Shown here: positions 1 through 64,000 of the stretch, one piece after another
Layout: each line of letters starts with the position of its first letter
Numbering within the stretch: the first letter of the stretch is position 1
Assembly (NCBI RefSeq): GCF_900188005.1
Contig: NZ_FZNR01000007.1
Span: 248,001 to 312,000 of the forward strand
From: Actinoplanes regularis
GTDB lineage: Bacteria > Actinomycetota > Actinomycetes > Mycobacteriales > Micromonosporaceae
Reading direction: 5' to 3'
Length of the DNA stretch: 64,000 nt
Made by a program: the position numbers and the translations under genes
The notes under the pieces: model-generated
The model's database searches: none
Told to the model about the DNA's origin: nothing
What the model saw: only the letters and a program-made list of their open reading frames with translations

Positions 1-30
1 CGGGGAGACGCGCCGCACCCAGGGAAAGAT

Positions 31-66
31 GCGCCGGACCCGGGGGAGAGGTGAGCGGTCCGGCGC
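31..66 (-). terminator. Hairpin downstream of the dioxygenase gene
   Basis: A perfect 10-bp inverted repeat, GCGCCGGACC (31-40) and GGTCCGGCGC (57-66), with a 16-nt loop lies 8 nt past the stop codon of the minus-strand dioxygenase. There is no T-tract, as is common in high-GC actinobacteria. Confidence 0.55.
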
Positions 67-74
67 GTCCGGTC

Positions 75-842
75 TCAGGCGGTGACGAAGGAGCGCTTCG
101 CCAGACCCATCCAGAAGCCGTCGATCGGCTGACTCGGGGCCTGGTCGGGGGCACCGGAGGCGCCCAGGGTGAGGAACATCGGGGCGAAGTGCTCGATGGT
201 CGGGTGCGCGTACGGCATGCCGGGGGCCACGGCGCGGAAGTCCGCCAGTTCGTCGACGGCGCCCCGGGACAGGGTCTCCGCGGTCCAGGCGTCGAACTCG
301 CGGGACCAGCCGGGCGCGGCGGCCGTGGGGCTCCAGTCGCGCAGGAACGGCAGCCCGTGCGTGGTGAATCCGGAGCCGGCGATCAGCACGCCCTCGTCAC
401 GCAGCGGGGCGAGCCGGGCGCCGAGTTCGAGCAGCCGGTCCGGTTCGAGGGTGGGCAGCGACATCTGCAGCACCGGGATGTCGGCTTCCGGGTACATGAC
501 GGTGAGCGGAACGTAGGCCCCGTGGTCCAGGCCGCGATCGGTGCGGGCGACCGTCTCGCCATCCGGCATCAGCGCGGCCACCTGGTCGGCGAGGATCGGG
601 GCACCGGGGGCCGGATACCGCACCTCGTAGTAACGCTGGGCGAACCCTCCGAAGTCGTACACCAGGGGCACGGTTTCGGTGGCGCCGAGCATCAGTGGGG
701 CCGACTCCCAGTGGGCGGAGGCCATCAGGATCGCTTTCGGACGGGGGAGGGCGGCCGCGAGGTCGCGCAGTTGCGCGACCCAGGTGGCGTCATCTACCAG
801 GGGCGGAGCGCCGTGGCTCAGGAACAGGGTGGGCATCCGCAT
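75..842 (-). CDS. DODA-type extradiol aromatic ring-opening dioxygenase
   Basis: A 255-aa protein of the class III extradiol dioxygenase (LigB/YgiD, 4,5-DOPA dioxygenase) family, cytosolic and non-haem-iron or zinc dependent. Family features seen are the N-terminal LFLSHGAPP with the first metal-ligand histidine, the ASAHWES segment, RGLDHGAYVPL and SGFTTHGL; the histidines are the expected metal ligands and acid/base residues. I chose the ATG at 842 because GGAGGT lies 4 nt upstream; an in-frame ATG at 917 would give a 25-residue extension without family similarity. The physiological substrate cannot be read from the sequence. A palindrome between the ribosome binding site and the upstream DNA suggests repression by a MarR-like protein not encoded here. 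Confidence 0.85.
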   Translation of the reverse strand: MRMPTLFLSHGAPPLVDDATWVAQLRDLAAALPRPKAILMASAHWESAPLMLGATETVPLVYDFGGFAQRYYEVRYPAPGAPILADQVAALMPDGETVARTDRGLDHGAYVPLTVMYPEADIPVLQMSLPTLEPDRLLELGARLAPLRDEGVLIAGSGFTTHGLPFLRDWSPTAAAPGWSREFDAWTAETLSRGAVDELADFRAVAPGMPYAHPTIEHFAPMFLTLGASGAPDQAPSQPIDGFWMGLAKRSFVTA

Positions 843-852
843 GGTGACCTCC

Positions 853-866
853 GTTGAAACTTCAAC
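853..866. promoter_or_regulatory. Candidate operator palindrome upstream of the dioxygenase gene
   Basis: GTTGAA-AC-TTCAAC is a perfect 6+2+6 palindrome abutting the GGAGGT ribosome binding site (847-852) of the minus-strand dioxygenase. A further TTCAAC half-site lies at 903-908. The arrangement resembles operators of MarR-type repressors; the assignment is inference. Confidence 0.4.
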
Positions 867-917
867 TAACTGACCACCACCGTACGCCGAAATGCTTGAT
901 CCTTCAACTATCCGCAC

Positions 918-1270
918 GGACGCTTACTTACAGTAATAATTGATCTTGAATTTTGCGGCGCGGACGGTCCCGCCCCCGGGCCTGCGGGGGATTGATGGAC
1001 GTTTCGAGTTTGTTAAGTCGGCCGTGATATCCCGGCCCGGCCTGGGTTTATTGATCGACGCTCGAAATACCTGGCAGGACTTGTGATCAACTTCGCCCAC
1101 TATGGAACCGGCATTTGTCCTATCCGGACGTTGCGCATATCGACCGTGTTTGGCAGGCTACACGCGGTCGCGCTACGGGGAGCGCAACGACATTGCTTCG
1201 TGGTACATCACCTTGATTACGTTCGGTGAACTGCGCGGGCATTCCTAAGGCGTCGAAAGGAGAACAAGCC
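918..1270. other. Divergent intergenic region, 353 bp, AT-richer than surroundings
   Basis: This stretch separates the divergent dioxygenase and GPP34 genes and must hold their promoters. It contains several AT-rich islands (for example around 930-960, 1000-1020 and 1040-1070). I found no tRNA-like structure, no convincing small ORF and no promoter pair with good spacing, so the promoters stay unplaced. Confidence 0.5.
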
Positions 1271-1921
1271 GTGGCGTTACCGCCGCAGCTACCGCCCGCG
1301 GACGATCTCTATCTGACCGCGCACGACACGATCCGCGGTAAATCGCTGCTGTCCCCGGCCACGCTCGGGCTCGGTCTGGGCGCGGCACTGCTCGGTGAGC
1401 TCATGCTCTGGCGCCGCGTCGACCTGGTCGAGACGGAGCTGATCGTCATCGACGAGCGCCCGACCGGTGACGCCGCCACCACGGCCCTGCTGGAGCAGAT
1501 CCGGCGCGAGGCGGGCCAGCACGGCGTGCGCAACTGGATCTCGTACCTGTCCACCGGCATCGCCACCGACCTGGTCGAGCGCCGCCTCTCCCGGGGCGGC
1601 CTGATCAAGCGGGTGGAGAAACGGGGCATCCTCGGCACCAAGGTCTCGTTCGTGCCGGCCGACTCGATGACCGCCGGCTGGCCCGCCACCCGCATCCGCA
1701 CCAAGGTCTCCCGCGACGAGCAGCTCGACGTGGCCGACCTGCTGCTCGCCGGGCTGATCCTGGCCACCGGTCTGGACCAGCACGTGCTGGCCACCCTCAA
1801 CGCCCGTGACCGGGCCACGCTGTTCGACCAGTTCCGCCGGCTGTTCCCGGCGATGCTCCAGCAACTCGTCGCGCATGCCGAGGCCGCCGTCGGCGACGCC
1901 GTGCTGGCTCGCCGCGCCTGA
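1271..1921 (+). CDS. GPP34 (GOLPH3-like) family phosphoprotein
   Basis: A 216-aa protein of the GPP34/GOLPH3 family, related to eukaryotic Golgi phosphatidylinositol-4-phosphate binding proteins but common and functionally undefined in actinobacteria. Recognisable family segments are the N-terminal LYLTAHD, the LGLGLGAALLGELMLW helix, and TDLVERRLSRGGLIKRVE followed by a C-terminal helical half ending near LFPAMLQQLV. The GTG at 1271 was chosen because AAAGGAGAA lies 6 nt upstream; the in-frame ATG at 1226 lacks a ribosome binding site. It may be a membrane-associated peripheral protein. The following permease gene starts 46 bp downstream on the same strand, so co-transcription is possible. 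Confidence 0.85.
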   Translation: MALPPQLPPADDLYLTAHDTIRGKSLLSPATLGLGLGAALLGELMLWRRVDLVETELIVIDERPTGDAATTALLEQIRREAGQHGVRNWISYLSTGIATDLVERRLSRGGLIKRVEKRGILGTKVSFVPADSMTAGWPATRIRTKVSRDEQLDVADLLLAGLILATGLDQHVLATLNARDRATLFDQFRRLFPAMLQQLVAHAEAAVGDAVLARRA

Positions 1922-1967
1922 AAAAGCTCCTCCTCCCCTCACCCCCTGAATAAAAATGGAGATTCGC

Positions 1968-3503
1968 GTGTCTTCGACCGCAACCCAACCCGCGGAGAGC
2001 CAACTCTCCAACGCCCTGGCCCGGGACCGGCTCGGCGTCGCCGCCGTCGTCTTCTTCGTGATGTCCGCGGCCGCCCCGCTCACCGTGGTCGCCGGCGTCG
2101 TGCCGACCGGCCTCGCCGTGACCGGCCTGACCGGCATCTCGATCGCGTTCGTCGCGGTCGCCCTGGTCCTGGCGATCTTCTCGGTCGGCTACGTGGCGAT
2201 GGCCCGGCACATCTCCAACGCGGGCGCGTTCTACGCGTACGTCTCCCAGGGCCTCGGCCGCCCGGTCGGCGTCGGCGCCTCGTGGGTGGCGCTGGTCGCC
2301 TACAACATGTTCCAGGTCGCCTCGTACGGCGGCTTCGGCGCGATCGGCCAGCCGCTGTTCCAGGACTGGTTCGGTGTGGACATCCCCTGGTACGTGCTCG
2401 GCCTGGCGGCCTGGGCCCTGGTTGCCGTGCTCGGTGTCCGGGACGTCGCCGTCAACGGCAAGGTGCTGGCCACCCTGCTGGTCGCCGAGATCGCGCTGAC
2501 CGTGGTGTTCAGCGTCGCCGAGTTGCTCTCGGACGGCTTCCACGCCTCGGCCGCCCCGGTCGACGTCTCCAGCCTCACCGGCGCGGGCGCCGGCGCGCTG
2601 CTGGTCATGGCGATCACCGGCTTCGTCGGCTTCGAGCAGTCGGTGGTCTTCAGCGAGGAGTCGCGCGACCCGCGGCGTACCGTCGGGCGAGCCACCTACA
2701 TCGCGATCGCCCTGATCGCCGTGCTCTACGCGTTCGCCTCCTGGGCGATGATCTCCGCCGCCGGTAGCGACAAGGTCGTCGGCCGCGCCGTCGAGGAGGG
2801 CCCGGAGCTCTTCTTCAACCTGGCGGCCGGCCCGCTCGGCACCATCGCGACCGACCTGGGTCACATTCTGTTCCTGACCTCGCTGATCGCCGCGATGATC
2901 TCGTTCCACAACATCATCTCGCGGTACATGTTCTCGCTCGGCCGCGAGGGCGTGCTGCCGCGCATGTTCGGCCGCACCGTGCCGGGCACCGGTGCGCCGA
3001 AGAACGGCTCGCTCGCCCAGTCGGTGGTCGGCCTGATCGTCATCGTGGCCTACGCGGTGGCCGGCTGGGACCCGCTGGTCCAGCTCTTCTTCTGGGGCGG
3101 CACCGGCGGCGGCCTCGGCGTCCTGCTGCTGATCACGCTCACCTCGTTCGCGGTCATCGGATACTTCGCCCGCCACCGTACGGACGAGGACGTCCTGCAC
3201 CGGGTCGTCGCCCCGGTGATCAGCGCGGTGCTGCTGGTGGTCGTCTCCTACCTCGCGCTGGACAACATCGCCACCCTGCTGGGCGTCGAGCCGGGCAGCA
3301 CGCCGGCCATCGTGGTGCCCACGTCGTTCGGCGTGATCCTGGTCCTCGGCGTACTCTGGGGCCTCTACCTGCGCGGCGCCCGCCCGCAGGTCTACAACGG
3401 GATCGGCCTGGGCGCCAACAGCTCTACCACCGGTGGCGGCGGCGGGTTCGCGGCCGCGCTCGCCGAGCCGACGGACCCGGCCGACGGGGGAGCCCGCCGA
3501 TGA
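1968..3503 (+). CDS. APC-family amino acid permease
   Basis: A roughly 511-aa integral membrane protein of the amino acid-polyamine-organocation superfamily, with about 12 hydrophobic segments beginning near residue 25. The N-terminal half carries the family pattern VVFFVMSAAAPLTVVAG (TM1) and GAFYAYVSQGLGRP (after TM2); FVGFEQSVVFSEES is the typical TM6-loop region. A glycine- and serine-rich C-terminal tail follows the last membrane segment. I favour GTG 1968, with GGAG six bases upstream; the ATG at 1956 overlaps that GGAG and would add four residues. Substrate is unknown. The stop overlaps the acetyltransferase start by 4 bp (ATGA), so the two are translationally coupled. Confidence 0.85.
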   Translation: MSSTATQPAESQLSNALARDRLGVAAVVFFVMSAAAPLTVVAGVVPTGLAVTGLTGISIAFVAVALVLAIFSVGYVAMARHISNAGAFYAYVSQGLGRPVGVGASWVALVAYNMFQVASYGGFGAIGQPLFQDWFGVDIPWYVLGLAAWALVAVLGVRDVAVNGKVLATLLVAEIALTVVFSVAELLSDGFHASAAPVDVSSLTGAGAGALLVMAITGFVGFEQSVVFSEESRDPRRTVGRATYIAIALIAVLYAFASWAMISAAGSDKVVGRAVEEGPELFFNLAAGPLGTIATDLGHILFLTSLIAAMISFHNIISRYMFSLGREGVLPRMFGRTVPGTGAPKNGSLAQSVVGLIVIVAYAVAGWDPLVQLFFWGGTGGGLGVLLLITLTSFAVIGYFARHRTDEDVLHRVVAPVISAVLLVVVSYLALDNIATLLGVEPGSTPAIVVPTSFGVILVLGVLWGLYLRGARPQVYNGIGLGANSSTTGGGGGFAAALAEPTDPADGGARR

Positions 3504-4102
3504 CCGAGTTCATCATCCGACCCGCCCGAGCGGACGAGCTCACCGCGATCGGCGCGCTGATCTCGAACTCGTTCGACCACCTCGACGCGGACGCGTACCT
3601 GGTCCCGGTCCCCGCGGACCGGGAGCGGATCATGGCCGACTTCTTCACGCTGGAGACCGAGTACGCCTTCAGCCACGGGAAGGTCGAGGTCATCGACCAC
3701 GAGGACGGCGGCTACGCGGCCGCCGCGGTGTGGTACGACCGGGTCGCCCCGCTGCCGGAGTTCCCGAACTACATGGAGCGGCTGACCGCGCTCGCCGGTG
3801 ACCACCTGGACCGGTTCGGCGCGCTGGGCGAGCTCTTCGAGAAGAACCACCCCACCGAGCAGCACTGGCACCTGCAGTTCCTGGCGGTGCGCCCGTCGCT
3901 GCAGGGCCACGGGCTGGGCGGCAAACTGATGAAGAACGTCCACGACATCCTGGACGAGCAGGGCCTGCCGGCGTACCTGGAGGCCACGAACGAGAACAAC
4001 GTGCGGCTGTACCGCCGGTACGGCTACACGGACATGGACCCGTTCGCGATCCTGCTGCCGGACGGCACCCCGTTCTATCGGATGTGGCGTCCCGTTTCCT
4101 GA
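3500..4102 (+). CDS. GNAT-family N-acetyltransferase
   Basis: A 200-aa GCN5-related acetyltransferase. The acetyl-CoA pyrophosphate-binding motif A is visible as LQFLAVRPSLQGHGLGGKLM (residues about 127-146), followed by the motif B region LEATNENNVRLYRRYGY in which the Tyr near the end is the usual general acid candidate. Coupling to the upstream permease (4-bp overlap) suggests acetylation of a substrate imported by that permease, or resistance to a related compound; this is inference. A strong hairpin terminator follows 12 bp after the stop. Confidence 0.88.
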   Translation: MTEFIIRPARADELTAIGALISNSFDHLDADAYLVPVPADRERIMADFFTLETEYAFSHGKVEVIDHEDGGYAAAAVWYDRVAPLPEFPNYMERLTALAGDHLDRFGALGELFEKNHPTEQHWHLQFLAVRPSLQGHGLGGKLMKNVHDILDEQGLPAYLEATNENNVRLYRRYGYTDMDPFAILLPDGTPFYRMWRPVS

Positions 4103-4114
4103 CGTGTTCCCTCG

Positions 4115-4149
4115 AGAAGGGGTACGGGCGACGAGCCTGTACCCCTTCT
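4115..4149 (+). terminator. Rho-independent terminator after the acetyltransferase gene
   Basis: An 11-bp perfect stem (AGAAGGGGTAC, 4115-4125, with GTACCCCTTCT, 4139-4149) extends inward by a G-T wobble and three more pairs to a GACGA loop. A T/C-rich tail follows on the plus strand. It ends the permease-acetyltransferase unit. Confidence 0.85.
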
Positions 4150-4167
4150 TCCGTTTCTCTGCGGGTA

Positions 4168-4196
4168 TTGACGCGGCCGCACTAGCGTAATTACAT
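4168..4196 (+). promoter_or_regulatory. Candidate promoter of the iol operon
   Basis: TTGACG (4168-4173) is followed after 17 bp by TTACAT (4191-4196), in an AT-richer patch between the upstream terminator and iolC. The -35 is good and the -10 is weak. An interrupted repeat (CCAGG...CCTGG, about 4202-4224) lies just downstream and could be an operator, but it is not a clean palindrome. Confidence 0.35.
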
Positions 4197-4312
4197 CGAA
4201 ACCAGGTCCACTCAGCGTCCCTGGACGATCACCGGCCGCTGACGGCTTGGTTCATCGCGTCCGTGACCGCACGGGACCTGCTCCTCCCGCGTGGATGGCC
4301 GGAGGGACGGAC

Positions 4313-5263
4313 ATGCCCGTACCGGAAGTCCTGACGATGGGGCGGATCGGCGTCGATCTCTACCCGCGGCAGATCGGGGTGCCGCTGGCCGAGGTGCGGA
4401 CGTTCGGCAAGTTCCTCGGCGGCAGCGCGACGAACGTGGCCGTGGCCGCGGCCCGGCACGGGCGGCGGGCGGCGGTGATCACCCGGGTCGGGGCGGACCC
4501 GTTCGGGGACTACCTGCGCACGGCGCTGCGGGACTTCGGGGTCGACGACCGGTACGTCAGCGCGGTCGAGGGCCTGCCGACGCCGGTCACCTTCTGTGAG
4601 ATCTTTCCGCCTGATCGGTTTCCGCTCTACTTCTACCGATACCCCAAAGCCCCGGATCTGGAGATATACCCGTCCGAACTGGACATGGCGGCGATTCGCT
4701 CGGCTGACATCTTCTGGGTCACCGGTACGGGGCTGAGCGCGTCACCGTCGCGCGAGGCGACCCTGGCCGCGCTGAAGGAGCGCGACAGATCCGGAACGAC
4801 GGTCTTCGACCTCGACTGGCGACCCATGTTCTGGAGCTCGCCGGCCGAGGCCCGCCCCTGGTACACCGAGGCGCTGCGGTACACCACCGTGGCCGTCGGC
4901 AACGTCGACGAGACCGAGATCGCGGTCGGCGAGCGCGACCCCGCCCGGGCCGCCGCCGCACTGCTCGACGCCGGTGTGGAACTGGCCGTCGTCAAACAGG
5001 GCCCGGCCGGGGTCAGCGCCGCCACTCGCACCGGGACGGCGTACGCCCGGGCCTGTGAAGTCGAAGTGGTCAACGGCCTCGGCGCCGGCGACGCGTTCGG
5101 CGGCGCCCTCTGCCACGGCCTGCTCGCCGGCTGGGACCTCGGCGCGACGATCCACTTCGCCAACGCCGCCGGCGCCCTGGTCGCGACCCGGCTGGCCTGC
5201 GCCGACGCGATGCCCACCGAAGCCGAGGTCCGGGAGTTGCTCGACGGGGCCGGCCATGACTGA
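4313..5263 (+). CDS. iolC: 5-dehydro-2-deoxygluconokinase (IolC)
   Basis: A 316-aa PfkB-family sugar kinase. It phosphorylates 2-deoxy-5-keto-gluconate (DKG) with ATP in inositol catabolism, yielding the substrate of the IolJ-type aldolase. The N-terminal GRIGVDLYPRQIGVPLAEVR and FGKFLGGSATNVAVAAARHG match the PfkB substrate-binding signature, and GLGAGDAFGGALCHG near residue 260 is the second signature with the catalytic Asp. ATG 4313 is preceded by GGAGG at 7 nt. It is the first gene of the operon and overlaps iolB by 8 bp. The context of iolB and iolD makes the assignment firm. Confidence 0.93.
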   Translation: MPVPEVLTMGRIGVDLYPRQIGVPLAEVRTFGKFLGGSATNVAVAAARHGRRAAVITRVGADPFGDYLRTALRDFGVDDRYVSAVEGLPTPVTFCEIFPPDRFPLYFYRYPKAPDLEIYPSELDMAAIRSADIFWVTGTGLSASPSREATLAALKERDRSGTTVFDLDWRPMFWSSPAEARPWYTEALRYTTVAVGNVDETEIAVGERDPARAAAALLDAGVELAVVKQGPAGVSAATRTGTAYARACEVEVVNGLGAGDAFGGALCHGLLAGWDLGATIHFANAAGALVATRLACADAMPTEAEVRELLDGAGHD

Positions 5264-6149
5264 GGCCCGGGTCAACCCGCTGGTCCGGCACGGCTCCACC
5301 GCCGAGCGCCCGTTCGAGGTAGTGGTCAACCCGGAGAACGCCGGCTGGACGCACAGTGGCCTGCGCGTCGTCCAGCTTCCGGTCGGCGGCCGCGTCAAGT
5401 TCGTCACCGGCGGCGACGAGATGCTCGTCCTCCCGCTGATCGGCGGCTGCGACGTCGCCTGCGACGACGAACGCCTCACCCTGACCGGCCGCCGCTCGGT
5501 CTTCTCCAGGGTCACCGACTTCGCCTACCTGCCGCGCGACGCCGTGGTCAGCCTCCGGGCGCCCAACGGCGGGCGGTTCGCGCTGCCCGCCGCGCGGGCC
5601 CGGCGCCAGCTTCCGTTCCGGTACGGCCCGGCCGAGGAGGTGCCGGTCGAGCTGCGCGGTGCCGGCTCCGCCAGCCGGCAGGTCAACAACTTCTGCACAC
5701 CGGAATCGTTCGAGGCCGACGCGCTGATCGCCGTCGAGGTGCTCACCCCGGGCGGGAACTGGTCGTCGTACCCGCCGCACAAGCACGACGAGCAGAGCCC
5801 CGGCGAGAGCCGCCTGGAGGAGATCTACTACTTCGAGGTGGCGCCGTCGCCGTCCGGCCGGCCCGGCTGCGGCTACCAGCGGGTGTACGGCCACCCGGAC
5901 CGCCCGATCGACGTCTGCGCCGAGGTGCGCAGCGGCGACGTGGTGCTGATCCCGTACGGCTGGCACGGCCCGTCGATGGCCGCCCCCGGCTACGACCTCT
6001 ACTACCTGAACGTGATGGCCGGCCCCGGCGAACGGCGCTGGCTGATCCGCGACGACCCGGAGCACGGCTGGGTCCGCGGCGCCTGGGCGGTCCAGGAGAT
6101 CGACCCACGGCTGCCCCTCACCACGGCCCGGGAGCGGAGACGGACATGA
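5256..6149 (+). CDS. iolB: 5-deoxy-glucuronate isomerase (IolB)
   Basis: A 297-aa cupin-type isomerase that converts 5-deoxy-D-glucuronate to 2-deoxy-5-keto-gluconate. The bicupin protein carries the metal-binding PPHKHDE (about residue 170) followed by EEIYYFEV, and the GDVVLIPYGWHGPSMAAPGY segment with another conserved His. Length matches the family (about 270-300 aa). The ATG lies inside the end of iolC and the stop overlaps the iolD start (ATGA), so translation is coupled on both sides. Confidence 0.93.
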   Translation: MTEARVNPLVRHGSTAERPFEVVVNPENAGWTHSGLRVVQLPVGGRVKFVTGGDEMLVLPLIGGCDVACDDERLTLTGRRSVFSRVTDFAYLPRDAVVSLRAPNGGRFALPAARARRQLPFRYGPAEEVPVELRGAGSASRQVNNFCTPESFEADALIAVEVLTPGGNWSSYPPHKHDEQSPGESRLEEIYYFEVAPSPSGRPGCGYQRVYGHPDRPIDVCAEVRSGDVVLIPYGWHGPSMAAPGYDLYYLNVMAGPGERRWLIRDDPEHGWVRGAWAVQEIDPRLPLTTARERRRT

Positions 6150-8041
6150 AGCATCGGCTCACCGTCGCGCAGGCGGTAGTGCGGTTCCTGGCCAACCAGC
6201 TCACCGAACGCGACGGGATCCGGCAGCGGGCCGTCGCCGGGTTCCTCGGCATCTTCGGGCACGGCAACGTCGCCGGCATCGGACAGGCGCTGCTGCAGGC
6301 CCAGCGCACCGGTCAAGCGGCCTCGGGCCGGGCGGAGATGCCCTACATCCTGGCCCGCAACGAGCAGGCCATGGTGCACACCGCGGTCGGTTACGCCCGG
6401 ATGCGCAACCGGCTGTCCGCGATGGCCTGCACCGCCTCGATCGGCCCCGGCTCCACCAACATGCTCACCGGTGCGGCCCTGGCCACCGTGAACCGGATCC
6501 CGGTGCTGCTGCTGCCCTCCGACGTGTTCGCCACCCGGGTCGCCACCCCGGTGCTGCAGGAGCTGGAGGATTCCCGGTTCGGCGACGTCTCGGTCAACGA
6601 CGCGTTCCGGCCGCTGTCGAAGTACTTCGACCGGGTCTGGCGGCCCGAGCAGCTGCCGCAGGCCCTGCTCGGTGCGATGCGGGTGCTGACCGACCCGGTG
6701 GAGACCGGTGCGGTCACGATCTGCCTTCCCCAGGACGTGCAGGCCGAGGCGTACGAATATCCGGACGAACTCTTCGCCCAGCGGGTCTGGCATGTGGCCC
6801 GCGCGGTCCCCGACCCGCTCGCCGTCGAGGCCGCCGCGGCGGTGATCCGTGGCGCCAAGCGCCCGCTGATCGTGGCCGGCGGCGGGGTGATCTACTCCGA
6901 GGCGTCCGGACAGCTGGACCGCTTCGCCCGGGAGACCGGCATCCCGGTCGCCGACACCCAGGCCGGCAAGGGCGCGCTCAGCTGGGACCACCCGAACGCG
7001 GTCGGCGGGCTGGGCGCGACCGGCAGCCCGGTGGCGAACCGGCTGGCCGGCCACGCCGACGTGGTGCTCGGCGTCGGGACCCGGTACTCGGACTTCACCA
7101 CCGCCTCGCGGACCGCGTTCCGGCACCCGCAGGTCCGGTTCGTCAACCTCAACGTGGCCTCCTTCGACGCCGGCAAACTCTCCGCGCTGCCGCTGGTCGC
7201 CGACGCCCGGGCCGGTCTCGCGGCGCTGCGCCCGGCGCTGCACGGGCGGCGTTTCACCGGTGACTTCCACGACGATGTGGCCGCGTGGAACGCCACCGTC
7301 GACCGGGCGTACCGGAAGAGGTCCGGCGAGCTGCCCACCCAGGCCGAGGTGATCGGCGTCGTGAACGACGCGTGCGGAGCGCGCGACGTCGTCGTCCAGG
7401 CGGCCGGCAGCCTCCCCGGCGACCTGCAACGACTCTGGCGGGCCGGCGATCCGAAGCAGTACCACGTCGAGTACGGCTACTCCTGCATGGGCTTCGAGAT
7501 CGCCGGCGCGCTCGGGATCAAGCTGGCCGACCCGTCCCGCGAGGTGTACGCGCTGGTCGGCGACGGCTCCTACCTGATGATGGCGCAGGAGATCGTCACC
7601 GCGATCGCCGAGGGCGTGAAACTGATCGTGGTCGTCGTCCAGAACCACGGCTTCGCCTCCATCGGCGCCCTCTCCGAGCAGGTCGGATCGCAGCGGTTCG
7701 GCACCAGCTACCGGTTCAAGAACGCGCAGACCGGCGACTACGACGGCCCGCTGCTCCCCGTCGACCTGGCGCTGAACGCGGAGAGCCTGGGGGCCGCGGT
7801 GATCCGCTGCCGGACCGCGGCCGACCTGGCCGAGGGGCTGAAGCGGGCCCGCGAGGCGGACCACCTGACCGTCGTGCACGTCGAGACCGATCCGCTCGCC
7901 ACCGGCCCCGGTTCGGACTCGTGGTGGGACGTCCCCGTCGCCGAGGTCGCCACCCTGCACAGCACCCGGCACGCCCGCGCCGGATACCTGGAGGGCAAGC
8001 GCGACCAGCGGCATCATCTGCGACCCGGAGGGCAAGCATGA
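6146..8041 (+). CDS. iolD: 3D-(3,5/4)-trihydroxycyclohexane-1,2-dione acylhydrolase (IolD)
   Basis: A 631-aa thiamine-diphosphate enzyme. It opens the ring of trihydroxycyclohexane-1,2-dione to give 5-deoxyglucuronate. The order is that of the family: an N-terminal pyrimidine-binding domain (YILARNEQAMVHTAVGYARM, with the conserved Glu), a central domain starting near residue 230, and a C-terminal PP domain with the GDGSYLMMAQ...VVVVQNHG Mg/ThDP motif from about residue 470. The start overlaps iolB. The stop overlaps the first of two short repeat ORFs that separate iolD from mmsA. Confidence 0.95.
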   Translation: MKHRLTVAQAVVRFLANQLTERDGIRQRAVAGFLGIFGHGNVAGIGQALLQAQRTGQAASGRAEMPYILARNEQAMVHTAVGYARMRNRLSAMACTASIGPGSTNMLTGAALATVNRIPVLLLPSDVFATRVATPVLQELEDSRFGDVSVNDAFRPLSKYFDRVWRPEQLPQALLGAMRVLTDPVETGAVTICLPQDVQAEAYEYPDELFAQRVWHVARAVPDPLAVEAAAAVIRGAKRPLIVAGGGVIYSEASGQLDRFARETGIPVADTQAGKGALSWDHPNAVGGLGATGSPVANRLAGHADVVLGVGTRYSDFTTASRTAFRHPQVRFVNLNVASFDAGKLSALPLVADARAGLAALRPALHGRRFTGDFHDDVAAWNATVDRAYRKRSGELPTQAEVIGVVNDACGARDVVVQAAGSLPGDLQRLWRAGDPKQYHVEYGYSCMGFEIAGALGIKLADPSREVYALVGDGSYLMMAQEIVTAIAEGVKLIVVVVQNHGFASIGALSEQVGSQRFGTSYRFKNAQTGDYDGPLLPVDLALNAESLGAAVIRCRTAADLAEGLKRAREADHLTVVHVETDPLATGPGSDSWWDVPVAEVATLHSTRHARAGYLEGKRDQRHHLRPGGQA

Positions 8042-8192
8042 GCGAGCTTGCGAGCGAATCAATCAGCACAGTCGTCTGCTCATGGCGCGGGAGCGCAGCG
8101 GAGGTGGCGGTGTGAGGGAGCTTGCGACCGAATCGATCAGCACAGTTGTCTGCTCATGGCGACGCCGGAGCGCAGCGGAGGTGGCGGCATGA
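8038..8192 (+). repeat. Tandem two-copy element encoding overlapping 25- and 26-codon peptides
   Basis: Two diverged copies of a roughly 77-bp unit lie between iolD and mmsA. Copy 1 (8038-8115) is an open frame beginning MSELASESISTVVCSW, 25 aa. Copy 2 (8112-8192) begins with GTG and reads VRELATESISTVVCSW, 26 aa. All junctions are 4-bp overlaps: iolD/copy 1 (ATGA, 8038), copy 1/copy 2 (GTGA, 8112) and copy 2/mmsA (ATGA, 8189). Each copy ends with GCAGCGGAGGTGGCGG, so copy 2 supplies the ribosome binding site of mmsA. Two of the differences are synonymous and two are conservative or short. I do not recognise the peptides. They may be translated, or the frame may only be kept to preserve coupling. 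Confidence 0.75.
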
Positions 8193-9697
8193 GCACCATC
8201 GCGCATTGGATCGGCGGCGGGTACACCGCCGGAGCCGCCACTCGCCGAGCCCCGGTCCATCAGCCGGCAACCGGGGCGGTGCAGCATGAGGTACTGCTCG
8301 GCGAGCCGGACGATGTGGACGCCGCGGTCACCGCCGCCACGGCCGCGTTCGAGACGTGGCGGGAGGAGTCCCTGAGCCGCCGTACGAAGATCCTCTTCGC
8401 GTTCCGGGAGTTGGTCAGCGCCCGGGCCGGGCAGCTCGCCGAGATCGTCTCGGACGAGCACGGCAAGGTGCTCTCCGACGCCGCCGGGGAGGTCCAGCGC
8501 GGCCTCGAGGTGATCGAGTACGCCTGCGGGATTCCGGAGCTGCTCAAAGGCTCGTACTCGGATCAGGCGTCGGCCGGGGTGGACGTGTTCGGGTTCCGCG
8601 AGCCGCTCGGCGTGGTCGCCGGGATCACGCCGTTCAACTTCCCGGCGATGGTGCCGATGTGGATGCACCCGATCGCGATCGCCTGCGGCAACACGTTCGT
8701 GCTCAAGCCCAGCGAACGTGATCCGTCCGCGTCGGGATTCGTCGCGGAGCTCTGGCGGGAGGCGGGGCTGCCGGACGGCGTCTTCAACGTGGTGCACGGC
8801 GACAGGGTGGCGGTCGACGCGATCCTGCGGCATCCGGGGATCGCCGCGGTGTCGTTCGTCGGGTCCACGCGGGTCGCTCGCTACATCCATCGGGAGGCGA
8901 GCGCGGCCGGGAAGCGGGTGCAGGCCCTCGGCGGTGCCAAGAACCACGCGGTGGTGCTGCCCGACGCCGATCTCGCGTTCGCCGCCGACCAGCTCGCGGC
9001 GTCCGCGTTCGGGTCGGCCGGCCAGCGGTGCATGGCGGTGTCGGCGGCGGTCGCGGTCGGCTCCGCCGCCGGGGAACTGGCCGGACTGGTGGGCCGCAAG
9101 GCCGGCGAGGTGGTGGTCGGCCCGGGCCGGGACCCGGCCAGCGAGATGGGGCCGGTGATCACGGCGGCCGCGAAGGAGCGGATCGAGAACCTCATCGAGT
9201 CGGGGGAGCGGCAGGGCGCCTCCGTCACGGTCGACGGGCGGGGCCTGAAGATTCCCGGGTACGAGAACGGGTTCTTCGTCGGCCCGACCGTGCTGGACCA
9301 CGTCGGGACCGGGATGGACGTGTACCGCGAAGAGGTCTTCGGGCCGGTGCTGTCGATCCTGCGGGCGCCCGACGTCGACGCGGCGATCGAACTGATCAAC
9401 AGCAATCCGTACGGCAACGGGACGGCGATCTTCACCAACAGCGGCGCCGCGGCCCGCCGGTTCCAGCGGGGTGTGCACGTCGGCATGATCGGGATCAACG
9501 TGCCGATCCCGGTGCCGATGGCCTACCACTCGTTCGGCGGGTGGCGGGATTCGCTCTTCGGGCAGAGCCACATCTACGGGCCCGAGGGCGTCGCGTTCTA
9601 CACCCGGGCGAAGGTGGTCACCCAGCGCTGGCCGTTCGACGACCCCTCGGCGGGGCCGCAGGCCCGGGCCTCGCTGCACTTCCCGACGGCGCGGTGA
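8189..9697 (+). CDS. mmsA: CoA-acylating methylmalonate/malonate-semialdehyde dehydrogenase
   Basis: A 502-aa aldehyde dehydrogenase of the MmsA/IolA family. It oxidises malonate semialdehyde (and methylmalonate semialdehyde) to acetyl-CoA or propionyl-CoA with NAD+, the last step of inositol breakdown. Seen are ITPFNFPAMVPMWMHPIAIA, the nucleotide-binding GSTRVARYI, and the catalytic Cys in SAGQRCMAVS (about residue 281). No Glu lies at the usual ALDH general-base position; LGGAKNHAVV replaces it, as in CoA-acylating members. ATG 8189 is preceded by GGAGGT at 6 nt, delivered by the upstream repeat. The stop overlaps the next gene (GTGA). Confidence 0.93.
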   Translation: MSTIAHWIGGGYTAGAATRRAPVHQPATGAVQHEVLLGEPDDVDAAVTAATAAFETWREESLSRRTKILFAFRELVSARAGQLAEIVSDEHGKVLSDAAGEVQRGLEVIEYACGIPELLKGSYSDQASAGVDVFGFREPLGVVAGITPFNFPAMVPMWMHPIAIACGNTFVLKPSERDPSASGFVAELWREAGLPDGVFNVVHGDRVAVDAILRHPGIAAVSFVGSTRVARYIHREASAAGKRVQALGGAKNHAVVLPDADLAFAADQLAASAFGSAGQRCMAVSAAVAVGSAAGELAGLVGRKAGEVVVGPGRDPASEMGPVITAAAKERIENLIESGERQGASVTVDGRGLKIPGYENGFFVGPTVLDHVGTGMDVYREEVFGPVLSILRAPDVDAAIELINSNPYGNGTAIFTNSGAAARRFQRGVHVGMIGINVPIPVPMAYHSFGGWRDSLFGQSHIYGPEGVAFYTRAKVVTQRWPFDDPSAGPQARASLHFPTAR

Positions 9698-10599
9698 GCG
9701 GCGTGCGACGGCTGCGGCTCGGCAGCTGCCCGGACTCCTGGGGCGTCTGGTACGCCGACGACCCCCGGCAGACCCCGTGGTCACGGTTCCTCGACGAGCT
9801 CGTGCTGGCCGGCTACCGCTGGCTGGAACTGGGGCCGTACGGCTACCTACCGACGGATCCCGGACGGCTCGCGGACGAGTTGGCCGCGCGCGGGCTGAGC
9901 TGCGCGGCCGGGACGGTCGGCGGGGTCGGTGGCCCGCACCGGAACTTTCCGGACGTGGCCGCGGAGACCCGCCGGGTCGCCGAGCTGACCCGGGCGGCAG
10001 GTGGGCGCGACGTGGTGTTCGTACCGGTGCCGGGTTATCGGGACGACGCCACAGGCGGCTATCTCGAAGCGTCCGAGCTGGGGCCCGGGCAATGGCGGGC
10101 GCTGCTGGACAACACGAACACGCTGGGGCGGATCCTCGCCGAGGAGTACGGGCTGAGCCTGCGTTTCCATCCGCACGCCGACTACCAGGTGGAGAACCAG
10201 CAGCAGGTGGAGCGGTTCCTGGCCGGGACGGATCCACGGTTCGTGTCGTTGTGCCTGGACACCGGTCATCTGGCCTATCGCCGTGCCGACGTGCTGGGGC
10301 TGATCCGCGACTACCCGGACCGCATCGGGTACGTGCACCTCAAGCAGATGGACCCGGTCCTCGCCACCCGCGCGGCCGCCGAGGATCTGGCTTTCGCCCA
10401 GGCCGTCGCCCTCGGGGTGAGCGTCGCCCCGCCGTCCGGCGCCCCGGACGTGCCGGCCGTCCTCGCGGCGCTCGCCGCCCTTGACAGGGAGCTGTTCGTC
10501 GTGGTCGAGCAGGACATGTACCCGGTGGACTTCGACGTTCCGCTGCCGATCGCCACCCGCACCCGCAGATATCTCGAAGAGACGGGAGATTTCATATGA
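9694..10599 (+). CDS. iolE: Sugar phosphate isomerase/epimerase-fold protein, probable inosose dehydratase (IolE-like)
   Basis: A 301-aa xylose-isomerase-like TIM barrel (AP endonuclease 2 superfamily). In this operon it most likely dehydrates 2-keto-myo-inositol (inosose) to the trihydroxycyclohexanedione used by IolD. The opening LGSCPDSWGVW resembles IolE. Candidate divalent-metal ligands are Glu in WLELGPYGYL, Asp/His in CLDTGHLAY, His in GYVHLKQMD and Glu in VVVEQDMYPVD. An IolI/IolH-type isomerase cannot be excluded from sequence alone. Its start (GTG 9694) and stop both overlap neighbours by 4 bp. Confidence 0.72.
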   Translation: MSGVRRLRLGSCPDSWGVWYADDPRQTPWSRFLDELVLAGYRWLELGPYGYLPTDPGRLADELAARGLSCAAGTVGGVGGPHRNFPDVAAETRRVAELTRAAGGRDVVFVPVPGYRDDATGGYLEASELGPGQWRALLDNTNTLGRILAEEYGLSLRFHPHADYQVENQQQVERFLAGTDPRFVSLCLDTGHLAYRRADVLGLIRDYPDRIGYVHLKQMDPVLATRAAAEDLAFAQAVALGVSVAPPSGAPDVPAVLAALAALDRELFVVVEQDMYPVDFDVPLPIATRTRRYLEETGDFI

Positions 10600-11585
10600 G
10601 GCCTTTCCGGCGCGGCCTGCTCGCCACCGGTGCGGTGGTGGTCCTCGCGCTCACCGCCTGCAGCGGCGGCGGCCGGGAGGAGACCGACCCGGACACCACC
10701 ACCGGCGGCGGGAACGCTCCCGGCAGCTCCGGTTACACCATCGCCTTCGTGACCCACGAGACTCCCGGCGACACGTTCTGGGACAAGGTCCGCGCCGGTG
10801 CCGAACAGGCCGCCAAGGACGAGGGCGTCACCCTCAAGTACTCGAACGACCCGGACGCCGGCAAGCAGGCCGGCCTGATCCAGAGCGCGGTCGACGCCAA
10901 GGTCGACGGGATCGCGACCACCCTGGTCACTCCGGACGCCCTGACCGGCGCGGTCAAGTCGGCCACCGCCGCGGGCATCCCGGTGGTCGGCCTGAACGCC
11001 GGCATCGACCAGTACCAGAAGGTCGGCGCGCTGATGTACTTCGGCTCCGACGAGTCCCTCGCCGGCACCAGCCTCGGCAAGCGGATCGCCGGCGAGGGCG
11101 CCAAGCATCCGCTCTGCGTGATCCACCAGACCGGCTCGGTGGCCCTCGAGGCCCGCTGCGCCGGGGTCAGGAGCGCCGTCCCCGGCACGGAGAACCTGCA
11201 GGTCAACGGTGCTGACGACAGTGCCGTGACGACCACCCTGCAGGCCAAGCTCGCGCAGGACAAGTCGATCGACTACGTGGTGACGCTGGGTGCGCCGATC
11301 GCCCTCGACGCGATCAACGCCAAGCAGCAGGCGTCGTCCTCGGCCAAGCTGGTCACCTTCGACCTGAACCAGGAGATTGCCAAGCGGATCAAGGACGGCC
11401 AGGTGGAGTTCGCCATCGACCAGCAGCCGTACGTGCAGGGTTACCTGGCGGTCACCTCGCTCTACCTGTACCTGAAGAACGGTAATGACATCGGCGGCGG
11501 CAAGGCCGTACTGACCGGACCCTCGTTCGTGGACAAGACGAACATCGACAAGATCCTCCCGTTCACCGAGAAGAACACCCGGTGA
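10596..11585 (+). CDS. Sugar/inositol ABC transporter substrate-binding lipoprotein
   Basis: A 329-aa periplasmic-binding-protein (type 1, Peripla_BP_4) family protein. The N-terminus is a lipoprotein signal with the lipobox LTAC (Cys about residue 22), followed by a Ser/Gly/Thr linker. The mature domain begins YTIAFVTHETPGDTFWDKV, typical of ribose or inositol binding proteins, and includes the hinge region VTLGAPIALDAI. It should be anchored on the outer face of the membrane and feed the downstream permease. The operon context points to myo-inositol as ligand. Overlaps of 4 bp link it to both neighbours. Confidence 0.9.
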   Translation: MRPFRRGLLATGAVVVLALTACSGGGREETDPDTTTGGGNAPGSSGYTIAFVTHETPGDTFWDKVRAGAEQAAKDEGVTLKYSNDPDAGKQAGLIQSAVDAKVDGIATTLVTPDALTGAVKSATAAGIPVVGLNAGIDQYQKVGALMYFGSDESLAGTSLGKRIAGEGAKHPLCVIHQTGSVALEARCAGVRSAVPGTENLQVNGADDSAVTTTLQAKLAQDKSIDYVVTLGAPIALDAINAKQQASSSAKLVTFDLNQEIAKRIKDGQVEFAIDQQPYVQGYLAVTSLYLYLKNGNDIGGGKAVLTGPSFVDKTNIDKILPFTEKNTR

Positions 11586-12616
11586 GACATCTCGCGAGGC
11601 TGCTGGCGCGCCCCGAGGTGGGCGCGCTGGCCGCGGCGTTCGTGATCTTCGGGTTCTTCCTGCTGGTGGCGCCGTCGTTCCGCTCCTGGGCGTCGTTCTG
11701 CACCGTGCTCTACCAGTCGTCGACCATCGGGATCGTCGCGGTCGGCGTGGGCCTGCTGATGATCGGCGGCGAGTTCGACCTGTCAGCCGGCGTGATCACT
11801 ATCAGCGCCGGCCTGGTCAACTCGATGTTCTGCTGGTATTTCGGCGTCAACCTCTGGGCCGGCGCCCTGCTCTCCCTGCTCTTCTGCCTGCTCGTCGGGT
11901 TCCTGAACGGCTGGCTGGTGACGCGCACCGGGATCCCCAGCTTCCTGATCACACTGGGCACGTTCTTCGTGCTGCAGGGTGCGAACCTCGGCGTGACCAA
12001 GCTGGTCACCGGCTCGGTGTCGAGCCGTGACATCAGCGCGATCGACGGGTACGGCTCGCTTCAGCGGATCTTCGCGTCGAGCTCCACGCTGGGCTCCGCG
12101 ACGGTCTGGATCACCGTACTGTGGTGGGTCCTCTTCGTCGGGCTCGCGGCCTGGACGTCGCGGCGCACCCGGATCGGCAACTGGATCTACGCGGTGGGGG
12201 GCTCCGCCGCGAGCGCCCGCGCCGTCGGCGTCCCGGTGACCCGGACCAAGATCGGTCTGTTCATGACCGTCTCGTTCCTGGGCTGGTTCGTGGGCATGCA
12301 CTCGCTCTACCGGTTCAACACACTCCAGGCCGGCAACGGCGTGGGCAACGAGTTCCTCTACATCATCGCCGCCGTGGTCGGCGGGACGCTGCTGACCGGA
12401 GGGTTCGGCAACGCGCTCGGCTCGGCGATCGGCGCCTTCATCTTCGGGACGACCAGCCTGGGGATCGTCTACGCCGGCTGGGACCCGAACTGGTTCAAGG
12501 CGTTCCTGGGCGTGATGCTCCTGCTGGCGGTCCTGGTCAACACGTACGTCAAAAGGCTCGCCACCTCCTCCGCCGGGTTCTCCCGGTCGGTCTCGCCGGA
12601 AGGAGAACCGACGTGA
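11582..12616 (+). CDS. Sugar/inositol ABC transporter permease (RbsC-like)
   Basis: A 344-aa membrane protein of the BPD_transp_2 family with about 8-10 hydrophobic segments. Family hallmarks are VGVGLLMIGGEFDLSAGVI, FLITLGTFFVLQG, and GVPVTRTKIGLFMTVSFLGW, where the cytoplasmic coupling helix is expected. The start is GTG 11582, overlapping the binding-protein stop; the stop overlaps the ATPase GTG start. It would form a homodimer with the single-domain ATPase. Confidence 0.9.
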   Translation: MRHLARLLARPEVGALAAAFVIFGFFLLVAPSFRSWASFCTVLYQSSTIGIVAVGVGLLMIGGEFDLSAGVITISAGLVNSMFCWYFGVNLWAGALLSLLFCLLVGFLNGWLVTRTGIPSFLITLGTFFVLQGANLGVTKLVTGSVSSRDISAIDGYGSLQRIFASSSTLGSATVWITVLWWVLFVGLAAWTSRRTRIGNWIYAVGGSAASARAVGVPVTRTKIGLFMTVSFLGWFVGMHSLYRFNTLQAGNGVGNEFLYIIAAVVGGTLLTGGFGNALGSAIGAFIFGTTSLGIVYAGWDPNWFKAFLGVMLLLAVLVNTYVKRLATSSAGFSRSVSPEGEPT

Positions 12617-13392
12617 CCGAGCCGCTCGTCGAGCTGATCGGTGTCGGCCGGAACTACGGCCCGATCCGTGCCCTGCACGGCGTCGACCTGCGGGTCCGCG
12701 CCGGCGAGGTGACCTGCGTACTCGGCGACAACGGCGCCGGCAAGTCCACCCTGATCAAAATCATCTCAGGGCTGCACCCGCACACCTCCGGATCGCTGCG
12801 GGTGGACGGCGAGGACCGGCACTTCGGATCGCCCCGCGAGGCCCTGGACCTCGGCATCGCGACGGTCTATCAGGATCTGGCCGTGGTCCCGCTGATGGAG
12901 GTGTGGCGCAACTTCTTCCTCGGCTCCGAACTGACCTCCGGGCGCTTCCCGCTGGCCGGGATGCGGGTGCGCGAGATGAAACGGATCGCGGACCAGGAGC
13001 TCCGCAAGATGGGCATCGTGGTGGCCGACCTCGATCAGCCGATCGGAACGCTCTCCGGCGGCCAGCGGCAGTGCGTGGCGATCGCCCGGGCGGTCTACTT
13101 CGGCGCCCGGGTCCTGATTCTCGACGAGCCGACCGCGGCGCTCGGCGTGAAGCAGTCCGGGGTGGTGCTGAAGTACATCGCCGCGGCCCGCGACGCGGGT
13201 CTCGGCGTCATCCTGATCACCCACAACCCGCAGCACGCCTACCTGGTGGGGGACCACTTCGTGATCCTCAAACTGGGCACGGCCGTCCTCGACGCCCAGC
13301 GTGGCGGCGTCACCCTGAAGGACCTGACCACGCAGATGGCCGGCGGTGACGAAATCGCCGAACTGGCGCGCGAGCTGGAGCGCCCGTCATGA
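12613..13392 (+). CDS. Sugar/inositol ABC transporter ATP-binding protein, single domain
   Basis: A 259-aa ATPase with Walker A GDNGAGKST (about residues 38-46), Q-loop VYQDLAV, signature LSGGQRQ, Walker B VLILDEPTAAL and the H-loop His in LITHNPQH. Carbohydrate importers of the ribose class often use an ATPase of about 500 aa with two fused domains; here there is one domain, as in FrcA-type systems. The GTG start at 12613 overlaps the permease stop, and the stop overlaps the iolG start by 4 bp. Confidence 0.9.
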   Translation: MTEPLVELIGVGRNYGPIRALHGVDLRVRAGEVTCVLGDNGAGKSTLIKIISGLHPHTSGSLRVDGEDRHFGSPREALDLGIATVYQDLAVVPLMEVWRNFFLGSELTSGRFPLAGMRVREMKRIADQELRKMGIVVADLDQPIGTLSGGQRQCVAIARAVYFGARVLILDEPTAALGVKQSGVVLKYIAAARDAGLGVILITHNPQHAYLVGDHFVILKLGTAVLDAQRGGVTLKDLTTQMAGGDEIAELARELERPS

Positions 13393-14402
13393 CCGCACCC
13401 ACCACGCTCCGGGTCGGCGTGATCGGCACCGGCATGATCGGGCGGGACCACATCCGGCGGATGACCACGGTCCTCTCCGGGCTCGCCGTGGTCGCGGTCG
13501 CCGACGTCGATCCCACGGTCGCCGAGCGGGTGGCGGCCGAGGCGGGGGCGGTGGCCTTCCCGGACGGCCTGGACCTGATCGCCGCCGACTCCGTGGACGC
13601 GGTCCTGGTCTGCTCCTGGGGCGGGACGCACGAGCGGTACGTGCTGGCGGCCATCGCGGCCGGTAAACCGGTGTTCTGCGAGAAGCCGCTCGCCACCACC
13701 GAGAAAGCCTGCCTGCGGATCATGGCGGCGGAGGTCGCGCACGGCAGCAGACTGGTCCAGGTCGGCTACATGCGGCGGTACGACGCCGCCTACCTGGCGA
13801 TGAAGCAGACGCTGGAGAGCGGGGCGATCGGCGCGCCGCTGATGATGCACTGCGCGCACCGCAACGCCGGGGTCCCGGCCTTCTACGAGCCGGAGAACAC
13901 GATCACCGACACCGCGGTGCACGAGATCGACATGGTGCGCTGGATGTTCGGCAGCGAGATCGCCGCCGTCCGCGTGCTGCGGCCCCGGGCGAGCCGGAAC
14001 GCAGGGGACCTGCCGGACCCGATGCTGATCGTTCTGGAGCTCGCCAACGGGGTGCTGGTCGACGTCGAGATCTCGGTCAACGTCCGATATGGATATGACA
14101 TCCGGGGGGAGATCCTGGGGGAGGACGGTACGGTTTCGCTCGGCGATCCGGGGCTGATCTCGGTTCGTCGGGCGGGCCGGGTTGCCACTCCGGTGCCGGC
14201 GGACTGGCGCGACCGGTTCGGCTCCACCTACGACGTCGAACTGCGGGCGTGGGCCGACTCGGTTCTCGGCGGCGGCGTGAGCGGTGGCCCCGGGACCTGG
14301 GACGGGTACGCCGCCGCGGTGGTGTCCGACGCCGCGGTGCGCGCCCTGCGGACCGGCGAGCGGATCGAGGTCACCCTCGCCGAGCGGCCCGGGCTCTACT
14401 GA
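13389..14402 (+). CDS. iolG: Inositol 2-dehydrogenase (Gfo/Idh/MocA family)
   Basis: A 337-aa NAD-dependent oxidoreductase that should convert myo-inositol to 2-keto-myo-inositol, the entry step of the pathway. The Rossmann motif is VGVIGTGMIGRDH; FCEKPLATT carries the conserved Lys of the EKP motif; VQVGYMRRYDAAYLAMK and ITDTAVHEIDMVRWMFG match the IolG substrate region, with the catalytic Asp/His pair in the latter. It is the last gene of the operon and overlaps the ATPase by 4 bp. A large hairpin follows. Confidence 0.9.
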   Translation: MTAPTTLRVGVIGTGMIGRDHIRRMTTVLSGLAVVAVADVDPTVAERVAAEAGAVAFPDGLDLIAADSVDAVLVCSWGGTHERYVLAAIAAGKPVFCEKPLATTEKACLRIMAAEVAHGSRLVQVGYMRRYDAAYLAMKQTLESGAIGAPLMMHCAHRNAGVPAFYEPENTITDTAVHEIDMVRWMFGSEIAAVRVLRPRASRNAGDLPDPMLIVLELANGVLVDVEISVNVRYGYDIRGEILGEDGTVSLGDPGLISVRRAGRVATPVPADWRDRFGSTYDVELRAWADSVLGGGVSGGPGTWDGYAAAVVSDAAVRALRTGERIEVTLAERPGLY

Positions 14403-14490
14403 AAACCGATTCTGCTTTTCGGATGGTGCCGCTGCTCGAGGCGGGAACCAACGGGTTCTGGCCGTGGGCTGAGCAGTCCTGACGCGGAAG

Positions 14491-14547
14491 GGCCCGCCCG
14501 CCGCGCCGTGCCGTGCCGTGCCGGGGGCACGGTGCGGCGGGCGGGCC
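14491..14547. terminator. Bidirectional terminator between convergent iolG and the lectin-like gene
   Basis: A perfect 14-bp GC stem (GGCCCGCCCGCCGC, 14491-14504, with GCGGCGGGCGGGCC, 14534-14547) encloses a 29-nt loop holding GCCGT repeats. It lies between two convergent genes and ends 11 bp before the stop codon of the minus-strand gene. Confidence 0.75.
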
Positions 14548-14558
14548 GGCTCGACCGG

Positions 14559-16433
14559 TCAGGAGATCTCGGTGATCTTTCCGGTGTGCAGGGTGCCGTC
14601 GGCGAGCCGCGCCGCGTACGCCTGCAGAGCGCCCGGGTCGGCGTCACCGCGAACCGGAGCCGGCCAGGAGCCGCCGCTCCAGGTCTGGTTCCACACGCCG
14701 AGGCCGGACCGGACGGTGACCAGGTCGAGCTGCGACGCCGGCCAGCCCGCCACGGCCAGCGCTCGCACCTGTCCGGTGGCCGGGCTCTCGCCGCCACCGG
14801 GCAACAGGGACGCCGATCCGGTCCAGGCGGTGTCGTCGCCGGTGCGGTGATAGACGCTGCCCCACGCCGTGACCGCGAACAGGTGCAGGCCGCCGTCCGG
14901 TAGAGCGGCGGCGGACACATCCGCGATGTTGGTGTTCCCGTCGACCTGCATGGCGGTGCTGTTCCACACCCCGGCCGTGCTGCCGGTACGGTCCCGGACG
15001 CCGCTCGCGCCGGCCGTCAGCAGATGCAGCCGCTCGGTCACCGGATTGACGACGGCGGCGATCGAGGTGACATCGGCACTCGCGTCGACCTGCTTGGACG
15101 TCGTGGCCCAGGCCCCGCCGGCCGGCCGTACGCGGTACCAGACGCCCGAGCCCGGGACGAGCGTGAAGGCGTGCAGGTTGCCGTCCGGATCGGCGACGAT
15201 CGCCGCGTCGGTGATCCTCGCACTGGAGTCCGCCTGGGTCGCCGGGACCTCCCACGCGCCGTCCGTGCCCCGGGTGCGTGACCACATCCCGCTGCCCGGA
15301 ATCAGGGTGAGTACGTGCAGCCGGCCGTCCGTGTCCGCGGTGGCGGCGATCTGGCCGATCTTGAGGTTGCCGTCGATCCGGGTGGCCGTGCCGCCGGCCG
15401 TGTCGAACACCGCGCCGCGCTGGACGAGGTCCTCGACGCCGTAGTGCGGGTTCGCCACCCGGGCCTTGTAGAACTGCGCCCCAGACCTGGTCACCGACTT
15501 GGCGGGCCCGAAGAAGTCCAGCGTCGCGGTGCACCATTTGTTGATCGAGCCGCACGCCCCGGCCGGATTCTTGTAGTAATCCGCCTGGGTCTGGACGATC
15601 TGCCCGGACGGCTGCCCGCTGATCGACTTCACCGCACCGCGGTCGATCCCGGCGCCGGCGCCGGTGAGCTCCCGGGTGGCCTTGTCGTAGGTGTACACCC
15701 GGCCGTTGGTGGTGATCCACAGCTTGTCCGGGTCGACGGGGTCGGCCGACACGTCGTGCACGGCGTCCTTGCCGTTGCTGAGCACCCGGGTCCGGGCCGG
15801 GTCCTCGCGCAGGCCCGGAGCCGAGGCCGGACCGGTCACCTCGAGCGCCTTGAGGACCTGAACCTCGTCGTCCGTCCCGAATCCCGGGGAGCCGGCCACC
15901 CACAGCCGTTGGATCACCGGGTCCCAGAGCGCCGCGTGTGCCTGTTGGAGGGCGAACGTGGCCGACGAGCCCGAAGAGGTCGAGTACACCCGCACATAGC
16001 CGCCGTCGGTGGCGGCGACCGCCACGTTCCCGTCCGGCATCAGCTCGATCGAGTGCCGATTGTCCGTGCCGGGCGCCTTGTTCGCCCAGACCCGGTCACC
16101 CTCCGGATAGGTCGCCACCGTCGCGAGCCCCGCACCGTCCACCACGACGAGCCGCTGCCCGGCGGGTGTGTCGCGGATCCGGAAGTCGTTGCCGCCGTTG
16201 AACCCGGCGATCTCGGCGGCGGAGAAGCCCCGGGCCGCGGTCGGCGCCCAGGTCCAGCCCTCCCACGCCGAGGTCGCCGGGTCCAGCCGATAGATCTTGT
16301 TGGTGTTCTGGTCGCCGGCCAGGATCTTGTAGTCCGAAGTGGCCGCCGCCGCGGTGGCCGGTGCCACCGCGACCAGCGACAACCCACTTATCAGCGCCGC
16401 GAGAGCGGCGCCGGAACCCCGTGTGATCATCAT
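14559..16433 (-). CDS. Secreted beta-propeller / PLL-type lectin-like protein
   Basis: A 624-aa exported protein. The N-terminus is a classical signal peptide (hydrophobic ALISGLSLVAVAPATA, cleavage expected near ATAAAA). The N-terminal half starts DYKILAGDQNTNKIYRLDP, a pattern I associate with DUF6528 propellers. The C-terminal half (about residue 350 onward) has repeated blades of the form GxxxLHxxTLxPGSGxWxRxR with Trp, as in fucose-binding PLL-type or tectonin-like lectins. No catalytic motif was recognised. The role is probably extracellular carbohydrate binding. A TATATA-containing inverted repeat (GGATCC-9-GGATCC, 16435-16455) sits directly upstream of the start. Confidence 0.75.
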   Translation of the reverse strand: MMITRGSGAALAALISGLSLVAVAPATAAAATSDYKILAGDQNTNKIYRLDPATSAWEGWTWAPTAARGFSAAEIAGFNGGNDFRIRDTPAGQRLVVVDGAGLATVATYPEGDRVWANKAPGTDNRHSIELMPDGNVAVAATDGGYVRVYSTSSGSSATFALQQAHAALWDPVIQRLWVAGSPGFGTDDEVQVLKALEVTGPASAPGLREDPARTRVLSNGKDAVHDVSADPVDPDKLWITTNGRVYTYDKATRELTGAGAGIDRGAVKSISGQPSGQIVQTQADYYKNPAGACGSINKWCTATLDFFGPAKSVTRSGAQFYKARVANPHYGVEDLVQRGAVFDTAGGTATRIDGNLKIGQIAATADTDGRLHVLTLIPGSGMWSRTRGTDGAWEVPATQADSSARITDAAIVADPDGNLHAFTLVPGSGVWYRVRPAGGAWATTSKQVDASADVTSIAAVVNPVTERLHLLTAGASGVRDRTGSTAGVWNSTAMQVDGNTNIADVSAAALPDGGLHLFAVTAWGSVYHRTGDDTAWTGSASLLPGGGESPATGQVRALAVAGWPASQLDLVTVRSGLGVWNQTWSGGSWPAPVRGDADPGALQAYAARLADGTLHTGKITEIS

Positions 16434-16511
16434 GGGATCCTATATATACGGATCCCGACCTTTTCGCTCTGCGACAGGGCGGTGGCCTGCTCGGGCGGGG
16501 CGCTCGCGGGA

Positions 16512-16545
16512 GTGTCATCGCCGACGTCGTTGGCGGCGATGACAC
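16512..16545 (-). terminator. Hairpin downstream of the TetR gene
   Basis: A perfect 12-bp stem (GTGTCATCGCCG, 16512-16523, with CGGCGATGACAC, 16534-16545) and a 10-nt loop lie 79 bp beyond the TetR stop and upstream of the lectin-like gene on the same strand. A terminator is the simplest reading; an operator for the lectin-like gene is possible. Confidence 0.5.
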
Positions 16546-16623
16546 CCGGTCTCCAGGCGAATCCCGGCCCGCGTGCACTGGACGCTTCGCGGTGGTTTTC
16601 CGCCCTGCTGGGGCAACGTTAAC

Positions 16624-17262
16624 TCATTGTTCCGGTTGATCGCCTCGGTCAGTTGTTGTGTCTATTGTCCGAAGTCCGTCGAAAGCCAGCTGGACCACCG
16701 TGTCGGCGAGCGCCTCCGGCCGTCCGCGCTCCGGCCGGTACCACTCGACCAGCGAGTTGACCATGCCGAAAAGCAGCCGGGCCGCGGTCGCCGGGTCGAC
16801 GTCCGCGCGGATGCCGCCTTCCGCCTGCGCCTGTCTGGCCAACTCGGTGACGAGGGCGTCGAACTCCCGGCGGCGGGCCAGGGCGTGCTGCTCCACCTCG
16901 GTGTTCCCGCGGACGCGCAGCAGGAGGGTGACGAACTCCAGGCGCTGGGCGAGGACCAGGACACTGCTCCGGACCAGTTCCTTCAGGCGTACGGTCGCGG
17001 TCGTCTCCGCGTCACGCACCCGCGCGGCGGCCTCGAAGAGGCCGTCGACCGCCCGGTCCACCGCCATCGCCAGCAGTTGCTCCTTACCGCTGACATGGTG
17101 GTACAGGGTGGATTTGGTGATGCCGAGCGCCTCGGCCACGTCGAACATGCTGGTCGCGTCGTAGCCGTGGGTGTTGAACAGGCGGACGGCGGCGGCCAGC
17201 ACCGCGTCCACGTCGTGGCCGGGCCGGCCACGACGGCGCGGAACGGGTCGCGCGGTGTCCAT
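16624..17262 (-). CDS. TetR-family regulator, probable phenylacetate repressor (PaaR-like)
   Basis: A 212-aa TetR-type repressor. The N-terminal HTH covers VLAAAVRLFNTHGYDATSMFDVAEALGITKSTLYHHVSGKEQLL without gaps relative to the family (LYHHV is the recognition-helix end). The C-terminal ligand domain is typical of regulators of paa operons, where phenylacetyl-CoA is the usual inducer. It is divergent from paaN, and the intergenic DNA has an 18-bp palindrome of the PaaR type. ATG 17262 was chosen over the TTG nine bases upstream. It has no clear ribosome binding site and might be leaderless. Confidence 0.82.
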   Translation of the reverse strand: MDTARPVPRRRGRPGHDVDAVLAAAVRLFNTHGYDATSMFDVAEALGITKSTLYHHVSGKEQLLAMAVDRAVDGLFEAAARVRDAETTATVRLKELVRSSVLVLAQRLEFVTLLLRVRGNTEVEQHALARRREFDALVTELARQAQAEGGIRADVDPATAARLLFGMVNSLVEWYRPERGRPEALADTVVQLAFDGLRTIDTTTDRGDQPEQ

Positions 17263-17280
17263 GGGACGCAATATGTCAGA

Positions 17281-17297
17281 TCTCCCGACACGGGAGA
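17281..17297. repeat. Short inverted repeat in the TetR/paaN intergenic region
   Basis: TCTCCC-GACAC-GGGAGA is a perfect 6-bp inverted repeat between the two divergent starts. It could be a second operator or an untranslated-leader hairpin; function is unknown. Confidence 0.35.
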
Positions 17298-17306
17298 GCC
17301 GGGGGC

Positions 17307-17336
17307 TTGATTAACCGACCGAAGGGTTGGTAAACA
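17307..17336 (+). promoter_or_regulatory. paa promoter with PaaR-type operator in the spacer
   Basis: TTGATT (17307-17312) and TAAACA (17331-17336) are spaced 18 bp. An imperfect 18-bp palindrome, ACCGACCG-AA-GGGTTGGT (17314-17331), fills the spacer; it differs from a perfect ACCGACCGNNCGGTCGGT by two bases. Binding there would block RNA polymerase. The predicted transcript start leaves room for the GGAG site of the ATG at 17369. Confidence 0.55.
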
Positions 17337-17368
17337 TGACGGGTAGCCGAACGCAACGGAGCGAGGGA

Positions 17369-19057
17369 ATGACCACACCCGCTGACCTGTACGCATCTCA
17401 CCGCGAGCTGCTCGAGCGCGCGATCACGGCGGCCGCTGCCCGCGACTACTGGTCGGCGTTCCCGGAGTCGCCCAGCAAGTCCGTCTACGGCGAGGACGCC
17501 GCGCCCGCCGGCGAGCGGGCCTTCACCGCCCTGCTCGGCAAGACGTTCCCGATCGACGTGCCCGGTGCCGTCGGCACGGTGTCGACCGAGCAGTCGCCCT
17601 ACGGTCTCGAGCTCGGCCTCAGCTACCCTCGGGCCGACCCGCTCGCCCTGGTCGCCGCCGCCCGCACCACGATCCCGTCCTGGCGCGCCGTCGGTCCCGA
17701 GGGCCGTGCCGGGATCGCCGCCGAGATCCTCAGCCGGATCAACGCGCGCATCTTCGAGATGGCGCACGCCGTGCAGCACACCTCCGGCCAGGCGTTCGTG
17801 ATGGCGTTCCAGGCCGGTGGCGCGCACGCCCAGGACCGTGCGCTCGAGGCGATCGCGTACGCGCTGGCCGCCACCACCCGCATGCCGGCACGGTCGTCGT
17901 GGTCCAAGCCGCAGCGCGGCAGCGACCCGCTGAGCATGGCGAAGACCGGCACGGTCGTCGGCCGGGGTGTCGCCCTGGTGATCGGCTGCACCACGTTCCC
18001 CACCTGGAACAGCTATCCCGGTCTGTTCGCCAGCCTGGTCACCGGCAACCCGGTGATCGTCAAGCCGCATCCCGGCGCGGTGCTGCCGCTCGCCATCACC
18101 GTGCAGATCTGCCGCGAGGTGCTGGCCGAGGCGGGGCTCAACCCCGACATCGTCACCCTCGCCGTCGAGCAGCCCGGCGACGGCATCGCGGCCACCCTGG
18201 CGACCCACCCCGACGTGCGGATCGTCGACTTCACCGGCTCCAGCGAGTTCGGTGACTGGCTGGAGGCCAACGCGCGGCAGGCCGTCGTCTACACGGAGAA
18301 GGCCGGCCTCAACACTGTCATCCTCGACTCCACCAGCGACTACCGTGGCCTCCTGCGCAACCTGGCCTTCTCCCTCTCGCTCTACAGCGGCCAGATGTGC
18401 ACCACCCCGCAGAACCTGCTGATCCCGCGTGACGGCATCGACACCGGCGACGGCCGTCGCACGCCGGAGGAGTTCGGCGCCGACCTGGCCGCCGCGGTGG
18501 ACAAGCTGCTCGGCGACCCGAAGCGGGCGGCCGGCACGCTCGGCGCGATCGTCAACGACGGCGTGCTGGCCCGGCTCACCGAGGCGGCCGGCTCGCCCGG
18601 CGTGGTGCTCCGGTCCGCGGAGGTGGCCGACGAGCAGTTCCCCGGCGCGACCATCCGCACCCCGGTCGTGGTCCGGCTCGACGCCGCCGACGACAAGACG
18701 TACACCCGTGAGTGGTTCGGGCCGGTCTCGTTCCTGATCACGACCGACTCGACCGAGCACAGCCTGCGGGTGTTCACCGAGACGGTGCGGGCGCACGGGG
18801 CGCTGAGCGCGCTGGTGCACTCGAGCTCGCCGGAGGTGCTGGACGCGGCGCGGGAAGCGGCACTGGACGCGGGCGTGCACCTGTCGGAGAACCTCACCGG
18901 CGGGGTGTTCGTGAACCAGACGGCCGCCTTCAGCGACCTGCACGGCACCGGGGCGAACCCCGCGGCGACCGCGTCGCTGACCGACGACTACTTCGTCAGC
19001 GGACGGTTCTTCACGCTCCAGTCCCGGCATCACGTGCCACCCGCGCCCGCGTCATGA
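17369..19057 (+). CDS. paaN: Phenylacetate degradation aldehyde dehydrogenase PaaN
   Basis: A 562-aa aldehyde dehydrogenase of the PaaN family. It should oxidise the semialdehyde formed after ring opening in the phenylacetyl-CoA pathway. Seen are [33 protein letters not shown]-type cofactor-binding segments, [12 protein letters not shown], Glu in YTEKAGLNT and the catalytic Cys in [10 protein letters not shown] (about residue 344). It lacks the C-terminal hydratase domain of E. coli PaaZ, so ring hydrolysis must be done elsewhere. ATG 17369 has GGAG 7 nt upstream; ATG 17336 and TTG 17327 lie inside the promoter/operator. Confidence 0.88.
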
Positions 19058-19106
19058 GCCGCGCGGCACGAGGGCCCGGGACAACCGCAGGGAGAGGAGG
19101 GGTGCG

Positions 19107-20045
19107 ATGACTGGCGAGGAGATCTTCGCGGACACCATCGCGCGCGATCAGCGGGTCGAGCCGCGTGACTGGATGCCGGACGGATACCGGCAGACGCTGA
19201 TCCGTCAGATCGCCCAGCACGCCCACTCGGAGATCATCGGCATGCAGCCGGAGGGCGAGTGGATCACGCGTGCCCCGAGCCTGCGGCGCAAGGCGATCCT
19301 GCTGGCCAAGGTGCAGGACGAGGCCGGGCATGGGCTCTACCTCTACTCGGCGGCCGAGACGCTCGGCGCCGACCGGGGCGACCTGACCCAGCGGCTCATC
19401 GAGGGCCGGCAGAAGTACTCGTCGATCTTCAACTATCCGACGCTGAGCTTCGCCGACGTCGGGGTGATCGGCTGGCTGGTCGACGGCGCCGCGATCTGCA
19501 ACCAGGTCCCGCTCTGCCGCAGCTCCTTCGGGCCGTACGCACGGGCCATGATCCGGATCTGCAAGGAGGAGTCGTTCCACCAGCGGCAGGGATACGAGCT
19601 GCTGATGACGATGATGGGCGGCACCCCCGAGCAGCGGGACATGGTGCAGGACGCGGTCGACCGCTGGTGGTGGCCGTCGCTGATGATGTTCGGCCCACCG
19701 GACGCCGACTCGCCGAACTCGGCCCGCTCGATGGCCTGGAAGATCAAGCGGCACAGCAACGACGAGCTGCGGCAGCGCTTCGTCGACATGAGCGTGCCGC
19801 AGGCCGAGGCGCTCGGCGTGACCCTGCCCGACCCGGAGCTGCGCTGGAACGCCGAGCGTGAGCACTACGACTTCGGCACTCCGGACTGGTCCGAGTTGCA
19901 GCGGGTGATCACCGGTGACGGGCCGCTCAACAGGCAGCGGATCGCCCGGCGGCGGCAGGCCGACAGCGACGGGGCGTGGGTGCGCGAGGCAGCCGCGGCG
20001 TATGCGGAGAAACAGCGGAGCGCGGGGAACGGGAGCGGGCGATGA
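19107..20045 (+). CDS. paaA: 1,2-phenylacetyl-CoA epoxidase catalytic subunit PaaA
   Basis: A 312-aa ferritin-like diiron protein, the catalytic subunit of the phenylacetyl-CoA epoxidase. Diiron ligand motifs are DEAGH (about residue 71) and EESFH (about residue 154), each Glu-x-x-His, plus Glu in [13 protein letters not shown]. Substrate-contact regions [22 protein letters not shown] and [16 protein letters not shown] match PaaA. A strong GGAGAGGAGG ribosome binding site precedes ATG 19107. The stop overlaps paaB by 4 bp. Confidence 0.95.
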
Positions 20046-20338
20046 GCGACGGAATCCGGCACGAGTGGCCGCTCTTCGAGGTGTTCGTGCGGGCCAAGCG
20101 GGGCCTCAACCACGTGCACGTCGGCTCGTTGCGGGCCGCCGACCACGGGATGGCGCTGCAACACGCACGGGATCTCTACACCCGGCGCAACGAGGGCGTC
20201 AGCATCTGGGTGGTGCGGTCCGACGACGTGGTCGCCAGCGACCCCGACGACAAGGCGGCGTACTTCGAGCCCAGCGCCGACAAGGTGTACCGGCATCCGA
20301 CGTACTACGCGATCCCTGAGTCCGTACCGCACATCTGA
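20042..20338 (+). CDS. paaB: Phenylacetyl-CoA epoxidase subunit PaaB
   Basis: A 98-aa small subunit of the epoxidase complex. The pattern [23 protein letters not shown] and later [13 protein letters not shown] matches the PaaB family, whose length is about 95 aa. ATG 20042 overlaps the paaA stop (ATGA), and paaC starts 8 bp downstream behind a GAGGTGAG ribosome binding site. Confidence 0.93.
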
Positions 20339-20346
20339 GGTGAGAA

Positions 20347-21222
20347 ATGGCCTTCGACGACGCGTACGGTGCGCTCACCGACCACGATGACGACGCCCGC
20401 TGGGCGTACGGCACCGGCTTCACCGACCCCCTGGCCGGGGTGCCCTCCGGGCTCCCGGACGGGGTGGACCGGGCCGACCTGACGGCGTACTGCCTGATGC
20501 TCGGCGACGACGCACTGGTCATGTCGCACCGCTTGCAACAGTGGGTGACCCGCGCGCCCGAACTGGAGGACGAGCTGGCCCTGGCGAACATCGGGCTGGA
20601 CCTGCTCGGGCAGGCCCGGCTGCTGCTCACCCGGGCCGGTGAGGCGGAGGGCGCGGGCCGCGACGAGGACGCCCTGGCCTACGGACGTGACCCGGGGGAG
20701 TTCCGCAACGTCCGGCTCGCCGAGCGCGCCGACGCCGACTTCGCCCACCTGATGGCGCGCCTGCTGGTCTTCGCCACCTGGCGGCTGGCGCTCTTCGACC
20801 GGCTGGCCGGCTCGAGTGATCAGATGCTGGCCGCGATCGCCGCCAAGGGGGTCAAGGAGCTCACGTACCACCGGGACTACGCCGCGCAGTGGGTGGTCCG
20901 GCTCGGTGACGGCACCGCGCTCTCGCACGAGCGCATGGCGGCGGCGGTCACCGCCGTGCTGCCGCTGGTCGAGGAGCTGTTCCAGCCCCATGAGGTCGAG
21001 CTGCGCCTGACCGCGGCCGGTGTCGCCGTCGACCCGGCCGCCCTCCGCCCCGAGTTCGACGCCGTCCTCACCCAGGTGCTGGCGGCGGCGACCATCGAGG
21101 CCGGCCCGGTGCGGGCCGTGGCCGCCGGCACCGGTCGCGGTGGGGAGCACACCGAGGCGCTGACCGAGATCCTCGCCGAGCTGCAGCAGCTGGCCCGGGC
21201 CGTTCCGGGAGGCTCGTGGTGA
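20347..21222 (+). CDS. paaC: Phenylacetyl-CoA epoxidase structural subunit PaaC
   Basis: A 291-aa ferritin-like structural subunit that pairs with PaaA. It shows YCLMLGDDALVMSHRLQQWVTRAPELEDELALANIGLDLLGQAR, the usual N-terminal helical block, and KELTYHRDYAAQWVVRLGDGT. As in the family, the diiron ligands are not all conserved, consistent with a non-catalytic role. The last codons overlap the paaD start. Confidence 0.93.
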   Translation: MAFDDAYGALTDHDDDARWAYGTGFTDPLAGVPSGLPDGVDRADLTAYCLMLGDDALVMSHRLQQWVTRAPELEDELALANIGLDLLGQARLLLTRAGEAEGAGRDEDALAYGRDPGEFRNVRLAERADADFAHLMARLLVFATWRLALFDRLAGSSDQMLAAIAAKGVKELTYHRDYAAQWVVRLGDGTALSHERMAAAVTAVLPLVEELFQPHEVELRLTAAGVAVDPAALRPEFDAVLTQVLAAATIEAGPVRAVAAGTGRGGEHTEALTEILAELQQLARAVPGGSW

Positions 21223-21707
21223 CCGCCGAGCAGGTGGTCCGGACGGTGACCGATCCGGAGCTGCCGATGGTCACCCTCGCCGAGCTGGGGATCGTGCGGG
21301 AGGTGCGGCAGGACGGTGACGGTGTGACCGTGACGATCACACCGACGTACTCGGGCTGCCCGGCGATGGAGAGCATCCGCGCGGACATCTCCGCGGCGTT
21401 GCGGACAGCCGGATTCGGGCCGGTCGAGGTGCGTACGGTGCTGGCGCCGGCGTGGACCACCGACTGGATCAGCGAGAGCGGCCGCCGCAAGCTGGCCGAG
21501 GCCGGGATCGCGCCGCCCGGCGCGGCCCCGCGCCGGGGCGCCGGTCCGATCCCGCTCACGCTGACACCCCGGCCGAGCACCCTGCGGTGCCCGCGCTGCG
21601 GTTCGGCGCAGACCGAGGCGATCGCCGCCTTCGGTGCGACCGCCTGCCGTGAGCTGCGTCGATGCCTGGACTGCCGGGAGCCGTTCGAACACATGAAGGA
21701 GATCTGA
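21219..21707 (+). CDS. paaD: Phenylacetate degradation protein PaaD (MIP18/SufT-like)
   Basis: A 162-aa protein with an N-terminal MIP18 (DUF59) domain (VTDPELPMVTLAELGIVREV, YSGCPAMESIR with the conserved Cys) and a C-terminal zinc-ribbon-like CPRCGS...CRELRRCLDCREPF. PaaD is needed for activity of the epoxidase and is thought to help Fe-S or diiron maturation. GTG 21219 gives the 4-bp overlap with paaC seen elsewhere in the operon; GTG 21216 is the alternative. paaE begins 1 bp after the stop. Confidence 0.92.
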   Translation: MTAEQVVRTVTDPELPMVTLAELGIVREVRQDGDGVTVTITPTYSGCPAMESIRADISAALRTAGFGPVEVRTVLAPAWTTDWISESGRRKLAEAGIAPPGAAPRRGAGPIPLTLTPRPSTLRCPRCGSAQTEAIAAFGATACRELRRCLDCREPFEHMKEI

Positions 21708-21708
21708 G

Positions 21709-23043
21709 GTGGCGATCGGTGGGTTCCACACTCTGCGGGTCGCCGCGATCGACCGGCTGTGCGCGGACGCGGTCGCGGTGACCTTCGCCGTGCGGCCGGA
21801 GCTGGCCGAGCGGTTCACGTTCCGCCCGGGGCAGTCGCTCACGGTGCGGCGCCCGCTCGCCGGCCGCGGCGCGTCGGCCCCGGCACCGGACGGGCCCGGC
21901 GGGCCGGTCGCGGCACCGGAGGGGCCCGGCGGGTTCGTTGCGGCGTCGGACGGGCCCGGCGGGTTGGTCGCGGTGTCGGACGGGCCCGGCGGGTCGGTTG
22001 CGGTGTCGGACGGGCCCGGCGGGTCGGTTGCGGTGTCGGAGGAGCCCGGCGGGTTGGTCGCGGCATCGGACGGGTCCGGCGGGTCGGTTGCGGTGTCGGA
22101 CGGGCGCGCCGATCCGGACGTGGCCGGTCGGGCCGCTGTCGCGGACGAACGGCGCAGCTATTCGATCTGTGCCCCGGAGGGGAGCGCGCCTCGGATCGGG
22201 GTGCGGGAGGTTCCCGGTGGGGCGGTTTCCACCTGGATCGTCCGTGACCTGCGGCCGGGCGACGAGGTGGAGGTCGCGCCTCCATCCGGGACCTTCACCC
22301 CGGACCTGGCGGCCGGCGGCCGCCACGTGCTGATCGCGGCCGGCTCCGGGATCACGCCGGTGCTGTCCATCGCGGCGTCCCTGCTGCGGCAGTCGACGGC
22401 CGAGGTGACGATCTTCTACGGCAACCGGCGCACGGACACCGTGATGTTCGCCGAGGAGTTGGCCGACCTGAAGGATCGCTATCCCGCCCGGCTGGACCTG
22501 GTGCACGTGCTGTCCCGTGAGCCACGCGAGGCCGACCTCTTCTCCGGCCGGCTCGACGCGGCCCGGCTGCGGACGCTGTTGCCGCTGCTCGTCGACGTCC
22601 CGGCGGTGGACCACTGGTGGCTGTGCGGGCCGTTCGGCATGGTGACCGACGCGACCGGGGTCCTCGGCGAGGCGGGGGTCGCGCCGGAGCGGGTCCATCG
22701 GGAGCTGTTCTGGGTGGACGAGGCGCCGCCCGAGCCGGTCCGCTCCGAATCCGAACTCCGCGGTCCGAGCAGCGAGGTCACCGTCCACCTGGACGGCCGG
22801 GCCACCACGGTCACCGTCGAGGACGGTGTCACCGTGCTCGACGGGGCGCAGCGGTCCCGGCCGGACCTACCGTTCGCCTGCAAGGGCGGCGTCTGCGGTA
22901 CCTGCCGGGCGCGGGTCGTCGAGGGTGAGGTGACCATGCGGCGCAACTTCGCCCTGGAGGAGGCCGAGCTGGCCGCCGGGTTCGTGCTGACCTGCCAGAG
23001 CACGGCCGCGTCACCGAAGGTGGTGGTCGACTTCGACCAGTGA
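21709..23043 (+). CDS. paaE: Phenylacetyl-CoA epoxidase reductase PaaE with an inserted 10-residue tandem repeat
   Basis: A 444-aa ferredoxin-NADP reductase-type protein passing electrons from NADPH to PaaA. Order: FAD-binding barrel (FRPGQSLTVRRP, then ERRSYSICAP), NAD(P) domain (IAAGSGITPVLSI, WLCGPFGM) and a C-terminal plant-type [2Fe-2S] domain with CKGGVCGTC (about residues 391-399) and the last Cys in LTCQS. Homologues are about 350-360 aa; the excess is an insertion at residues about 58-134 of seven full and one partial copies of a decapeptide like DGPGGSVAVS. It sits in the loop between two FAD-domain strands, so the fold may tolerate it. Confidence 0.92.
   Translation: MAIGGFHTLRVAAIDRLCADAVAVTFAVRPELAERFTFRPGQSLTVRRPLAGRGASAPAPDGPGGPVAAPEGPGGFVAASDGPGGLVAVSDGPGGSVAVSDGPGGSVAVSEEPGGLVAASDGSGGSVAVSDGRADPDVAGRAAVADERRSYSICAPEGSAPRIGVREVPGGAVSTWIVRDLRPGDEVEVAPPSGTFTPDLAAGGRHVLIAAGSGITPVLSIAASLLRQSTAEVTIFYGNRRTDTVMFAEELADLKDRYPARLDLVHVLSREPREADLFSGRLDAARLRTLLPLLVDVPAVDHWWLCGPFGMVTDATGVLGEAGVAPERVHRELFWVDEAPPEPVRSESELRGPSSEVTVHLDGRATTVTVEDGVTVLDGAQRSRPDLPFACKGGVCGTCRARVVEGEVTMRRNFALEEAELAAGFVLTCQSTAASPKVVVDFDQ
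21881..22110 (+). repeat. In-frame 30-bp minisatellite inside paaE
   Basis: Seven full 30-bp units (21881-22090) and a 20-bp partial unit (22091-22110). Each encodes a decapeptide such as VSDGPGGSVA; units 4 and 5 are identical and the others differ by a few substitutions. The period is a multiple of three, so the reductase frame is kept. Confidence 0.95.
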
Positions 23044-23062
23044 CCCACCGCCGGGCCAGCAG

Positions 23063-23668
23063 GGCCGAAGCGCCACCAGCGCCACCAGCGCCCCGGCCCC
23101 GGTTCGGGAAGGGTGGGCACTGCCTGGTGTCCCGGTTTCGGGTCTGGAGGGGCCGAAGCGCCATCAGGCGCCCCGGCCCCGGCCCCGGTTCGGGACGGGT
23201 GGGGACTACCTGGTGTCCCGGTTTCGGGTCTGGAGGGGCCGAAGCGCCATCAGCGCCCCGGCCCCGGTTCGGGACGGGTGGGGACTACCTGGTGTCCCGG
23301 TTTCGGGTCTGGAGGGGCCGAAGCGCCATCAGCGCCCCGGCCCCGGTTCGGGACGGGTGGGGACTACCTGGTGTCCCGGTTTCGGGTCTGGAGGGGCCGA
23401 AGCGCCATCAGCGCCCCGGCCCCGGTTCGGGACGGGTGGGGACTACCTGGTGTCCCGGTTTCGGGTCTGGAGGGGCCGAAGCGCCACCAGCGCCCCGGCC
23501 CCGGTTCGGGAAGGGTGGGCACTGCCTGGTGTCCCGGTTTCGGGTCTGGAGGGGCCGAAGCGCCATCAGGCGCCCCGGCCCCGGCCCCGGTTCAGGACGG
23601 GTGGGGACTACCTGGTGTCCCGGTTTCGGGTCTGGAGGGGCCGAAGCGCCGTCAGGCGCTCCGGCCCC
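23063..23668. repeat. Intergenic 79-bp tandem array with a hairpin in each unit
   Basis: The anchor GGCCGAAGCGCC recurs at 23063, 23151, 23237, 23316, 23395, 23474, 23553 and 23639. Spacings are 79 bp (four times), 86-88 bp (three times, from an extra GGCCCC-type insertion). Every unit has GGGGCC...GCGCC facing GGCGC...GGCCCC, a terminator-like hairpin. The array fills the space between convergent paaE and the methyltransferase gene. 79 is not a multiple of three and no frame contains a stop, so long apparent ORFs cross the array; I do not regard them as genes. Confidence 0.95.
23637..23668. terminator. Last array unit: bidirectional terminator
   Basis: The arms at 23637-23650 and 23655-23668 form a 14-bp stem with one A-C mismatch and a GTCA tetraloop. 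It lies 5 bp before the methyltransferase stop and is the best-formed hairpin of the array, so it may be the ancestral terminator from which the array grew. Confidence 0.6.
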
Positions 23669-23673
23669 GTGGA

Positions 23674-24276
23674 TTACTCCGGGATCCTGGCCAGTGCGAA
23701 GATCTGACTCTCCTGTGGACCGTCGGTCGGCGTGAAGAAGACGGTCTCGATGTCGACCACCGTGAAGCCGTGTGCCTCGAGGACCGCCTTGAGGTCCGGC
23801 TCCAGGTAGCCGGAGACGGTCACCGGCACCCCCATGAACTCGATGGGAATGCTGTCCGCGTCGAAGTTGACCATGCCGAGGCCGAAGTAGCCGCCCGGCT
23901 TGAGCCAGCCGGCGATCTTGTCCAACGTGCGCTCGATGTCGGCTCGGCTGAGCATGAGCAGCGAGAAGAACGCGGTGACCGCCTCGAACTTCCCGAAGTC
24001 GTCGGGCAGCTTGGCGAAGTCGGCGTGCACGAACTCGGCCGCGGGCACCTGATCGCGGGCCAGGCGGAGCATCCCCTCGGCGATGTCCACACCCACCACG
24101 CGGTGATCGGAGTCGGTCAGGGCCCTGGCGGTGGGGACACCGGTGCCGCAACCCAGGTCGAGCACCGAGGTGCCGGCCGGGAGCAGCTTGCTGATCCGTT
24201 CGATCAGCGCCGCCTGGTACGGATTATGGCTGTGCTCGCCCTGGTATTTCTCGGCGAGCTGATCGAAAACCTCCAT
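23674..24276 (-). CDS. SAM-dependent class I methyltransferase
   Basis: A 200-aa methyltransferase of the UbiE/Methyltransf_11/25 type. Motif I is VLDLGCGTGVPTARAL (about residues 40-55), followed by VVGVDIAEGMLRLARD with the acidic ribose-binding residue, and motif-IV-like FEAVTAFFSLLMLS. The substrate cannot be deduced. It lies 48 bp downstream of the TIGR03089 gene on the same strand and may be co-transcribed with it. No Shine-Dalgarno sequence is apparent before the ATG. Confidence 0.85.
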   Translation of the reverse strand: MEVFDQLAEKYQGEHSHNPYQAALIERISKLLPAGTSVLDLGCGTGVPTARALTDSDHRVVGVDIAEGMLRLARDQVPAAEFVHADFAKLPDDFGKFEAVTAFFSLLMLSRADIERTLDKIAGWLKPGGYFGLGMVNFDADSIPIEFMGVPVTVSGYLEPDLKAVLEAHGFTVVDIETVFFTPTDGPQESQIFALARIPE

Positions 24277-24324
24277 GGTCGAACGCTACCGTTCGCGGGC
24301 TCCACAGTAGAAGAGAGATCGGCG

Positions 24325-25047
24325 TCAAAACAGCAGCGTCACGCCTTCGATGGCGATCCGTTCGTCCAGCCGGGAACGGTCCAGGTTCGCGCAGAGCACG
24401 ATCGACGCTCCTGCGGTGAGCGGCGCGAGCAGCCAGATCAGCGGCTGTTCGGAGCCGGCGGCATCGATCAGCACCCGATCGCCCTGGAGGATCCCGCGCG
24501 ACTCCGCGATGACCCCGGCGGCCAGGCCGTACTCACCGAAGGTCGTTCCGTCCGTCGTCGCCGCGCCGGAGACCCCGACCCGGTCCCGCGGCGGTTCGGC
24601 GCCGAGGTGGGCCCGCGCCGCGGAGGGGAAATCGCGGTAGTCCTCCGGTGCTTCGTGAACCGGCTCCCCGTACGGTGCCAGGCCCAGTACGAACTGGTGC
24701 TTCGCCAGAGGCACCTCGTCCAGCCAGCTGTCCACCCGCCGCAGCTCCACGAACGTCACGTCCAGGTCCGGCCCACCGCTGTCCAGGCCGGCCGTGCTCC
24801 ACCCGCGGAAGGACACCTCGAGCCCGGCCGACCACGCCCCGAGCAGCACCGCCGCCGTCTGCCAGTGGGGCGGCAGCAGCACCCCAGCCCTGCTTCCCGG
24901 CCCGAGCCCGCACTCCTCGGTCAGCAGGGACGCGGTCGCCCCGCTCCACCGACCCAGCTCAGTCGCGGTCAGCCCGACCCGCTCTCCGGTGGCGTCGTCG
25001 TAGTAAGTGATCAACTCACCCGCGCGCCGTTGCTTGATGTCGCTCAC
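24325..25047 (-). CDS. TIGR03089 family protein (AMP-binding-like)
   Basis: A 240-aa protein resembling the N-terminal part of acyl-CoA synthetase/AMP-binding enzymes. The opening ITYYDDATGERVGLTATELGRW and the GLGPGSRAGVLLPPHWQTAAVLLGAW segment are characteristic of TIGR03089, an actinobacterial family of unknown function. The catalytic P-loop (Ser/Thr-Gly-rich ATP motif) and the C-terminal adenylation domain are absent, so enzymatic adenylation is unlikely. It begins 65 bp downstream of the peptidoglycan-binding-like gene. Confidence 0.82.
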   Translation of the reverse strand: MSDIKQRRAGELITYYDDATGERVGLTATELGRWSGATASLLTEECGLGPGSRAGVLLPPHWQTAAVLLGAWSAGLEVSFRGWSTAGLDSGGPDLDVTFVELRRVDSWLDEVPLAKHQFVLGLAPYGEPVHEAPEDYRDFPSAARAHLGAEPPRDRVGVSGAATTDGTTFGEYGLAAGVIAESRGILQGDRVLIDAAGSEQPLIWLLAPLTAGASIVLCANLDRSRLDERIAIEGVTLLF

Positions 25048-25112
25048 CGCTGCTCAACCTACCCGGTCGCCCGAGGGTAACTGTTGTCCTGACCGGTATC
25101 GGTCGTTCCGAG

Positions 25113-25460
25113 CTACCGGGGCGGTCCACTGTCGTTCGACTCGCCCCCAGGATCAGGGCCTTCTTCAAGCTTTCCCCAGCCGGCCTGGTGAAAGCGGGAC
25201 AGCTCGCGGGCCTCGGCGGCGTACCGGGCAAGAAGGTGGACCGTCTCCGGACCGGCCTCGCCGTCGGCCGCCACGCCGACCCGGGTCTGGAACGCCCGCA
25301 CCGCCGCCGCAAGCTCCGCGCTGTCCGTGCCGACCTCGATGCCGAAGTCGGTGAAAAGGGCCCGCAGGCTCGCCGGATCGGCGCTCGGCGGGGTCTCCGC
25401 CCAGCCGATCACGCCACCGACCGCGGTGCCGACCACGGCGAGCACACCTCGTGCGGTCAT
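25113..25460 (-). CDS. Small protein with peptidoglycan-binding-like domain
   Basis: A 115-aa protein. The N-terminus (MTARGVLAVVGTAVGGVIGW) is a short hydrophobic segment that could anchor or export it. Residues about 50-80 (LAAAVRAFQTRVGVAADGE followed by GPETVHLLARYA) match the PG_binding_1 fold: a helix with FQ, a G-x-x-x-D-G turn and a T-x-x-x-L helix. The tail is acidic and Gly/Pro-rich. ATG 25460 is preceded by GGGGAGGTGACG; an upstream ATG at 25487 lies before that site. Function is inferred as cell-wall association. Confidence 0.65.
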   Translation of the reverse strand: MTARGVLAVVGTAVGGVIGWAETPPSADPASLRALFTDFGIEVGTDSAELAAAVRAFQTRVGVAADGEAGPETVHLLARYAAEARELSRFHQAGWGKLEEGPDPGGESNDSGPPR

Positions 25461-25580
25461 CGTCACCTCCCCGATTCGCTGTGTCACTCCAGCATCGGGG
25501 CTTTTGGCGGGCGTGACATCTGCCGAGAGTCCCGGCCGGCGGGGTATTCCTATGCCTTTCGGCCGACCGGGCCACGACTG

Positions 25581-25619
25581 CGCGCCTTCCGGAACAGGGG
25601 CGAGGTTCCGGAAGGCGCG
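25581..25619 (-). terminator. Terminator of the lipoprotein gene
   Basis: A perfect 15-bp stem (CGCGCCTTCCGGAAC, 25581-25595, with GTTCCGGAAGGCGCG, 25605-25619) and a 9-nt loop lie 37 bp downstream of the minus-strand lipoprotein stop. Confidence 0.8.
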
Positions 25620-25655
25620 GAGGTGGTGGGTGGGAACGGGCGCCCCGGTCGACGG

Positions 25656-26102
25656 CTACGGGCAGAGGCCGGCTTGGGCGATCTTGGTCAGTCGCAGTTC
25701 CTGGTCCGTGGAGACGCCGTACTCCGCGAGGTCGTCCTGCCGATCACCGCGTACCAGGGCACAGGCCTTGTTGCCGAGATCGGCGATCTCCTCATCCCGC
25801 CGGTCGACTGCCAGATCCGGTAGATCTCTCCGTACCGCCGCCACGAACAGATCGGCGTTGCCGAGTGCGACCGGCGCGACCGAATCCGGAGCGGACGAGG
25901 CCGGCGTCGAGGAGGGTGGCACCGAAGTGGGTGGGGAGAGTGGCGCCGCCATTGTGGCCGTGGACACCGGCGGTAGCGCCCGCCCCTCCACCCACACGGG
26001 GGCGGGGTCCGAACACCCGGCCACCAGGCCGACCGATAGCACTGCAAGGGGAATACAACAGGCAATATGACCCGATTTCACCGGAAAGACCGTAGAGGAC
26101 AT
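25656..26102 (-). CDS. Secreted lipoprotein with DUF732-like C-terminus
   Basis: A 148-aa probable lipoprotein. A hydrophobic signal (CCIPLAVLSVGLVAGC) ends in a VAGC lipobox. A Pro/Ser/Thr-rich linker follows, then a helical domain (NADLFVAAVRRDLPDL...IADLGNKACALVRGD...AQAGLCP) whose paired Cys and terminal -CP resemble DUF732 proteins of mycobacteria and relatives. The start is uncertain: ATG 26102 is used because an upstream extension would run through the terminator of the ABC gene; a GTG at about 26078 is possible. No ribosome binding site is evident. Confidence 0.6.
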   Translation of the reverse strand: MSSTVFPVKSGHIACCIPLAVLSVGLVAGCSDPAPVWVEGRALPPVSTATMAAPLSPPTSVPPSSTPASSAPDSVAPVALGNADLFVAAVRRDLPDLAVDRRDEEIADLGNKACALVRGDRQDDLAEYGVSTDQELRLTKIAQAGLCP

Positions 26103-26148
26103 TGGAGCGACGGCCCATCCGGCACACCGAACCCGTACGGGGGACCGC

Positions 26149-26184
26149 AACCGCGTGCCCCGCAACATTGCGGGGCACGCGGTT
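26149..26184 (-). terminator. Strong terminator after the ABC exporter gene
   Basis: A 17-nt perfect inverted repeat (26149-26165 and 26168-26184; core CCGCGTGCCCCGC with GCGGGGCACGCGG) forms a 16-bp stem with an ACAT loop. It lies 3 bp past the ABC stop codon. Confidence 0.85.
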
Positions 26185-26187
26185 ACG

Positions 26188-29100
26188 TCAGCCGGCCAGG
26201 TGCCCCCAGCGGCTCTCCAGCTCCGGCCAGGTGCCCTGGTCCTCGGCCTTGCCGCCGATCAGCACCACGACCCGGTCGGCCCGGGCCAATGCGGCCCGCT
26301 TCGACGTCGACCCGACCACCGTCACCCCGTGCGTGCGCAATGCCTGCCAGAGATCCAGCTCCGTGTTCACGTCCAGGGCGGACGACACGTCGTCGGCGAT
26401 CAGCAGCTCGGTGCGCGGGGCGAGCGCCCGGGCCAGGGCCAGCCGCTGCAGCTGACCGCCGGAGAGCCGGGTGCCCTTGTGGCCGATCAGCAGTTGCAGG
26501 CCGCCGCCGGCCGCGGACAGGTCGTGGTCCAGCTGGGCGACCGAGACCGCGTCGGCCGCATCCACCTCGTGCCCGAGGCGGATGTTGTCGGCCACCGTCC
26601 CGGAGAGCACTCTGGGCAGCTGGGCCACGTAGCCCACCTGGTTCGGCCGCAGGAACAGCTCCGGATCGTGGACCGGCTCGCCGTTCCAGCACAGGTCGCC
26701 GGTGTGGTGCACGATCCCGGCCAGCGCGCGCAGCAGCGACGACTTGCCCGACCCGACCGGGCCGACCACCAGCACCAGCTGGCCGCGTTCCACGGTCAGG
26801 TCGATGTCGCGTACCCCCTGGGCGCCGTTCTCGTGGACCGCGCTGAAACCGCGCAGCTCCAGCGTGCGCAGGGGGTTGCGGGCCGGCGCCGCGGGAGCCG
26901 GTGCGGTGCCCGCCGAGATGTCCACGCCGGGCACGTCGGACGAGTACTCCCCGGAGCCGGTCATCGCGACCGTCCGTCTCGTCCAGACCTTCGCCGAGGG
27001 GAAGTGCGACACCAGCGACGCGGTCGTCCACGCGAACCACCGGGCCGACCCGAGCGTCGCCACCGCGATCAGGGTCGCCGCCGCGCTGAGCCGGCCGGAC
27101 AGGTACAGCGCCCAGACCGCGATCGGCAGCAGGCCGCTCGCGATCGCGGGCGTGGACCGCGCCCACACCTGGATCGCGATCTCCCGCCACTGCAGCTCGT
27201 TGCGTTTCGCGTCGAGCCGGGCCAGGTGGCCCAGCACCGGTTCGGTCGCGCCGGCCAGCTTCACCGTGCGCGCCGCCGACAGGGACGAGACCAGCGCGGT
27301 CGCGAACGCCGCGCGGGCTGCCACGGTCCGCCGGGCGGCCTGCTCCAGCCGCGGCCCGAACAGGGTCGCGGCCAGCCCGGACACCAGCATGGTGCCGACG
27401 AAGAACGTGGCCGGCACCAGTGACTGCGCGGTCGCGGTCATCACGATCACGGTGATCACGGCGACCCCGTTGTCGATCAGGTTGTCGGCGAGCATCACCA
27501 CCCGTTCGGTGTCACCGCCCTGGGCGACGACCTCGGCGGGAGTGTGCTTGCTGACCCGGCGCGGGCCGATCTGTCCGTTCACCAGGCGCAGGCTGATCCG
27601 CAGCATCTGCCGGACCCACCACTCCGGGAACCACGCGCCGGTGTAGTACAGCGTCGGGACCAACGCGAGCAGGGCCACCGCGATCGCGAAGGCCGGCAGC
27701 ATCGGATCGCCGACGCCGTCGACCACGTCCGCCCAGAGCAGCGGCAGCACCGCCCCGTCCAGGCCGAAGAGGACCAGCAGCACGAAGAGGCCGACCGCGC
27801 CGAGGCCGTACCGGGCGTCGTTGGTGGCCAGCCGGGCGATCTCCCGCATCGTCCGGGTCGGCGGCGGGGTGGGCAGCGGCGGCGGCTCCACGGTGGGCAG
27901 CGGATTGCCGAGCGCGTCCGGGCCGAGCTCCAGCCGTACGGCGGTGTCCCAGTCGTGCTCCTCGACCAGCACCCCGCCGGGGCCCGGCTGCGCCGCCTGT
28001 GCCGGGACGGCCAGGTTGCTGCTCGCCATCAGCTCGGCGAACCGGCGGGACTCGCGCAACGGACCGGCCTCGAGCACCTCGCCGTCGGCCAGTACCACGA
28101 CCTCGTCGCAGCGCTGCACCGAGGAGAGCCGGTGCGCCACGATGACACCGATCCGGCCGCGCAGCAACCGGTCGGTGGCCCGCTGCACCCAGGACTCGGT
28201 GACCGGGTCCATCCGGGCGGTCGCCTCGTCCAGGATCACCACCTGCGGGTCCCGGACCAGGATCCGGGCGAACGCGACCAGCTGCTCCTGCCCGGCGGAG
28301 AGTTTGTAGCCACCCTCGCCGAGCTTGGTGTCGATGCCGTCCGGCAGGCCGGCGACCCAGGCGGAGAGCCCCAGCTCTTCGAGGGCCGCGCCGGCCCGGG
28401 GCTGCAACTCCGAGTCGAACAGCGCGATGTTCTCGGCCAGGGTGCCGGCCAGGATCTCGGTGCGCTGCGGAACGATCGCGGTCCACCGGCGCAGGCCCTC
28501 GACACCGATGTCGTTGATGTCGACGCCGCCGAGGAAGACCGTGCCCGGCGGTACGTCGACGGCCCGGGTGAGCACCTTGGCCAGCGTGGACTTGCCGGAT
28601 CCGGTCCGTCCGACCAGCGCGTACGAACGGCCGCGCACGAAGGTGAGGCTGATCCCGCGCAGGGCCGGCGGCCGTGCGCCGTCCGCTTCGCCGTACCGGA
28701 AGGTGAGGTCGCGGACCGCCAGGTCGCCGTCGACCGGGGGCACACCCTCCGACGGCTCCTGCTTGACCGCGCTGAGCAGCTGCACGCGACTCCAGGCGCC
28801 GAGCGCGTTCTGCAGCTCGGGGACCATCCGGGTGACGTGCTCCAGAGTGCCGCCGAAGCCGAGCGCGAGGAGCCAGACGGCGGTCAGCCGGGCGCCGTCG
28901 ATGTGCCCGGTGACCAGCGCCCACGCGCCGAACACGACGAGCGAGGCGATCAGCGTGCGGGTGATGGCCCCCGCCCACATGGTCACCCTGGACGAGGAGC
29001 GCCAGACGCGGCGGCCGCGGGCCAGCACCTCGCGGGCCCGGTCGGCGAAGAGCCGCTGCACGTACGGCGCGGCCAGGCTGGTGCGGACGTCGTCCTGGCC

Positions 29101-29676
29101 GTGGATCGCCTCCTCCATCACGGCGGCCAGGTCGGACCAGGCTTCCTCCTCGGCGATGCGCACCGGGGAGATCCGCTGGATGGGCTTGTTCATGGTGACG
29201 AAGATCAGGACGGACACCACGATCATGCCGAGGCCGGCGGGCCACCAGACGAAGAACGCGGTCACGATGGAGAGCGTGGCCACCGCGAGCGACTGGGCGA
29301 TCCGTACCCCGCCGCCGCGCAGGTCGGAGCCGACCTGGTAGACGTCGGAGTCGATCCGGTCGAGAAGCTCACCGACCGGGGTGTTCTCCAGGGTCGGGAT
29401 GTCCTGGCCGAAGGCGACCCGGTTGAGTCCACGCCGGACCCGGGCCGCCCAATCGGCGGTGAGCCGGGCGGCGACCAGGCCGACGAAGACGTCGCTGATC
29501 ACGGTCGCGCCGAGCGCTATGGCCAGCACGATGAAGAGTGTCCCGGACCGGTTCACCAGTACGGGCCCGGCCAGCGCCAGCGCCGCAGCCGATCCGGCCG
29601 CTCCCAGGACGATCAGGAAGGCGGCGAGCGCCGAGCGACTTCGGGAGGTAACCCACAGGTCGCGGAGCAGACGCAT
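26188..29676 (-). CDS. Fused ABC exporter (TMD-NBD-TMD-NBD) with one degenerate ATP site
   Basis: A 1162-aa protein in which two type-IV (exporter) half-transporters are joined. NBD1: Walker A GRTGSGKST (about residue 357), signature LSAGQ, Walker B VVILDEATARMD and H-loop AHRLS. NBD2: Walker A GPVGSGKSS (about 972), signature LSGGQ, Walker B LLIADDVSSALD with Asp in place of the catalytic Glu, and GSTSKR where the H-loop His is expected. Site 1 should hydrolyse ATP and site 2 look degenerate, as in heterodimeric exporters. A long Pro-rich linker joins the halves. ATG 29676 has AGAGGA upstream. Substrate unknown. Confidence 0.88.
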   Translation of the reverse strand: MRLLRDLWVTSRSRSALAAFLIVLGAAGSAAALALAGPVLVNRSGTLFIVLAIALGATVISDVFVGLVAARLTADWAARVRRGLNRVAFGQDIPTLENTPVGELLDRIDSDVYQVGSDLRGGGVRIAQSLAVATLSIVTAFFVWWPAGLGMIVVSVLIFVTMNKPIQRISPVRIAEEEAWSDLAAVMEEAIHGQDDVRTSLAAPYVQRLFADRAREVLARGRRVWRSSSRVTMWAGAITRTLIASLVVFGAWALVTGHIDGARLTAVWLLALGFGGTLEHVTRMVPELQNALGAWSRVQLLSAVKQEPSEGVPPVDGDLAVRDLTFRYGEADGARPPALRGISLTFVRGRSYALVGRTGSGKSTLAKVLTRAVDVPPGTVFLGGVDINDIGVEGLRRWTAIVPQRTEILAGTLAENIALFDSELQPRAGAALEELGLSAWVAGLPDGIDTKLGEGGYKLSAGQEQLVAFARILVRDPQVVILDEATARMDPVTESWVQRATDRLLRGRIGVIVAHRLSSVQRCDEVVVLADGEVLEAGPLRESRRFAELMASSNLAVPAQAAQPGPGGVLVEEHDWDTAVRLELGPDALGNPLPTVEPPPLPTPPPTRTMREIARLATNDARYGLGAVGLFVLLVLFGLDGAVLPLLWADVVDGVGDPMLPAFAIAVALLALVPTLYYTGAWFPEWWVRQMLRISLRLVNGQIGPRRVSKHTPAEVVAQGGDTERVVMLADNLIDNGVAVITVIVMTATAQSLVPATFFVGTMLVSGLAATLFGPRLEQAARRTVAARAAFATALVSSLSAARTVKLAGATEPVLGHLARLDAKRNELQWREIAIQVWARSTPAIASGLLPIAVWALYLSGRLSAAATLIAVATLGSARWFAWTTASLVSHFPSAKVWTRRTVAMTGSGEYSSDVPGVDISAGTAPAPAAPARNPLRTLELRGFSAVHENGAQGVRDIDLTVERGQLVLVVGPVGSGKSSLLRALAGIVHHTGDLCWNGEPVHDPELFLRPNQVGYVAQLPRVLSGTVADNIRLGHEVDAADAVSVAQLDHDLSAAGGGLQLLIGHKGTRLSGGQLQRLALARALAPRTELLIADDVSSALDVNTELDLWQALRTHGVTVVGSTSKRAALARADRVVVLIGGKAEDQGTWPELESRWGHLAG

Positions 29677-29819
29677 ACGAAGTCCTCTGGACGATGGGGG
29701 AAGCAGGCGGTACCCCATCCTGCGCGGGTCTGCTTGACCGTCTCAACCGGTTTATTCCCGGCGAATCGTCCAAGCGGTGCGCGTCCGGTACTCGTAGCGG
29801 CCGGATCGGTGCGCGGGTG

Positions 29820-31016
29820 TCAGGCGCCCGCGTGCAGGGTCAGCAGGGTGATCTCGCTGGGGGCGAAGATCCGGAACGGGGGACCCCAGAAGCCGGTGCC
29901 CCGGCTGGTGTAGAGCTGGGTCCGGTCGGAGTGGCGGGAGAGTCCCTGCAGGACCGGCTGGTCGATGCGGACCAGGTAGTGGAAGGGCCACATCTGGCCG
30001 CCGTGGGTGTGGCCGGAGAGCTGCAGGTCGATGCCGTGGGCGACCGCCCCGGTGATCTGCTGGGGCTGGTGGGCCAGGAGCAGGACCGGCAGGTCGGGGT
30101 CGGCGCCGGCGAGCGCGGCCTCATGGTCCATGTGGTGGCCGGGGAGGCCGGAGCCGGCCGCGGTGCGATCGTCGACCCCGGCCACGACCAGGGAGTCGCC
30201 GTCGCGGGAGACGACCAGGTGGCGGTTGTGCAGGGCGTCCCAGCCGAGCGAGGACATGTACTCCACCCAGCCCTGGGCGCCGCTCATGTACTCGTGGTTG
30301 CCGGTGACGTAGACCCGGGCCATGGTGGCCCGCACGTCGCCGAGCGGGGCGGCCTGGGAGAGCCGCTGGGGGACCTCACCGTCGGCGATGTCGCCGGTGT
30401 GCGCCACGATGTCCGGCCGCAGCGAGTTGACCACCTCGATGACGCCGCGGGACCAGCGGGACCGGTCGATCGGGCCGTAGTGCGTGTCGGTGATCAGGAC
30501 GACCCGCAGACCGTCCAGGCCGCGGCCGAGCCGGGGGATGGTCACGTCCACGTTCCGGACCCGGGAGACGCGCATGGCTTCCGTGTAGCCCCAGAGGAGC
30601 AGGGCCGCCGAGACGATCAGGACCCCCGCGGTGACCAGTCGCGAGCGGACCGGATCAGCGACCCCGGCTAGGGCGAGGACCAGGCCGAGCGCCTGACCGA
30701 GCACGGACCAGACGAAGAGCACCCAGATCACGCCGAGCGTCGTGTCGGCGATCCGGGCGCTGACGTCGTCGTGGCGCCCGTGGCCACGGAACATCAGCAC
30801 CGGGAATCCGGCGGCGACCAGCGCGAACAGCACAGTGCCACCGATGAACACCGGGGTCGGCCAGGCGTTGCCCGACCAGACCAGCGTGGCCCACGGCACC
30901 CCGAACAGCAACGCGAGCACCGCAACCATGATCAACCCGAAGCGGGAGCCGGGCCCCCGCCGCCGGCGCGGCTCCGCCGCGACCGCCGCCTCTTCCACAG
31001 ACATGCCCGCAAGCAT
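29820..31016 (-). CDS. Membrane-anchored metallophosphoesterase
   Basis: A 398-aa protein with about four N-terminal membrane segments (residues about 25-150) and a C-terminal calcineurin-like phosphoesterase domain. Metal-ligand motifs are in order: LITDTHYGP, HTGDIADG, GNHEY, LLLAHQP and SGHTHGGQ. The family (YkuE/YaeI-like) includes lipid-linked phosphoesterases; the site probably faces the outside or inside of the membrane, which the sequence does not settle. It starts 9 bp after the kinase gene, with which it is likely co-transcribed. ATG 31004 is an alternative start. Confidence 0.87.
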   Translation of the reverse strand: MLAGMSVEEAAVAAEPRRRRGPGSRFGLIMVAVLALLFGVPWATLVWSGNAWPTPVFIGGTVLFALVAAGFPVLMFRGHGRHDDVSARIADTTLGVIWVLFVWSVLGQALGLVLALAGVADPVRSRLVTAGVLIVSAALLLWGYTEAMRVSRVRNVDVTIPRLGRGLDGLRVVLITDTHYGPIDRSRWSRGVIEVVNSLRPDIVAHTGDIADGEVPQRLSQAAPLGDVRATMARVYVTGNHEYMSGAQGWVEYMSSLGWDALHNRHLVVSRDGDSLVVAGVDDRTAAGSGLPGHHMDHEAALAGADPDLPVLLLAHQPQQITGAVAHGIDLQLSGHTHGGQMWPFHYLVRIDQPVLQGLSRHSDRTQLYTSRGTGFWGPPFRIFAPSEITLLTLHAGA

Positions 31017-31025
31017 GCCACCGGG

Positions 31026-31721
31026 TCACGGCGAGAACCCGTCCCCGGGGTCAGCGCCCAGCGAACGCAGCAGGGCGGAGGGCACCACGAGATCGGCCAT
31101 CGGCCGGGTGGCGGCGATCAGCGCGGCGTTCCGCTCGTCGGTGCCGGTCGCCCACGCCACCGCGGCGTCCGGCTCCTTGCCGAACCGCACGTGCCGCGCG
31201 ATCAGCCGCCGCCGCCGCTCCGCCGGCTCCAGGTCGGCGTACCAGACCTCGCTGAACAGCCCGCTCAGCCCGGCCCATCGACCGTCCGGGAGCAGCAGGT
31301 AGTTGCCCTCGGTGAGCAGCAGGTGGGTGGTGCGGGGCACGCTGATCGCCCCGGCGATCGGCTGTTCGAGGATCCGCTCGAAGTTCGGCGCGTACACCGT
31401 CTCGTTCTCGTCGGCGAGGAAGCGGCGCAGCAGCGCCGCGTACCCCCAGGCGTCGAAGGTGTCCGGCGCGCCCTTGCAGTCGCGCAACCCGAGCCGGTCC
31501 AGTTCGACGTCGGCCAGGTGGAAGCCGTCCATCGGCACGTGCGCCACCCAGGTCCCAGGAGTGTGTCCGTCGGGTGGGGCGGCCGCCAGTTCGGCCAGCA
31601 GTGACTCGGCGAGGGTCGTCTTGCCCGCGCCGGGCGGCCCGGCGATGCCCAGCACCGCACGCCGCCCACCGGCGACGAGGGCCCGGGCCCGGGCGACCAG
31701 TTCCGGGAACGTGCTCGTCAT
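31026..31721 (-). CDS. Nucleoside/nucleotide (uridine kinase-like) kinase family protein
   Basis: A 231-aa P-loop kinase. Walker A is GPPGAGKTT (residues about 28-36); VPMDGFHL carries the family Asp; LLLTEGNYLLL and WYADLEPAERRRRLIARHVRFGK are the Walker-B-like and lid regions. The family is related to uridine kinase, phosphoribulokinase and pantothenate kinase; members near sugar genes have been proposed as fructose or nucleoside kinases. The substrate is not deducible here. The downstream metallophosphoesterase follows after 9 bp. Confidence 0.85.
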   Translation of the reverse strand: MTSTFPELVARARALVAGGRRAVLGIAGPPGAGKTTLAESLLAELAAAPPDGHTPGTWVAHVPMDGFHLADVELDRLGLRDCKGAPDTFDAWGYAALLRRFLADENETVYAPNFERILEQPIAGAISVPRTTHLLLTEGNYLLLPDGRWAGLSGLFSEVWYADLEPAERRRRLIARHVRFGKEPDAAVAWATGTDERNAALIAATRPMADLVVPSALLRSLGADPGDGFSP

Positions 31722-31863
31722 AACGATGACCGTATCGCCCCGGCGGGGGGCCCGATCAGGGACTCGCGGTGCTGCCGGGCCGTTCGGCCCAGACCGGCTC
31801 GGGGGTTCGGCCAGGCCGGGGCCGTAGCCGAGGCGGAGGGTGCGGGTGGGCCTGGGGGTTCGA

Positions 31864-32517
31864 TCAGCCGAGGCCGAGGCGCAGGCCGGCCACGCCGGCG
31901 GGGGAGAGCGGGCGGGCCGTCGCCCGGGCCAGGTCGGCGCGGATCCCGGCCGGCAGTTCGTCGCCCAGGGCGCACAGTGCCGGGTACAGGTCGAGGACCT
32001 GGCGGTGGCTGAGGGCCCCCGCGCCGATCAGCAGCCCGTTGAGCGCGGTCGGGGTCTGGCCGAGCTCACCGCAGAGCTCACGGCGCCAGGCCAGGTCGTG
32101 CACGTGGTCGGCGAACTCGCGGGCGATCCGGTTGCCGGCCGGCGAGCGCAGGCCGCCGAGGGTGTTCTGCCGCTGCCGGGCGATCGGCGGGGCGAGGCGG
32201 CAGGCGATGCCGAGCCGGCGGGCCAGCTGCGGGACGGTGAGCACGTCCATGCCGGCCGAGCAGCCCTCGCAGAGCCGTTGGTAGGTCTTGGCGTGGATGA
32301 CGGAGGCGGGCCGCTGACAGGCGCCGTCCAGGCCGCACGACGGGTCCAGGATCACCTCGGTCAGGGTGCCCTCGTGATCGAACCGGCCGACCGCGAAATA
32401 GGTGGCGGGGGCGGTGCGGTAACGGGCCAGGGCGGCGCGGGCGCTGACGTAGCCGTCGGCGTCGACGCCGATGTGTGGCACGCCGGCTTCGGTGTGCAGC
32501 TGGATGAGCCGAAACAT
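31864..32517 (-). CDS. Hypothetical protein with scattered cysteines
   Basis: A 217-aa protein I do not recognise. It starts MFRLIQLHTEAGVPHIGVDADGYV. A central block, LDPSCGLDGACQRPASVIHA and then YQRLCEGC, has four Cys that could bind a metal or form disulphides; the C-terminal half is helical and alanine-rich. The opposite strand also lacks stops here, but its translation is Gly/Arg/Val-biased, so the minus strand is preferred. No clear ribosome binding site; no operon partner. Confidence 0.55.
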   Translation of the reverse strand: MFRLIQLHTEAGVPHIGVDADGYVSARAALARYRTAPATYFAVGRFDHEGTLTEVILDPSCGLDGACQRPASVIHAKTYQRLCEGCSAGMDVLTVPQLARRLGIACRLAPPIARQRQNTLGGLRSPAGNRIAREFADHVHDLAWRRELCGELGQTPTALNGLLIGAGALSHRQVLDLYPALCALGDELPAGIRADLARATARPLSPAGVAGLRLGLG

Positions 32518-32748
32518 GGTGGGTGCACGCTCCCAAGGTGAAGCGGATTCGCCGGTTGTTTCCCGGTACGCGCACCATGCCGAAAAAGTTCAGCCGTCAC
32601 GCTCTGTCATTGAATCGTGACGACATTTGCGCTGGCAGGCGTCCCGGGAGCAAGCGCAGATTACTCGCTGTAACGTGAAATGGCTAGGCTCGGCGCTGTT
32701 CGGGGGCCGAAGGCGCGGGCGTGCGGGCGGGCTGGCATTCTGGTGGGG

Positions 32749-32907
32749 ATGACGACCGACAGTGCGTCCTGCGTGTGTGGACATCCGTTCGGGGCGCACG
32801 AGCACCACCGTGCGGGCACCGAGTGTGTGACTTGTGCCCCGGGCCGGTGTTCCCGATTCCGCCGTTCCCGCTGGTGGCGGCGATGGTCGTCAGGTCGGCC
32901 GGGCTGA
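32749..32907 (+). CDS. Small CxCGH zinc-binding-like protein
   Basis: A 52-aa protein: CVCGHPFGAHEHHRAGTEC, then VTCAPGRCSRF and a basic Arg/Trp tail. The pattern C-x-C-G-H, H-E-H and C-x2-C-x4-C resembles small actinobacterial zinc-ribbon-like proteins that I believe recur next to unrelated genes. ATG 32749 is preceded by GGTGGGG. It lies in a stretch otherwise without genes (32518-33002). Function unknown. Confidence 0.62.
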   Translation: MTTDSASCVCGHPFGAHEHHRAGTECVTCAPGRCSRFRRSRWWRRWSSGRPG

Positions 32908-33002
32908 AGATCGCCCGAATTGTGGTCCTCTCGGGCTGCGAAAGCCTATTAATTCTGTAGGCTTACCGCACTCTGGTGTGTCGCGGCCTCCGAGGGGGAA
33001 AG

Positions 33003-33956
33003 ATGGCACTTCCCGACTTCCTGATCGCCGGTGTTCCCAAAGCCGGCACCACAGCTCTGCACGCGGCCCTGACCGGCCATCCGGAGCTGTTCCTGTCGCC
33101 GGTCAAGGAGCCCAAGTTCTTCCTCTCCGAGGGCCCGCCACCCCGCCACGGCGGCCCCGGCGACGTGCAGACCTATCAGGAGCACGTGTGGCGCCGGGGC
33201 GACTACGAGGCGCTGTTCGCGCCGGCGCCGGCCGGTGCCCGGCTCGGTGAGGCGACCCCGTTCTACCTGCACGACCTGGCCGCCCATGATCGGATCAAGG
33301 CGCTGGTTCCGGAGGCGCGGATCATCCTGCTGCTGCGGGACCCGGTGGACCGCGCGCACTCGAACTGGACCCACCTGTGGAACGCCGGCCTGGAGCCGGA
33401 GGCCGACTTCCTGGCCGCCTGCCGGGCCGAGCCGGCCCGCGTCGAGGCCGGCTGGGCGCAGTTCTGGCACTACCTCGGGCTCGGCCTGTACGGCCGCCAG
33501 CTGGAGCATCTCTACCGGCATTTCCCCCGGGAGCAGGTGCTGCTGCTGCGCTACAAGGAGCTCAAGGACGCGCCGGCCGCCACGCTGGACCGCGTCTGCG
33601 CCTTCATCGGCGTGCGCACCGGCGTGCTCAAGGCCATTCCGAAGGAGAACGTGAACCGGCACGTCGTCGAGGACAACGCGCTCAACCGGGTGCTCCGCGG
33701 CCTGCTGCGGGCCGGGGGGAACTTCGGTCACCACTTCCCGGTGCCGCTGCGCCTGGCGGCCCGTGGCCCGCTGCTCACCCTGCTGCACCGCAAGAAGGGC
33801 GCCCGCCCGGTCACCACCCCGGCCGAACGCGCCGAGCTGCTGCCGCACTTCGCCACGGACATCGCGCTGCTGCAGGACATCACCGGCGAGCGGTTCGACG
33901 ACTGGCTCAGCGTGGACCGACACGCCCGGGCTCAGCAAACCCCACCATTCCAATAG
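33003..33956 (+). CDS. Sulfotransferase family protein
   Basis: A 317-aa PAPS-dependent sulfotransferase. The 5'-phosphosulfate loop is [18 protein letters not shown] (residues about 7-24), and the 3'-phosphate-binding segment is [20 protein letters not shown] (about 105-125) with the conserved Arg and Ser. It should transfer sulfate to a carbohydrate, lipid or natural product. ATG 33003 was chosen with GAGGGGGAAAG upstream. A propeller protein follows 50 bp downstream, possibly co-transcribed. Confidence 0.88.
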
Positions 33957-34006
33957 GTTATGGCAGAATTCACTGGTCTGTGCAGCCGCATACCAGGGAG
34001 ACGACG

Positions 34007-34918
34007 TTGTCCATCGGAATCACCGCCCTGCCCCTGCCGCGCTGGGAAGACTCCACGGTGGTGGTGGAGCCGCCGGGCACCGAGCCGGGCGCCTGGTCCG
34101 GCGCGCCCAGCTCGATCGTCGCGGACGGTCTCGTCTACCTCGCCTACCGCGTGCGGCTGCCGATCGGGGCGGGCCGGGGCGTCGCCAACCTGATCGCCCG
34201 GTCCGCCGACGGGCTGAACTTCACAGTGGTGGCCGAGGTGGGCAAGGACCAGTTCGGGGCGGAGTCGCTGGAGCGGCCGGCCCTGGTGCGCACGCCGGAC
34301 GGGCGCTGGCGGCTCTACGTCAGCGCCGCCACCCCGGGCACCAAGCACTGGCGGGTCGACCTGCTCGAGGCGGACACCCCGGAGGGCCTGGCCACCGCGC
34401 CGGGCCGGACGGTCCTCGCCGGCGACGAGTCGGCCGGGTGGAAGGACCCGGTGGTGCACCACGACGAGCACGGCTGGCACCTGTGGGCCTCCGTGCACCC
34501 GCTGGAGTCCTGGGCCGACGCCGACCGGATGACCACCGAGTACGCGACCAGCCCGGACGGCGTGCGCTGGACCCGGCGGCGGACCGCGCTCGCCGGCCGG
34601 CCCGGCCGGTGGGACGCCCGCGGGGTGCGGGTCTCGTCGGTCCAGGTGGTGGGCGACGAGATCACGGTCGCCTACGACGGCCGGGCCACGGCGGGGGAGA
34701 ACTGGGAGGAGCGCACCGGGGTGGCCCGCGGCACCCGCCTGCCGGACGGCACGTTCGGCGTGCTCACGGCGGAGGAGCGCGAGCCGGTCGGCAGCCCGCA
34801 CAGGCCGTACGGGCTGCGTTATCTGAGCCTGGTCGACCTGCCGGACGGCGGCCGGCGGATCTACTACGAGGCGACCCGTGAGGACGGGGCGCACGACCTG
34901 CGTACCGAGAAGGTTTGA
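34007..34918 (+). CDS. Five-bladed beta-propeller, glycosidase-like protein
   Basis: A 303-aa protein with TTG start preceded by AGGGAGACGACG. Recurrent blade patterns ([89 protein letters not shown]) are typical of the GH32/GH43/GH130 propeller fold. Acidic residues at ERPAL and KDPVV occupy positions often catalytic in these families, but no family can be fixed. No signal peptide is seen, so it is probably cytoplasmic. Adjacent sulfotransferase suggests a modified carbohydrate substrate (inference). Confidence 0.68.
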
Positions 34919-35086
34919 TCGCAGTCGGTAATGTTTGCAGATTGATTGAAATTGTTAATGCCAGCTCAGCGGGTTGATGACTGAGAGGGCCATCACTCTG
35001 GGTGGGGGCTCGCGGGGGCACTCGAGGCCGATGGCATAGCGTCGTCCATGACGTCGGGTGCTCGCGTACAGCAGCGGTACCAGTCG

Positions 35087-35122
35087 ATGGCGGGACCGGC
35101 CCACAAGGCGCGGTTCCGCCAT
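35087..35122 (+). terminator. Rho-independent terminator after the propeller gene
   Basis: A 12-bp stem with one G-T wobble (ATGGCGGGACCG, 35087-35098, with CGGTTCCGCCAT, 35111-35122) is followed by TTCTTTCGTT. It lies 168 bp beyond the propeller stop and just before the end of the convergent stress-protein gene. Confidence 0.75.
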
Positions 35123-35147
35123 TCTTTCGTTCCGGGCCGGAGCCCGC

Positions 35148-36011
35148 TCAAGCGCGCGGCACCACGACCAGGGGCCGGACCGCGCTGCGCAGCAGGCGGG
35201 TCGACACGCCGCCGAGCAGCACCCGGCGGGCCGGCCCGTAGCCACGCGATCCGCAGAACAGCACGTCCACCTCGGCCAGCGCGGCCAGCTCCTCGACCAC
35301 GTCACCGGAGCGCACCTCCCACCGCGTCGGCAGGTCCGGCACGGTGGCCGCGGCGTGGCGCAACGCCCGCTCGTACGTCTCCCGGGCGGTGTCCAGGAAG
35401 GCCCGCTCCGCGTCGTCGCCGATCATGAACGGCAGTGCCGACTCGCCCCCGGCCACGACGGTGACCAGCCGCAGCTCGCTCTTGGTCTGGCGGGCCAGCA
35501 CGGCGGCCGCGTCGAGCGCGGCCCGCCCGTCCGGGGTGTCCACGTAGGCCACCCCGATCCGGCCGGCCGAGCCGGGCGCCCCACCGACGCCGGCCGGGGT
35601 CACCGCGACCGGGCAGACCGAGCCCGCCAGCAGCCGCTCGGCGGTGCTGCCGGCGAGGATCCGGGCGGCCGGCGCGGTGGCGCGGGAGCCGACCACCAGC
35701 ATCGCGGCGCCGGTCTGCTCGGCGAGGTCGTGCAGGCCGTGCGCGGCCGAGCTGGACGCGATGATCCGGTACTCCACACCGGGCGGGTCGCCCAGGGTGG
35801 AGCGGGCCTCGGCGAGCACCCGCTCGGCGGCCCGGTACCGGTCCGCGACCCACTCGGCGTCGACCCGGCCGGAGCCGATCGCGGACGGCGCCGGGTGCAC
35901 CACCGCGACCAGCAGCGGGGCCTCCCGCGCCTCGGCCAGCCAGCGGCCCAGGGCGAGCGCGTCCGCGGTGCCGGCGCCGTGGTGGGTGCCGACGATCACC
36001 GGTGCGGTCAT
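35148..36011 (-). CDS. Universal stress protein, two tandem Usp domains
   Basis: A 287-aa protein made of two UspA domains. Domain 1 begins PVIVGTHHGAGTADALALGRWLA and ends with GSRATAPAARILAGSTAERLLAGS, which carries the G-x2-G-x9-G(S/T) ATP-binding pattern; domain 2 ends GSRGYGPARRVLLGGVSTRLLRSA with the same pattern. Both look capable of ATP binding. ATG 36011 overlaps the stop of the permease gene upstream by 4 bp, so the two are coupled; such Usp proteins may tune the transporter under stress. Confidence 0.88.
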   Translation of the reverse strand: MTAPVIVGTHHGAGTADALALGRWLAEAREAPLLVAVVHPAPSAIGSGRVDAEWVADRYRAAERVLAEARSTLGDPPGVEYRIIASSSAAHGLHDLAEQTGAAMLVVGSRATAPAARILAGSTAERLLAGSVCPVAVTPAGVGGAPGSAGRIGVAYVDTPDGRAALDAAAVLARQTKSELRLVTVVAGGESALPFMIGDDAERAFLDTARETYERALRHAAATVPDLPTRWEVRSGDVVEELAALAEVDVLFCGSRGYGPARRVLLGGVSTRLLRSAVRPLVVVPRA

Positions 36012-37417
36012 GACGCCTCCTGCCGGCGCAGCCGGGAGTTCCGATAGCCGTAGAGACCGTAGATGATCAGGCCGATCGCCAGCCAGACGACGAATCGGAT
36101 CCAGGTGTCCAGCGGCAGATCCGACATCAGGTAGACGGCGAACGCCACGCCGAGCAGCGGCAGCAGCGGCGACCAGGGCACCCGGTACGGCCGCGGCATC
36201 TCCGGCCTGGTCCGGCGCAGCACGATCACCCCGATGTTGACCAGGACGAACGCGAACAGCGTGCCGATGTTGACCAGCTCCACGATGGTGCCGAGCGGGA
36301 CCAGCGCCGCCAGCAGCGCGATCAGCACGCCGAGCAGGACGGTCAGCCGGGCCGGTGTGCCGTACCGCTGATGGACCTGGGCCATCCGGTGCGGCAGCAG
36401 GCCGTCCCGGCACATGGCGAAGAAGATCCGGGTCTGTCCGTACAGGATCACCAGGGCCACGCTGGTGATCGCGACGACCGCGCCCAGGGCCAGGATTCCG
36501 GCCGCCCAGCTCATCCCGGCGCCCTGGTCGAGGGCCGCGGCCAGCGGGGCGTCGCTGTCCTTCATCTGGTCGGGGCTGGCGATGCCGAGCGCGCCGACCG
36601 CGGTGAGCACGTAGAAGGCGGTGCAGATGGCGAGCGAGCCGATGATCGCCCAGGGCAGGTCCCGCGCCGGGTTCCGGGCCTCCTCGCTGCCGGTGGAGAC
36701 CGCGTCGAACCCGATGTACGCGAAGAAGATGATCGCCGCGGCCTCGGTCACGCCGTCCGTCCCGGCCGGCGCGAACGGGTGGAAGTTGCCGGTGCTGAAG
36801 TTCGCGAACGCCACCACCAGGAAGAAGACCAGCACGGTCAGTTTGATCACGACCATCACCAGGTTGGCGCGGACGCTCTCGGACACACCCCGGACCAGCA
36901 GGAGCGTGACGGCCAGCACGATGAAGACGGCCGGCAGGTTGAAGACGCCGCCCTCCTCGGGTGACTTGGCGATGGCGTCGGGCAGGGTGACGCCGAACGC
37001 CGCGTCCAGGAACGCGTTGAGGTTGCCGCCCCAGCCGACCGCGATGCCGGCCACCGAGACGCCGTACTCCAGGATCAGGTCCCAGCCGATCACCCAGGCG
37101 ACGATCTCGCCCAGCGTGGCGTAGGCGTAGGTGTAGGCGCTGCCGGAGACCGGGATCGAGGAGGCCAGTTCGGCGTACGACAGTGCGGAGAAGACGCAGG
37201 CCACCGCGGCCAGCACGAACGACAGGACGACGGCCGGGCCGGCGATGCCCGAGCCCTTGCCGATCACCACGAAGATGCCGGTCCCGATGATCGCGCCGAC
37301 CCCCATCGCGGTCAGCTGCGTCACCCCGACCGTCTTCTTGAGCTCGGTGCCCTGCTCGGACGTCTCGTGTACCAGCGATCCGACGTCGCGGATCGCGAAC
37401 AGCCCCGCCCTGTTCAT
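36008..37417 (-). CDS. APC-family (CAT-type) amino acid permease
   Basis: A 469-aa membrane protein with about 12 hydrophobic segments. TM1 shows MGVGAIIGTGIFVVIGKGSGIAGPAVVL, with the unwound GIG-like substrate motif; SYAELASSIPVSGSAYTYAYATLGE and IIFFAYIGFDAVSTGSEEARNPARDLP are typical of the cationic amino acid transporter family. The substrate is an amino acid of unknown type. It is coupled by a 4-bp overlap to a two-domain universal stress protein. Confidence 0.88.
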   Translation of the reverse strand: MNRAGLFAIRDVGSLVHETSEQGTELKKTVGVTQLTAMGVGAIIGTGIFVVIGKGSGIAGPAVVLSFVLAAVACVFSALSYAELASSIPVSGSAYTYAYATLGEIVAWVIGWDLILEYGVSVAGIAVGWGGNLNAFLDAAFGVTLPDAIAKSPEEGGVFNLPAVFIVLAVTLLLVRGVSESVRANLVMVVIKLTVLVFFLVVAFANFSTGNFHPFAPAGTDGVTEAAAIIFFAYIGFDAVSTGSEEARNPARDLPWAIIGSLAICTAFYVLTAVGALGIASPDQMKDSDAPLAAALDQGAGMSWAAGILALGAVVAITSVALVILYGQTRIFFAMCRDGLLPHRMAQVHQRYGTPARLTVLLGVLIALLAALVPLGTIVELVNIGTLFAFVLVNIGVIVLRRTRPEMPRPYRVPWSPLLPLLGVAFAVYLMSDLPLDTWIRFVVWLAIGLIIYGLYGYRNSRLRRQEAS

Positions 37418-37680
37418 CCTGGTCCCCCTCGCCGCTTCAGATCACCGTCCTCCCGCGTTCACATTCTCCGTAAACCACCCGGCGGAAAGATCAGCATCAT
37501 GCGGAAACTTCAGTCCTCCGAGTTGCCGTCCGGCCCGTTGTGTGGGTGAAAACCCGCTCGGCGTACGGGTTGTCCGCCGCCTCCGGTAAACCGCGCGGCA
37601 GCCTGCGACGAGTACACCGGGACAGGTACGGTGTGAGAACGGGCAAATCGCCCGACTCGGTTTTCGGTGGGCGAGGTCGA

Positions 37681-38019
37681 ATGGGCGAGGCCGTGATCAC
37701 CGCACGGCGGCAAGCCGATGGCTCCGTGGTCGTGGACGTGCGGGGCAGCCTGGACGCGGCCACCGTCGAGTCGCTGCGCGAGACCCTGCTGGAGACGCTC
37801 CAGCGGGACCGTCCGGCCGTGATGATCGTCGATCTGACCTACGTCACCTTCATGGACTCGGTGGGCCTCGGAGCGCTGATCGCGGGCCAGCGGGCGGCCC
37901 AGGAGATCGGCGCCCGGTTCCAGGTGCGCAACCCGAACGAGTTCGTGCACCGCCAACTGCGCGTCACCGGCCTCACCGAGTTGCTCGGGGTCAGTGGCAC
38001 CCGTCACTTCGGCCTCTGA
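37681..38019 (+). CDS. STAS-domain anti-sigma factor antagonist
   Basis: A 112-aa single STAS domain. The segment VDLTYVTFMDSVGLGALI holds the Ser (residue 60) that is phosphorylated by a cognate anti-sigma kinase in SpoIIAA/RsbV-like antagonists; the usual Asp-Ser pair is intact. No anti-sigma factor or sigma gene is adjacent, so the partner is elsewhere. ATG 37681 has a GAGGT site close upstream (4 nt). Confidence 0.85.
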   Translation: MGEAVITARRQADGSVVVDVRGSLDAATVESLRETLLETLQRDRPAVMIVDLTYVTFMDSVGLGALIAGQRAAQEIGARFQVRNPNEFVHRQLRVTGLTELLGVSGTRHFGL

Positions 38020-38123
38020 CGTGTGACACAGAGGACATTCGAGGTTGTCACGCTGTGATAGCGTCCGGCTCGCCACGGCGACAGGCCGCCGGCTGTTGAC
38101 GGTCATACGAAAGGTTGGCGTCC

Positions 38124-39620
38124 TTGTCGCGCTCCGCCCGCCGGACGGTGCTCGGAGCGTTGACCCTGGGCGCGGCGGCCGTGGCGGCCGGGCTGAGCAT
38201 CCCGGGCAAGGCGATCAGCCGGCCCCGCCGGGAGCTCCACCGCCGCCCGTTCGATCCCGTCCCGGAGCCCGACCCCGACGGTCTGCTGCTGCCCACCAAT
38301 GTCACCGACGGGTCCCGGGAGATCCAGGGCTACGCGTCGGCGACCTCGGTGAACGTCGGGGACTCGATCGACTTCCACGTCACGGTGGCGCGGCCCCAGC
38401 CGTTCACCGTCACCGTCTACCGGATCGGGCACTACGCCGGTGCGGGCAGCCGACTGATGAAGGTCAGCGAGGAGCTGGCCGGGAGCCCGCAGCCGATCCC
38501 GGCGGTCGGCAGGGAGACCGGGCTCATCGACTGCGAGTGGCCGGTCGCGTGGACCCTGCGGGTGCCGGCCGACTGGTCCTCGGGGCTGTTCCTCGCCGTG
38601 TTCGAGTCCCGCGACGGTCACCGGGCGAGCACCCCGTTCGTGGTGCGTGAGGACAGGCGCCGGGCGGACTTCCTGCTCGTGCTGCCGTTCACCACCTACG
38701 CCGCGTACAACATGTGGCCGCTCGACGGGCGGACCGGGAAGAGCCTCTACCGCGGTTATCGCGCCGGCGGCTCGGTCGGCGGCCCGGCCGAGCGCGCCTA
38801 CCAGGTGTCGTTCAACCGCCCCTACAGCCGCGGCGGCCGGCCCAAGCTGTTCGCACTCGACGTGGCCGCCGCCCAGTGGCTGGAGACGAACGGATACGAC
38901 GTCGCCTACGCCAGCGGCGTCGACCTGCACGAGGGGCGGATCGATCCGGAGCGGTACCGGGCGCTGGTCTTCTCCGGCCACGACGAGTACTGGTCCAGCG
39001 AGATGCGCGACGTGCTCGAGAAGGCATTCCGCACCGGCACCCACTGCGCGTTCCTGGGCGCCAACAACGTGTACTGGAACATCCGCCTCGACGAGGACCG
39101 GCGGGGCCGCGCCGGCCGCGTCGTGACCTGCTACAAGGAGCACCCGGATCCGACGCCCGGCCGGTCCGGGCCCACCATGCTCTGGCGCAACATGGGCGAG
39201 GGCCGCCCGCGCGCCGAGGCGCGGTTGCTCGGCGTCCAGTACAACGGCATCCCGAAGACCCCGGCCCCGCTCGTCGTCCGGGAAGCCGGCCACTGGCTCT
39301 GGGCCGGCACCGGAGTGCGCGACGGCGACCGGATCAGGAACCTGGTCGGTGGCGAGGCCGACGGACACGACCCGGTGCTGCCGCTCGGGTACGACGCCCG
39401 GCAGGTCATCCTCTCGAACAGCCCGTACACGGACGCGCAGGGCCGCGGCGACAAGGTCCAGAACACCAGCCTCTGCGTCACCCCGAAGGGCACGATCATG
39501 TTCGCCGCCGGGACCTTCAATTGGCCTCTCGCCCTGGTGGACTCGGGGTGCACCGACGCCCGGATCCAGCGCGCGACGCGGAACCTCTTCGACCGGATGC
39601 GCTCTCCCTCCGGGAGATGA
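38124..39620 (+). CDS. Tat-exported N,N-dimethylformamidase-like protein
   Basis: A 498-aa protein. The N-terminus SRSARRTVLGALTLGAAAVAAG is a twin-arginine signal. The mature part resembles the large (beta) subunit of N,N-dimethylformamidase: an N-terminal beta domain (VGDSIDFHVTVARPQPFTVTVYRIGHYAG) and the C-terminal catalytic region (YDVAYASGVDLH, VFSGHDEYWSSEMRDVLE, GANNVYWNIRLD). The TTG at 38124 is favoured because AAAGG lies 9 nt upstream; a TTG at 38115 abuts that site. Substrate is unknown; many such proteins are secreted and unstudied. Confidence 0.75.
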   Translation: MSRSARRTVLGALTLGAAAVAAGLSIPGKAISRPRRELHRRPFDPVPEPDPDGLLLPTNVTDGSREIQGYASATSVNVGDSIDFHVTVARPQPFTVTVYRIGHYAGAGSRLMKVSEELAGSPQPIPAVGRETGLIDCEWPVAWTLRVPADWSSGLFLAVFESRDGHRASTPFVVREDRRRADFLLVLPFTTYAAYNMWPLDGRTGKSLYRGYRAGGSVGGPAERAYQVSFNRPYSRGGRPKLFALDVAAAQWLETNGYDVAYASGVDLHEGRIDPERYRALVFSGHDEYWSSEMRDVLEKAFRTGTHCAFLGANNVYWNIRLDEDRRGRAGRVVTCYKEHPDPTPGRSGPTMLWRNMGEGRPRAEARLLGVQYNGIPKTPAPLVVREAGHWLWAGTGVRDGDRIRNLVGGEADGHDPVLPLGYDARQVILSNSPYTDAQGRGDKVQNTSLCVTPKGTIMFAAGTFNWPLALVDSGCTDARIQRATRNLFDRMRSPSGR

Positions 39621-39696
39621 GAACCACCCCGCCGCTCCCGGCCGACGCCGGTCCCTCTCAACCCCTTCCTCCGGTACGAACATGGAGTCCCGCCCC

Positions 39697-39732
39697 CGGG
39701 CCTCTCGGCCGAGCCGAGTGCCGATCGGCCCG
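39697..39732. terminator. Hairpin between convergent dimethylformamidase-like and P450 genes
   Basis: CGGGCC (39697-39702) pairs with GGCCCG (39727-39732), and an inner CGGC/GCCG continues the stem after a 3-nt internal loop. It directly abuts the P450 stop codon. Confidence 0.5.
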
Positions 39733-41004
39733 TCAGGCGGTCAGCGAGTGCTGGGTGGCCGGGACGGCGGTGGAGACGGGGAACGCGAGCGGGCCACGGA
39801 TGATCCCGGCGTCCCGGCGGCGCAGGGCCCCGGCCCGGCGCAGGCCGGGCATCCGTTCGGCCAGCAGGCGCAGCGCGACCCCGGCCTCCATCCGGGCCAG
39901 CGGCGCGCCCACGCAGTAGTGGATGCCGCTGGAGAAGGAGAGGTGGTCGGCCTCCGGGACACGGTGCAGGTCGAAGCGGTCGGCGTCGGCGTACACCGAC
40001 GGGTCCCGGTTCGCGGCGCCGAGCAGCGGGACGACGAGCTCGCCTTTTCGGACCGTGACACCCGCCAGTTCGATGTCCTCGACCGCGCAGCGGGAGGTCC
40101 GCTGCACCGGCGAGTCCCAGCGCAGTGTCTCCTCGACGGCCGCGTCGGCCAGCCCGGCCGGGTCGGCGCAGACCGCGTCCCACTGCTCCGGGTGGTCGAG
40201 CAGCGCGTTCACCGTGTTGCCGATCAGGTTGACGGTGGTCTCGAAGCCGGCCACGAGCAGCAGCCGGCACAGCGGCAGCACCTCGTGCGGCTGGATCTGA
40301 TCACCCTCGGCGGCCAGGATGCGGCTCACCGCGTCGTCCGCCGGCTCGCGACGGCGCAGCTCGAACAGCCGCACGAACACTTTGTCCAACGCGTCGCTGG
40401 CGGCCAGCAGCCGGGCCGCGTGCCGGAGCGAGCGGACCCCGTCGAGCGCGCTGCCGATCAACGCGCCGTGCTCGGTGAACTCGTCGACGTCCGCGTCCGG
40501 GATGCCCATCAGGTCGGAGATCACCGCGATCGGCAGGGGCGCGGCGAAATCGCTGACCAGGTCGAAGGTGCCCTTGGCGGCGGCCGTGTCGAGCAGTTCG
40601 CCGACCACCCGCTCGACCCGCGGGCGGTACCCGGCGATCTGTTTCGGACTGAACGCGGGCTGGGCCAGGCGGCGCAGCCGGGTGTGCTCCGGCGGATCCT
40701 TGTCCAGGAACGACATGTCGAACTTGTCGCCCGGCGCGCCCGGCCCGTTCATCTGGGCCGCGCGCGGACAGAACCGGCGGTCCCGCAGTACGGCGTCGCA
40801 GACCGCGTGGTTCGCGGTCACCCAGTTGCCGAGCGGGGTGGGCATCAGCGGCCCGTACGCCCGGATCTCGTCGTAGACGGCGTACGGGTTCGCCCGCCCC
40901 TCGGCCAGGTGCAGACGGGACAGTGGGTCCCGCCGCACCCGGCCCCAGTAGTTGATGGCGAGACGGCGCCGGTAGAGCGCGACGGCGAAGCTTAGAGCCT
41001 GCAT
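39733..41004 (-). CDS. Cytochrome P450
   Basis: A 423-aa soluble bacterial P450. The haem-binding loop is FSSGIHYCVGAPLARMEAG (FxxGxHxCxG, Cys about residue 364). The I-helix is LLVAGFETTVN with AG-x-E-T-T, and the K-helix ExxR is EETLRW. Sequence style fits the CYP107-like group common in secondary metabolism of actinobacteria. No ferredoxin gene is adjacent, so redox partners are elsewhere. ATG 41004 was chosen over the GTG nine bases upstream. Confidence 0.93.
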   Translation of the reverse strand: MQALSFAVALYRRRLAINYWGRVRRDPLSRLHLAEGRANPYAVYDEIRAYGPLMPTPLGNWVTANHAVCDAVLRDRRFCPRAAQMNGPGAPGDKFDMSFLDKDPPEHTRLRRLAQPAFSPKQIAGYRPRVERVVGELLDTAAAKGTFDLVSDFAAPLPIAVISDLMGIPDADVDEFTEHGALIGSALDGVRSLRHAARLLAASDALDKVFVRLFELRRREPADDAVSRILAAEGDQIQPHEVLPLCRLLLVAGFETTVNLIGNTVNALLDHPEQWDAVCADPAGLADAAVEETLRWDSPVQRTSRCAVEDIELAGVTVRKGELVVPLLGAANRDPSVYADADRFDLHRVPEADHLSFSSGIHYCVGAPLARMEAGVALRLLAERMPGLRRAGALRRRDAGIIRGPLAFPVSTAVPATQHSLTA

Positions 41005-41049
41005 CTCTCGCACGTTACGCCATGAGATGTCGGTATTGCGGTAGGCGAA

Positions 41050-43251
41050 CTAGGACAGATCAGCGACATACCCGGAAAGCCGGGCCAACGCCGCGTTCCA
41101 GTTGATTGCCTCCTCATTGGTGGACCAGGACTGGATGTCGTCGATGTAGCAGAACTGGCCGACACAGCCGGTCAGTTTCTCCTGGGCCAGCGGGTCCTGG
41201 ATCGACGAGTTCGGGCCGCCCGCGAGGGTGCCGGCCGGCGGGTTCGGCAGGCTCGGGTCGAGCTGATGGGCGTACCAGCGGCTGTGCTCGTTCTGCGAGC
41301 TGACCTCGCCGTAACCGGTGACATAGGACTGGTTGAGCGCGTTGCGGCCGAACAGGTAGTCCAGGCCGGTGAGCACGCCGTCGCGGTACTCACGACCGCC
41401 GGTGAGCTGGTGCGCGGCGGAGATCACCACCAGGTTGTTCACGATGATGCTGTTCGAGCCCCAGTCCCACATGTTGTTCGCCGGGGCGTAGCCGACGCCG
41501 TACGGATGCGAATCCTGAAGGGCCAGGTACTTCCGGGCGGCCTGGACCACGGAGAGCTTGACCCGGTCCCGGCCGGGCAGCCGGTTCGGGATCAGCGCCA
41601 GGTCGAGCCGGCCGGCCGCGGCGGTCGCCGCCCAGTCGAAGGCGCCGGCGCCGAACACGTCGGCGGTGTGCTCGGGCGAGGCCAGCACGTCGGCGGAGTA
41701 CCCCTTCTCCCCGGTGCTCAGGTACAGCTCGGCGGCCGCCCAGTAGAACTCGTCGGTGACCTTGTCATCGTTGTAGGCGCCGCCGCCCGTGCCGTCGGAC
41801 GCCGAGGCGTACACGATCGGGTTGGTCTTCGCCGCGGTGTACGCCCTACGCGCGGCGCTGAGCGCCCGGGCCGCGAAGGCCGGGTCGTACGCGCGGTAGA
41901 CCCGGGCCGCCTGGGCGGCGACCGCGGCCAGGTTCAGCGTCGCGGCGGTGGAGACCGGGTGCAACTCGCGCGGCTGCGGATCCTGGGCGGGCAGCAGCGG
42001 CAGGCCGGTCCAGGCCTGGTCGTGGATCTTGTGGTGCACCATGCCGTTCGGCGCCTGCATCTTGAGCAGGAACTCCAGTTCCCAGCGCGCCTCGTCGAGG
42101 ATGTCCGGGGTCCGGTCGCCGCTCTCCGGGATGGCGAGATCGACCTTGCGGACGCTCCGGGACTGCTCGTACTCGCTGAGCAGTTCCCAGACCGAGATGC
42201 CGCCGTTGACCACGTACTTGCCGTGGTCGCCGGCGTCGTACCAGCCGCCCCGCACGTCCAGGGTGTAGTCGCAGACGCCGGGCTGGCAGGGCACGTTCCC
42301 GTCACCCTGGTTCGGGGCGACGTCGACGTGACCGGCCGCGCGACCGTAACCGGGGCGCAGGTCGTCGCGGATCTCGATGCCGGAGCGCTGGGTGTAGTAG
42401 AACTTCAGCGCGTCGGCGCGCAGCGTCTCGTACGCCTTCCCGCCGATGTCGAAGGGGCGGGACGTCTCGCCGTCCGCGGTCAGCGTGTAACCCGTGCCGG
42501 TCCGGCGGTAGCGGCTGAAGTCGATGGTCTGGACGTTCTGTCCCGAGCTGGTGTCCACGCCGCGCGGGGTGCTGTGCCCGGTGGCGACGGTCCTGCCGCG
42601 CTTGTCGGTCAGCCGCCAGGGCAGCGCCGTCGTCGCGTCGGTGACCAGGGTCGCCGCCTTCGGGCCCGAGGGCAGGTAGGCGACCTGGTTCACCCGCACC
42701 CGCGGCCCGGTGTCCGGAACGTACACCTCCGGCGGGACCCCGCCGACCAGCGACACGTTGTCCACACAGAAGTGCCACGGCTCGGCGCTCCCGCCCACCT
42801 GGAAGGCGACCTGCCCCTGCGCGGTTCCGGCCGAGGCCGTGAAGGTGAACGAGTAATGCTGGGTGTCGCCGAGGACGGGCGACTGCTCGAAGTAGGTGTC
42901 GTAGGGGCTGACCGCGAGCCCGGTGATCGCCCGGACCACGTGTCCCGCGTCGCCGGAGGCGTCGAAGCTGAACCGGTACGTCTCGCCCGCGACCAGATCG
43001 ATGTCGTTCTGTCCGATCGCGGCGTCCCAGCGGTTGGTGGTCCCGCCGGGCACGTCCACACAGGCCCGGCCGTCGGTGGAGACGATCGGCATGCCGGGGG
43101 TGGACCAGAAGGGGTCGGTGGTGCCGTCGAATCCGCCGTTGACCACTTGTTCGACCTCGTCCGCGCGGGCCGGTACGGCCGCACCGACGAGCGCGAGGGT
43201 GGCTACCGCGGCGATGACGGGGGAGCGCTCCCATAAATGCATGGAGACCAT
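41050..43251 (-). CDS. Secreted GH9 cellulase with N-terminal carbohydrate-binding module
   Basis: A 733-aa exported glycoside hydrolase family 9 endoglucanase-like protein. A signal peptide ([19 protein letters not shown]) is followed by a CBM4/9-like module ([12 protein letters not shown]...FCVDNVSL, residues about 36-170), an immunoglobulin-like domain ([19 protein letters not shown]) and the GH9 domain. Catalytic elements are [17 protein letters not shown] (DAGD, about residue 337), [10 protein letters not shown], and [13 protein letters not shown] near the C-terminus with the general acid Glu. GTG/ATG choices are ATG 43251 or 43242. A CebR-type box overlaps codons 7-11. Confidence 0.92.
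43220..43233. promoter_or_regulatory. CebR-type operator inside the start of the GH9 gene
   Basis: GGGGAGCGCTCCCA is a 13/14 match to the palindrome TGGGAGCGCTCCCA bound by the cellobiose-responsive repressor CebR in Streptomyces. It lies 19 to 32 bases after the first base of the gene. Cellulase genes of actinobacteria often carry this box. Confidence 0.75.
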
Positions 43252-43285
43252 CTTGATTACCTGGTGTCACCCCGTCAACAACACT

Positions 43286-43308
43286 CCGAGTGCGGAATCC
43301 GCGCTCGG
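43286..43308 (-). terminator. Hairpin after the TPR gene
   Basis: CCGAGTGCGG (43286-43295) pairs with CCGCGCTCGG (43299-43308), nine pairs plus a T-G wobble and an AAT loop. It lies 8 bp past the TPR stop and upstream of the GH9 gene on the same strand. Confidence 0.55.
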
Positions 43309-43315
43309 CGGCCGG

Positions 43316-44146
43316 TCAGGCGCCGCGCTCACCGGGCGTGAGCAGGACCAGATGATGCCGGCCGGGCCGGACGTCGAGTTCGTCGATCCGCGCGCTCACA
43401 TCCGCCACCAGCACCGGATCCCCGGTCGCTGTCGCGGCCCGCAGCAGCACGGCCAGCGCGGCCGCGGTCTGCTCCGGCGGGCACTCCGGCAGCAGCGCCG
43501 GCAGCCGATCGGTCATCAGCGCGACCGTCGACCGTGGATGATCCCGGTGGCGGTGCAGGAAGTCGCCGCGCATGGTCACCGCCTCGAGCGCGTTCTCCGG
43601 CGCGACCCCGTGATGCGCCGCGACCTCGGTCGCGTGCCGGGTAAGCCGGTCCATCCGGGCCCGGTCCCCGCGCATCTGCGCGGCGTCCACCCGGTTCAGC
43701 ACCGAGCGCAGGTAGTCGTCGATGGCCTCGGGCAGCACCCGGCGGAACAGTCGCTCCGCCGCCGCGAAGTACTGTTCCGCCTCGTTGAGATGCCGGTCCG
43801 TCCGCGCCCGGCGGGCCAGCTCGACCTCGATGACGGCCAGGTTGTCGTAGGTGATCGCCCGCCCGACGGGGTCACCGACCAGTGGACCCACCTCCAGCGA
43901 GCGGACCAGGCAGCGCCGCGCTCCGGCCAGGTCCCCCTGCTGATGGGCGGTGAGCGCGAGATTGTTCAGGATCGCCGAATGCGTCCCGGGATCCGGCTCG
44001 TCCACGGTCCCGAGCGCCTCCAGCGCCCGCGCGAAGTGCCCGGCCGCCTCACCCGGCCGCCCGGCCCGGCGTAGCATCTCACCGCGCTCGTTCTCCGCCG
44101 CCGCGACGGTGCCGGCCGTGTGCGCGCCCCGATACATCTCCGCCAC
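43316..44146 (-). CDS. TPR-repeat protein, N-terminus possibly frameshifted
   Basis: About 276 aa of tetratricopeptide-like helices: AENERGEMLRRAGRPGEAAGHFARAL, NNLALTAHQQGDLAGARRCLVRSLEVG and later units. It resembles the TPR part of actinobacterial regulators or protein-interaction modules; no HTH is present. The start is uncertain (GTG 44146 or ATG 44137; neither has well-spaced ribosome binding). A coding-like segment in another frame begins at GTG 44253 (VTTSTAFDATSAGPAAIRAR) behind a TATACT, and one extra G in the G5 run at 44151-44155 would join the two frames into a 312-aa product. Confidence 0.6.
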   Translation of the reverse strand: MAEMYRGAHTAGTVAAAENERGEMLRRAGRPGEAAGHFARALEALGTVDEPDPGTHSAILNNLALTAHQQGDLAGARRCLVRSLEVGPLVGDPVGRAITYDNLAVIEVELARRARTDRHLNEAEQYFAAAERLFRRVLPEAIDDYLRSVLNRVDAAQMRGDRARMDRLTRHATEVAAHHGVAPENALEAVTMRGDFLHRHRDHPRSTVALMTDRLPALLPECPPEQTAAALAVLLRAATATGDPVLVADVSARIDELDVRPGRHHLVLLTPGERGA

Positions 44147-44316
44147 GCCACCCCCGTTCGCCGGGTTGCCCACCCCGGTTCGAGCTCGGCGAGCCTCGCC
44201 CGAATCGCGGCCGGACCCGCCGAGGTCGCATCGAAAGCGGTGCTGGTGGTCACCGCGCTTGATCAAGTATAAAAGCGACCACTCGGGAATATCGTGCAGA
44301 GTACGGGGGTGTTGAC

Positions 44317-44742
44317 ATGCGGATCCGGATCGAGGGACGTGACCTGCCACAATCGCCCGAACTCCGGCTGAACGACGTGCACGTGGGTGTTCAGCGGCGC
44401 GCCGAGGTGATCGGGCGGGTCCCGGTGACCGCGGATCACGCGACCTGGGAGCTGGACGTGGCCGGCCGCGAGGTGGACGGGCTGCTCGACGTGGGCGGTC
44501 CCTGGGTGCACGGCCCGCCCGGCGCCCGCTTCCTCTACCTGAGCTGGGGTGCGGTGCGCGACGACGAGTTCACCATGTTCCGGCGGGCGAAGCTGCTGTT
44601 CGGGGACGTCCCCGGGGAGCTGCTGCGGGCCGCCTTCGAGGAGCGGGGCGTGCTGGTCGGGCGGCTCGGGCTGACCGACGAGCGGGGCGAGCCGCGGTGC
44701 GCCCGCGTCCGCCCGCCGCTGATCACCTGGACCCTGGAGTGA
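44317..44742 (+). CDS. DUF5990 family protein
   Basis: A 141-aa cytoplasmic protein. The start MRIRIEGRDLPQSPELRLNDVHVGVQRR and the central GGPWVHGPPGARFLYLSWGAV...FRRAKLLFGDV are the pattern I associate with DUF5990. Function unknown. It is divergent from the TPR gene, and its last 20 bases overlap the end of the convergent GGDEF/EAL gene. Confidence 0.75.
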   Translation: MRIRIEGRDLPQSPELRLNDVHVGVQRRAEVIGRVPVTADHATWELDVAGREVDGLLDVGGPWVHGPPGARFLYLSWGAVRDDEFTMFRRAKLLFGDVPGELLRAAFEERGVLVGRLGLTDERGEPRCARVRPPLITWTLE

Positions 44743-46408
44743 CGCCCTGTTGGTCCCGGGTGGCCGTGCCCGCGGCCAGGGCCGGCTCGGGACGGCCGAA
44801 GTGGTAGCCCTGTAGCAGGTGGAAGCCCAGCTCGGTGAGGGTCTCCGCGGTGCGCTCGTCCTCCACGCCCTCGGCGACCAGGGTCAGGCCCAGGCCGTTG
44901 GCCATCCGCGCGACCGACTCGACGATCACCCGGCCCCGCGGCTCGTGGATCCGGGTCACGAACGAGCGGTCCAGTTTCAACTCGTCCAGCGGGAGCTGGG
45001 TGAGCAGGCCCAGCGACGTGTTCCCGATGCCGAAGTCGTCGATCGCGACCAGTACGCCCATCCTGCGCAATGACCGCAATCGATCAGCGCACTCGGCGGG
45101 GCGGGTCATCACCGCGCTCTCGGTCACCTCGACGATCAGCGCCCGCGGCGGCAGCCCGGTCTCCGCCAGCAGCGCGTCGATCGTGGCCACCACCCGGTCC
45201 GAGGCCAGGACCGGAGCGGCGAGATTCACCGCCACCGGGACGTCGCGACCGGCCCGGTGCCAGGCCGCGGCCTGCCGCACGGCGTCGGCCAGCACCGCCG
45301 CGGTGAGCAGGTGGATCACGTCGGAGCGTTCCGCCTGGGGCAGGAAGACCCGCGGCGGGAGCAGCCCGCGCCGCGGGTGCGACCAGCGCACCAGGGCCTC
45401 GACCGAGGCGGTCTCCCGGGTCCGCGCGTCGACCAGCGGCTGATAGTGCAGGACCAGCTCACCTTTGCCGATCGCGGCCCGCAGGTCGGTGTCCAGACCG
45501 AGATCGATGTTGCCGGCGGTCAGCGCGGCCCGCCAGAGCTCGACCTGGGTGCGGTCGCGCTTCGCCGTGTACATCGCGGCGTCGGCCCGGGCCAGCAAAT
45601 CCTCCATCTCCGTCCGGTCCGGATGGTCGGCGAGGGCGACACCGGTCGACGCCTCGACCGTGACCGGGATGCCGGCTACCGGGAACGGCCCCTGGATGGC
45701 GTGCAACAGCTCGTGCGCGGCCGCGGCCGGCTCCTTCCCCGGCCAGATCGCCGGGTCCGGGGTGAACACCACGAACTTGTCGCCGTCGAGCCGGAACGCC
45801 CGCGCCGGGGCACACGCCGCGGCCAGCGCCACGGCGACGTGCCGCAGCAGCTCGTCGCCGTGGCGCTGGCCGAGCGTGTCGTTGATCTCCTTGAACCGGT
45901 TGAGGTCGACCACGAACAGGGCCGCCGGCGCGGCCGCCCGCTGCTCCATCAGGCTGCGCCGGTTGCCCAGGCCGGTCAGGTCGTCGGTGTGCGCCATCGC
46001 CTGGTAACGCTTGCTCAGGTGCTCGACCAGCGGGCCGACCGGAGCGATCCCGACCGTGCCGTCGTCGAACGCGACGATCAGCGGGATCGCCTTGAACCCG
46101 TCCGGCCGCTGCATCGCGGCCCGGGCCGCGTCGCCCCACTCGGTGCCGGCCGGCAGCACCAGAGCCGGGCGGCGCAGCAGGCTGCGCAGGGGCTTGCGGT
46201 GCAGCAGGGCGCGGCCGAAGCCGAGCCGGCCGGCCAGCACCAGCTCGAGGAAGCGGCGATCGACCAGGAAGCGGTCCTCGCCGGTCTCGGTGACGATGCC
46301 GAGCAGCTCCGGGTCGGTTCGCAGGATCGACTCGATCTCGCCCATCGGGGTGTCCGGCGGGGTGATCGGGGCCGGGACGGCGAGGTCGGCGAGGACGGGA
46401 GTGTGCAC
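44723..46408 (-). CDS. GGDEF/EAL protein, probable c-di-GMP phosphodiesterase with degenerate GGDEF
   Basis: A 561-aa signalling protein. Residues about 20-130 form a CBS-pair-like sensor region (TPMGEIESILRTDPELLGIV, ..GIAPVGPLVEHL). The GGDEF domain has RLDGDKF (about residue 205) where RxGGDEF is expected, so diguanylate cyclase activity is unlikely. The EAL domain keeps EALVRW (about 337), the IDDFGIGNTSL metal-binding DD, the catalytic-base Lys in LDELKLDRSF and EGVED. It should hydrolyse cyclic di-GMP, with GGDEF perhaps binding GTP. GTG 46408 is preceded by GGGGAGG at 7 nt. Confidence 0.9.
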   Translation of the reverse strand: MHTPVLADLAVPAPITPPDTPMGEIESILRTDPELLGIVTETGEDRFLVDRRFLELVLAGRLGFGRALLHRKPLRSLLRRPALVLPAGTEWGDAARAAMQRPDGFKAIPLIVAFDDGTVGIAPVGPLVEHLSKRYQAMAHTDDLTGLGNRRSLMEQRAAAPAALFVVDLNRFKEINDTLGQRHGDELLRHVAVALAAACAPARAFRLDGDKFVVFTPDPAIWPGKEPAAAAHELLHAIQGPFPVAGIPVTVEASTGVALADHPDRTEMEDLLARADAAMYTAKRDRTQVELWRAALTAGNIDLGLDTDLRAAIGKGELVLHYQPLVDARTRETASVEALVRWSHPRRGLLPPRVFLPQAERSDVIHLLTAAVLADAVRQAAAWHRAGRDVPVAVNLAAPVLASDRVVATIDALLAETGLPPRALIVEVTESAVMTRPAECADRLRSLRRMGVLVAIDDFGIGNTSLGLLTQLPLDELKLDRSFVTRIHEPRGRVIVESVARMANGLGLTLVAEGVEDERTAETLTELGFHLLQGYHFGRPEPALAAGTATRDQQGVTPGSR

Positions 46409-46668
46409 GTGACCGCCTCCCCTGATGTGCCGCCAGAGTTCGTTCCGCCGATACGGTACCGGCCCGGCGGATGACGATTATGCCCGCCTGTACGAGGTAG
46501 AGGCAGACCTGGCGTGAAACGTTTTCGGAACGGTTGGGCGCGCGGCCCGCGTTTTCCGGACAACTCATTCGTTGACCGGCCGCGTGGTGTGGCCGGGAAA
46601 GTGTCGGAGGGGCGGCCTAGAGTCGTCGGCGTGCTGAAGCTCGTCGCCATACCCGCCAGGTCTCCCGC

Positions 46669-49600
46669 ATGAGCGAGATCCTGCCCAGCGGTGAGCCCGC
46701 GGTGCGGGTGCTGCACGGATTCGTGAGCCGGGACGGCGGTTTGAACCTGTGGGCCGAGGACGGCGCGCCGGGCGCTCTCGCCAAGGGCGGCCGCGGCGTG
46801 CCGTGGCACCCGTCCGCGGTGCCGGCCACCGAGCTGCCGGCCGGGGAGAGGCGCGAGCCCGCCCTGCTGACCCTCCCGTCGACCGGGGCCGGGCCGCTGC
46901 CGTCGCCGCAGGTCGGGGTCCCACCGCGGCGCGGCGTGCGGCGGCCCCGGGTGTGGCGGGTGCCCGCCGTCGGCGTGCCGTTCGTCGACGCCGACCTGGC
47001 CGCCGAGTTCGACGGCCGCGTCGCGCCGGCGGTCCGGTGGCTGATCGAGTTGTGCGGCTTCGCCGCGAGCCTGGTCCGGCGCGGCCGGGTGCTGCCCGGC
47101 GTGCGCCTGGACGGCCCGCGCCCGGCGGCGCACTGGCGTCCGGTTCTGATCGGCGCCGACGCGGCCCGCCACGCCACCCTGCTGGACCGCATGCCACCGG
47201 CCTGCCGGGCCGAGACCGCCTCGGGCGCCGAGGCCCGGCCGGTGCGCCCGGGCGACAGCACCGCCGAGGTGGCCGGGGCGGGCGAGCTGCTGACGGCGGC
47301 GCTGGAGCGGCTCGTCGACGGGCTGGCGCGGACGCGACTCGCCGAGGCCGGCGTGACCCTGGCCGGCGACGGGTGGCTCGCGGCGCTGACCGGGGAGCCC
47401 GGCTTCGACGCGCCGCACGACGAGTTGGACGAGCTGATCCGGGCCCTGGACGCCTGGTTCGCACAGGCCGCGCGCGGTGCCGAGGTGCGGGTCTGCTTCC
47501 GGCTCAGCGACCCGCGCGAACACGAGCCGGTGATGCCCGGCGAGGTGCCGCTGCCGAACGACGCGTGGCGGCTGGAGTTCCTGCTGCAGGCCGCCGACGA
47601 GCCGAGCGTGCTGGTGCCGGCCGCCGACGTGTGGCGGGACCGGTTCGCCCCGCTGCGCCGGTGGACCGCCCACCCGCAGGAGCGCCTGCTGGCCGGGCTG
47701 GGCCGGGCGGCGCGGCTCTACCCGGCGCTCGGTGACGCGCTGCGCGAGGCGCACCCGGTCGAGATGATCCTCGACACCGAGGGTGCGCACGGCTTCCTCA
47801 GCCACGCGGCGGTGCTCGCGGAGGCCGGCCACGGCGTGCTGCTGCCGTCCTGGTGGCAGCGGGGATCCGGGCTGGGCCTGTCGCTGCGGGTGCGGACCCC
47901 GGAGCCGATCGCGCACGTGCTCCGGGACCGCACGGCCGGCCTGCGCGACCTGGTCGACTACGAGTGGGGGCTGGCGCTGGGCGGCCGCTCCCTGACCTCC
48001 GACGACCTGGCCGACCTGTCCCGGGCCAAGGTTCCGCTGGTCAAGCTGCGCGGGCGCTGGGTGTTCCTGGACCCGGAGCGGCTCGCCGCCGGGCTCGCGT
48101 TCCTGAGCCGGGGCGGCGGCACGATGACCGCCGGCGACGCGCTGCGGGTGACCCGGCTGCTGCCGCCCGAGGACCTGCCGCTGCCGGTCACCGACGCGCG
48201 CGGTACCGGCTGGCTGGGCGACCTGCTCAGCGGTGAGCTGGACGAGCGGCTGGAGCTGATCGATCCACCGGCCGGGCTCACGGGGGTGCTCAAGCCGTAC
48301 CAGACGAGGGGTTTCTCCTGGTTGGTCTTCATGGACTCGCTGGGGCTGGGCGCGTGCCTGGCGGACGACATGGGGCTGGGCAAGACCGTGCAGCTGCTGG
48401 CGCTGCTGCTGCACCGGCGGGACGGGCCGGCGCTGCTGGTCTGCCCGCTCTCGGTGCTCGGCAACTGGCAGCGTGAGGCGGAGCGGTTCGCGCCGGGCCT
48501 GCGGGTGCGGGTGCTGCACGGCGCCGACCGGGCCGATCCGGCCTCGCTGAGCGTGGGTGCCGACCTGGTGCTCACCACGTACGCGACCGCCGTCCGCGAC
48601 GCGGACGCGCTCGCCGCGATCGACTGGGACCGGGTGGTGCTGGACGAGGCGCAGCACATCAAGAACAGCGCGGGGGCGGCAGCCCGGGCGGTGCGGCGTT
48701 TCCCGGCCCGCAACCGGATCGCGCTGACCGGCACCCCGGTGGAGAACCGGCTGGCCGAGCTCTGGTCCATCCTGGACTTCGTCAACCCGGGCCTGCTCGC
48801 CTCCGCGCACACGTTCCGCGCCCGGTTCGCCGTCCCGATCGAGCGGTACGAGGACGAGGAGGCCGCCGCGCGGCTGCGCCAGGCCACCCGGCCGTTCCTG
48901 CTGCGCCGCACCAAGGCCGACCCGGGCATCGCCGGGGACCTGCCCTCGAAGCGGCATGTCCGGCACCTGTGCGGGATGACGACCGAGCAGGTCAGCCTCT
49001 ATCGCGCGGTCCTCGACGAGCTGCTGGAACGGCTCGCCGAGCCGGGCGAGACCCGCCGCAAGGGCCTGGTGCTGGCCGCGATGACCAAGCTGAAACAGGT
49101 CTGCGTGCACCCGGCGCTGCTGCTCAAGGACGCCTCCCCGCTGCCCGGCCGGTCCGGCAAGATCGACCGGCTGGAGGAGATCGTGGACCGGGCGCTGGGG
49201 GCGGGCGAGAGCGTGCTGTGCTTCACCCAGTTCGCCAGGTTCGGCGGGATGCTCGCGCCGCACCTGGCCGCGCGGTTCGGGGTGCGGGTGCCGTTCCTGC
49301 ACGGCGGGACGCCGCGCGGGGCCAGGGACACGATGGTCGACGAGTTCCAGCGGGCGCGGCGGCCCGGGGTGTTCCTGCTGTCGTTGAAGGCGGGCGGCAC
49401 CGGGCTCAACCTGACCGCGGCGAACCACGTGGTGCATGTGGACCGGTGGTGGAACCCGGCGACCGAGGCCCAGGCTTCCGATCGCGCGTTCCGGATCGGG
49501 CAGCGCCGGGACGTGCAGGTGCACACCCTGCTCTGCCTCGGCACGCTGGAGGAGCGCATCGACCGGCTGCTCGCCGACAAGGGCGTGCTCGCCGAGCGGG

Positions 49601-49692
49601 TGGTGGGGTCCGGCGAGGGCTGGCTGACCGCGTTGTCCACGAGTGAGTTGCGCGACCTGGTCGCCCTGGCCCCGGAGGCGATCGTTGACTGA
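46669..49692 (+). CDS. SNF2-family (HepA-like) helicase
   Basis: A 1007-aa DEAD-like Swi2/Snf2 ATPase. The N-terminal 450 residues hold the SNF2_N-assoc (DUF3670-like) region of bacterial SNF2 proteins. The helicase core begins about residue 540: Walker A DDMGLGKT (565), DEAQHIKN (about 658), TGTPVENRLAELWSILDFVNPG, and a C-terminal helicase domain with LLSLKAGGTGLNLTAA, DRWWNPATEAQASDRAFRIGQ. It probably remodels nucleic-acid-protein complexes or rescues RNA polymerase. A SWIM zinc-finger protein follows 47 bp downstream, the usual partner of this subfamily. Confidence 0.92.
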   Translation: MSEILPSGEPAVRVLHGFVSRDGGLNLWAEDGAPGALAKGGRGVPWHPSAVPATELPAGERREPALLTLPSTGAGPLPSPQVGVPPRRGVRRPRVWRVPAVGVPFVDADLAAEFDGRVAPAVRWLIELCGFAASLVRRGRVLPGVRLDGPRPAAHWRPVLIGADAARHATLLDRMPPACRAETASGAEARPVRPGDSTAEVAGAGELLTAALERLVDGLARTRLAEAGVTLAGDGWLAALTGEPGFDAPHDELDELIRALDAWFAQAARGAEVRVCFRLSDPREHEPVMPGEVPLPNDAWRLEFLLQAADEPSVLVPAADVWRDRFAPLRRWTAHPQERLLAGLGRAARLYPALGDALREAHPVEMILDTEGAHGFLSHAAVLAEAGHGVLLPSWWQRGSGLGLSLRVRTPEPIAHVLRDRTAGLRDLVDYEWGLALGGRSLTSDDLADLSRAKVPLVKLRGRWVFLDPERLAAGLAFLSRGGGTMTAGDALRVTRLLPPEDLPLPVTDARGTGWLGDLLSGELDERLELIDPPAGLTGVLKPYQTRGFSWLVFMDSLGLGACLADDMGLGKTVQLLALLLHRRDGPALLVCPLSVLGNWQREAERFAPGLRVRVLHGADRADPASLSVGADLVLTTYATAVRDADALAAIDWDRVVLDEAQHIKNSAGAAARAVRRFPARNRIALTGTPVENRLAELWSILDFVNPGLLASAHTFRARFAVPIERYEDEEAAARLRQATRPFLLRRTKADPGIAGDLPSKRHVRHLCGMTTEQVSLYRAVLDELLERLAEPGETRRKGLVLAAMTKLKQVCVHPALLLKDASPLPGRSGKIDRLEEIVDRALGAGESVLCFTQFARFGGMLAPHLAARFGVRVPFLHGGTPRGARDTMVDEFQRARRPGVFLLSLKAGGTGLNLTAANHVVHVDRWWNPATEAQASDRAFRIGQRRDVQVHTLLCLGTLEERIDRLLADKGVLAERVVGSGEGWLTALSTSELRDLVALAPEAIVD

Positions 49693-49739
49693 CTTCGCGC
49701 CCGTGTCCGGGCGGTGCGCCCCGGCCTCGGAGGTGAACG

Positions 49740-50573
49740 ATGACTGACTTCGCGCCCGCGTTTCTCGGGATGTTCGAGGCGCTGCGGATGGGGCCGACGT
49801 TCGCGCGCGGCCGCCGGGACGAACGCGCCGGCCACGTACGCAGTCTTACCGTCTCCAGCAGCCTCGCGGTGGCCCTGGTCCGGGGCCCGGACGACCCCGT
49901 CGCGTTCCGGTCCCGCGTCGCGGTCCGTGCCTTCGGCGCGGCCGATTGGGCCCGGGTCGAATCCGCCCTGGTCAGAGAGGCCGGCTTCGTCGCCGGTCTG
50001 CTCGACGGCCGGATGCCGCCCGGGGTCGAGGTGGTCTTCGCCGAAGCGGGGCTGACGCTGTTGCCGCTGTCGCTGGACGAGGTGGCGATGGACTGCACCT
50101 GCGAGCGGTGGCCGATGCCGTGCGTCCACCTCGCCACCACGTGTTACGCCCTGGCCCGGAGGTTCGAGTCCGATCCGTTCGAGGTGTTCGCCTGGCGTGG
50201 CCGGCACCGGGACGAGTTGCTCATGCGCTTGCGGCGACTGCGGGAGGCCGCCGCGGTGGACGCCGCCGAGGCTGGGGTGGACGCCTCCGCCGCCGACAGG
50301 GACGCCGCCGGAGCGAAGACCGCTTCCCGGGCGGGGGACGCCGCCGAGCCCGAGCCGCCGCTGATCGACCCCGAGGATCCGGAGGCGTTCTGGGGGATTT
50401 CCCTGGATCTCGGAGAATCCGCTGGCGAGGAGCCGGTCGGTGGGCGTTCGGACGCGCTGCTCGACCAGCTCGACGCGCCGCGCCTCGCTCATCGCGGGCG
50501 TCCCCTGACCGAAGTGCTTCGCGCCGCGTTCCGTAGTTTCTCGGACTCGTCGGGGGTCGATCGAACGGGCTAG
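49740..50573 (+). CDS. SWIM zinc-finger protein
   Basis: A 277-aa protein. The SWIM motif is DCTCERWPMPCVHLATTCYAL (Cys-x-Cys...Cys-x-His, about residues 118-128), preceded by a beta region and followed by an acidic/alanine-rich linker with a DPEDPEAFWGISLDL segment. SWIM proteins next to SNF2 helicases are thought to bind nucleic acid for the helicase. GGAGGT lies 9 nt before ATG 49740. The intergenic DNA repeats the first 18 bases of the gene. Confidence 0.87.
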   Translation: MTDFAPAFLGMFEALRMGPTFARGRRDERAGHVRSLTVSSSLAVALVRGPDDPVAFRSRVAVRAFGAADWARVESALVREAGFVAGLLDGRMPPGVEVVFAEAGLTLLPLSLDEVAMDCTCERWPMPCVHLATTCYALARRFESDPFEVFAWRGRHRDELLMRLRRLREAAAVDAAEAGVDASAADRDAAGAKTASRAGDAAEPEPPLIDPEDPEAFWGISLDLGESAGEEPVGGRSDALLDQLDAPRLAHRGRPLTEVLRAAFRSFSDSSGVDRTG

Positions 50574-50655
50574 TTCCCCGGAAAAACGCCGGAACGGTCC
50601 GAGGCGCCGTGATGCGCTAAGCCCGCAATGGCGCTATGTCCGGAAAAGGTGTGTC

Positions 50656-51369
50656 ATGAACATGATGAGGCATATGTTCGCGCTGGTCGGCGTGGGTGTC
50701 GCCGCCGGCGCGATGATCGGTATGGGCCCGGCGCAAGCCGATCCGTCGGTCGGCCGACCGGCCTCCGGCCAGGCGTCGCACTCCCGCGACTTCGTGATCG
50801 GCTACTACGACACCAAACGGTCCTGTGAGGAGGCCGGCTCGGCCGGCCAGTGGTACAGCGCCTGGGAAGACTACGACTGCGACCCGGTCCGCGTCGGCTG
50901 GCGCGGCCGGCTGTTCCAGCTGATCGTCGACGAGGGCGACTGGTTGGGTGCCGGCGGGCCGTGGCCGAGTGGCTGGCCGTACCGGACGGACTATCCGAGC
51001 GGGCTGATGAGCGTCGACGACGGACTGGAGCCGCAGGTCCGGCCGACCGTCCTGTCGCCGATCAGCCGGCCTGCCGGGTTGTCGCCGATCAACCAGGCCG
51101 CTGGTTTGCCGTCGGTCGGCCGGCCTGCCGGTCTGTCGCCGGTCGACCGGCCCGTTGGCTCGTCGCATGCCAGGCCGGCCGGTTCGCCGACGCACAACAG
51201 GCCGGCCGGTTCGCCGACGCACAGCAAGCCGGCCGGTTCGCCGATGCACAGCGAGCCGGCCGTTTCGCCGCCACAGGGAAAGCCGGTCGGCGCTCGTCTC
51301 CCGGACCAGCCGGTGAAGGGAACCCCGCCGCGTGACAATTCCGGCGGGACGTTCTGGCCGGTGCCGTAG
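50656..51369 (+). CDS. Secreted hypothetical protein with nine-residue repeats
   Basis: A 237-aa protein with a signal peptide (MFALVGVGVAAGAMIGMGPAQA, cleavage after AQA expected). Residues about 46-92 form a small Cys/Trp domain (FVIGYYDTKRSCEEAG...YDCDPVRVGWRGRLFQLIV) with two cysteines likely to pair. From residue 132 to 220, nine-residue units such as GLSPISRPA and GSPTHNRPA repeat about ten times. The end is GTFWPVP. The domain is not one I recognise. The Pro-rich repeats suggest a cell-wall-spanning or flexible stalk. Confidence 0.75.
   Translation: MNMMRHMFALVGVGVAAGAMIGMGPAQADPSVGRPASGQASHSRDFVIGYYDTKRSCEEAGSAGQWYSAWEDYDCDPVRVGWRGRLFQLIVDEGDWLGAGGPWPSGWPYRTDYPSGLMSVDDGLEPQVRPTVLSPISRPAGLSPINQAAGLPSVGRPAGLSPVDRPVGSSHARPAGSPTHNRPAGSPTHSKPAGSPMHSEPAVSPPQGKPVGARLPDQPVKGTPPRDNSGGTFWPVP
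51049..51315 (+). repeat. 27-bp coding repeat in the secreted protein gene
   Basis: About ten 27-bp (nine-codon) units of the form GLSPxxRPA grading into GSPTHxxPA. The units at about 51180-51255 are the most alike in DNA; outer copies are diverged and one is eight residues long. Confidence 0.8.
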
Positions 51370-51411
51370 GGCCGCGGGCCACACCCACGCGGGGTGTGGC
51401 CCGCGACCGTC

Positions 51412-52821
51412 TCACCAGGCGACGGGGGCGTAATCCTTGAGGAAACAGCCGTACACGTCCTCGCCCTGCTCACCGCGCACGATCGGGTCGTACACCCGGG
51501 CCGCCCCGTCGACCAGGTCCAGCGGCGCGTGGAAACCCTCCTCGTGCAGCCGCATCTTCGTCGGGTGCGGCCGCTCGTCGGTGATCCAGCCGGTGTCGAC
51601 GCTGGTCATCAGGATGCCGTCGGAGAACATGTCCTCCGCGCTGGTGCGGGTCAGCATGTTCAGCGCGGCCTTCGCCATGTTGGTGTGCGGATGCCCGGCA
51701 CCCTTGTACCCGCGCCGGAAGATGCCCTCCATGGCGGAGACGTTCACGATGTACCGCCGGGGGAACGGAGACTTGGCCATCGCCGGCCGCAGTCGGCTGA
51801 CCAGGATGAACGGCGCCGTAACGTTGCAGAGCTGCACCTCGAGCAGCTCGAGCGGATCGACCTCGTGCACCCGGTCGCTCCAGCTGTTGGTCGCCGTCGT
51901 GTCCGGCACCAGGCCACCCGCGTCGATAGCCACCGACCGCGCGGTCAGCGCCAGCTCGGTGATCTGCTGCGGGGTGAGCGCACCGGCCCCGGCGGTCAGC
52001 ACGGCCGCCGGCGACGCCCCCGCACCACCGAAGTACTCCAGCTCGGGAAGCTTCCCGCCGGGCAGCGCCTCGGCCTCGGCGGCCGCGATCGCCGCGTAGG
52101 CCCCCGCGGTCCGGCGTACGGTCTGCGCCGCGTTGTTGATCAGAATGTCCACTGGCCCGCGCGCCGCCACCGAGTCGGCCAGACCCACCACCTGGGCCGG
52201 GTCCCGCAGGTCGATGCCGACCACCCGCAGCCGGTGCAGCCAGTCGGAGCTGTCCGGCATCGCGGTGAACCGCCGCACCGCGTCGTGCGGGAACCGAGTC
52301 GTGATCGTCAGATCCGCACCGTCACGCAGCAGGCGCAACGCGATATACATGCCGATCTTGGCCCGCCCGCCGGTGAGCAGAGCCCGCCGCCCGGTGAGAT
52401 CGGTACGCGCGTCCCGGCGCTCGTGGTTGACCTTCGCGCAGTCCGGGCACAACTGGTGATAGAAAGCATCCACCACGGTGTAGCGCTGCTTGCACACGTA
52501 ACACCCGCGCGCCTGCCGCAGCACCCCGGCGCTCGCCCCCGCCGTCGTACTCTTCAGCGGGATCCCGGCCGTCTCGTCATCGATCCGCCCCGGCGCCCCG
52601 GTCGCGGTCGCCGCGGTGACGGCCCGGTCGTTCGCGAGCACGGCGTCCCGGCGCTCCCGCCGCCGCTCCAGCTTCGCGGTCTTGAACAGGCCGGCCGTCG
52701 CCCGCCGCACCCGCACGGCGTCCGGATGCTCCACCGGCAGAGCTTCCACCTCGGCCAGGACGGCGAGGCAGACCGCCAAGCGGTCCGGGTCCACGCCCAG
52801 GGTCGGGTCACTGCCGGTCAT
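51412..52821 (-). CDS. Zinc-ribbon SDR oxidoreductase with altered catalytic motif
   Basis: A 469-aa protein. Residues 1-100 are helical; a zinc-ribbon-like CYVCKQRY...LCPDCAKVNHERR follows (about 106-130); then a short-chain dehydrogenase domain: TGGRAKIGMYIALRLL (150), DILINNAAQTVRRT (NNAA motif) and VNVSAMEGIF with the catalytic Ser. The YxxxK position reads TNMAK in GHPHTNMAKAALNM, so the catalytic Tyr is replaced by Thr while the Lys is kept. It resembles SDR proteins with an N-terminal extension found across actinobacteria. ATG 52821 has GGGAG upstream; GTG 52860 is the alternative. Confidence 0.8.
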   Translation of the reverse strand: MTGSDPTLGVDPDRLAVCLAVLAEVEALPVEHPDAVRVRRATAGLFKTAKLERRRERRDAVLANDRAVTAATATGAPGRIDDETAGIPLKSTTAGASAGVLRQARGCYVCKQRYTVVDAFYHQLCPDCAKVNHERRDARTDLTGRRALLTGGRAKIGMYIALRLLRDGADLTITTRFPHDAVRRFTAMPDSSDWLHRLRVVGIDLRDPAQVVGLADSVAARGPVDILINNAAQTVRRTAGAYAAIAAAEAEALPGGKLPELEYFGGAGASPAAVLTAGAGALTPQQITELALTARSVAIDAGGLVPDTTATNSWSDRVHEVDPLELLEVQLCNVTAPFILVSRLRPAMAKSPFPRRYIVNVSAMEGIFRRGYKGAGHPHTNMAKAALNMLTRTSAEDMFSDGILMTSVDTGWITDERPHPTKMRLHEEGFHAPLDLVDGAARVYDPIVRGEQGEDVYGCFLKDYAPVAW

Positions 52822-53754
52822 TCGTAACTTCTCCCTCATCGGCCGTACTACCGCAGGCACTTTATTCCCTGCGGTTCTATCGGCCGCCGCACGCGCCCCT
52901 CAAGGGGCCCAGGTCACCCACCACCCGCAATTTTCTCCGGTACGGCGGTGGCGCGCCGCCCCGAGAAAGCCCAGCCGGTCGCCGTGGTGCAGTCCCCGCC
53001 CTCTTGCCCGCACCGGCGGCCAACCGCGCCGGCCCCAACGCCACCCAGCACAATTTGATCTTGCCTGTGGTCTCATGCGTCGCACCCGCAGCGCCACTGC
53101 CGGTGCTCGCCAGCCACCGTCCGCTTCTAGCTGCCGTCTTGGCCGCCGCGTGTGGGTGCTGATGCTCGCCGGTCACCGTCTGCTTCTTGCCGCCCTCTCG
53201 GCCGCCGCGTGTGGGTGCTGATGCTCGCCGGTCACCGTCTGCTTCTCGCTACCGTCTTGGCCGCCGTGTGCGGGTGCTGATGCTCGCCGGTCACCGTCTG
53301 CTTCTTGCCGCCGTCTTGGCCGCTGCCTGCGGTTGTGGGTGGGTGCTTATGCTCGCCAGCCACCGTGCACTCCTGGCCGCCGTCCCGGCTGCCACTGTGG
53401 TTCGCGGGTGGTGCCGGTGCTTGCCATCTACCGCACGTTTTCGGTCACCGTCTCGGCCGTCGCTGGCGGTTCGGGGGTGGGCGCGTTGCCTGCCCTGGGG
53501 CGCGGCGGGATTGCGGAAACTGGCGTCCAGCGTGGTGTCGAAAGCCTTGATACGTAAGGCCGCGCGGATGGGCGACTTCGGCTAGCTGCAACACCGCTCG
53601 AGTGGCCTATATCCAGACAAATCATTCTGGCGGGATCAGCTCTCCGAGATCTTCGCCCATGTTTCAACCGCAACTTGCCTAGATCTTGACGGGTGGCAGT
53701 GCGGCTGGTGGTCAGCTCGCCGAAAGGTCAGCCCAACGCCAGCCAGAGATCAAC
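52822..53754. other. 933-bp region without a clear gene
   Basis: This lies between the 5' end of the SDR gene and the 3' end of the MmpL gene, both on the minus strand. The left third (52822-53095) shows nothing convincing. The middle holds a 59-bp tandem array and its decayed copies (about 53095-53510). Short ORFs crossing the array repeat the peptide HRLLLAAL-like in shifting frames and are probably not genes. A promoter for the SDR gene must lie at the left edge. Confidence 0.55.
53105..53400. repeat. Intergenic 59-bp tandem array
   Basis: The anchor GCTCGCC recurs at 53105, 53164, 53223, 53282 and 53351 (59, 59, 59, then 69 bp). Units read GTGCTGATGCTCGCCGGTCA and CCGTCTGCTTCTTGCCGCC-like halves. 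The middle three are nearly identical; outer ones are diverged, with further decayed copies to about 53510. Confidence 0.9.
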
Positions 53755-56700
53755 CTACGTGGTAGCGGGGTCCTCCTGGCTGGAACCGCCGTTGGAGCGG
53801 TGCGGGCGGCTCGGGTTGGGGGTGTGGTCGGCGAGCGTCACCGGCCGCCGGTCCGGCGCCGGTGACTTTCCGCCCAACATGTCGTCGAGGCTCTGCGGGC
53901 GGGGCTGCGTCGGGTTGCCGTGCAGCCATTCGTCCAGCGTCTGCGGCCGCCTTGCCGGCACCGAACTCACCGGCACCGAGCTGGTCGGCGCTGAGCCGGT
54001 CGGGACCGAGTTGGTTGAGACCGAGTTGGTCGGCACTGAGTCGGTTGGGACCGAGCTGGTCGGGACCGAGTTGGTCGGGACCGAGTTGGTCGGCACCGAG
54101 TTCGTCGGCACCGAGTTCGTCGGCACTGAGTCGGTCGGGACTGAGCTGGTTGGGATCGAGTTGGTCGGCACCGAGTTCCGCGGCACTGCGCTGGTCGGGA
54201 CCGAGTTGGTTGGGACCGAGTTGGTTGGGACTGGACTTGCCGGAGACAGGTCGTCCAGCGGCTTCGGCCGTTGTGGCGTGTCGCCAAGGAGCGGTTGGGC
54301 CGATTCCTTCGGTTTGTGGATGGATCCGGTGGCCTGCGTCGGGATGGCCGGCTCTTCGGCTGGGGCAGGCCGGGAGCGGCGGGGTGGCTTGGGGAAGTCA
54401 CCCAAGGTCGCCGGACGGCTCGAGCGTGCGGCGGGAACCTCCAGCGGCTGCGGGTGGTCCCGCTCGGTGGACCTGCCACCGAGCCAGTCGTCGAGGGTTT
54501 GCGGCCGGCGACCGCTCGGTTCCTTCGTGGAGACTGGGCCCATCGCGGAGATCGGTTCGTTTACGGAGGTCGGCGTCGTTGCGGAGGCCGGTTCGTTTCC
54601 GGGAGTCGGCGTCGGTGCGGAGGCCGGCTCGTTTGCGGAAACCTGCGTCGGTGCGGAGGCCGGTTCGTTTGCGGGAGTCGGCGTCGTTGCGGAGACCGGA
54701 TCGCTCGCGGAGAGCGGTTCCTTCGCGGAGGCCGGTTCTGGACTCATCGTGACGGCCGGTTCCGGGGTGCTCGGAGCGGGCGTTGGGTCTGCCAGGCCGG
54801 TCAGCCAGGTGAAGTCCGAATCGGCGGTCGTGGTGGGTGTGCCGGGGCCACCGACGATTCCGGCGATTCGGGGGTCGGACATCCAGGTGAACGAGTCCGC
54901 GACCGCGGCCGGGATCACCCCGACCGGTGAACCCGCCATTGCCGTGGCGTGCTCCACGACGTCAGGCTCCGCACCCGTGGGCTCGTCAACATCCGGCTCC
55001 GCAAGTGTGGGCTCGTCAACGTCCGGCTCCGCAGCGGGTTCGGCAACGTCCGGTTCTGTTGCGGGCGCGGCTGCTTCCGGTTCGGCGGTCGCGGGCTTTG
55101 TTGCGGGCTCGACAACATCCGGTTCTGCTGTTGCGGGCGCGGCTGCTTCCGGCTCTGCTGCCGCAAGCTCTGCTGTGGGCTTGACAACTTCCGGCTCTGC
55201 AGCGGGCTTGGCTGCTTCCGGTTCTGCTGTCGCGGGTTCTGCTACGGGCTCGACAACTTGCGGTGATGCTGTGGGCTCGTCAACTTCCGGCTTCGCAAGC
55301 GTGGGCTCGACAACGTCGGATTCCGCCGTCGCGGGTTCTGGTGCCGGCTCGGCTGCTTCGGGTTCGGCTGGTGTTGGTTCTGTTGTTTCCGGCTTGGCGG
55401 GGGAGTGCTCCGGGGCTGCTTCGGGCGTCGCGACGACGTGTTCTGGCAGCTCTGAGATCGGGTGGGCAGCGACGTCCGGTGTCGCCTTGCTCTGGACCTC
55501 GTCGGCCTCGGGCGCTTCGTGATCCGGGATCGACGAGGGCCGGGCGTGGGCCTCCGGCTCAGGGAGGCCGGCGGTCACTGTCTCGGCTTCTGGGGCCGGG
55601 GCCACCTCGATCTTCGGCTCGTCCGCTGTCGTCGGCGCGGCGGAGGACGTTCCGGCGGGAGCTTCAGTATCCGTCTCGGTTTGGTCGCTGGAGATCACCG
55701 GGAGGAGCTCGGTGACGTCGGTGCCGACTCCGGTCGACGAGGTTTGACCGGAAACGATCTCCTCGCCGTCGGACGACTCGCCGGGATCGGCGATCGCTGC
55801 GGCGCCCACGGAAGAACCAGCGGTGTCGATTGTGTCCGCGGAGTCCGGAATGGAGTCAGCCGGATTAGTGTCAGCCAGATCGGTTTCGGCGGTGCCGGTG
55901 TCAGCCAGATCGGTTTCGGCGGTGCCGGTGTCAGCCAGATCGGTTTCGGTGCTGTCGGTGCCGGTGTCTGGCGGATCGGTTTCGGCGGTGCCGGTGTCTG
56001 GCGGATCGGTTTCGGCGGTGCCGGAGTCTGCTGGATCGGTTTCGGCGGTGGCCGTGTCTGCTGGATCGGTTTCGGTGGTGCCGGTGTCTGCCAGATCGGT
56101 TTCGGTGGTGTCGGTGTCTGCTGGATCGGTTTCGGCGGTGGCCGTGTCTGCCGGATCGGCTTCGGTGGTGTTGGAGTCGGCCGGGCCGGAGTCGGTGGTG
56201 GATTCCGGGTCGGGGGACTCAGCGCTGGCGGGGGAGTCGGACGACTCCGGTTCCAAGGCGATGATGGCGGTCTCCTCCGGAGTGGTGACCAGGGAATCGT
56301 CGTCGTCCTTGACCACCGGCAGGATCGCCGTGGCGTCATCGGAGCCGTCGACGGACAGATGAGCGGCAGCAGCCGCGTGATCCAGGATCTCGGTACCGGC
56401 GCCCGCCGTCGTCTCGGAAGGCTGCTCGCCGGCGGTCGTACCGGAAACGCTCTCCTCGCCCGCGTGCTCCGCGAGGCCGGCCTTCTCCTGGAGGCGCCGC
56501 AGCGGCCCCGGTGCCCACCACGCCGCGTCGCCCAGCAGGGCGAGAACGGCCGGCACCAGCAGCATCCGGACCACCGTCGCGTCCAGTACCAGGGCGATGA
56601 TCATGCCGACGCCGACGAAGCGCATGGTGGTGACCGTGGAGAGGGCGAACGCGCCGGTCACCACGATGAGCAGCAGCGCGGCCGCGCTGATCACCCGGCC

Positions 56701-58566
56701 GGTGCGGGTCAGGCCGGTGGTGACCGCCTCGGCCGTGGTCGCGCCCTTGACGCGCGCCTCGACCATCCGGGAGAGCAGGAAGACCTCGTAGTCGGTGGAG
56801 AGGCCGAAGACCACGGCCGCCATCAGCACCACGATGCCGGCTTCGAGCGGGGCGGGTGTGACGTGCAGCAGGCCGGCACCGTGTCCCTGCTGGAAGAGCC
56901 AGACGAGCAGGCCGAAGGTGGCGCTGAGGCTGAGGCCGCTCATCAGCACCGCCTTGATCGGCAGCAGGACGGAGCCGAAGGCGAGGAACATCAGCAGCAG
57001 GGTGGCGCCGGTGAGCAGCCCGATCATCAGCGGGAGCCGGTCGGCGATCGCGTCCAGGCTGTCCACGTTGCGGGCGGTGACGCCGCCGACCAGGACCTCG
57101 GTCCCGGCCGGCGGTTCGCTGGTGCGGAGGTCGTCGACGACCTGGCGGGCCGCCGGGCTGAACGAGTCGGTGCTGGTGAGGGCGGCGTTGAGGACGGTGA
57201 CGTTCGCGCCGGCGCCGGCCGGGGTGACTGCGGCCACGCCGGGGATCTTGGCGATCTCGGCGGCGAAGGCCTTGGCGCCGGCCGCCGGTCCGCGCACGAC
57301 GACCTGCACGCCGTCGCTGCTGAACTGGGGGTACGACGTCTTGAGCGTCTCCACCGCGACCCGTGACGGATCGCCGGCGGGCAGCACCCGCTCGTCGTTC
57401 TGGCCGAACCCGACGTCCTTGATCGGCAGCGCGAGCACGATCAGCCCGGCGAGGATCGGGATCGCCACCACGACCGGCCGGCGCAGCACGAAGCCGGAGA
57501 GCCGGCGCCAGCCGCCACCTTCCCGAGCGCGTCCGCCGAACGGCAGGCGGATCGGGAGCTTGTCGACGCGCGGGCCGAGGATGGCCAGGATCGCCGGGAG
57601 CAGGGTGAGGGAGAGCAGCATGGCGAGGAAGACGGCGGCGAGGCCGCCGTACGCCAAAGATTTGAGGAAGCCCTGCGGGAAGAGGAGCAGGCCGGCGAGG
57701 GCGGTCATCAGCAGGGTCGCGGAGAAGAGCACGGTACGGCCGGCGGTCCCGACGGTGCGGCGCACGGCCTCCGCCGGATCGTGCCCGGCGGCCTGCTCCT
57801 CCCGGAACCGGCCGACCATGAACAGGCCGTAGTCGATCGCCATGCCCAGGCCGAGCAGGCTGGCCACGTTGACGGCGAACGAGTTGACGTCGTGTCCGAG
57901 CGCGACGGCGTGCAGCACGCCCAGGGAACCGAGCACCGCGCATCCGCCGACGAGCACCGGCAGGGACGCGGCGACCAGCGAGCCGAAGATCAGCAGGAGC
58001 AGGACCAGGACGATCGGCATCGAGATCAGCTCGGCCGAGGCGAGGTCGTCGGTGGAGCGCTGGTTGGAGGTGTGCGCGAGCGGCGCGCCGCCGGCCAGCT
58101 GGACGGTGGCGCCGTCGACGGCGAACCGGTCCTCGATCTCGCCGTACGCCTCGAGCTTGGCGGCATCGTCCGTGCCGGCCAGGGTGATGATCGCGACCGC
58201 GCTGGATTTGTCCTTCGCGGCGTAGGCCGGGTTCTTCTTGTCCCAGTACGAGGTGGTCGCCGTCACCGCCGTCGCGGGCAGCGCGGCGAGCCGCTCCCTG
58301 ATCTGCCCGGTGAGCGCGGCGTCGTTGATGGTGCCGCCGGAGGCCGGTGTGTAGATCGCGATGACGTCGGCGCCCTGGCCGCCGACCGCCTCGGCCACCG
58401 CGTCGGCGGCGCGCGCCGACTCGCTCGCGGGATCGCCGTAGCCACCCTCGGTGAGCTGTCCGAAAACGCCCATCCCCCAGACGCCGGCGCCGAGCACCGC
58501 CACGAGCGTGACGATCAGCACCGGCCACCGGAAGCGGGCGACCCGCGATCCCCAGCCCGCGAACAC
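53755..58566 (-). CDS. MmpL-type RND transporter with an 890-residue repetitive cytoplasmic-type tail
   Basis: A 1603-aa protein. Residues 1-712 are an MMPL RND permease with about 12 membrane segments and two large extracellular loops. The proton-relay pairs are present: AIDYGLFMVGRF (about 241) and STDYEVFLLSRM (about 590). The tail (712-1603) is disordered and repeat-rich: ETDPADTGTA-like decapeptides (799-902), Glu/Pro/Ala/Val repeats (1055-1205), NEPASAPTPTP units (1269-1345), VPTNS pentapeptides (1443-1530), and six copies of an RPxTLDDWLGG-like motif. Ordinary MmpL proteins have short or 200-300-residue tails. GTG 58566 has AAGGGGA upstream. Lipid export is the likely role. Confidence 0.87.
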   Translation of the reverse strand: MFAGWGSRVARFRWPVLIVTLVAVLGAGVWGMGVFGQLTEGGYGDPASESARAADAVAEAVGGQGADVIAIYTPASGGTINDAALTGQIRERLAALPATAVTATTSYWDKKNPAYAAKDKSSAVAIITLAGTDDAAKLEAYGEIEDRFAVDGATVQLAGGAPLAHTSNQRSTDDLASAELISMPIVLVLLLLIFGSLVAASLPVLVGGCAVLGSLGVLHAVALGHDVNSFAVNVASLLGLGMAIDYGLFMVGRFREEQAAGHDPAEAVRRTVGTAGRTVLFSATLLMTALAGLLLFPQGFLKSLAYGGLAAVFLAMLLSLTLLPAILAILGPRVDKLPIRLPFGGRAREGGGWRRLSGFVLRRPVVVAIPILAGLIVLALPIKDVGFGQNDERVLPAGDPSRVAVETLKTSYPQFSSDGVQVVVRGPAAGAKAFAAEIAKIPGVAAVTPAGAGANVTVLNAALTSTDSFSPAARQVVDDLRTSEPPAGTEVLVGGVTARNVDSLDAIADRLPLMIGLLTGATLLLMFLAFGSVLLPIKAVLMSGLSLSATFGLLVWLFQQGHGAGLLHVTPAPLEAGIVVLMAAVVFGLSTDYEVFLLSRMVEARVKGATTAEAVTTGLTRTGRVISAAALLLIVVTGAFALSTVTTMRFVGVGMIIALVLDATVVRMLLVPAVLALLGDAAWWAPGPLRRLQEKAGLAEHAGEESVSGTTAGEQPSETTAGAGTEILDHAAAAAHLSVDGSDDATAILPVVKDDDDSLVTTPEETAIIALEPESSDSPASAESPDPESTTDSGPADSNTTEADPADTATAETDPADTDTTETDLADTGTTETDPADTATAETDPADSGTAETDPPDTGTAETDPPDTGTDSTETDLADTGTAETDLADTGTAETDLADTNPADSIPDSADTIDTAGSSVGAAAIADPGESSDGEEIVSGQTSSTGVGTDVTELLPVISSDQTETDTEAPAGTSSAAPTTADEPKIEVAPAPEAETVTAGLPEPEAHARPSSIPDHEAPEADEVQSKATPDVAAHPISELPEHVVATPEAAPEHSPAKPETTEPTPAEPEAAEPAPEPATAESDVVEPTLAKPEVDEPTASPQVVEPVAEPATAEPEAAKPAAEPEVVKPTAELAAAEPEAAAPATAEPDVVEPATKPATAEPEAAAPATEPDVAEPAAEPDVDEPTLAEPDVDEPTGAEPDVVEHATAMAGSPVGVIPAAVADSFTWMSDPRIAGIVGGPGTPTTTADSDFTWLTGLADPTPAPSTPEPAVTMSPEPASAKEPLSASDPVSATTPTPANEPASAPTQVSANEPASAPTPTPGNEPASATTPTSVNEPISAMGPVSTKEPSGRRPQTLDDWLGGRSTERDHPQPLEVPAARSSRPATLGDFPKPPRRSRPAPAEEPAIPTQATGSIHKPKESAQPLLGDTPQRPKPLDDLSPASPVPTNSVPTNSVPTSAVPRNSVPTNSIPTSSVPTDSVPTNSVPTNSVPTNSVPTNSVPTSSVPTDSVPTNSVSTNSVPTGSAPTSSVPVSSVPARRPQTLDEWLHGNPTQPRPQSLDDMLGGKSPAPDRRPVTLADHTPNPSRPHRSNGGSSQEDPATT
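53976..54238 (-). repeat. 15-bp (VPTNS) coding repeat in the MmpL gene
   Basis: About eighteen 15-bp units encoding VPTNS with variants VPTSS, VPTDS, IPTSS, APTSS and VSTNS. On the plus strand the unit reads GGGACCGAGTTGGTC and close relatives. Confidence 0.92.
55861..56170 (-). repeat. 30-bp (ETDPADTGTA) coding repeat in the MmpL gene
   Basis: About ten 30-bp units encoding decapeptides such as ETDLADTGTA and ETDPADTATA; two units carry PPDT and one has a two-residue insertion (DSTE). On the plus strand the unit reads GTGTCAGCCAGATCGGTTTC and close relatives. Confidence 0.92.
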
Positions 58567-58623
58567 CCTGTTCCCCTTTCCCGACAGCCGACTACGCGAC
58601 CATCGGTCGGTCCTGAAAAACGT

Positions 58624-59493
58624 TTAGAAAAGCGTCGCGGCTTGGAGAGCGACGCCACCGCAGTCCGAGGAGAAGGACTCGTCGGTGATCCACTCGATCG
58701 AGATCCGGCCGGGACCGGTGGCGCGATAGCTGATCGTGTATTTCGCGGTCTTCAACGCGTCGCCGTCCTCGACCAGTTCGGAGGTGATCGCCTTGTCGCC
58801 GGTGACGAGATCGCCGGTGCTGAGCTTGATTCTGAGCAGGCCCCGCCCGGCCGTGACGCCCAGGTAGAGCCGGAGTTTCCGCGGTTCCGGGGTGGCCGGC
58901 GCGGAGAGGGTGAAGCCGTTGTCGGCGCCGCAGGTGCGGATGCCGCTGGTGGTGCCGTCGTTGCCGGCCGCCGGGGTGCCGCCGCTCCAGCGGAACCGTT
59001 CCGGGCTGAGGGTGTGCCGCCGGCGCGGGGCGTCCGGGGTGCCCTCCAGGATGGCGAACCCGCCCGCGGCGCTCCGTTCCAGCGAGTACGTGCCGCCCTC
59101 GCCCCAGTGCACCCAGTCGATCTTGCCTTCGTGCGCGAGGTCGACCGAGTCCGGCACGGAACCCTGTTCGATGGTGATCGAGTTGATCGGCGCCGGGCTG
59201 GTCGAGACGGACGGGCTGGGCAGCGGGATCGGCACCTGGTCCAGGGTCGGGTCGGTGACCGAGCCGGTCACCGGGCCGGTGGCCGCGGGACGGTCGGAGC
59301 GGCTGACTCGGGCCACGATGCCCACCAGGACCACGGCGAGCACCCCGACCATGATCACCGCGGCCGGGCCCAGGTGCTCCCGCCAGGTCGGCTTGTTCGT
59401 CTTGAGCAGCACATCGGGCACCTCGGGGCGACGACGGCGCAACTGTTCTCCAACGATGCGGGGCGAAGATCGGACGGCAGCGGCTGAAACCAT
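58624..59493 (-). CDS. Single-pass membrane protein with extracytoplasmic beta domain
   Basis: A 289-aa protein. One hydrophobic helix (AAVIMVGVLAVVLVGIVA, about residues 44-61) follows a basic cytoplasmic part; a Pro/Ser/Thr linker leads to a beta-rich extracellular domain with DSVDLAHEGKIDWVHWGEGG and two cysteines (TCGADNG, SDCGG). The VDL...DWxHWG motif recurs in bacterial extracellular proteins of unknown function. It lies 57 bp upstream of the MmpL gene on the same strand and may form an operon with it. A GTG at 59409 with GAGGTG upstream is an alternative start, leaving a shorter cytoplasmic part. Confidence 0.7.
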   Translation of the reverse strand: MVSAAAVRSSPRIVGEQLRRRRPEVPDVLLKTNKPTWREHLGPAAVIMVGVLAVVLVGIVARVSRSDRPAATGPVTGSVTDPTLDQVPIPLPSPSVSTSPAPINSITIEQGSVPDSVDLAHEGKIDWVHWGEGGTYSLERSAAGGFAILEGTPDAPRRRHTLSPERFRWSGGTPAAGNDGTTSGIRTCGADNGFTLSAPATPEPRKLRLYLGVTAGRGLLRIKLSTGDLVTGDKAITSELVEDGDALKTAKYTISYRATGPGRISIEWITDESFSSDCGGVALQAATLF

Positions 59494-59637
59494 CTCATCT
59501 TTGTCGCGACGGGTGAAGGGCGGGCCCGGGTATGGGCCGTACGGCCGATGATCGGTATCGGCGATTCGGGCGAGGTTCTCGGTAATCGGCGAGTACGGTT
59601 TCCGGTGTTTCCGACCGATTTATGGAGGAACTCGCAG

Positions 59638-60234
59638 ATGAGTGACCGGACCGCCGCGGCGGAGAAGCGCCGTACCCAGGCCATCGCCGGCGGGCTCACC
59701 GGCGCGTTCGTCGTCCTGGCGCTGGTGATCGTTTACTTCGTGGTCCGCGCCGGCGACGACGACGAGCAGCCCGCCCCGACGAGCATCGCCACGACAAGCG
59801 CCGCCGCTACCTCGACGACGGCCGTCGAACCGGCGCCGCCGCCGGCGGAGAGTGTGGCGCCGCTGGCCGGGAACCCCTCGCTGCCGCCCGAGCTGGCGAA
59901 GGAACCGGAGATCCAGCCGGGCACCGGCGGGCCGCTCACCAAGCTGGAGATCACCGAGCTGGTCAAGGGGACCGGGCCGGTGGTCAAATCCGGCCAGACG
60001 GTGACGTTCAACTACAAGCTGATCCCGTACAAGGGCGGTGACGTGATCGACTCGTCCTGGAGCCGCGGCGAGCCGTTCACCTCACCGATCGGCGCCGGCC
60101 AGCTGATCCAGGGTTGGGACCAGGGCATCCCGGGTCAGCGGGTGGGCAGCCGGATCCAATTGGACGTGCCGGCCGCCCTCGCCTACAAGGACCAGGACCT
60201 GCGCTTCGTCATCGACATCCTGTCCGCCCGATGA
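59638..60234 (+). CDS. FKBP-type peptidyl-prolyl cis-trans isomerase, membrane-anchored
   Basis: A 198-aa protein. A membrane helix (GGLTGAFVVLALVIVYFVV, about residues 17-35) is followed by a Thr/Ala/Pro linker and an FKBP domain: GPVVKSGQTVTFNYKLIPYKGGDVIDSSW, IGAGQLIQGWDQGIPGQRVGSRIQLDVP and a final RFVIDIL. Several FKBP active-site positions (Trp in GWDQG, the Phe/Tyr near the start) are kept. It probably assists folding of exported proteins. GGAGGAAC precedes ATG 59638. Confidence 0.9.
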   Translation: MSDRTAAAEKRRTQAIAGGLTGAFVVLALVIVYFVVRAGDDDEQPAPTSIATTSAAATSTTAVEPAPPPAESVAPLAGNPSLPPELAKEPEIQPGTGGPLTKLEITELVKGTGPVVKSGQTVTFNYKLIPYKGGDVIDSSWSRGEPFTSPIGAGQLIQGWDQGIPGQRVGSRIQLDVPAALAYKDQDLRFVIDILSAR

Positions 60235-60241
60235 AGCGGCC

Positions 60242-60264
60242 CGGGCGCACCGCTCGGTGGCCCG
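60242..60264. terminator. Hairpin between convergent FKBP and YaaA genes
   Basis: CGGGC and CACC pair with GGTG and GCCCG around a GCTC loop, with one bulged G. It sits between two convergent genes 8 bp past the FKBP stop. Confidence 0.5.
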
Positions 60265-60281
60265 CGACAGCCTGGTAGCCC

Positions 60282-61091
60282 TCAGAGCTCCGCGACGACG
60301 ATGTCGAGCCGGCGGACCCCGCCGGCCGGCCCCGGCTGCTCCTCGACCGTGAAGCCGAGGTCACGCAGGGCCGTGACCAGGTCGTCGACGCCTTCCGGCG
60401 CCGCGCCCTCGACCGCGAGGGCGCGGACCAGCCGCCCCTTGGTGGCCTTGTTGAAGTGGCTCACCACGGACCGCTTCGGCACGCCGTCGACGACGCGTTC
60501 GTGCAGCACGCGCAGGGCCGCGGCCCGGCTCGCGGCCGCCGCGGGCGGCGTCCACATCGCCGCGTACGCGCCGGAGCGGAGGTCCAGCACGGGTCCGTCG
60601 GCGGCCGCCGGGTCGAGGGCCTTCGGCAGGTTCTTCTTCCAGTACGCGGTGAGCCCGCCGACCGGGGCCGGCAGCGTCACCCCCACCGAGCAGCGGTACG
60701 CCGGAATCCGGTCACCGAGTCGCACGGCGCCCCACAGCCCGGAGAAGACCACCGCCGTCTCGAACAGCCACTTGCGCGCCGCCTCGTCCAGGGTCTCCGC
60801 GCCCAGCGCCTCGTACAGCACCCCGGTGTAGACCTCGGCGGCCGGCGCCGCGGGCGCGTCCGGAAGCTCCGCGTTGCGGGCGATCTCCCCGCGCTGCCCC
60901 TCGCTGAGTCCGAGCACGCCGAGCGAATCGGCCACCGACCGGGCACTGCCGCGCCGGCACAGGCTCACCAGCCTGGTCAGGACCCGCTTGCGGGCCGCGC
61001 TCAGCTCGGGCAGCCACAGCTCGGCCAGGTTCACCGGATCACCGGAGGTGGCGGGGGTCTTCCCCTCGGACGGCGGCAACAGAATCAGCAC
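60282..61091 (-). CDS. yaaA: Peroxide stress protein YaaA
   Basis: A 269-aa protein of the YaaA/DUF328 family, implicated in lowering free iron under peroxide stress in E. coli. Family segments: MLILLPPSEGKT at the N-terminus, FSGLWGAVRLGDRIPAYR, LTAYWKKNLP, and VSHFNKATKGRLVRAL. Length is close to the family. It is divergent from the membrane protein/XRE pair. Confidence 0.88.
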   Translation of the reverse strand: MLILLPPSEGKTPATSGDPVNLAELWLPELSAARKRVLTRLVSLCRRGSARSVADSLGVLGLSEGQRGEIARNAELPDAPAAPAAEVYTGVLYEALGAETLDEAARKWLFETAVVFSGLWGAVRLGDRIPAYRCSVGVTLPAPVGGLTAYWKKNLPKALDPAAADGPVLDLRSGAYAAMWTPPAAAASRAAALRVLHERVVDGVPKRSVVSHFNKATKGRLVRALAVEGAAPEGVDDLVTALRDLGFTVEEQPGPAGGVRRLDIVVAEL

Positions 61092-61151
61092 GCGGCGAGA
61101 TTAGCGCCGCCACGCCCCGCGCCCCGGCGGGCGTGCCGGTTTCGGCCTCCA

Positions 61152-61214
61152 TGTCAAAGAAGTTTGACTTCAGCGGGTGCGGGCCCTACCTTCGACATGT
61201 AAAACATTTTTGAC
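61152..61214 (+). promoter_or_regulatory. Promoter with two copies of a 17-bp operator
   Basis: TGTCAAAGAAGTTTGAC (61152-61168) and TGTAAAACATTTTTGAC (61198-61214) share TGTnAAAnnnnTTTGAC; the first contains a perfect GTCAAA-GAAG-TTTGAC palindrome. TTGACT (61164-61169, in the first copy) and TACCTT (61188-61193) form a promoter with an 18-bp spacer. The second copy lies in the untranslated leader. Autoregulation by the XRE protein encoded downstream is likely (inference). Confidence 0.6.
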
Positions 61215-61233
61215 CAGGGGAGGCGTGCCGGAG

Positions 61234-61701
61234 ATGGCCGAGGACGAGCCGCTGTACACCACGAGAGAGGAGCGCCAGGTCTGGTCGGGCCTGGTCACCA
61301 TGGCGGCGTCGGCGCTGCTGTACTACGCGTGGCTGGTTCCGGTGCTGGTCCGCACCCCGGTCGCCGAGATCTCCTGGGTCCCGCCGATGTTCTGGTCGAT
61401 GCTGGCCGGCATGGTCGGCACCATCGTCGTGGCGATCGTCCTGGAGATCGTGGTCGCCGTCCGGCGTCCCGGCGACGAGGAGCAGGGCGCGATCGCCGTC
61501 GACGTGCGGGACCGGGAGATCGGCCGCAGCGGCAGCCGGTTTGCCACGGCGGTGCTCGGCACCGGCCTGGGCGCGGTGGTCATCCTGGCCGCGATCGGCG
61601 CCGACCACTTCTGGATCGGCAACGCGGCGTTCCTCTGCGGGTTGCTCGCGACGGTCGCCGAAGCGATCACCAAACTTCGCCTCTACCGGCGCGGCTTCTG
61701 A
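61234..61701 (+). CDS. Small membrane protein of an XRE-linked pair
   Basis: A 155-aa protein with about four hydrophobic segments (SGLVTMAASALLYYAWLVPV, PPMFWSMLAGMVGTIVVAIVLEIVV, AVLGTGLGAVVILAAIG, FLCGLLATVAEAI). A charged hydrophilic loop separates segments two and three. It precedes an XRE regulator gene by 2 bp, an arrangement common for small membrane proteins of unknown function with dedicated regulators. ATG 61234 has GGGGAGG about 9 nt upstream; GTG 61225 is an alternative. Confidence 0.78.
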   Translation: MAEDEPLYTTREERQVWSGLVTMAASALLYYAWLVPVLVRTPVAEISWVPPMFWSMLAGMVGTIVVAIVLEIVVAVRRPGDEEQGAIAVDVRDREIGRSGSRFATAVLGTGLGAVVILAAIGADHFWIGNAAFLCGLLATVAEAITKLRLYRRGF

Positions 61702-61703
61702 CG

Positions 61704-61925
61704 ATGGCACCGAAACCCACCAAGGTCACCAACCGGATCCGTGCCCTGCGCGCCGGCGCCGGCAACATGACCCAGGCCGACCTCGCGCGGCGGCTGGGCG
61801 TCACCCGGCAGACCGTGATCGCGATCGAGCAGGGTCGCTACTCCCCGTCGCTGGAGCTGGCCTTCCAGATCGCCCGTATCTTCCAGCAGCCCCTCGACGA
61901 GGTCTTCCGATACGACGAGACCTGA
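61704..61925 (+). CDS. XRE-family transcriptional regulator
   Basis: A 73-aa single-domain Cro/C1-type HTH protein: TNRIRALRAGAGNMTQADLARRLGVTRQTVIAIEQGRYSPSLELAFQIAR with a final QQPLDEVFRY. This is the size and style of small regulators co-transcribed with membrane proteins. The gene follows the membrane protein gene by 2 bp. The likely targets are the two 17-bp operator copies upstream. Confidence 0.88.
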   Translation: MAPKPTKVTNRIRALRAGAGNMTQADLARRLGVTRQTVIAIEQGRYSPSLELAFQIARIFQQPLDEVFRYDET

Positions 61926-61950
61926 CACGTCCGCTTCACCCGGGCAAATT

Positions 61951-62160
61951 CAAGATCTTTCTCCGGTACGACCGGTGGGGCCCTGTGGCCAGCCCTCGCG
62001 GGCCACGTCCCGTGACGTTGCCGCGCGAGGTCCGCGGCACCGCGGCCGCGGCGCGCGGCAACGGCCCGGGGTGGTGCCGGCCTCGCGCGAGCGCCTCACG
62101 GGACGTGGCGCGAGCCTGGCCACGGGGCCCCACAGGTCGTACTCGAAGGAAAGGATCTTG
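61951..62160. repeat. 210-bp imperfect palindromic element
   Basis: The outer arms (61951 to about 62015 and about 62096 to 62160) are inverted repeats of about 65 bp: left CAAGATCTTTCTCCGGTACG, right ending GGATCTTG, with shared GGGGCCCTGTGGCCA and CCACGTCCCGTGA cores. The centre has a second inverted repeat, GTTGCCGCGCG and CGCGCGGCAAC. It lies between the XRE gene and the convergent GH94 gene, 7 bp from the GH94 stop. Both strands can be read as the same peptide, which follows from the palindrome and not from coding. It could be a mobile palindromic element or a bidirectional terminator. Confidence 0.85.
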
Positions 62161-62167
62161 ATCTTGT

Positions 62168-64000
62168 CTACGAGATGACGACCTCCACCTGGACCGTGGA
62201 GCCGGCCGGGGCCGGCGGCACCAGCGTGCCTTCGACCCTTTCGCCGTCGACCAGCAGGTGGTCGGCGCGGCGGCCGGATCCGGCGGGCTTGCGGACGGTG
62301 ATCTCGTAGGTCGCGCCGCGATAGGAGCGGGTGGCCTGGTAGCCGGGCCAGTCGGTGGGCAGCACCGGGTCGACGCGCAGGCCGGTCAGCTCCGGCCGGA
62401 TGCCGAGGATCCACTGGGTGATGGCCACGAAGTTCCACGCCGCCGTGCCGGTGAGCCAGGAGTTCTTCGCCTCGCCGTGGGTGGGCGCGTCCCGGCCGGC
62501 GATCATCTGGGCGTACACGTACGGCTCGCTGCGGTGCACGTCGCTGATCCGCTCCCGCGCCGACGGGCTGATCCGCCGGTAGTAGTCGAAGGCGCGGTCG
62601 CCGTTGCCCAGGATCGTCTCGGCGATCATGATCCACGGGTTGGTGTGGCAGAAGATGCCGGCGTTCTCCTTGTACCCGGGCGGGTACGAGGAGATCTCGC
62701 CCAACTCGATCCGGTACCCGGAGTACGCGGGCTGCTGCAGCACGATCCCGTGCGGGGTGGCCAACCGCTCGGCGACGCTGTCCAGGGCCCGGGCGGCCAG
62801 CCCGTCGTCGAGTCCGACACCGGCCAGCACGCACAGGCCCTGCGGCTCGACGAAGATCTGCCCCTCGTCGTTCTCGCCGGAGCCGATCGGGTTGCCGTAG
62901 AAGTCGTAGGCCCGGCGGAACCAGGCGCCGTCCCAGCCGTGCTCGATGATCGTGCCGGTCATCTTCTCCGCCGCGGCCCGGTACTCGGCCGCCTTGCCGT
63001 GCAGCCCGAGCAGGTCGGCGATGCCGGCCAGTTCCTTGGCGGCGAGCACGAACTGGCCGGCGATGAAGACCGACTCGGCCTGACCGCCGATGCTGTTCTC
63101 GGTGGTCTGGAACGGCTCGCCCGGGGTGTCGGAGAAGCAGTTGAGGTTGAGGCAGTCGTTCCAGTCGGCCCGCCCGATCAGCGGCAGGCCGTGCGGCCCG
63201 AGCCGGTCCAGGGTGTAGTTCAGGGAGCGGGTCAGGTGCTCGTAGAGCGGCTTCTCGCTGCCGGGCAGGTTGTCGAAGGGCACCGGCTCGTCCAGGATGC
63301 CCAGGTCGCCGGTCTCCTTGAGATAGGCGGCGACGCCGAGGATCAGCCACAGCGGGTCGTCGTTGAAGCCCTCGCCGATGTCGTTGTTCCCGCGTTTGGT
63401 CAGCGGCTGGTACTGGTGGTACGCGCCGCCGGTGGACAGCTGGGTGGCGGCGATGTCCAGGATCCGCTCGCGGGCGCGCTCCGGGATGATGTGCACGAAA
63501 CCGAGCAGGTCCTGGTTGGAGTCGCGGAAGCCCATGCCGCGGCCGATCCCGGACTCGAAGAACGACGCCGACCGGCTCAGGTTGAAGGTCACCATGCACT
63601 GGTACGCGTTCCAGATGTTGACCATCCGGTCGGTGTCGGCGTCCGGGGTGCGCACCCGCAGCCCGCCGAGCAGCCGGTCCCAGTGGGCGGCCAGCGCCGC
63701 GAAGCCCTCGGTGACGGTCTCCGGGCGCAGCCAGCGCTCGATCACCGGTCGTACGTGCCGCTTGTTGAGGGTCTGGGAGCCGGGCGGATCGAACTTCTCG
63801 GCGCGCGGGTTCTCCGCGTAACCGAGCACGAAGATCACCTCGCGGGTCTCGCCCGGGGCCAGGGCGAGCCGGACGTGGTGGCTGCCGATCGGCGCCCAGC
63901 CGTTCGCGACCGAGCCGGTGGCGGCGCCGTGTTCGACAACGACCGGCCGGTCCCATCCGCGGTAGGCGCCGAGGAACGCCTCACGCTGGGTGTCGAACCC
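62168..64000 (-). CDS. GH94 glycoside phosphorylase, probably cellobiose phosphorylase (5' truncated by window)
   Basis: 610 codons are present and the reading frame stays open to the window end, so the start lies beyond 64000. The protein is a GH94-type phosphorylase: a beta-sandwich part ([44 protein letters not shown]) and an (alpha/alpha)6 barrel with [22 protein letters not shown], and [13 protein letters not shown] holding the general acid Asp; [18 protein letters not shown] and [28 protein letters not shown] follow. It would split a beta-linked disaccharide with phosphate. Cellobiose is the best guess, fitting the GH9 gene, but other disaccharides are possible. Confidence 0.82.

Follow-up and report, generated by a model that had tools for sequence, protein, structure and literature searches.

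A short, probably helix-capped motif repeated in the tail of an MmpL3-like transporter of Actinoplanes: a putative docking platform

Introduction

The closest described system to the one analysed here is the mycobacterial transporter MmpL3. A mycobacterial strain with tailless MmpL3 is viable; according to excerpts of the study concerned, its transporter gathers less sharply at poles and septa and interacts less with itself (PMC6656915). The same excerpts report that CrgA does not act through the MmpL3 tail and leave the recruiter unsettled (PMC6656915). Wag31 is named as a possible recruiter in a review, whose excerpts also describe the mycobacterial tail as phosphorylated under the control of PknA and PknB (PMC10171966).

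The window (the whole 64-kb stretch of DNA that was analysed, from Actinoplanes regularis) encodes a protein that resembles mycobacterial MmpL3 in having a related transporter core and a long disordered tail. However, it scores under the cutoff of the MmpL3 equivalog family, and its tail sequence is unlike that of MmpL3. Actinoplanes is not known to have mycolic acids.

An MmpL3-like transporter with a long tail

53755..58566, minus strand: MmpL3-like MMPL/RND transporter gene, a single ORF of 1603 aa with a C-terminal tail of ~900 aa
56467..56508, minus strand: juxtamembrane GPLRRLQEKAGLAE, common to tailless relatives; the tail starts directly after it

Residues 1 to ~715 form an MMPL transporter (PF03176, 246.6 bits in two stretches, above the Pfam gathering cutoff of 20.5). 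The score for NF052608, the MmpL3 equivalog for trehalose monomycolate exporters, was 642.2 bits and thus below its cutoff of 1400. Nine of the best solved relatives of the core are MmpL3 entries or MmpL3 constructs. By analogy with MmpL3, the tail of ~900 aa, which terminates in ...RRPVTLADHTPNPSRPHRSNGGSSQEDPATT, is taken as cytosolic.

Named loci with long matches to the transporter locus come from A. cyaneus, A. liguriensis, and A. siamensis. Relatives of the gene were found in all 60 same-genus genomes when paralogues are counted, and a close orthologue, whole or in pieces, in 58 of them; in the two others (G090 and G102) the sole relative is 46% identical. Just upstream of the transporter and on the same strand lies a gene for a 289-aa protein with one likely span (58624-59493, minus strand). 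It was present in 8/8 Actinoplanes loci compared and 0/2 outgroup loci, and a search of Pfam and NCBIfam gave no match. Since it also adjoins transporters with zero motif copies (L175, L180), it does not track the motif described below. At 50656-51369 on the plus strand lies an ORF of 237 aa that contains a repeated stretch (RPAGLSP, KPAGSP); of 10 loci compared, 4 have a partial match to it.

Six copies of a short motif

The initial annotation had proposed that a motif of the RPxTLDDWLGG type occurs six times in the tail. All six copies lie in the frame of the 1603-aa minus-strand ORF, about where they had been placed:

54475..54510, minus strand: copy 1, RRPQTLDDWLGG; pN/pS 0.078 (110 codon comparisons only); three modelled helical residues, pLDDT ~49
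54391..54417, minus strand: copy 2, RPATLGDFP; identity 0.77; pN/pS 0.134; no modelled helix
54244..54270, minus strand: copy 3, RPKPLDDLS; identity 0.21; pN/pS 0.747; no modelled helix
53917..53952, minus strand: copy 4, RRPQTLDEWLHG; identity 1.00; pN/pS 0.014; model helix 215-220, block pLDDT 84
53869..53901, minus strand: copy 5, RPQSLDDMLGG; identity 0.77; pN/pS 0.325; model helix 231-234
53824..53850, minus strand: copy 6, RRPVTLADH, the C-terminal copy; identity 0.78; pN/pS 0.218; model helix 249-252

The coordinates proposed earlier were about right, those of copy 1 (54481-54513) being a few bases off. The core of the proposed consensus also holds and is given more exactly as RPx[T/S/D]Lx[D/E]; the W at position 8 is one of several residues found there. 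When the window was scanned in all six frames for RP.[TSD]L.[DE], there were 5 matches, all within the transporter tail; the sixth copy was missed because RPKPLDDL has P at position 4. The RPQTLDEWL of copy 4 is identical across 10 aligned tails, and both motif-rich clades of the genus (see below) have a [TS]LAD copy close to the C-terminus.

The copies exceed what composition predicts. The 916-aa tail has 6 matches to RP.[TSPDE]L.[DE], whereas 2000 shuffles of it averaged 0.014 and never gave more than 1. Nineteen further tails, hand-picked among motif-bearing ones and shuffled likewise, hold 1 to 12 copies, and none of their shuffle means exceeds 0.054. When all four-residue gapped patterns were counted without supervision in the 42 of 57 Actinoplanes tails longer than 400 aa, pieces of the motif came out on top (RR..TL, RP..L.D, and R..TL.D). 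Such patterns occur in 41/42 of these tails, where shuffles expect 0.25-0.5; the only tail of this length without RP..L.D is L146. Left out of the pattern and profile counts were L071, L076, and L089 (cut by contig ends), the identical L058, and L149-L153 and L156 from other genera.

Conservation of the motif against its linkers

Among 10 close orthologues, mean identity was 0.665 at motif residues versus 0.247 in the linkers of the motif zone, and none of 10,000 random placements matched the conservation of the motif. Codon comparison gave a pN/pS of 0.227 for the six copies pooled; the linkers reached 0.737 and the tail ahead of the first motif 0.748. The low ratios show that the annotated frame is the coding frame. 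As is expected of a short linear motif, five of the six copies are conserved above the disordered linker. The earlier claim of a conserved core amid drifting linkers is thus borne out for these five in close orthologues but not for RPKPLDDL (identity 0.21, pN/pS 0.75); given its ratio, copy 3 is on this comparison a species-specific or decayed copy, not a conserved one. The initial annotation had named orthologues that lack the motif, or that keep it no better than the linkers, as grounds for giving up its reading. This comparison was run, and the motif came through it in identity, in pN/pS, and in its presence in 41/42 tails. With this result, docking to a partner becomes the best reading of the motif.

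The tail also contains tandem DNA repeats, the first of which separates two motif copies:

53971..54231, minus strand: 15-base tandem array (VPTNS linker) between motif copies 3 and 4

Three unrelated arrays were found in total, at 53971-54231 (15 bases), 54545-54738 (36/72), and 55868-56184 (30), and such arrays are the likely source of the range in tail length across the genus, from ~100 to 1600 residues. These arrays, together with a run of near-identical RRPQTLDDVAP units in the tail of G192 (L061), would suit a scenario in which tandem duplication and homogenisation within a low-complexity tail produced the motif copies as a mere side effect. This scenario is highly improbable: the two best copies differ at 5/27 bases with one residue changed and so are no fresh DNA duplication, and copies within a gene differ at synonymous sites. 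Moreover, a pN/pS of 0.23 versus 0.74 contradicts drift for five of the six copies, and the motif is kept across divergent species and present in another gene. Drift may hold for RPKPLDDL. About 70 kb from the transporter gene of G192, a further locus (L305) resembles tail DNA and has motif pieces in two frames; by eye, it looks like a duplicated, decayed tail fragment.

Origin and spread within the genus

Eight transporter orthologues from other genera of the family share 65-69% identity with the window protein. Seven of them stop shortly past the core; in the five that were measured, 28 to 73 residues follow it. The remaining one, from G028 (L150), has a tail of 624 residues, and the whole tail is without RP..L. 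In Actinoplanes, 57 tails were compared, with L077 and L146 fetched whole and giving 7 and 0 copies, respectively. Eleven tails have no copy, and 5 have one (RPRDLGDLG, RPRDLSELA, or RPESLSDLG). Another 18 (clade A) have 4-5 copies in near-fixed order, such as RPATLADQ, RPADLGDHL, RPADLAQY, RPATLADQ. The remaining 23, the window's among them, have 4-12 copies and also bear a W copy. The zero-copy L146 contains two near-misses, RPTANLADHL and RPTVDLADRR, each one residue longer than the motif, which are perhaps its forerunners. Judged from this distribution, the motif arose inside Actinoplanes: the sampled other genera and 11 basal Actinoplanes have zero copies, followed by one copy and then by 4-12.

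At the DNA level, the strict pattern RPx[TS]LD[DE]WL was searched for in 150 genomes of the family, 15 of them Actinoplanes. It matched 8, every one an Actinoplanes genome; its reversed control matched 4 other genomes. The transporter-type motif array was seen in one genus only.

Position profile and predicted helices

A position profile with only RP..L fixed gave 279 occurrences in 47 of the 57 tails; as they come from related sequences, they are not independent events. Position 4 is T (156), D (59), S (55), or N (3) in 273/279 against a background of 28%, and E is never found there even though it makes up 8.2% of the tails. Position 7 is D, E, or Q in 267/279, and position 8 is most often W (67), H (63), L (53), or Q (30). 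Such a profile at positions 4 and 7 is that of a helix N-cap with a capping box.

The final 274 residues were modelled with AlphaFold from 3 sequences (mean pLDDT 52, pTM 0.18), and the model was used for helix starts only. Its helical residues are found only at 29-31, 215-220, 231-234, and 249-252, and each modelled helix starts at the L right after the T/S of copies 1, 4, 5, and 6. Around copy 4 the confidence was 84; it was ~64 for both copy 5 and copy 6 and ~49 for copy 1. In this low-confidence model, copies 2 and 3 have no helix. The motif thus resembles known helix-capped short linear motifs: it is short, stands in a disordered-looking context, is kept relative to its linkers, occurs in another protein, and is predicted to form one helical turn. 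The strings TLDDWL, TLDEWL, RPATLAD, RPATLGD, RPQTLD, RPADLGDH, and RPADLADH had no mention in the literature searched.

The same two positions could also mark a phosphosite, in which a Ser/Thr kinase phosphorylates T4 or S4 and an FHA domain reads pT-x-x-D. FHA domains prefer pT-x-x-D, and the TLxD of the motif fits this spacing; T or S stands at position 4 in 211/279 copies with D/E/Q at +3 in 267/279. In the mycobacterial protein, tail phosphorylation under PknA/PknB is described in the excerpted review (PMC10171966). However, a Thr/Ser at position 4 is not invariant: D replaces it in 59/279 copies and E never does, which is the profile of a helix cap and not of a phosphomimetic. Two other elements of the tail look, by the preference of such kinases, more like kinase sites:

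56311..56340, minus strand: DDATAILPVV, one of two acidic-TxxLPV elements, from the orthologue alignment and in the ORF frame
55693..55722, minus strand: TDVTELLPVI, the second acidic-TxxLPV element, with similar elements in orthologues

Presumably these two resemble kinase or FHA sites. Acidic-TxxLP elements recur in other Actinoplanes tails. Phosphorylation of the motif itself is therefore rather improbable, and the sequence profile and the model together are best read as a helix cap at position 4.

Predicted short helices and the RRP...W-L composition of part of the copies could alternatively point to membrane contact, where W/L helices with arginines would insert shallowly in the inner leaflet and reel in the tail. 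We consider this very unlikely, as many copies are without an aromatic or second hydrophobic residue (ADQP, GDLP, ADHP) and acidic residues are found in all but a few.

The motif in other proteins

Twelve genomes were searched with a 12-column profile built from 60 of the 185 distinct copies. Its 36 strongest matches come from 10 genomes and all fall inside the transporter gene; the zero-copy G164 and the outgroup G037 gave background only (best E 0.25 and 0.045). One unannotated protein, which has an HLHMW element, recurs among the weaker matches in at least 7 of the 12 genomes. This HxH-type protein (CxxC, HLHMWF) was found at loci L306-L312 and L331 (in the A. regularis genome, L312 159-1376) and carries the motif in a variable tail; L312 had no match in Pfam or NCBIfam. 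Across 8 genomes, RP[AQ]TLGD[VM]Q in this tail has an identity of 0.97 versus 0.17 in the rest of the tail, with 7 of the 8 sequences found via the motif itself and the eighth (G163) by position. The 20 residues before and after the motif are also fairly conserved (0.60 and 0.50).

All 8 of these genomes carry motif-rich transporters, and the orthologue in G164, the only zero-copy genome checked, is without the motif. The motif-rich G168, G190, and G177 had no HxH-protein match among the matches listed, and the gene was found at 2 (G163, G164) of 10 chromosome ends fetched. The HxH protein is a candidate co-client of the same putative partner. Taken singly, motif copies in proteins other than the transporter do not rise above background (in the A. 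regularis genome, the two main ones have E 0.29 and 0.55); only their orthologues make them persuasive.

Several further carriers were noted. In the A. regularis genome, a DUF2206 membrane protein (L344 3571-6165, minus strand) has one full and two altered units in ~50 residues near its N-terminus (RPASLADQP, with RSASLADQP and RPADVLAEQ altered), and another protein (L340) has a single copy. A polysaccharide deacetylase of two clade-A genomes (L317, L319; Pfam match tested for L317) contains RRPESLADV near its N-terminus and, ahead of a likely span, PIESWL, an element that is also found in MmpL3-like tails of another family. In G164, a dynamin-like GTPase (L342 213-3866, minus strand) has KRPATLDDLAPLP in a long low-complexity N-terminal part; as G164 is a zero-copy genome, this copy counts against a strict link with the transporter copies. 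The motif segments of these other proteins would face the cytosol. As is typical of short linear motifs, other proteins encoded in the same genome, unrelated to the transporter, thus carry the motif too: one such carrier is conserved, and others occur in one or two genomes.

Further profile matches were judged to be chance. These were the DyP-like L316 and acetyltransferase-like L318, from context, the folded enzymes L322, L335, L336, and L337 (names by reading in all six), both L320 matches after their context was read, and L314, L315, L321, L323, L324, L338, L339, L341, and L343, whose frames are unlikely or short. DNA patterns in the A. regularis genome gave 6 matches (2 in the transporter, 4 elsewhere) versus 4 for reversed controls; the context of the four non-transporter matches was read, and none resembles such a tail. 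A second DNA pattern gave 6 matches versus 1 for the control in 7 genomes, one of them in a transporter tail. A BLAST search of 121 family genomes with a 68-aa motif-dense clade-A stretch found no second array (best E 0.0017); the search is insensitive, with 119/121 genomes matched at E<=1, which is background, and the window's own tail reaching a best E of 0.23.

The carriers outside the transporter also bear on self-association, in which the motifs would bind the same transporter (at its FTWMSDPR module, at its core, or on other tails) and so make it oligomerise or cluster. The excerpted mycobacterial study reports that tail truncation weakens MmpL3-MmpL3 interaction (PMC6656915), and the window tail holds a possible target in a second conserved module:

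54847..54918, minus strand: second conserved tail module VIPAAVADSFTWMSDPRIAGIVGG, from the orthologue alignment; pN/pS 0.103 for VADSFTWMSDPRIAGIVGG
54793..54822, minus strand: conserved DSDFTWLTGL, from the orthologue alignment

The module contains FTWMSDPRIAGIV and shares its tail with the motif copies. In the window, VIPAAVADSFTWMSDPRIAGIVGG is followed by DFTWL; several other clade-B tails read DPFAWRNDPRLA or similar. A DNA pattern for D.F.W..DPR matched 8/30 genus genomes (reversed control 1). However, D.?F.W.{0,4}DPR matches none of the 18 tails of clade A, which have 4-5 motifs each, so the module is no constant companion of the motif, and the motif is also found in the tail of the unrelated HxH protein. 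On balance, self-association is unlikely.

Tails of a probable mycobacterial family

For comparison, 50 MmpL3-like loci (L225-L274) were taken from another family of the order, that of G303, which we take to be Mycobacteriaceae in GTDB's sense. RP..L.[DE] was not seen in the tails of these 50 loci. Among their tails of at least 100 aa, 39/43 end in [ST][VTI]x[ED][LF][LIM] and 20/43 hold I[DE]xW[LMI], against a shuffle expectation of 0.005 of 43 each; both patterns were picked after the tails had been viewed. The C-terminal [ST][VTI]x[ED][LF][LIM] element is not found in the window tail. The elements of this other family also resemble capped helices with a hydrophobic face, a resemblance for which homology is not claimed, and their strings had no mention in the literature searched.

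Discussion

The tail is best read as a multivalent docking platform for a putative partner, which perhaps positions the transporter as the MmpL3 tail does; we assign this reading a probability of about 0.6. Each RPx[TSD]Lx[DE]-hydrophobic copy would fold into one to one-and-a-half turns of predicted helix on binding, with T, S, or D at position 4 capping the helix and the acidic position 7 closing the capping box. L5 and residues 8-9 (W-L, H-L, L-P, or Q-P) would form a sticky face. With several copies on free linkers, one transporter could bind several copies of the partner and so gain avidity. By analogy with the mycobacterial MmpL3 tail, the partner would most likely place the transporter at sites of envelope building, such as the hyphal tip or septum.

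The suggestion in the initial annotation of docking to a partner or a polymerising adaptor is thereby partly supported: docking accounts best for the conservation, the predicted short helices, and the unrelated carrier protein, but the partner was not found, and a polymerising adaptor is a candidate only. Against docking and positioning, the localisation analogy is drawn from a family that is not this one and whose tail motifs differ, relatives lacking the tail evidently function without it, and the structure model is weak (mean pLDDT 52 from 3 sequences, with copies 2 and 3 unhelical).

A broader and more speculative proposal, which we hold only tentatively, is a docking code of Actinoplanes' own. 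One cytosolic hub would bind RPx[TSD]Lx[DE] on several mostly envelope-related proteins, and copy number would determine the degree to which each is concentrated at the growth zone; in the tails of the mycobacterial family, analogous helix-capped motifs (SVxELL, IExWL) would serve this purpose. If true, the clients would be the MmpL3-like transporter (4-12 copies), the DUF2206 protein (a small array), the membrane-anchored polysaccharide deacetylase, and the HxH protein (one copy).

For the placement of MmpL3-type transporters at growth sites, the mycobacterial tail matters and the recruiter is left unsettled in the excerpted study (PMC6656915). In Actinoplanes, evolution would have split such a tail into sharp repeated peptides, stepwise from zero to twelve copies, and the question therefore becomes testable with a 12-residue bait (the motif peptide RRPQTLDEWLHGN) and natural variants from soil bacteria that are harmless. 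More generally, conservation against the drift of the linkers is a way to find docking motifs in the disordered tails of bacterial proteins.
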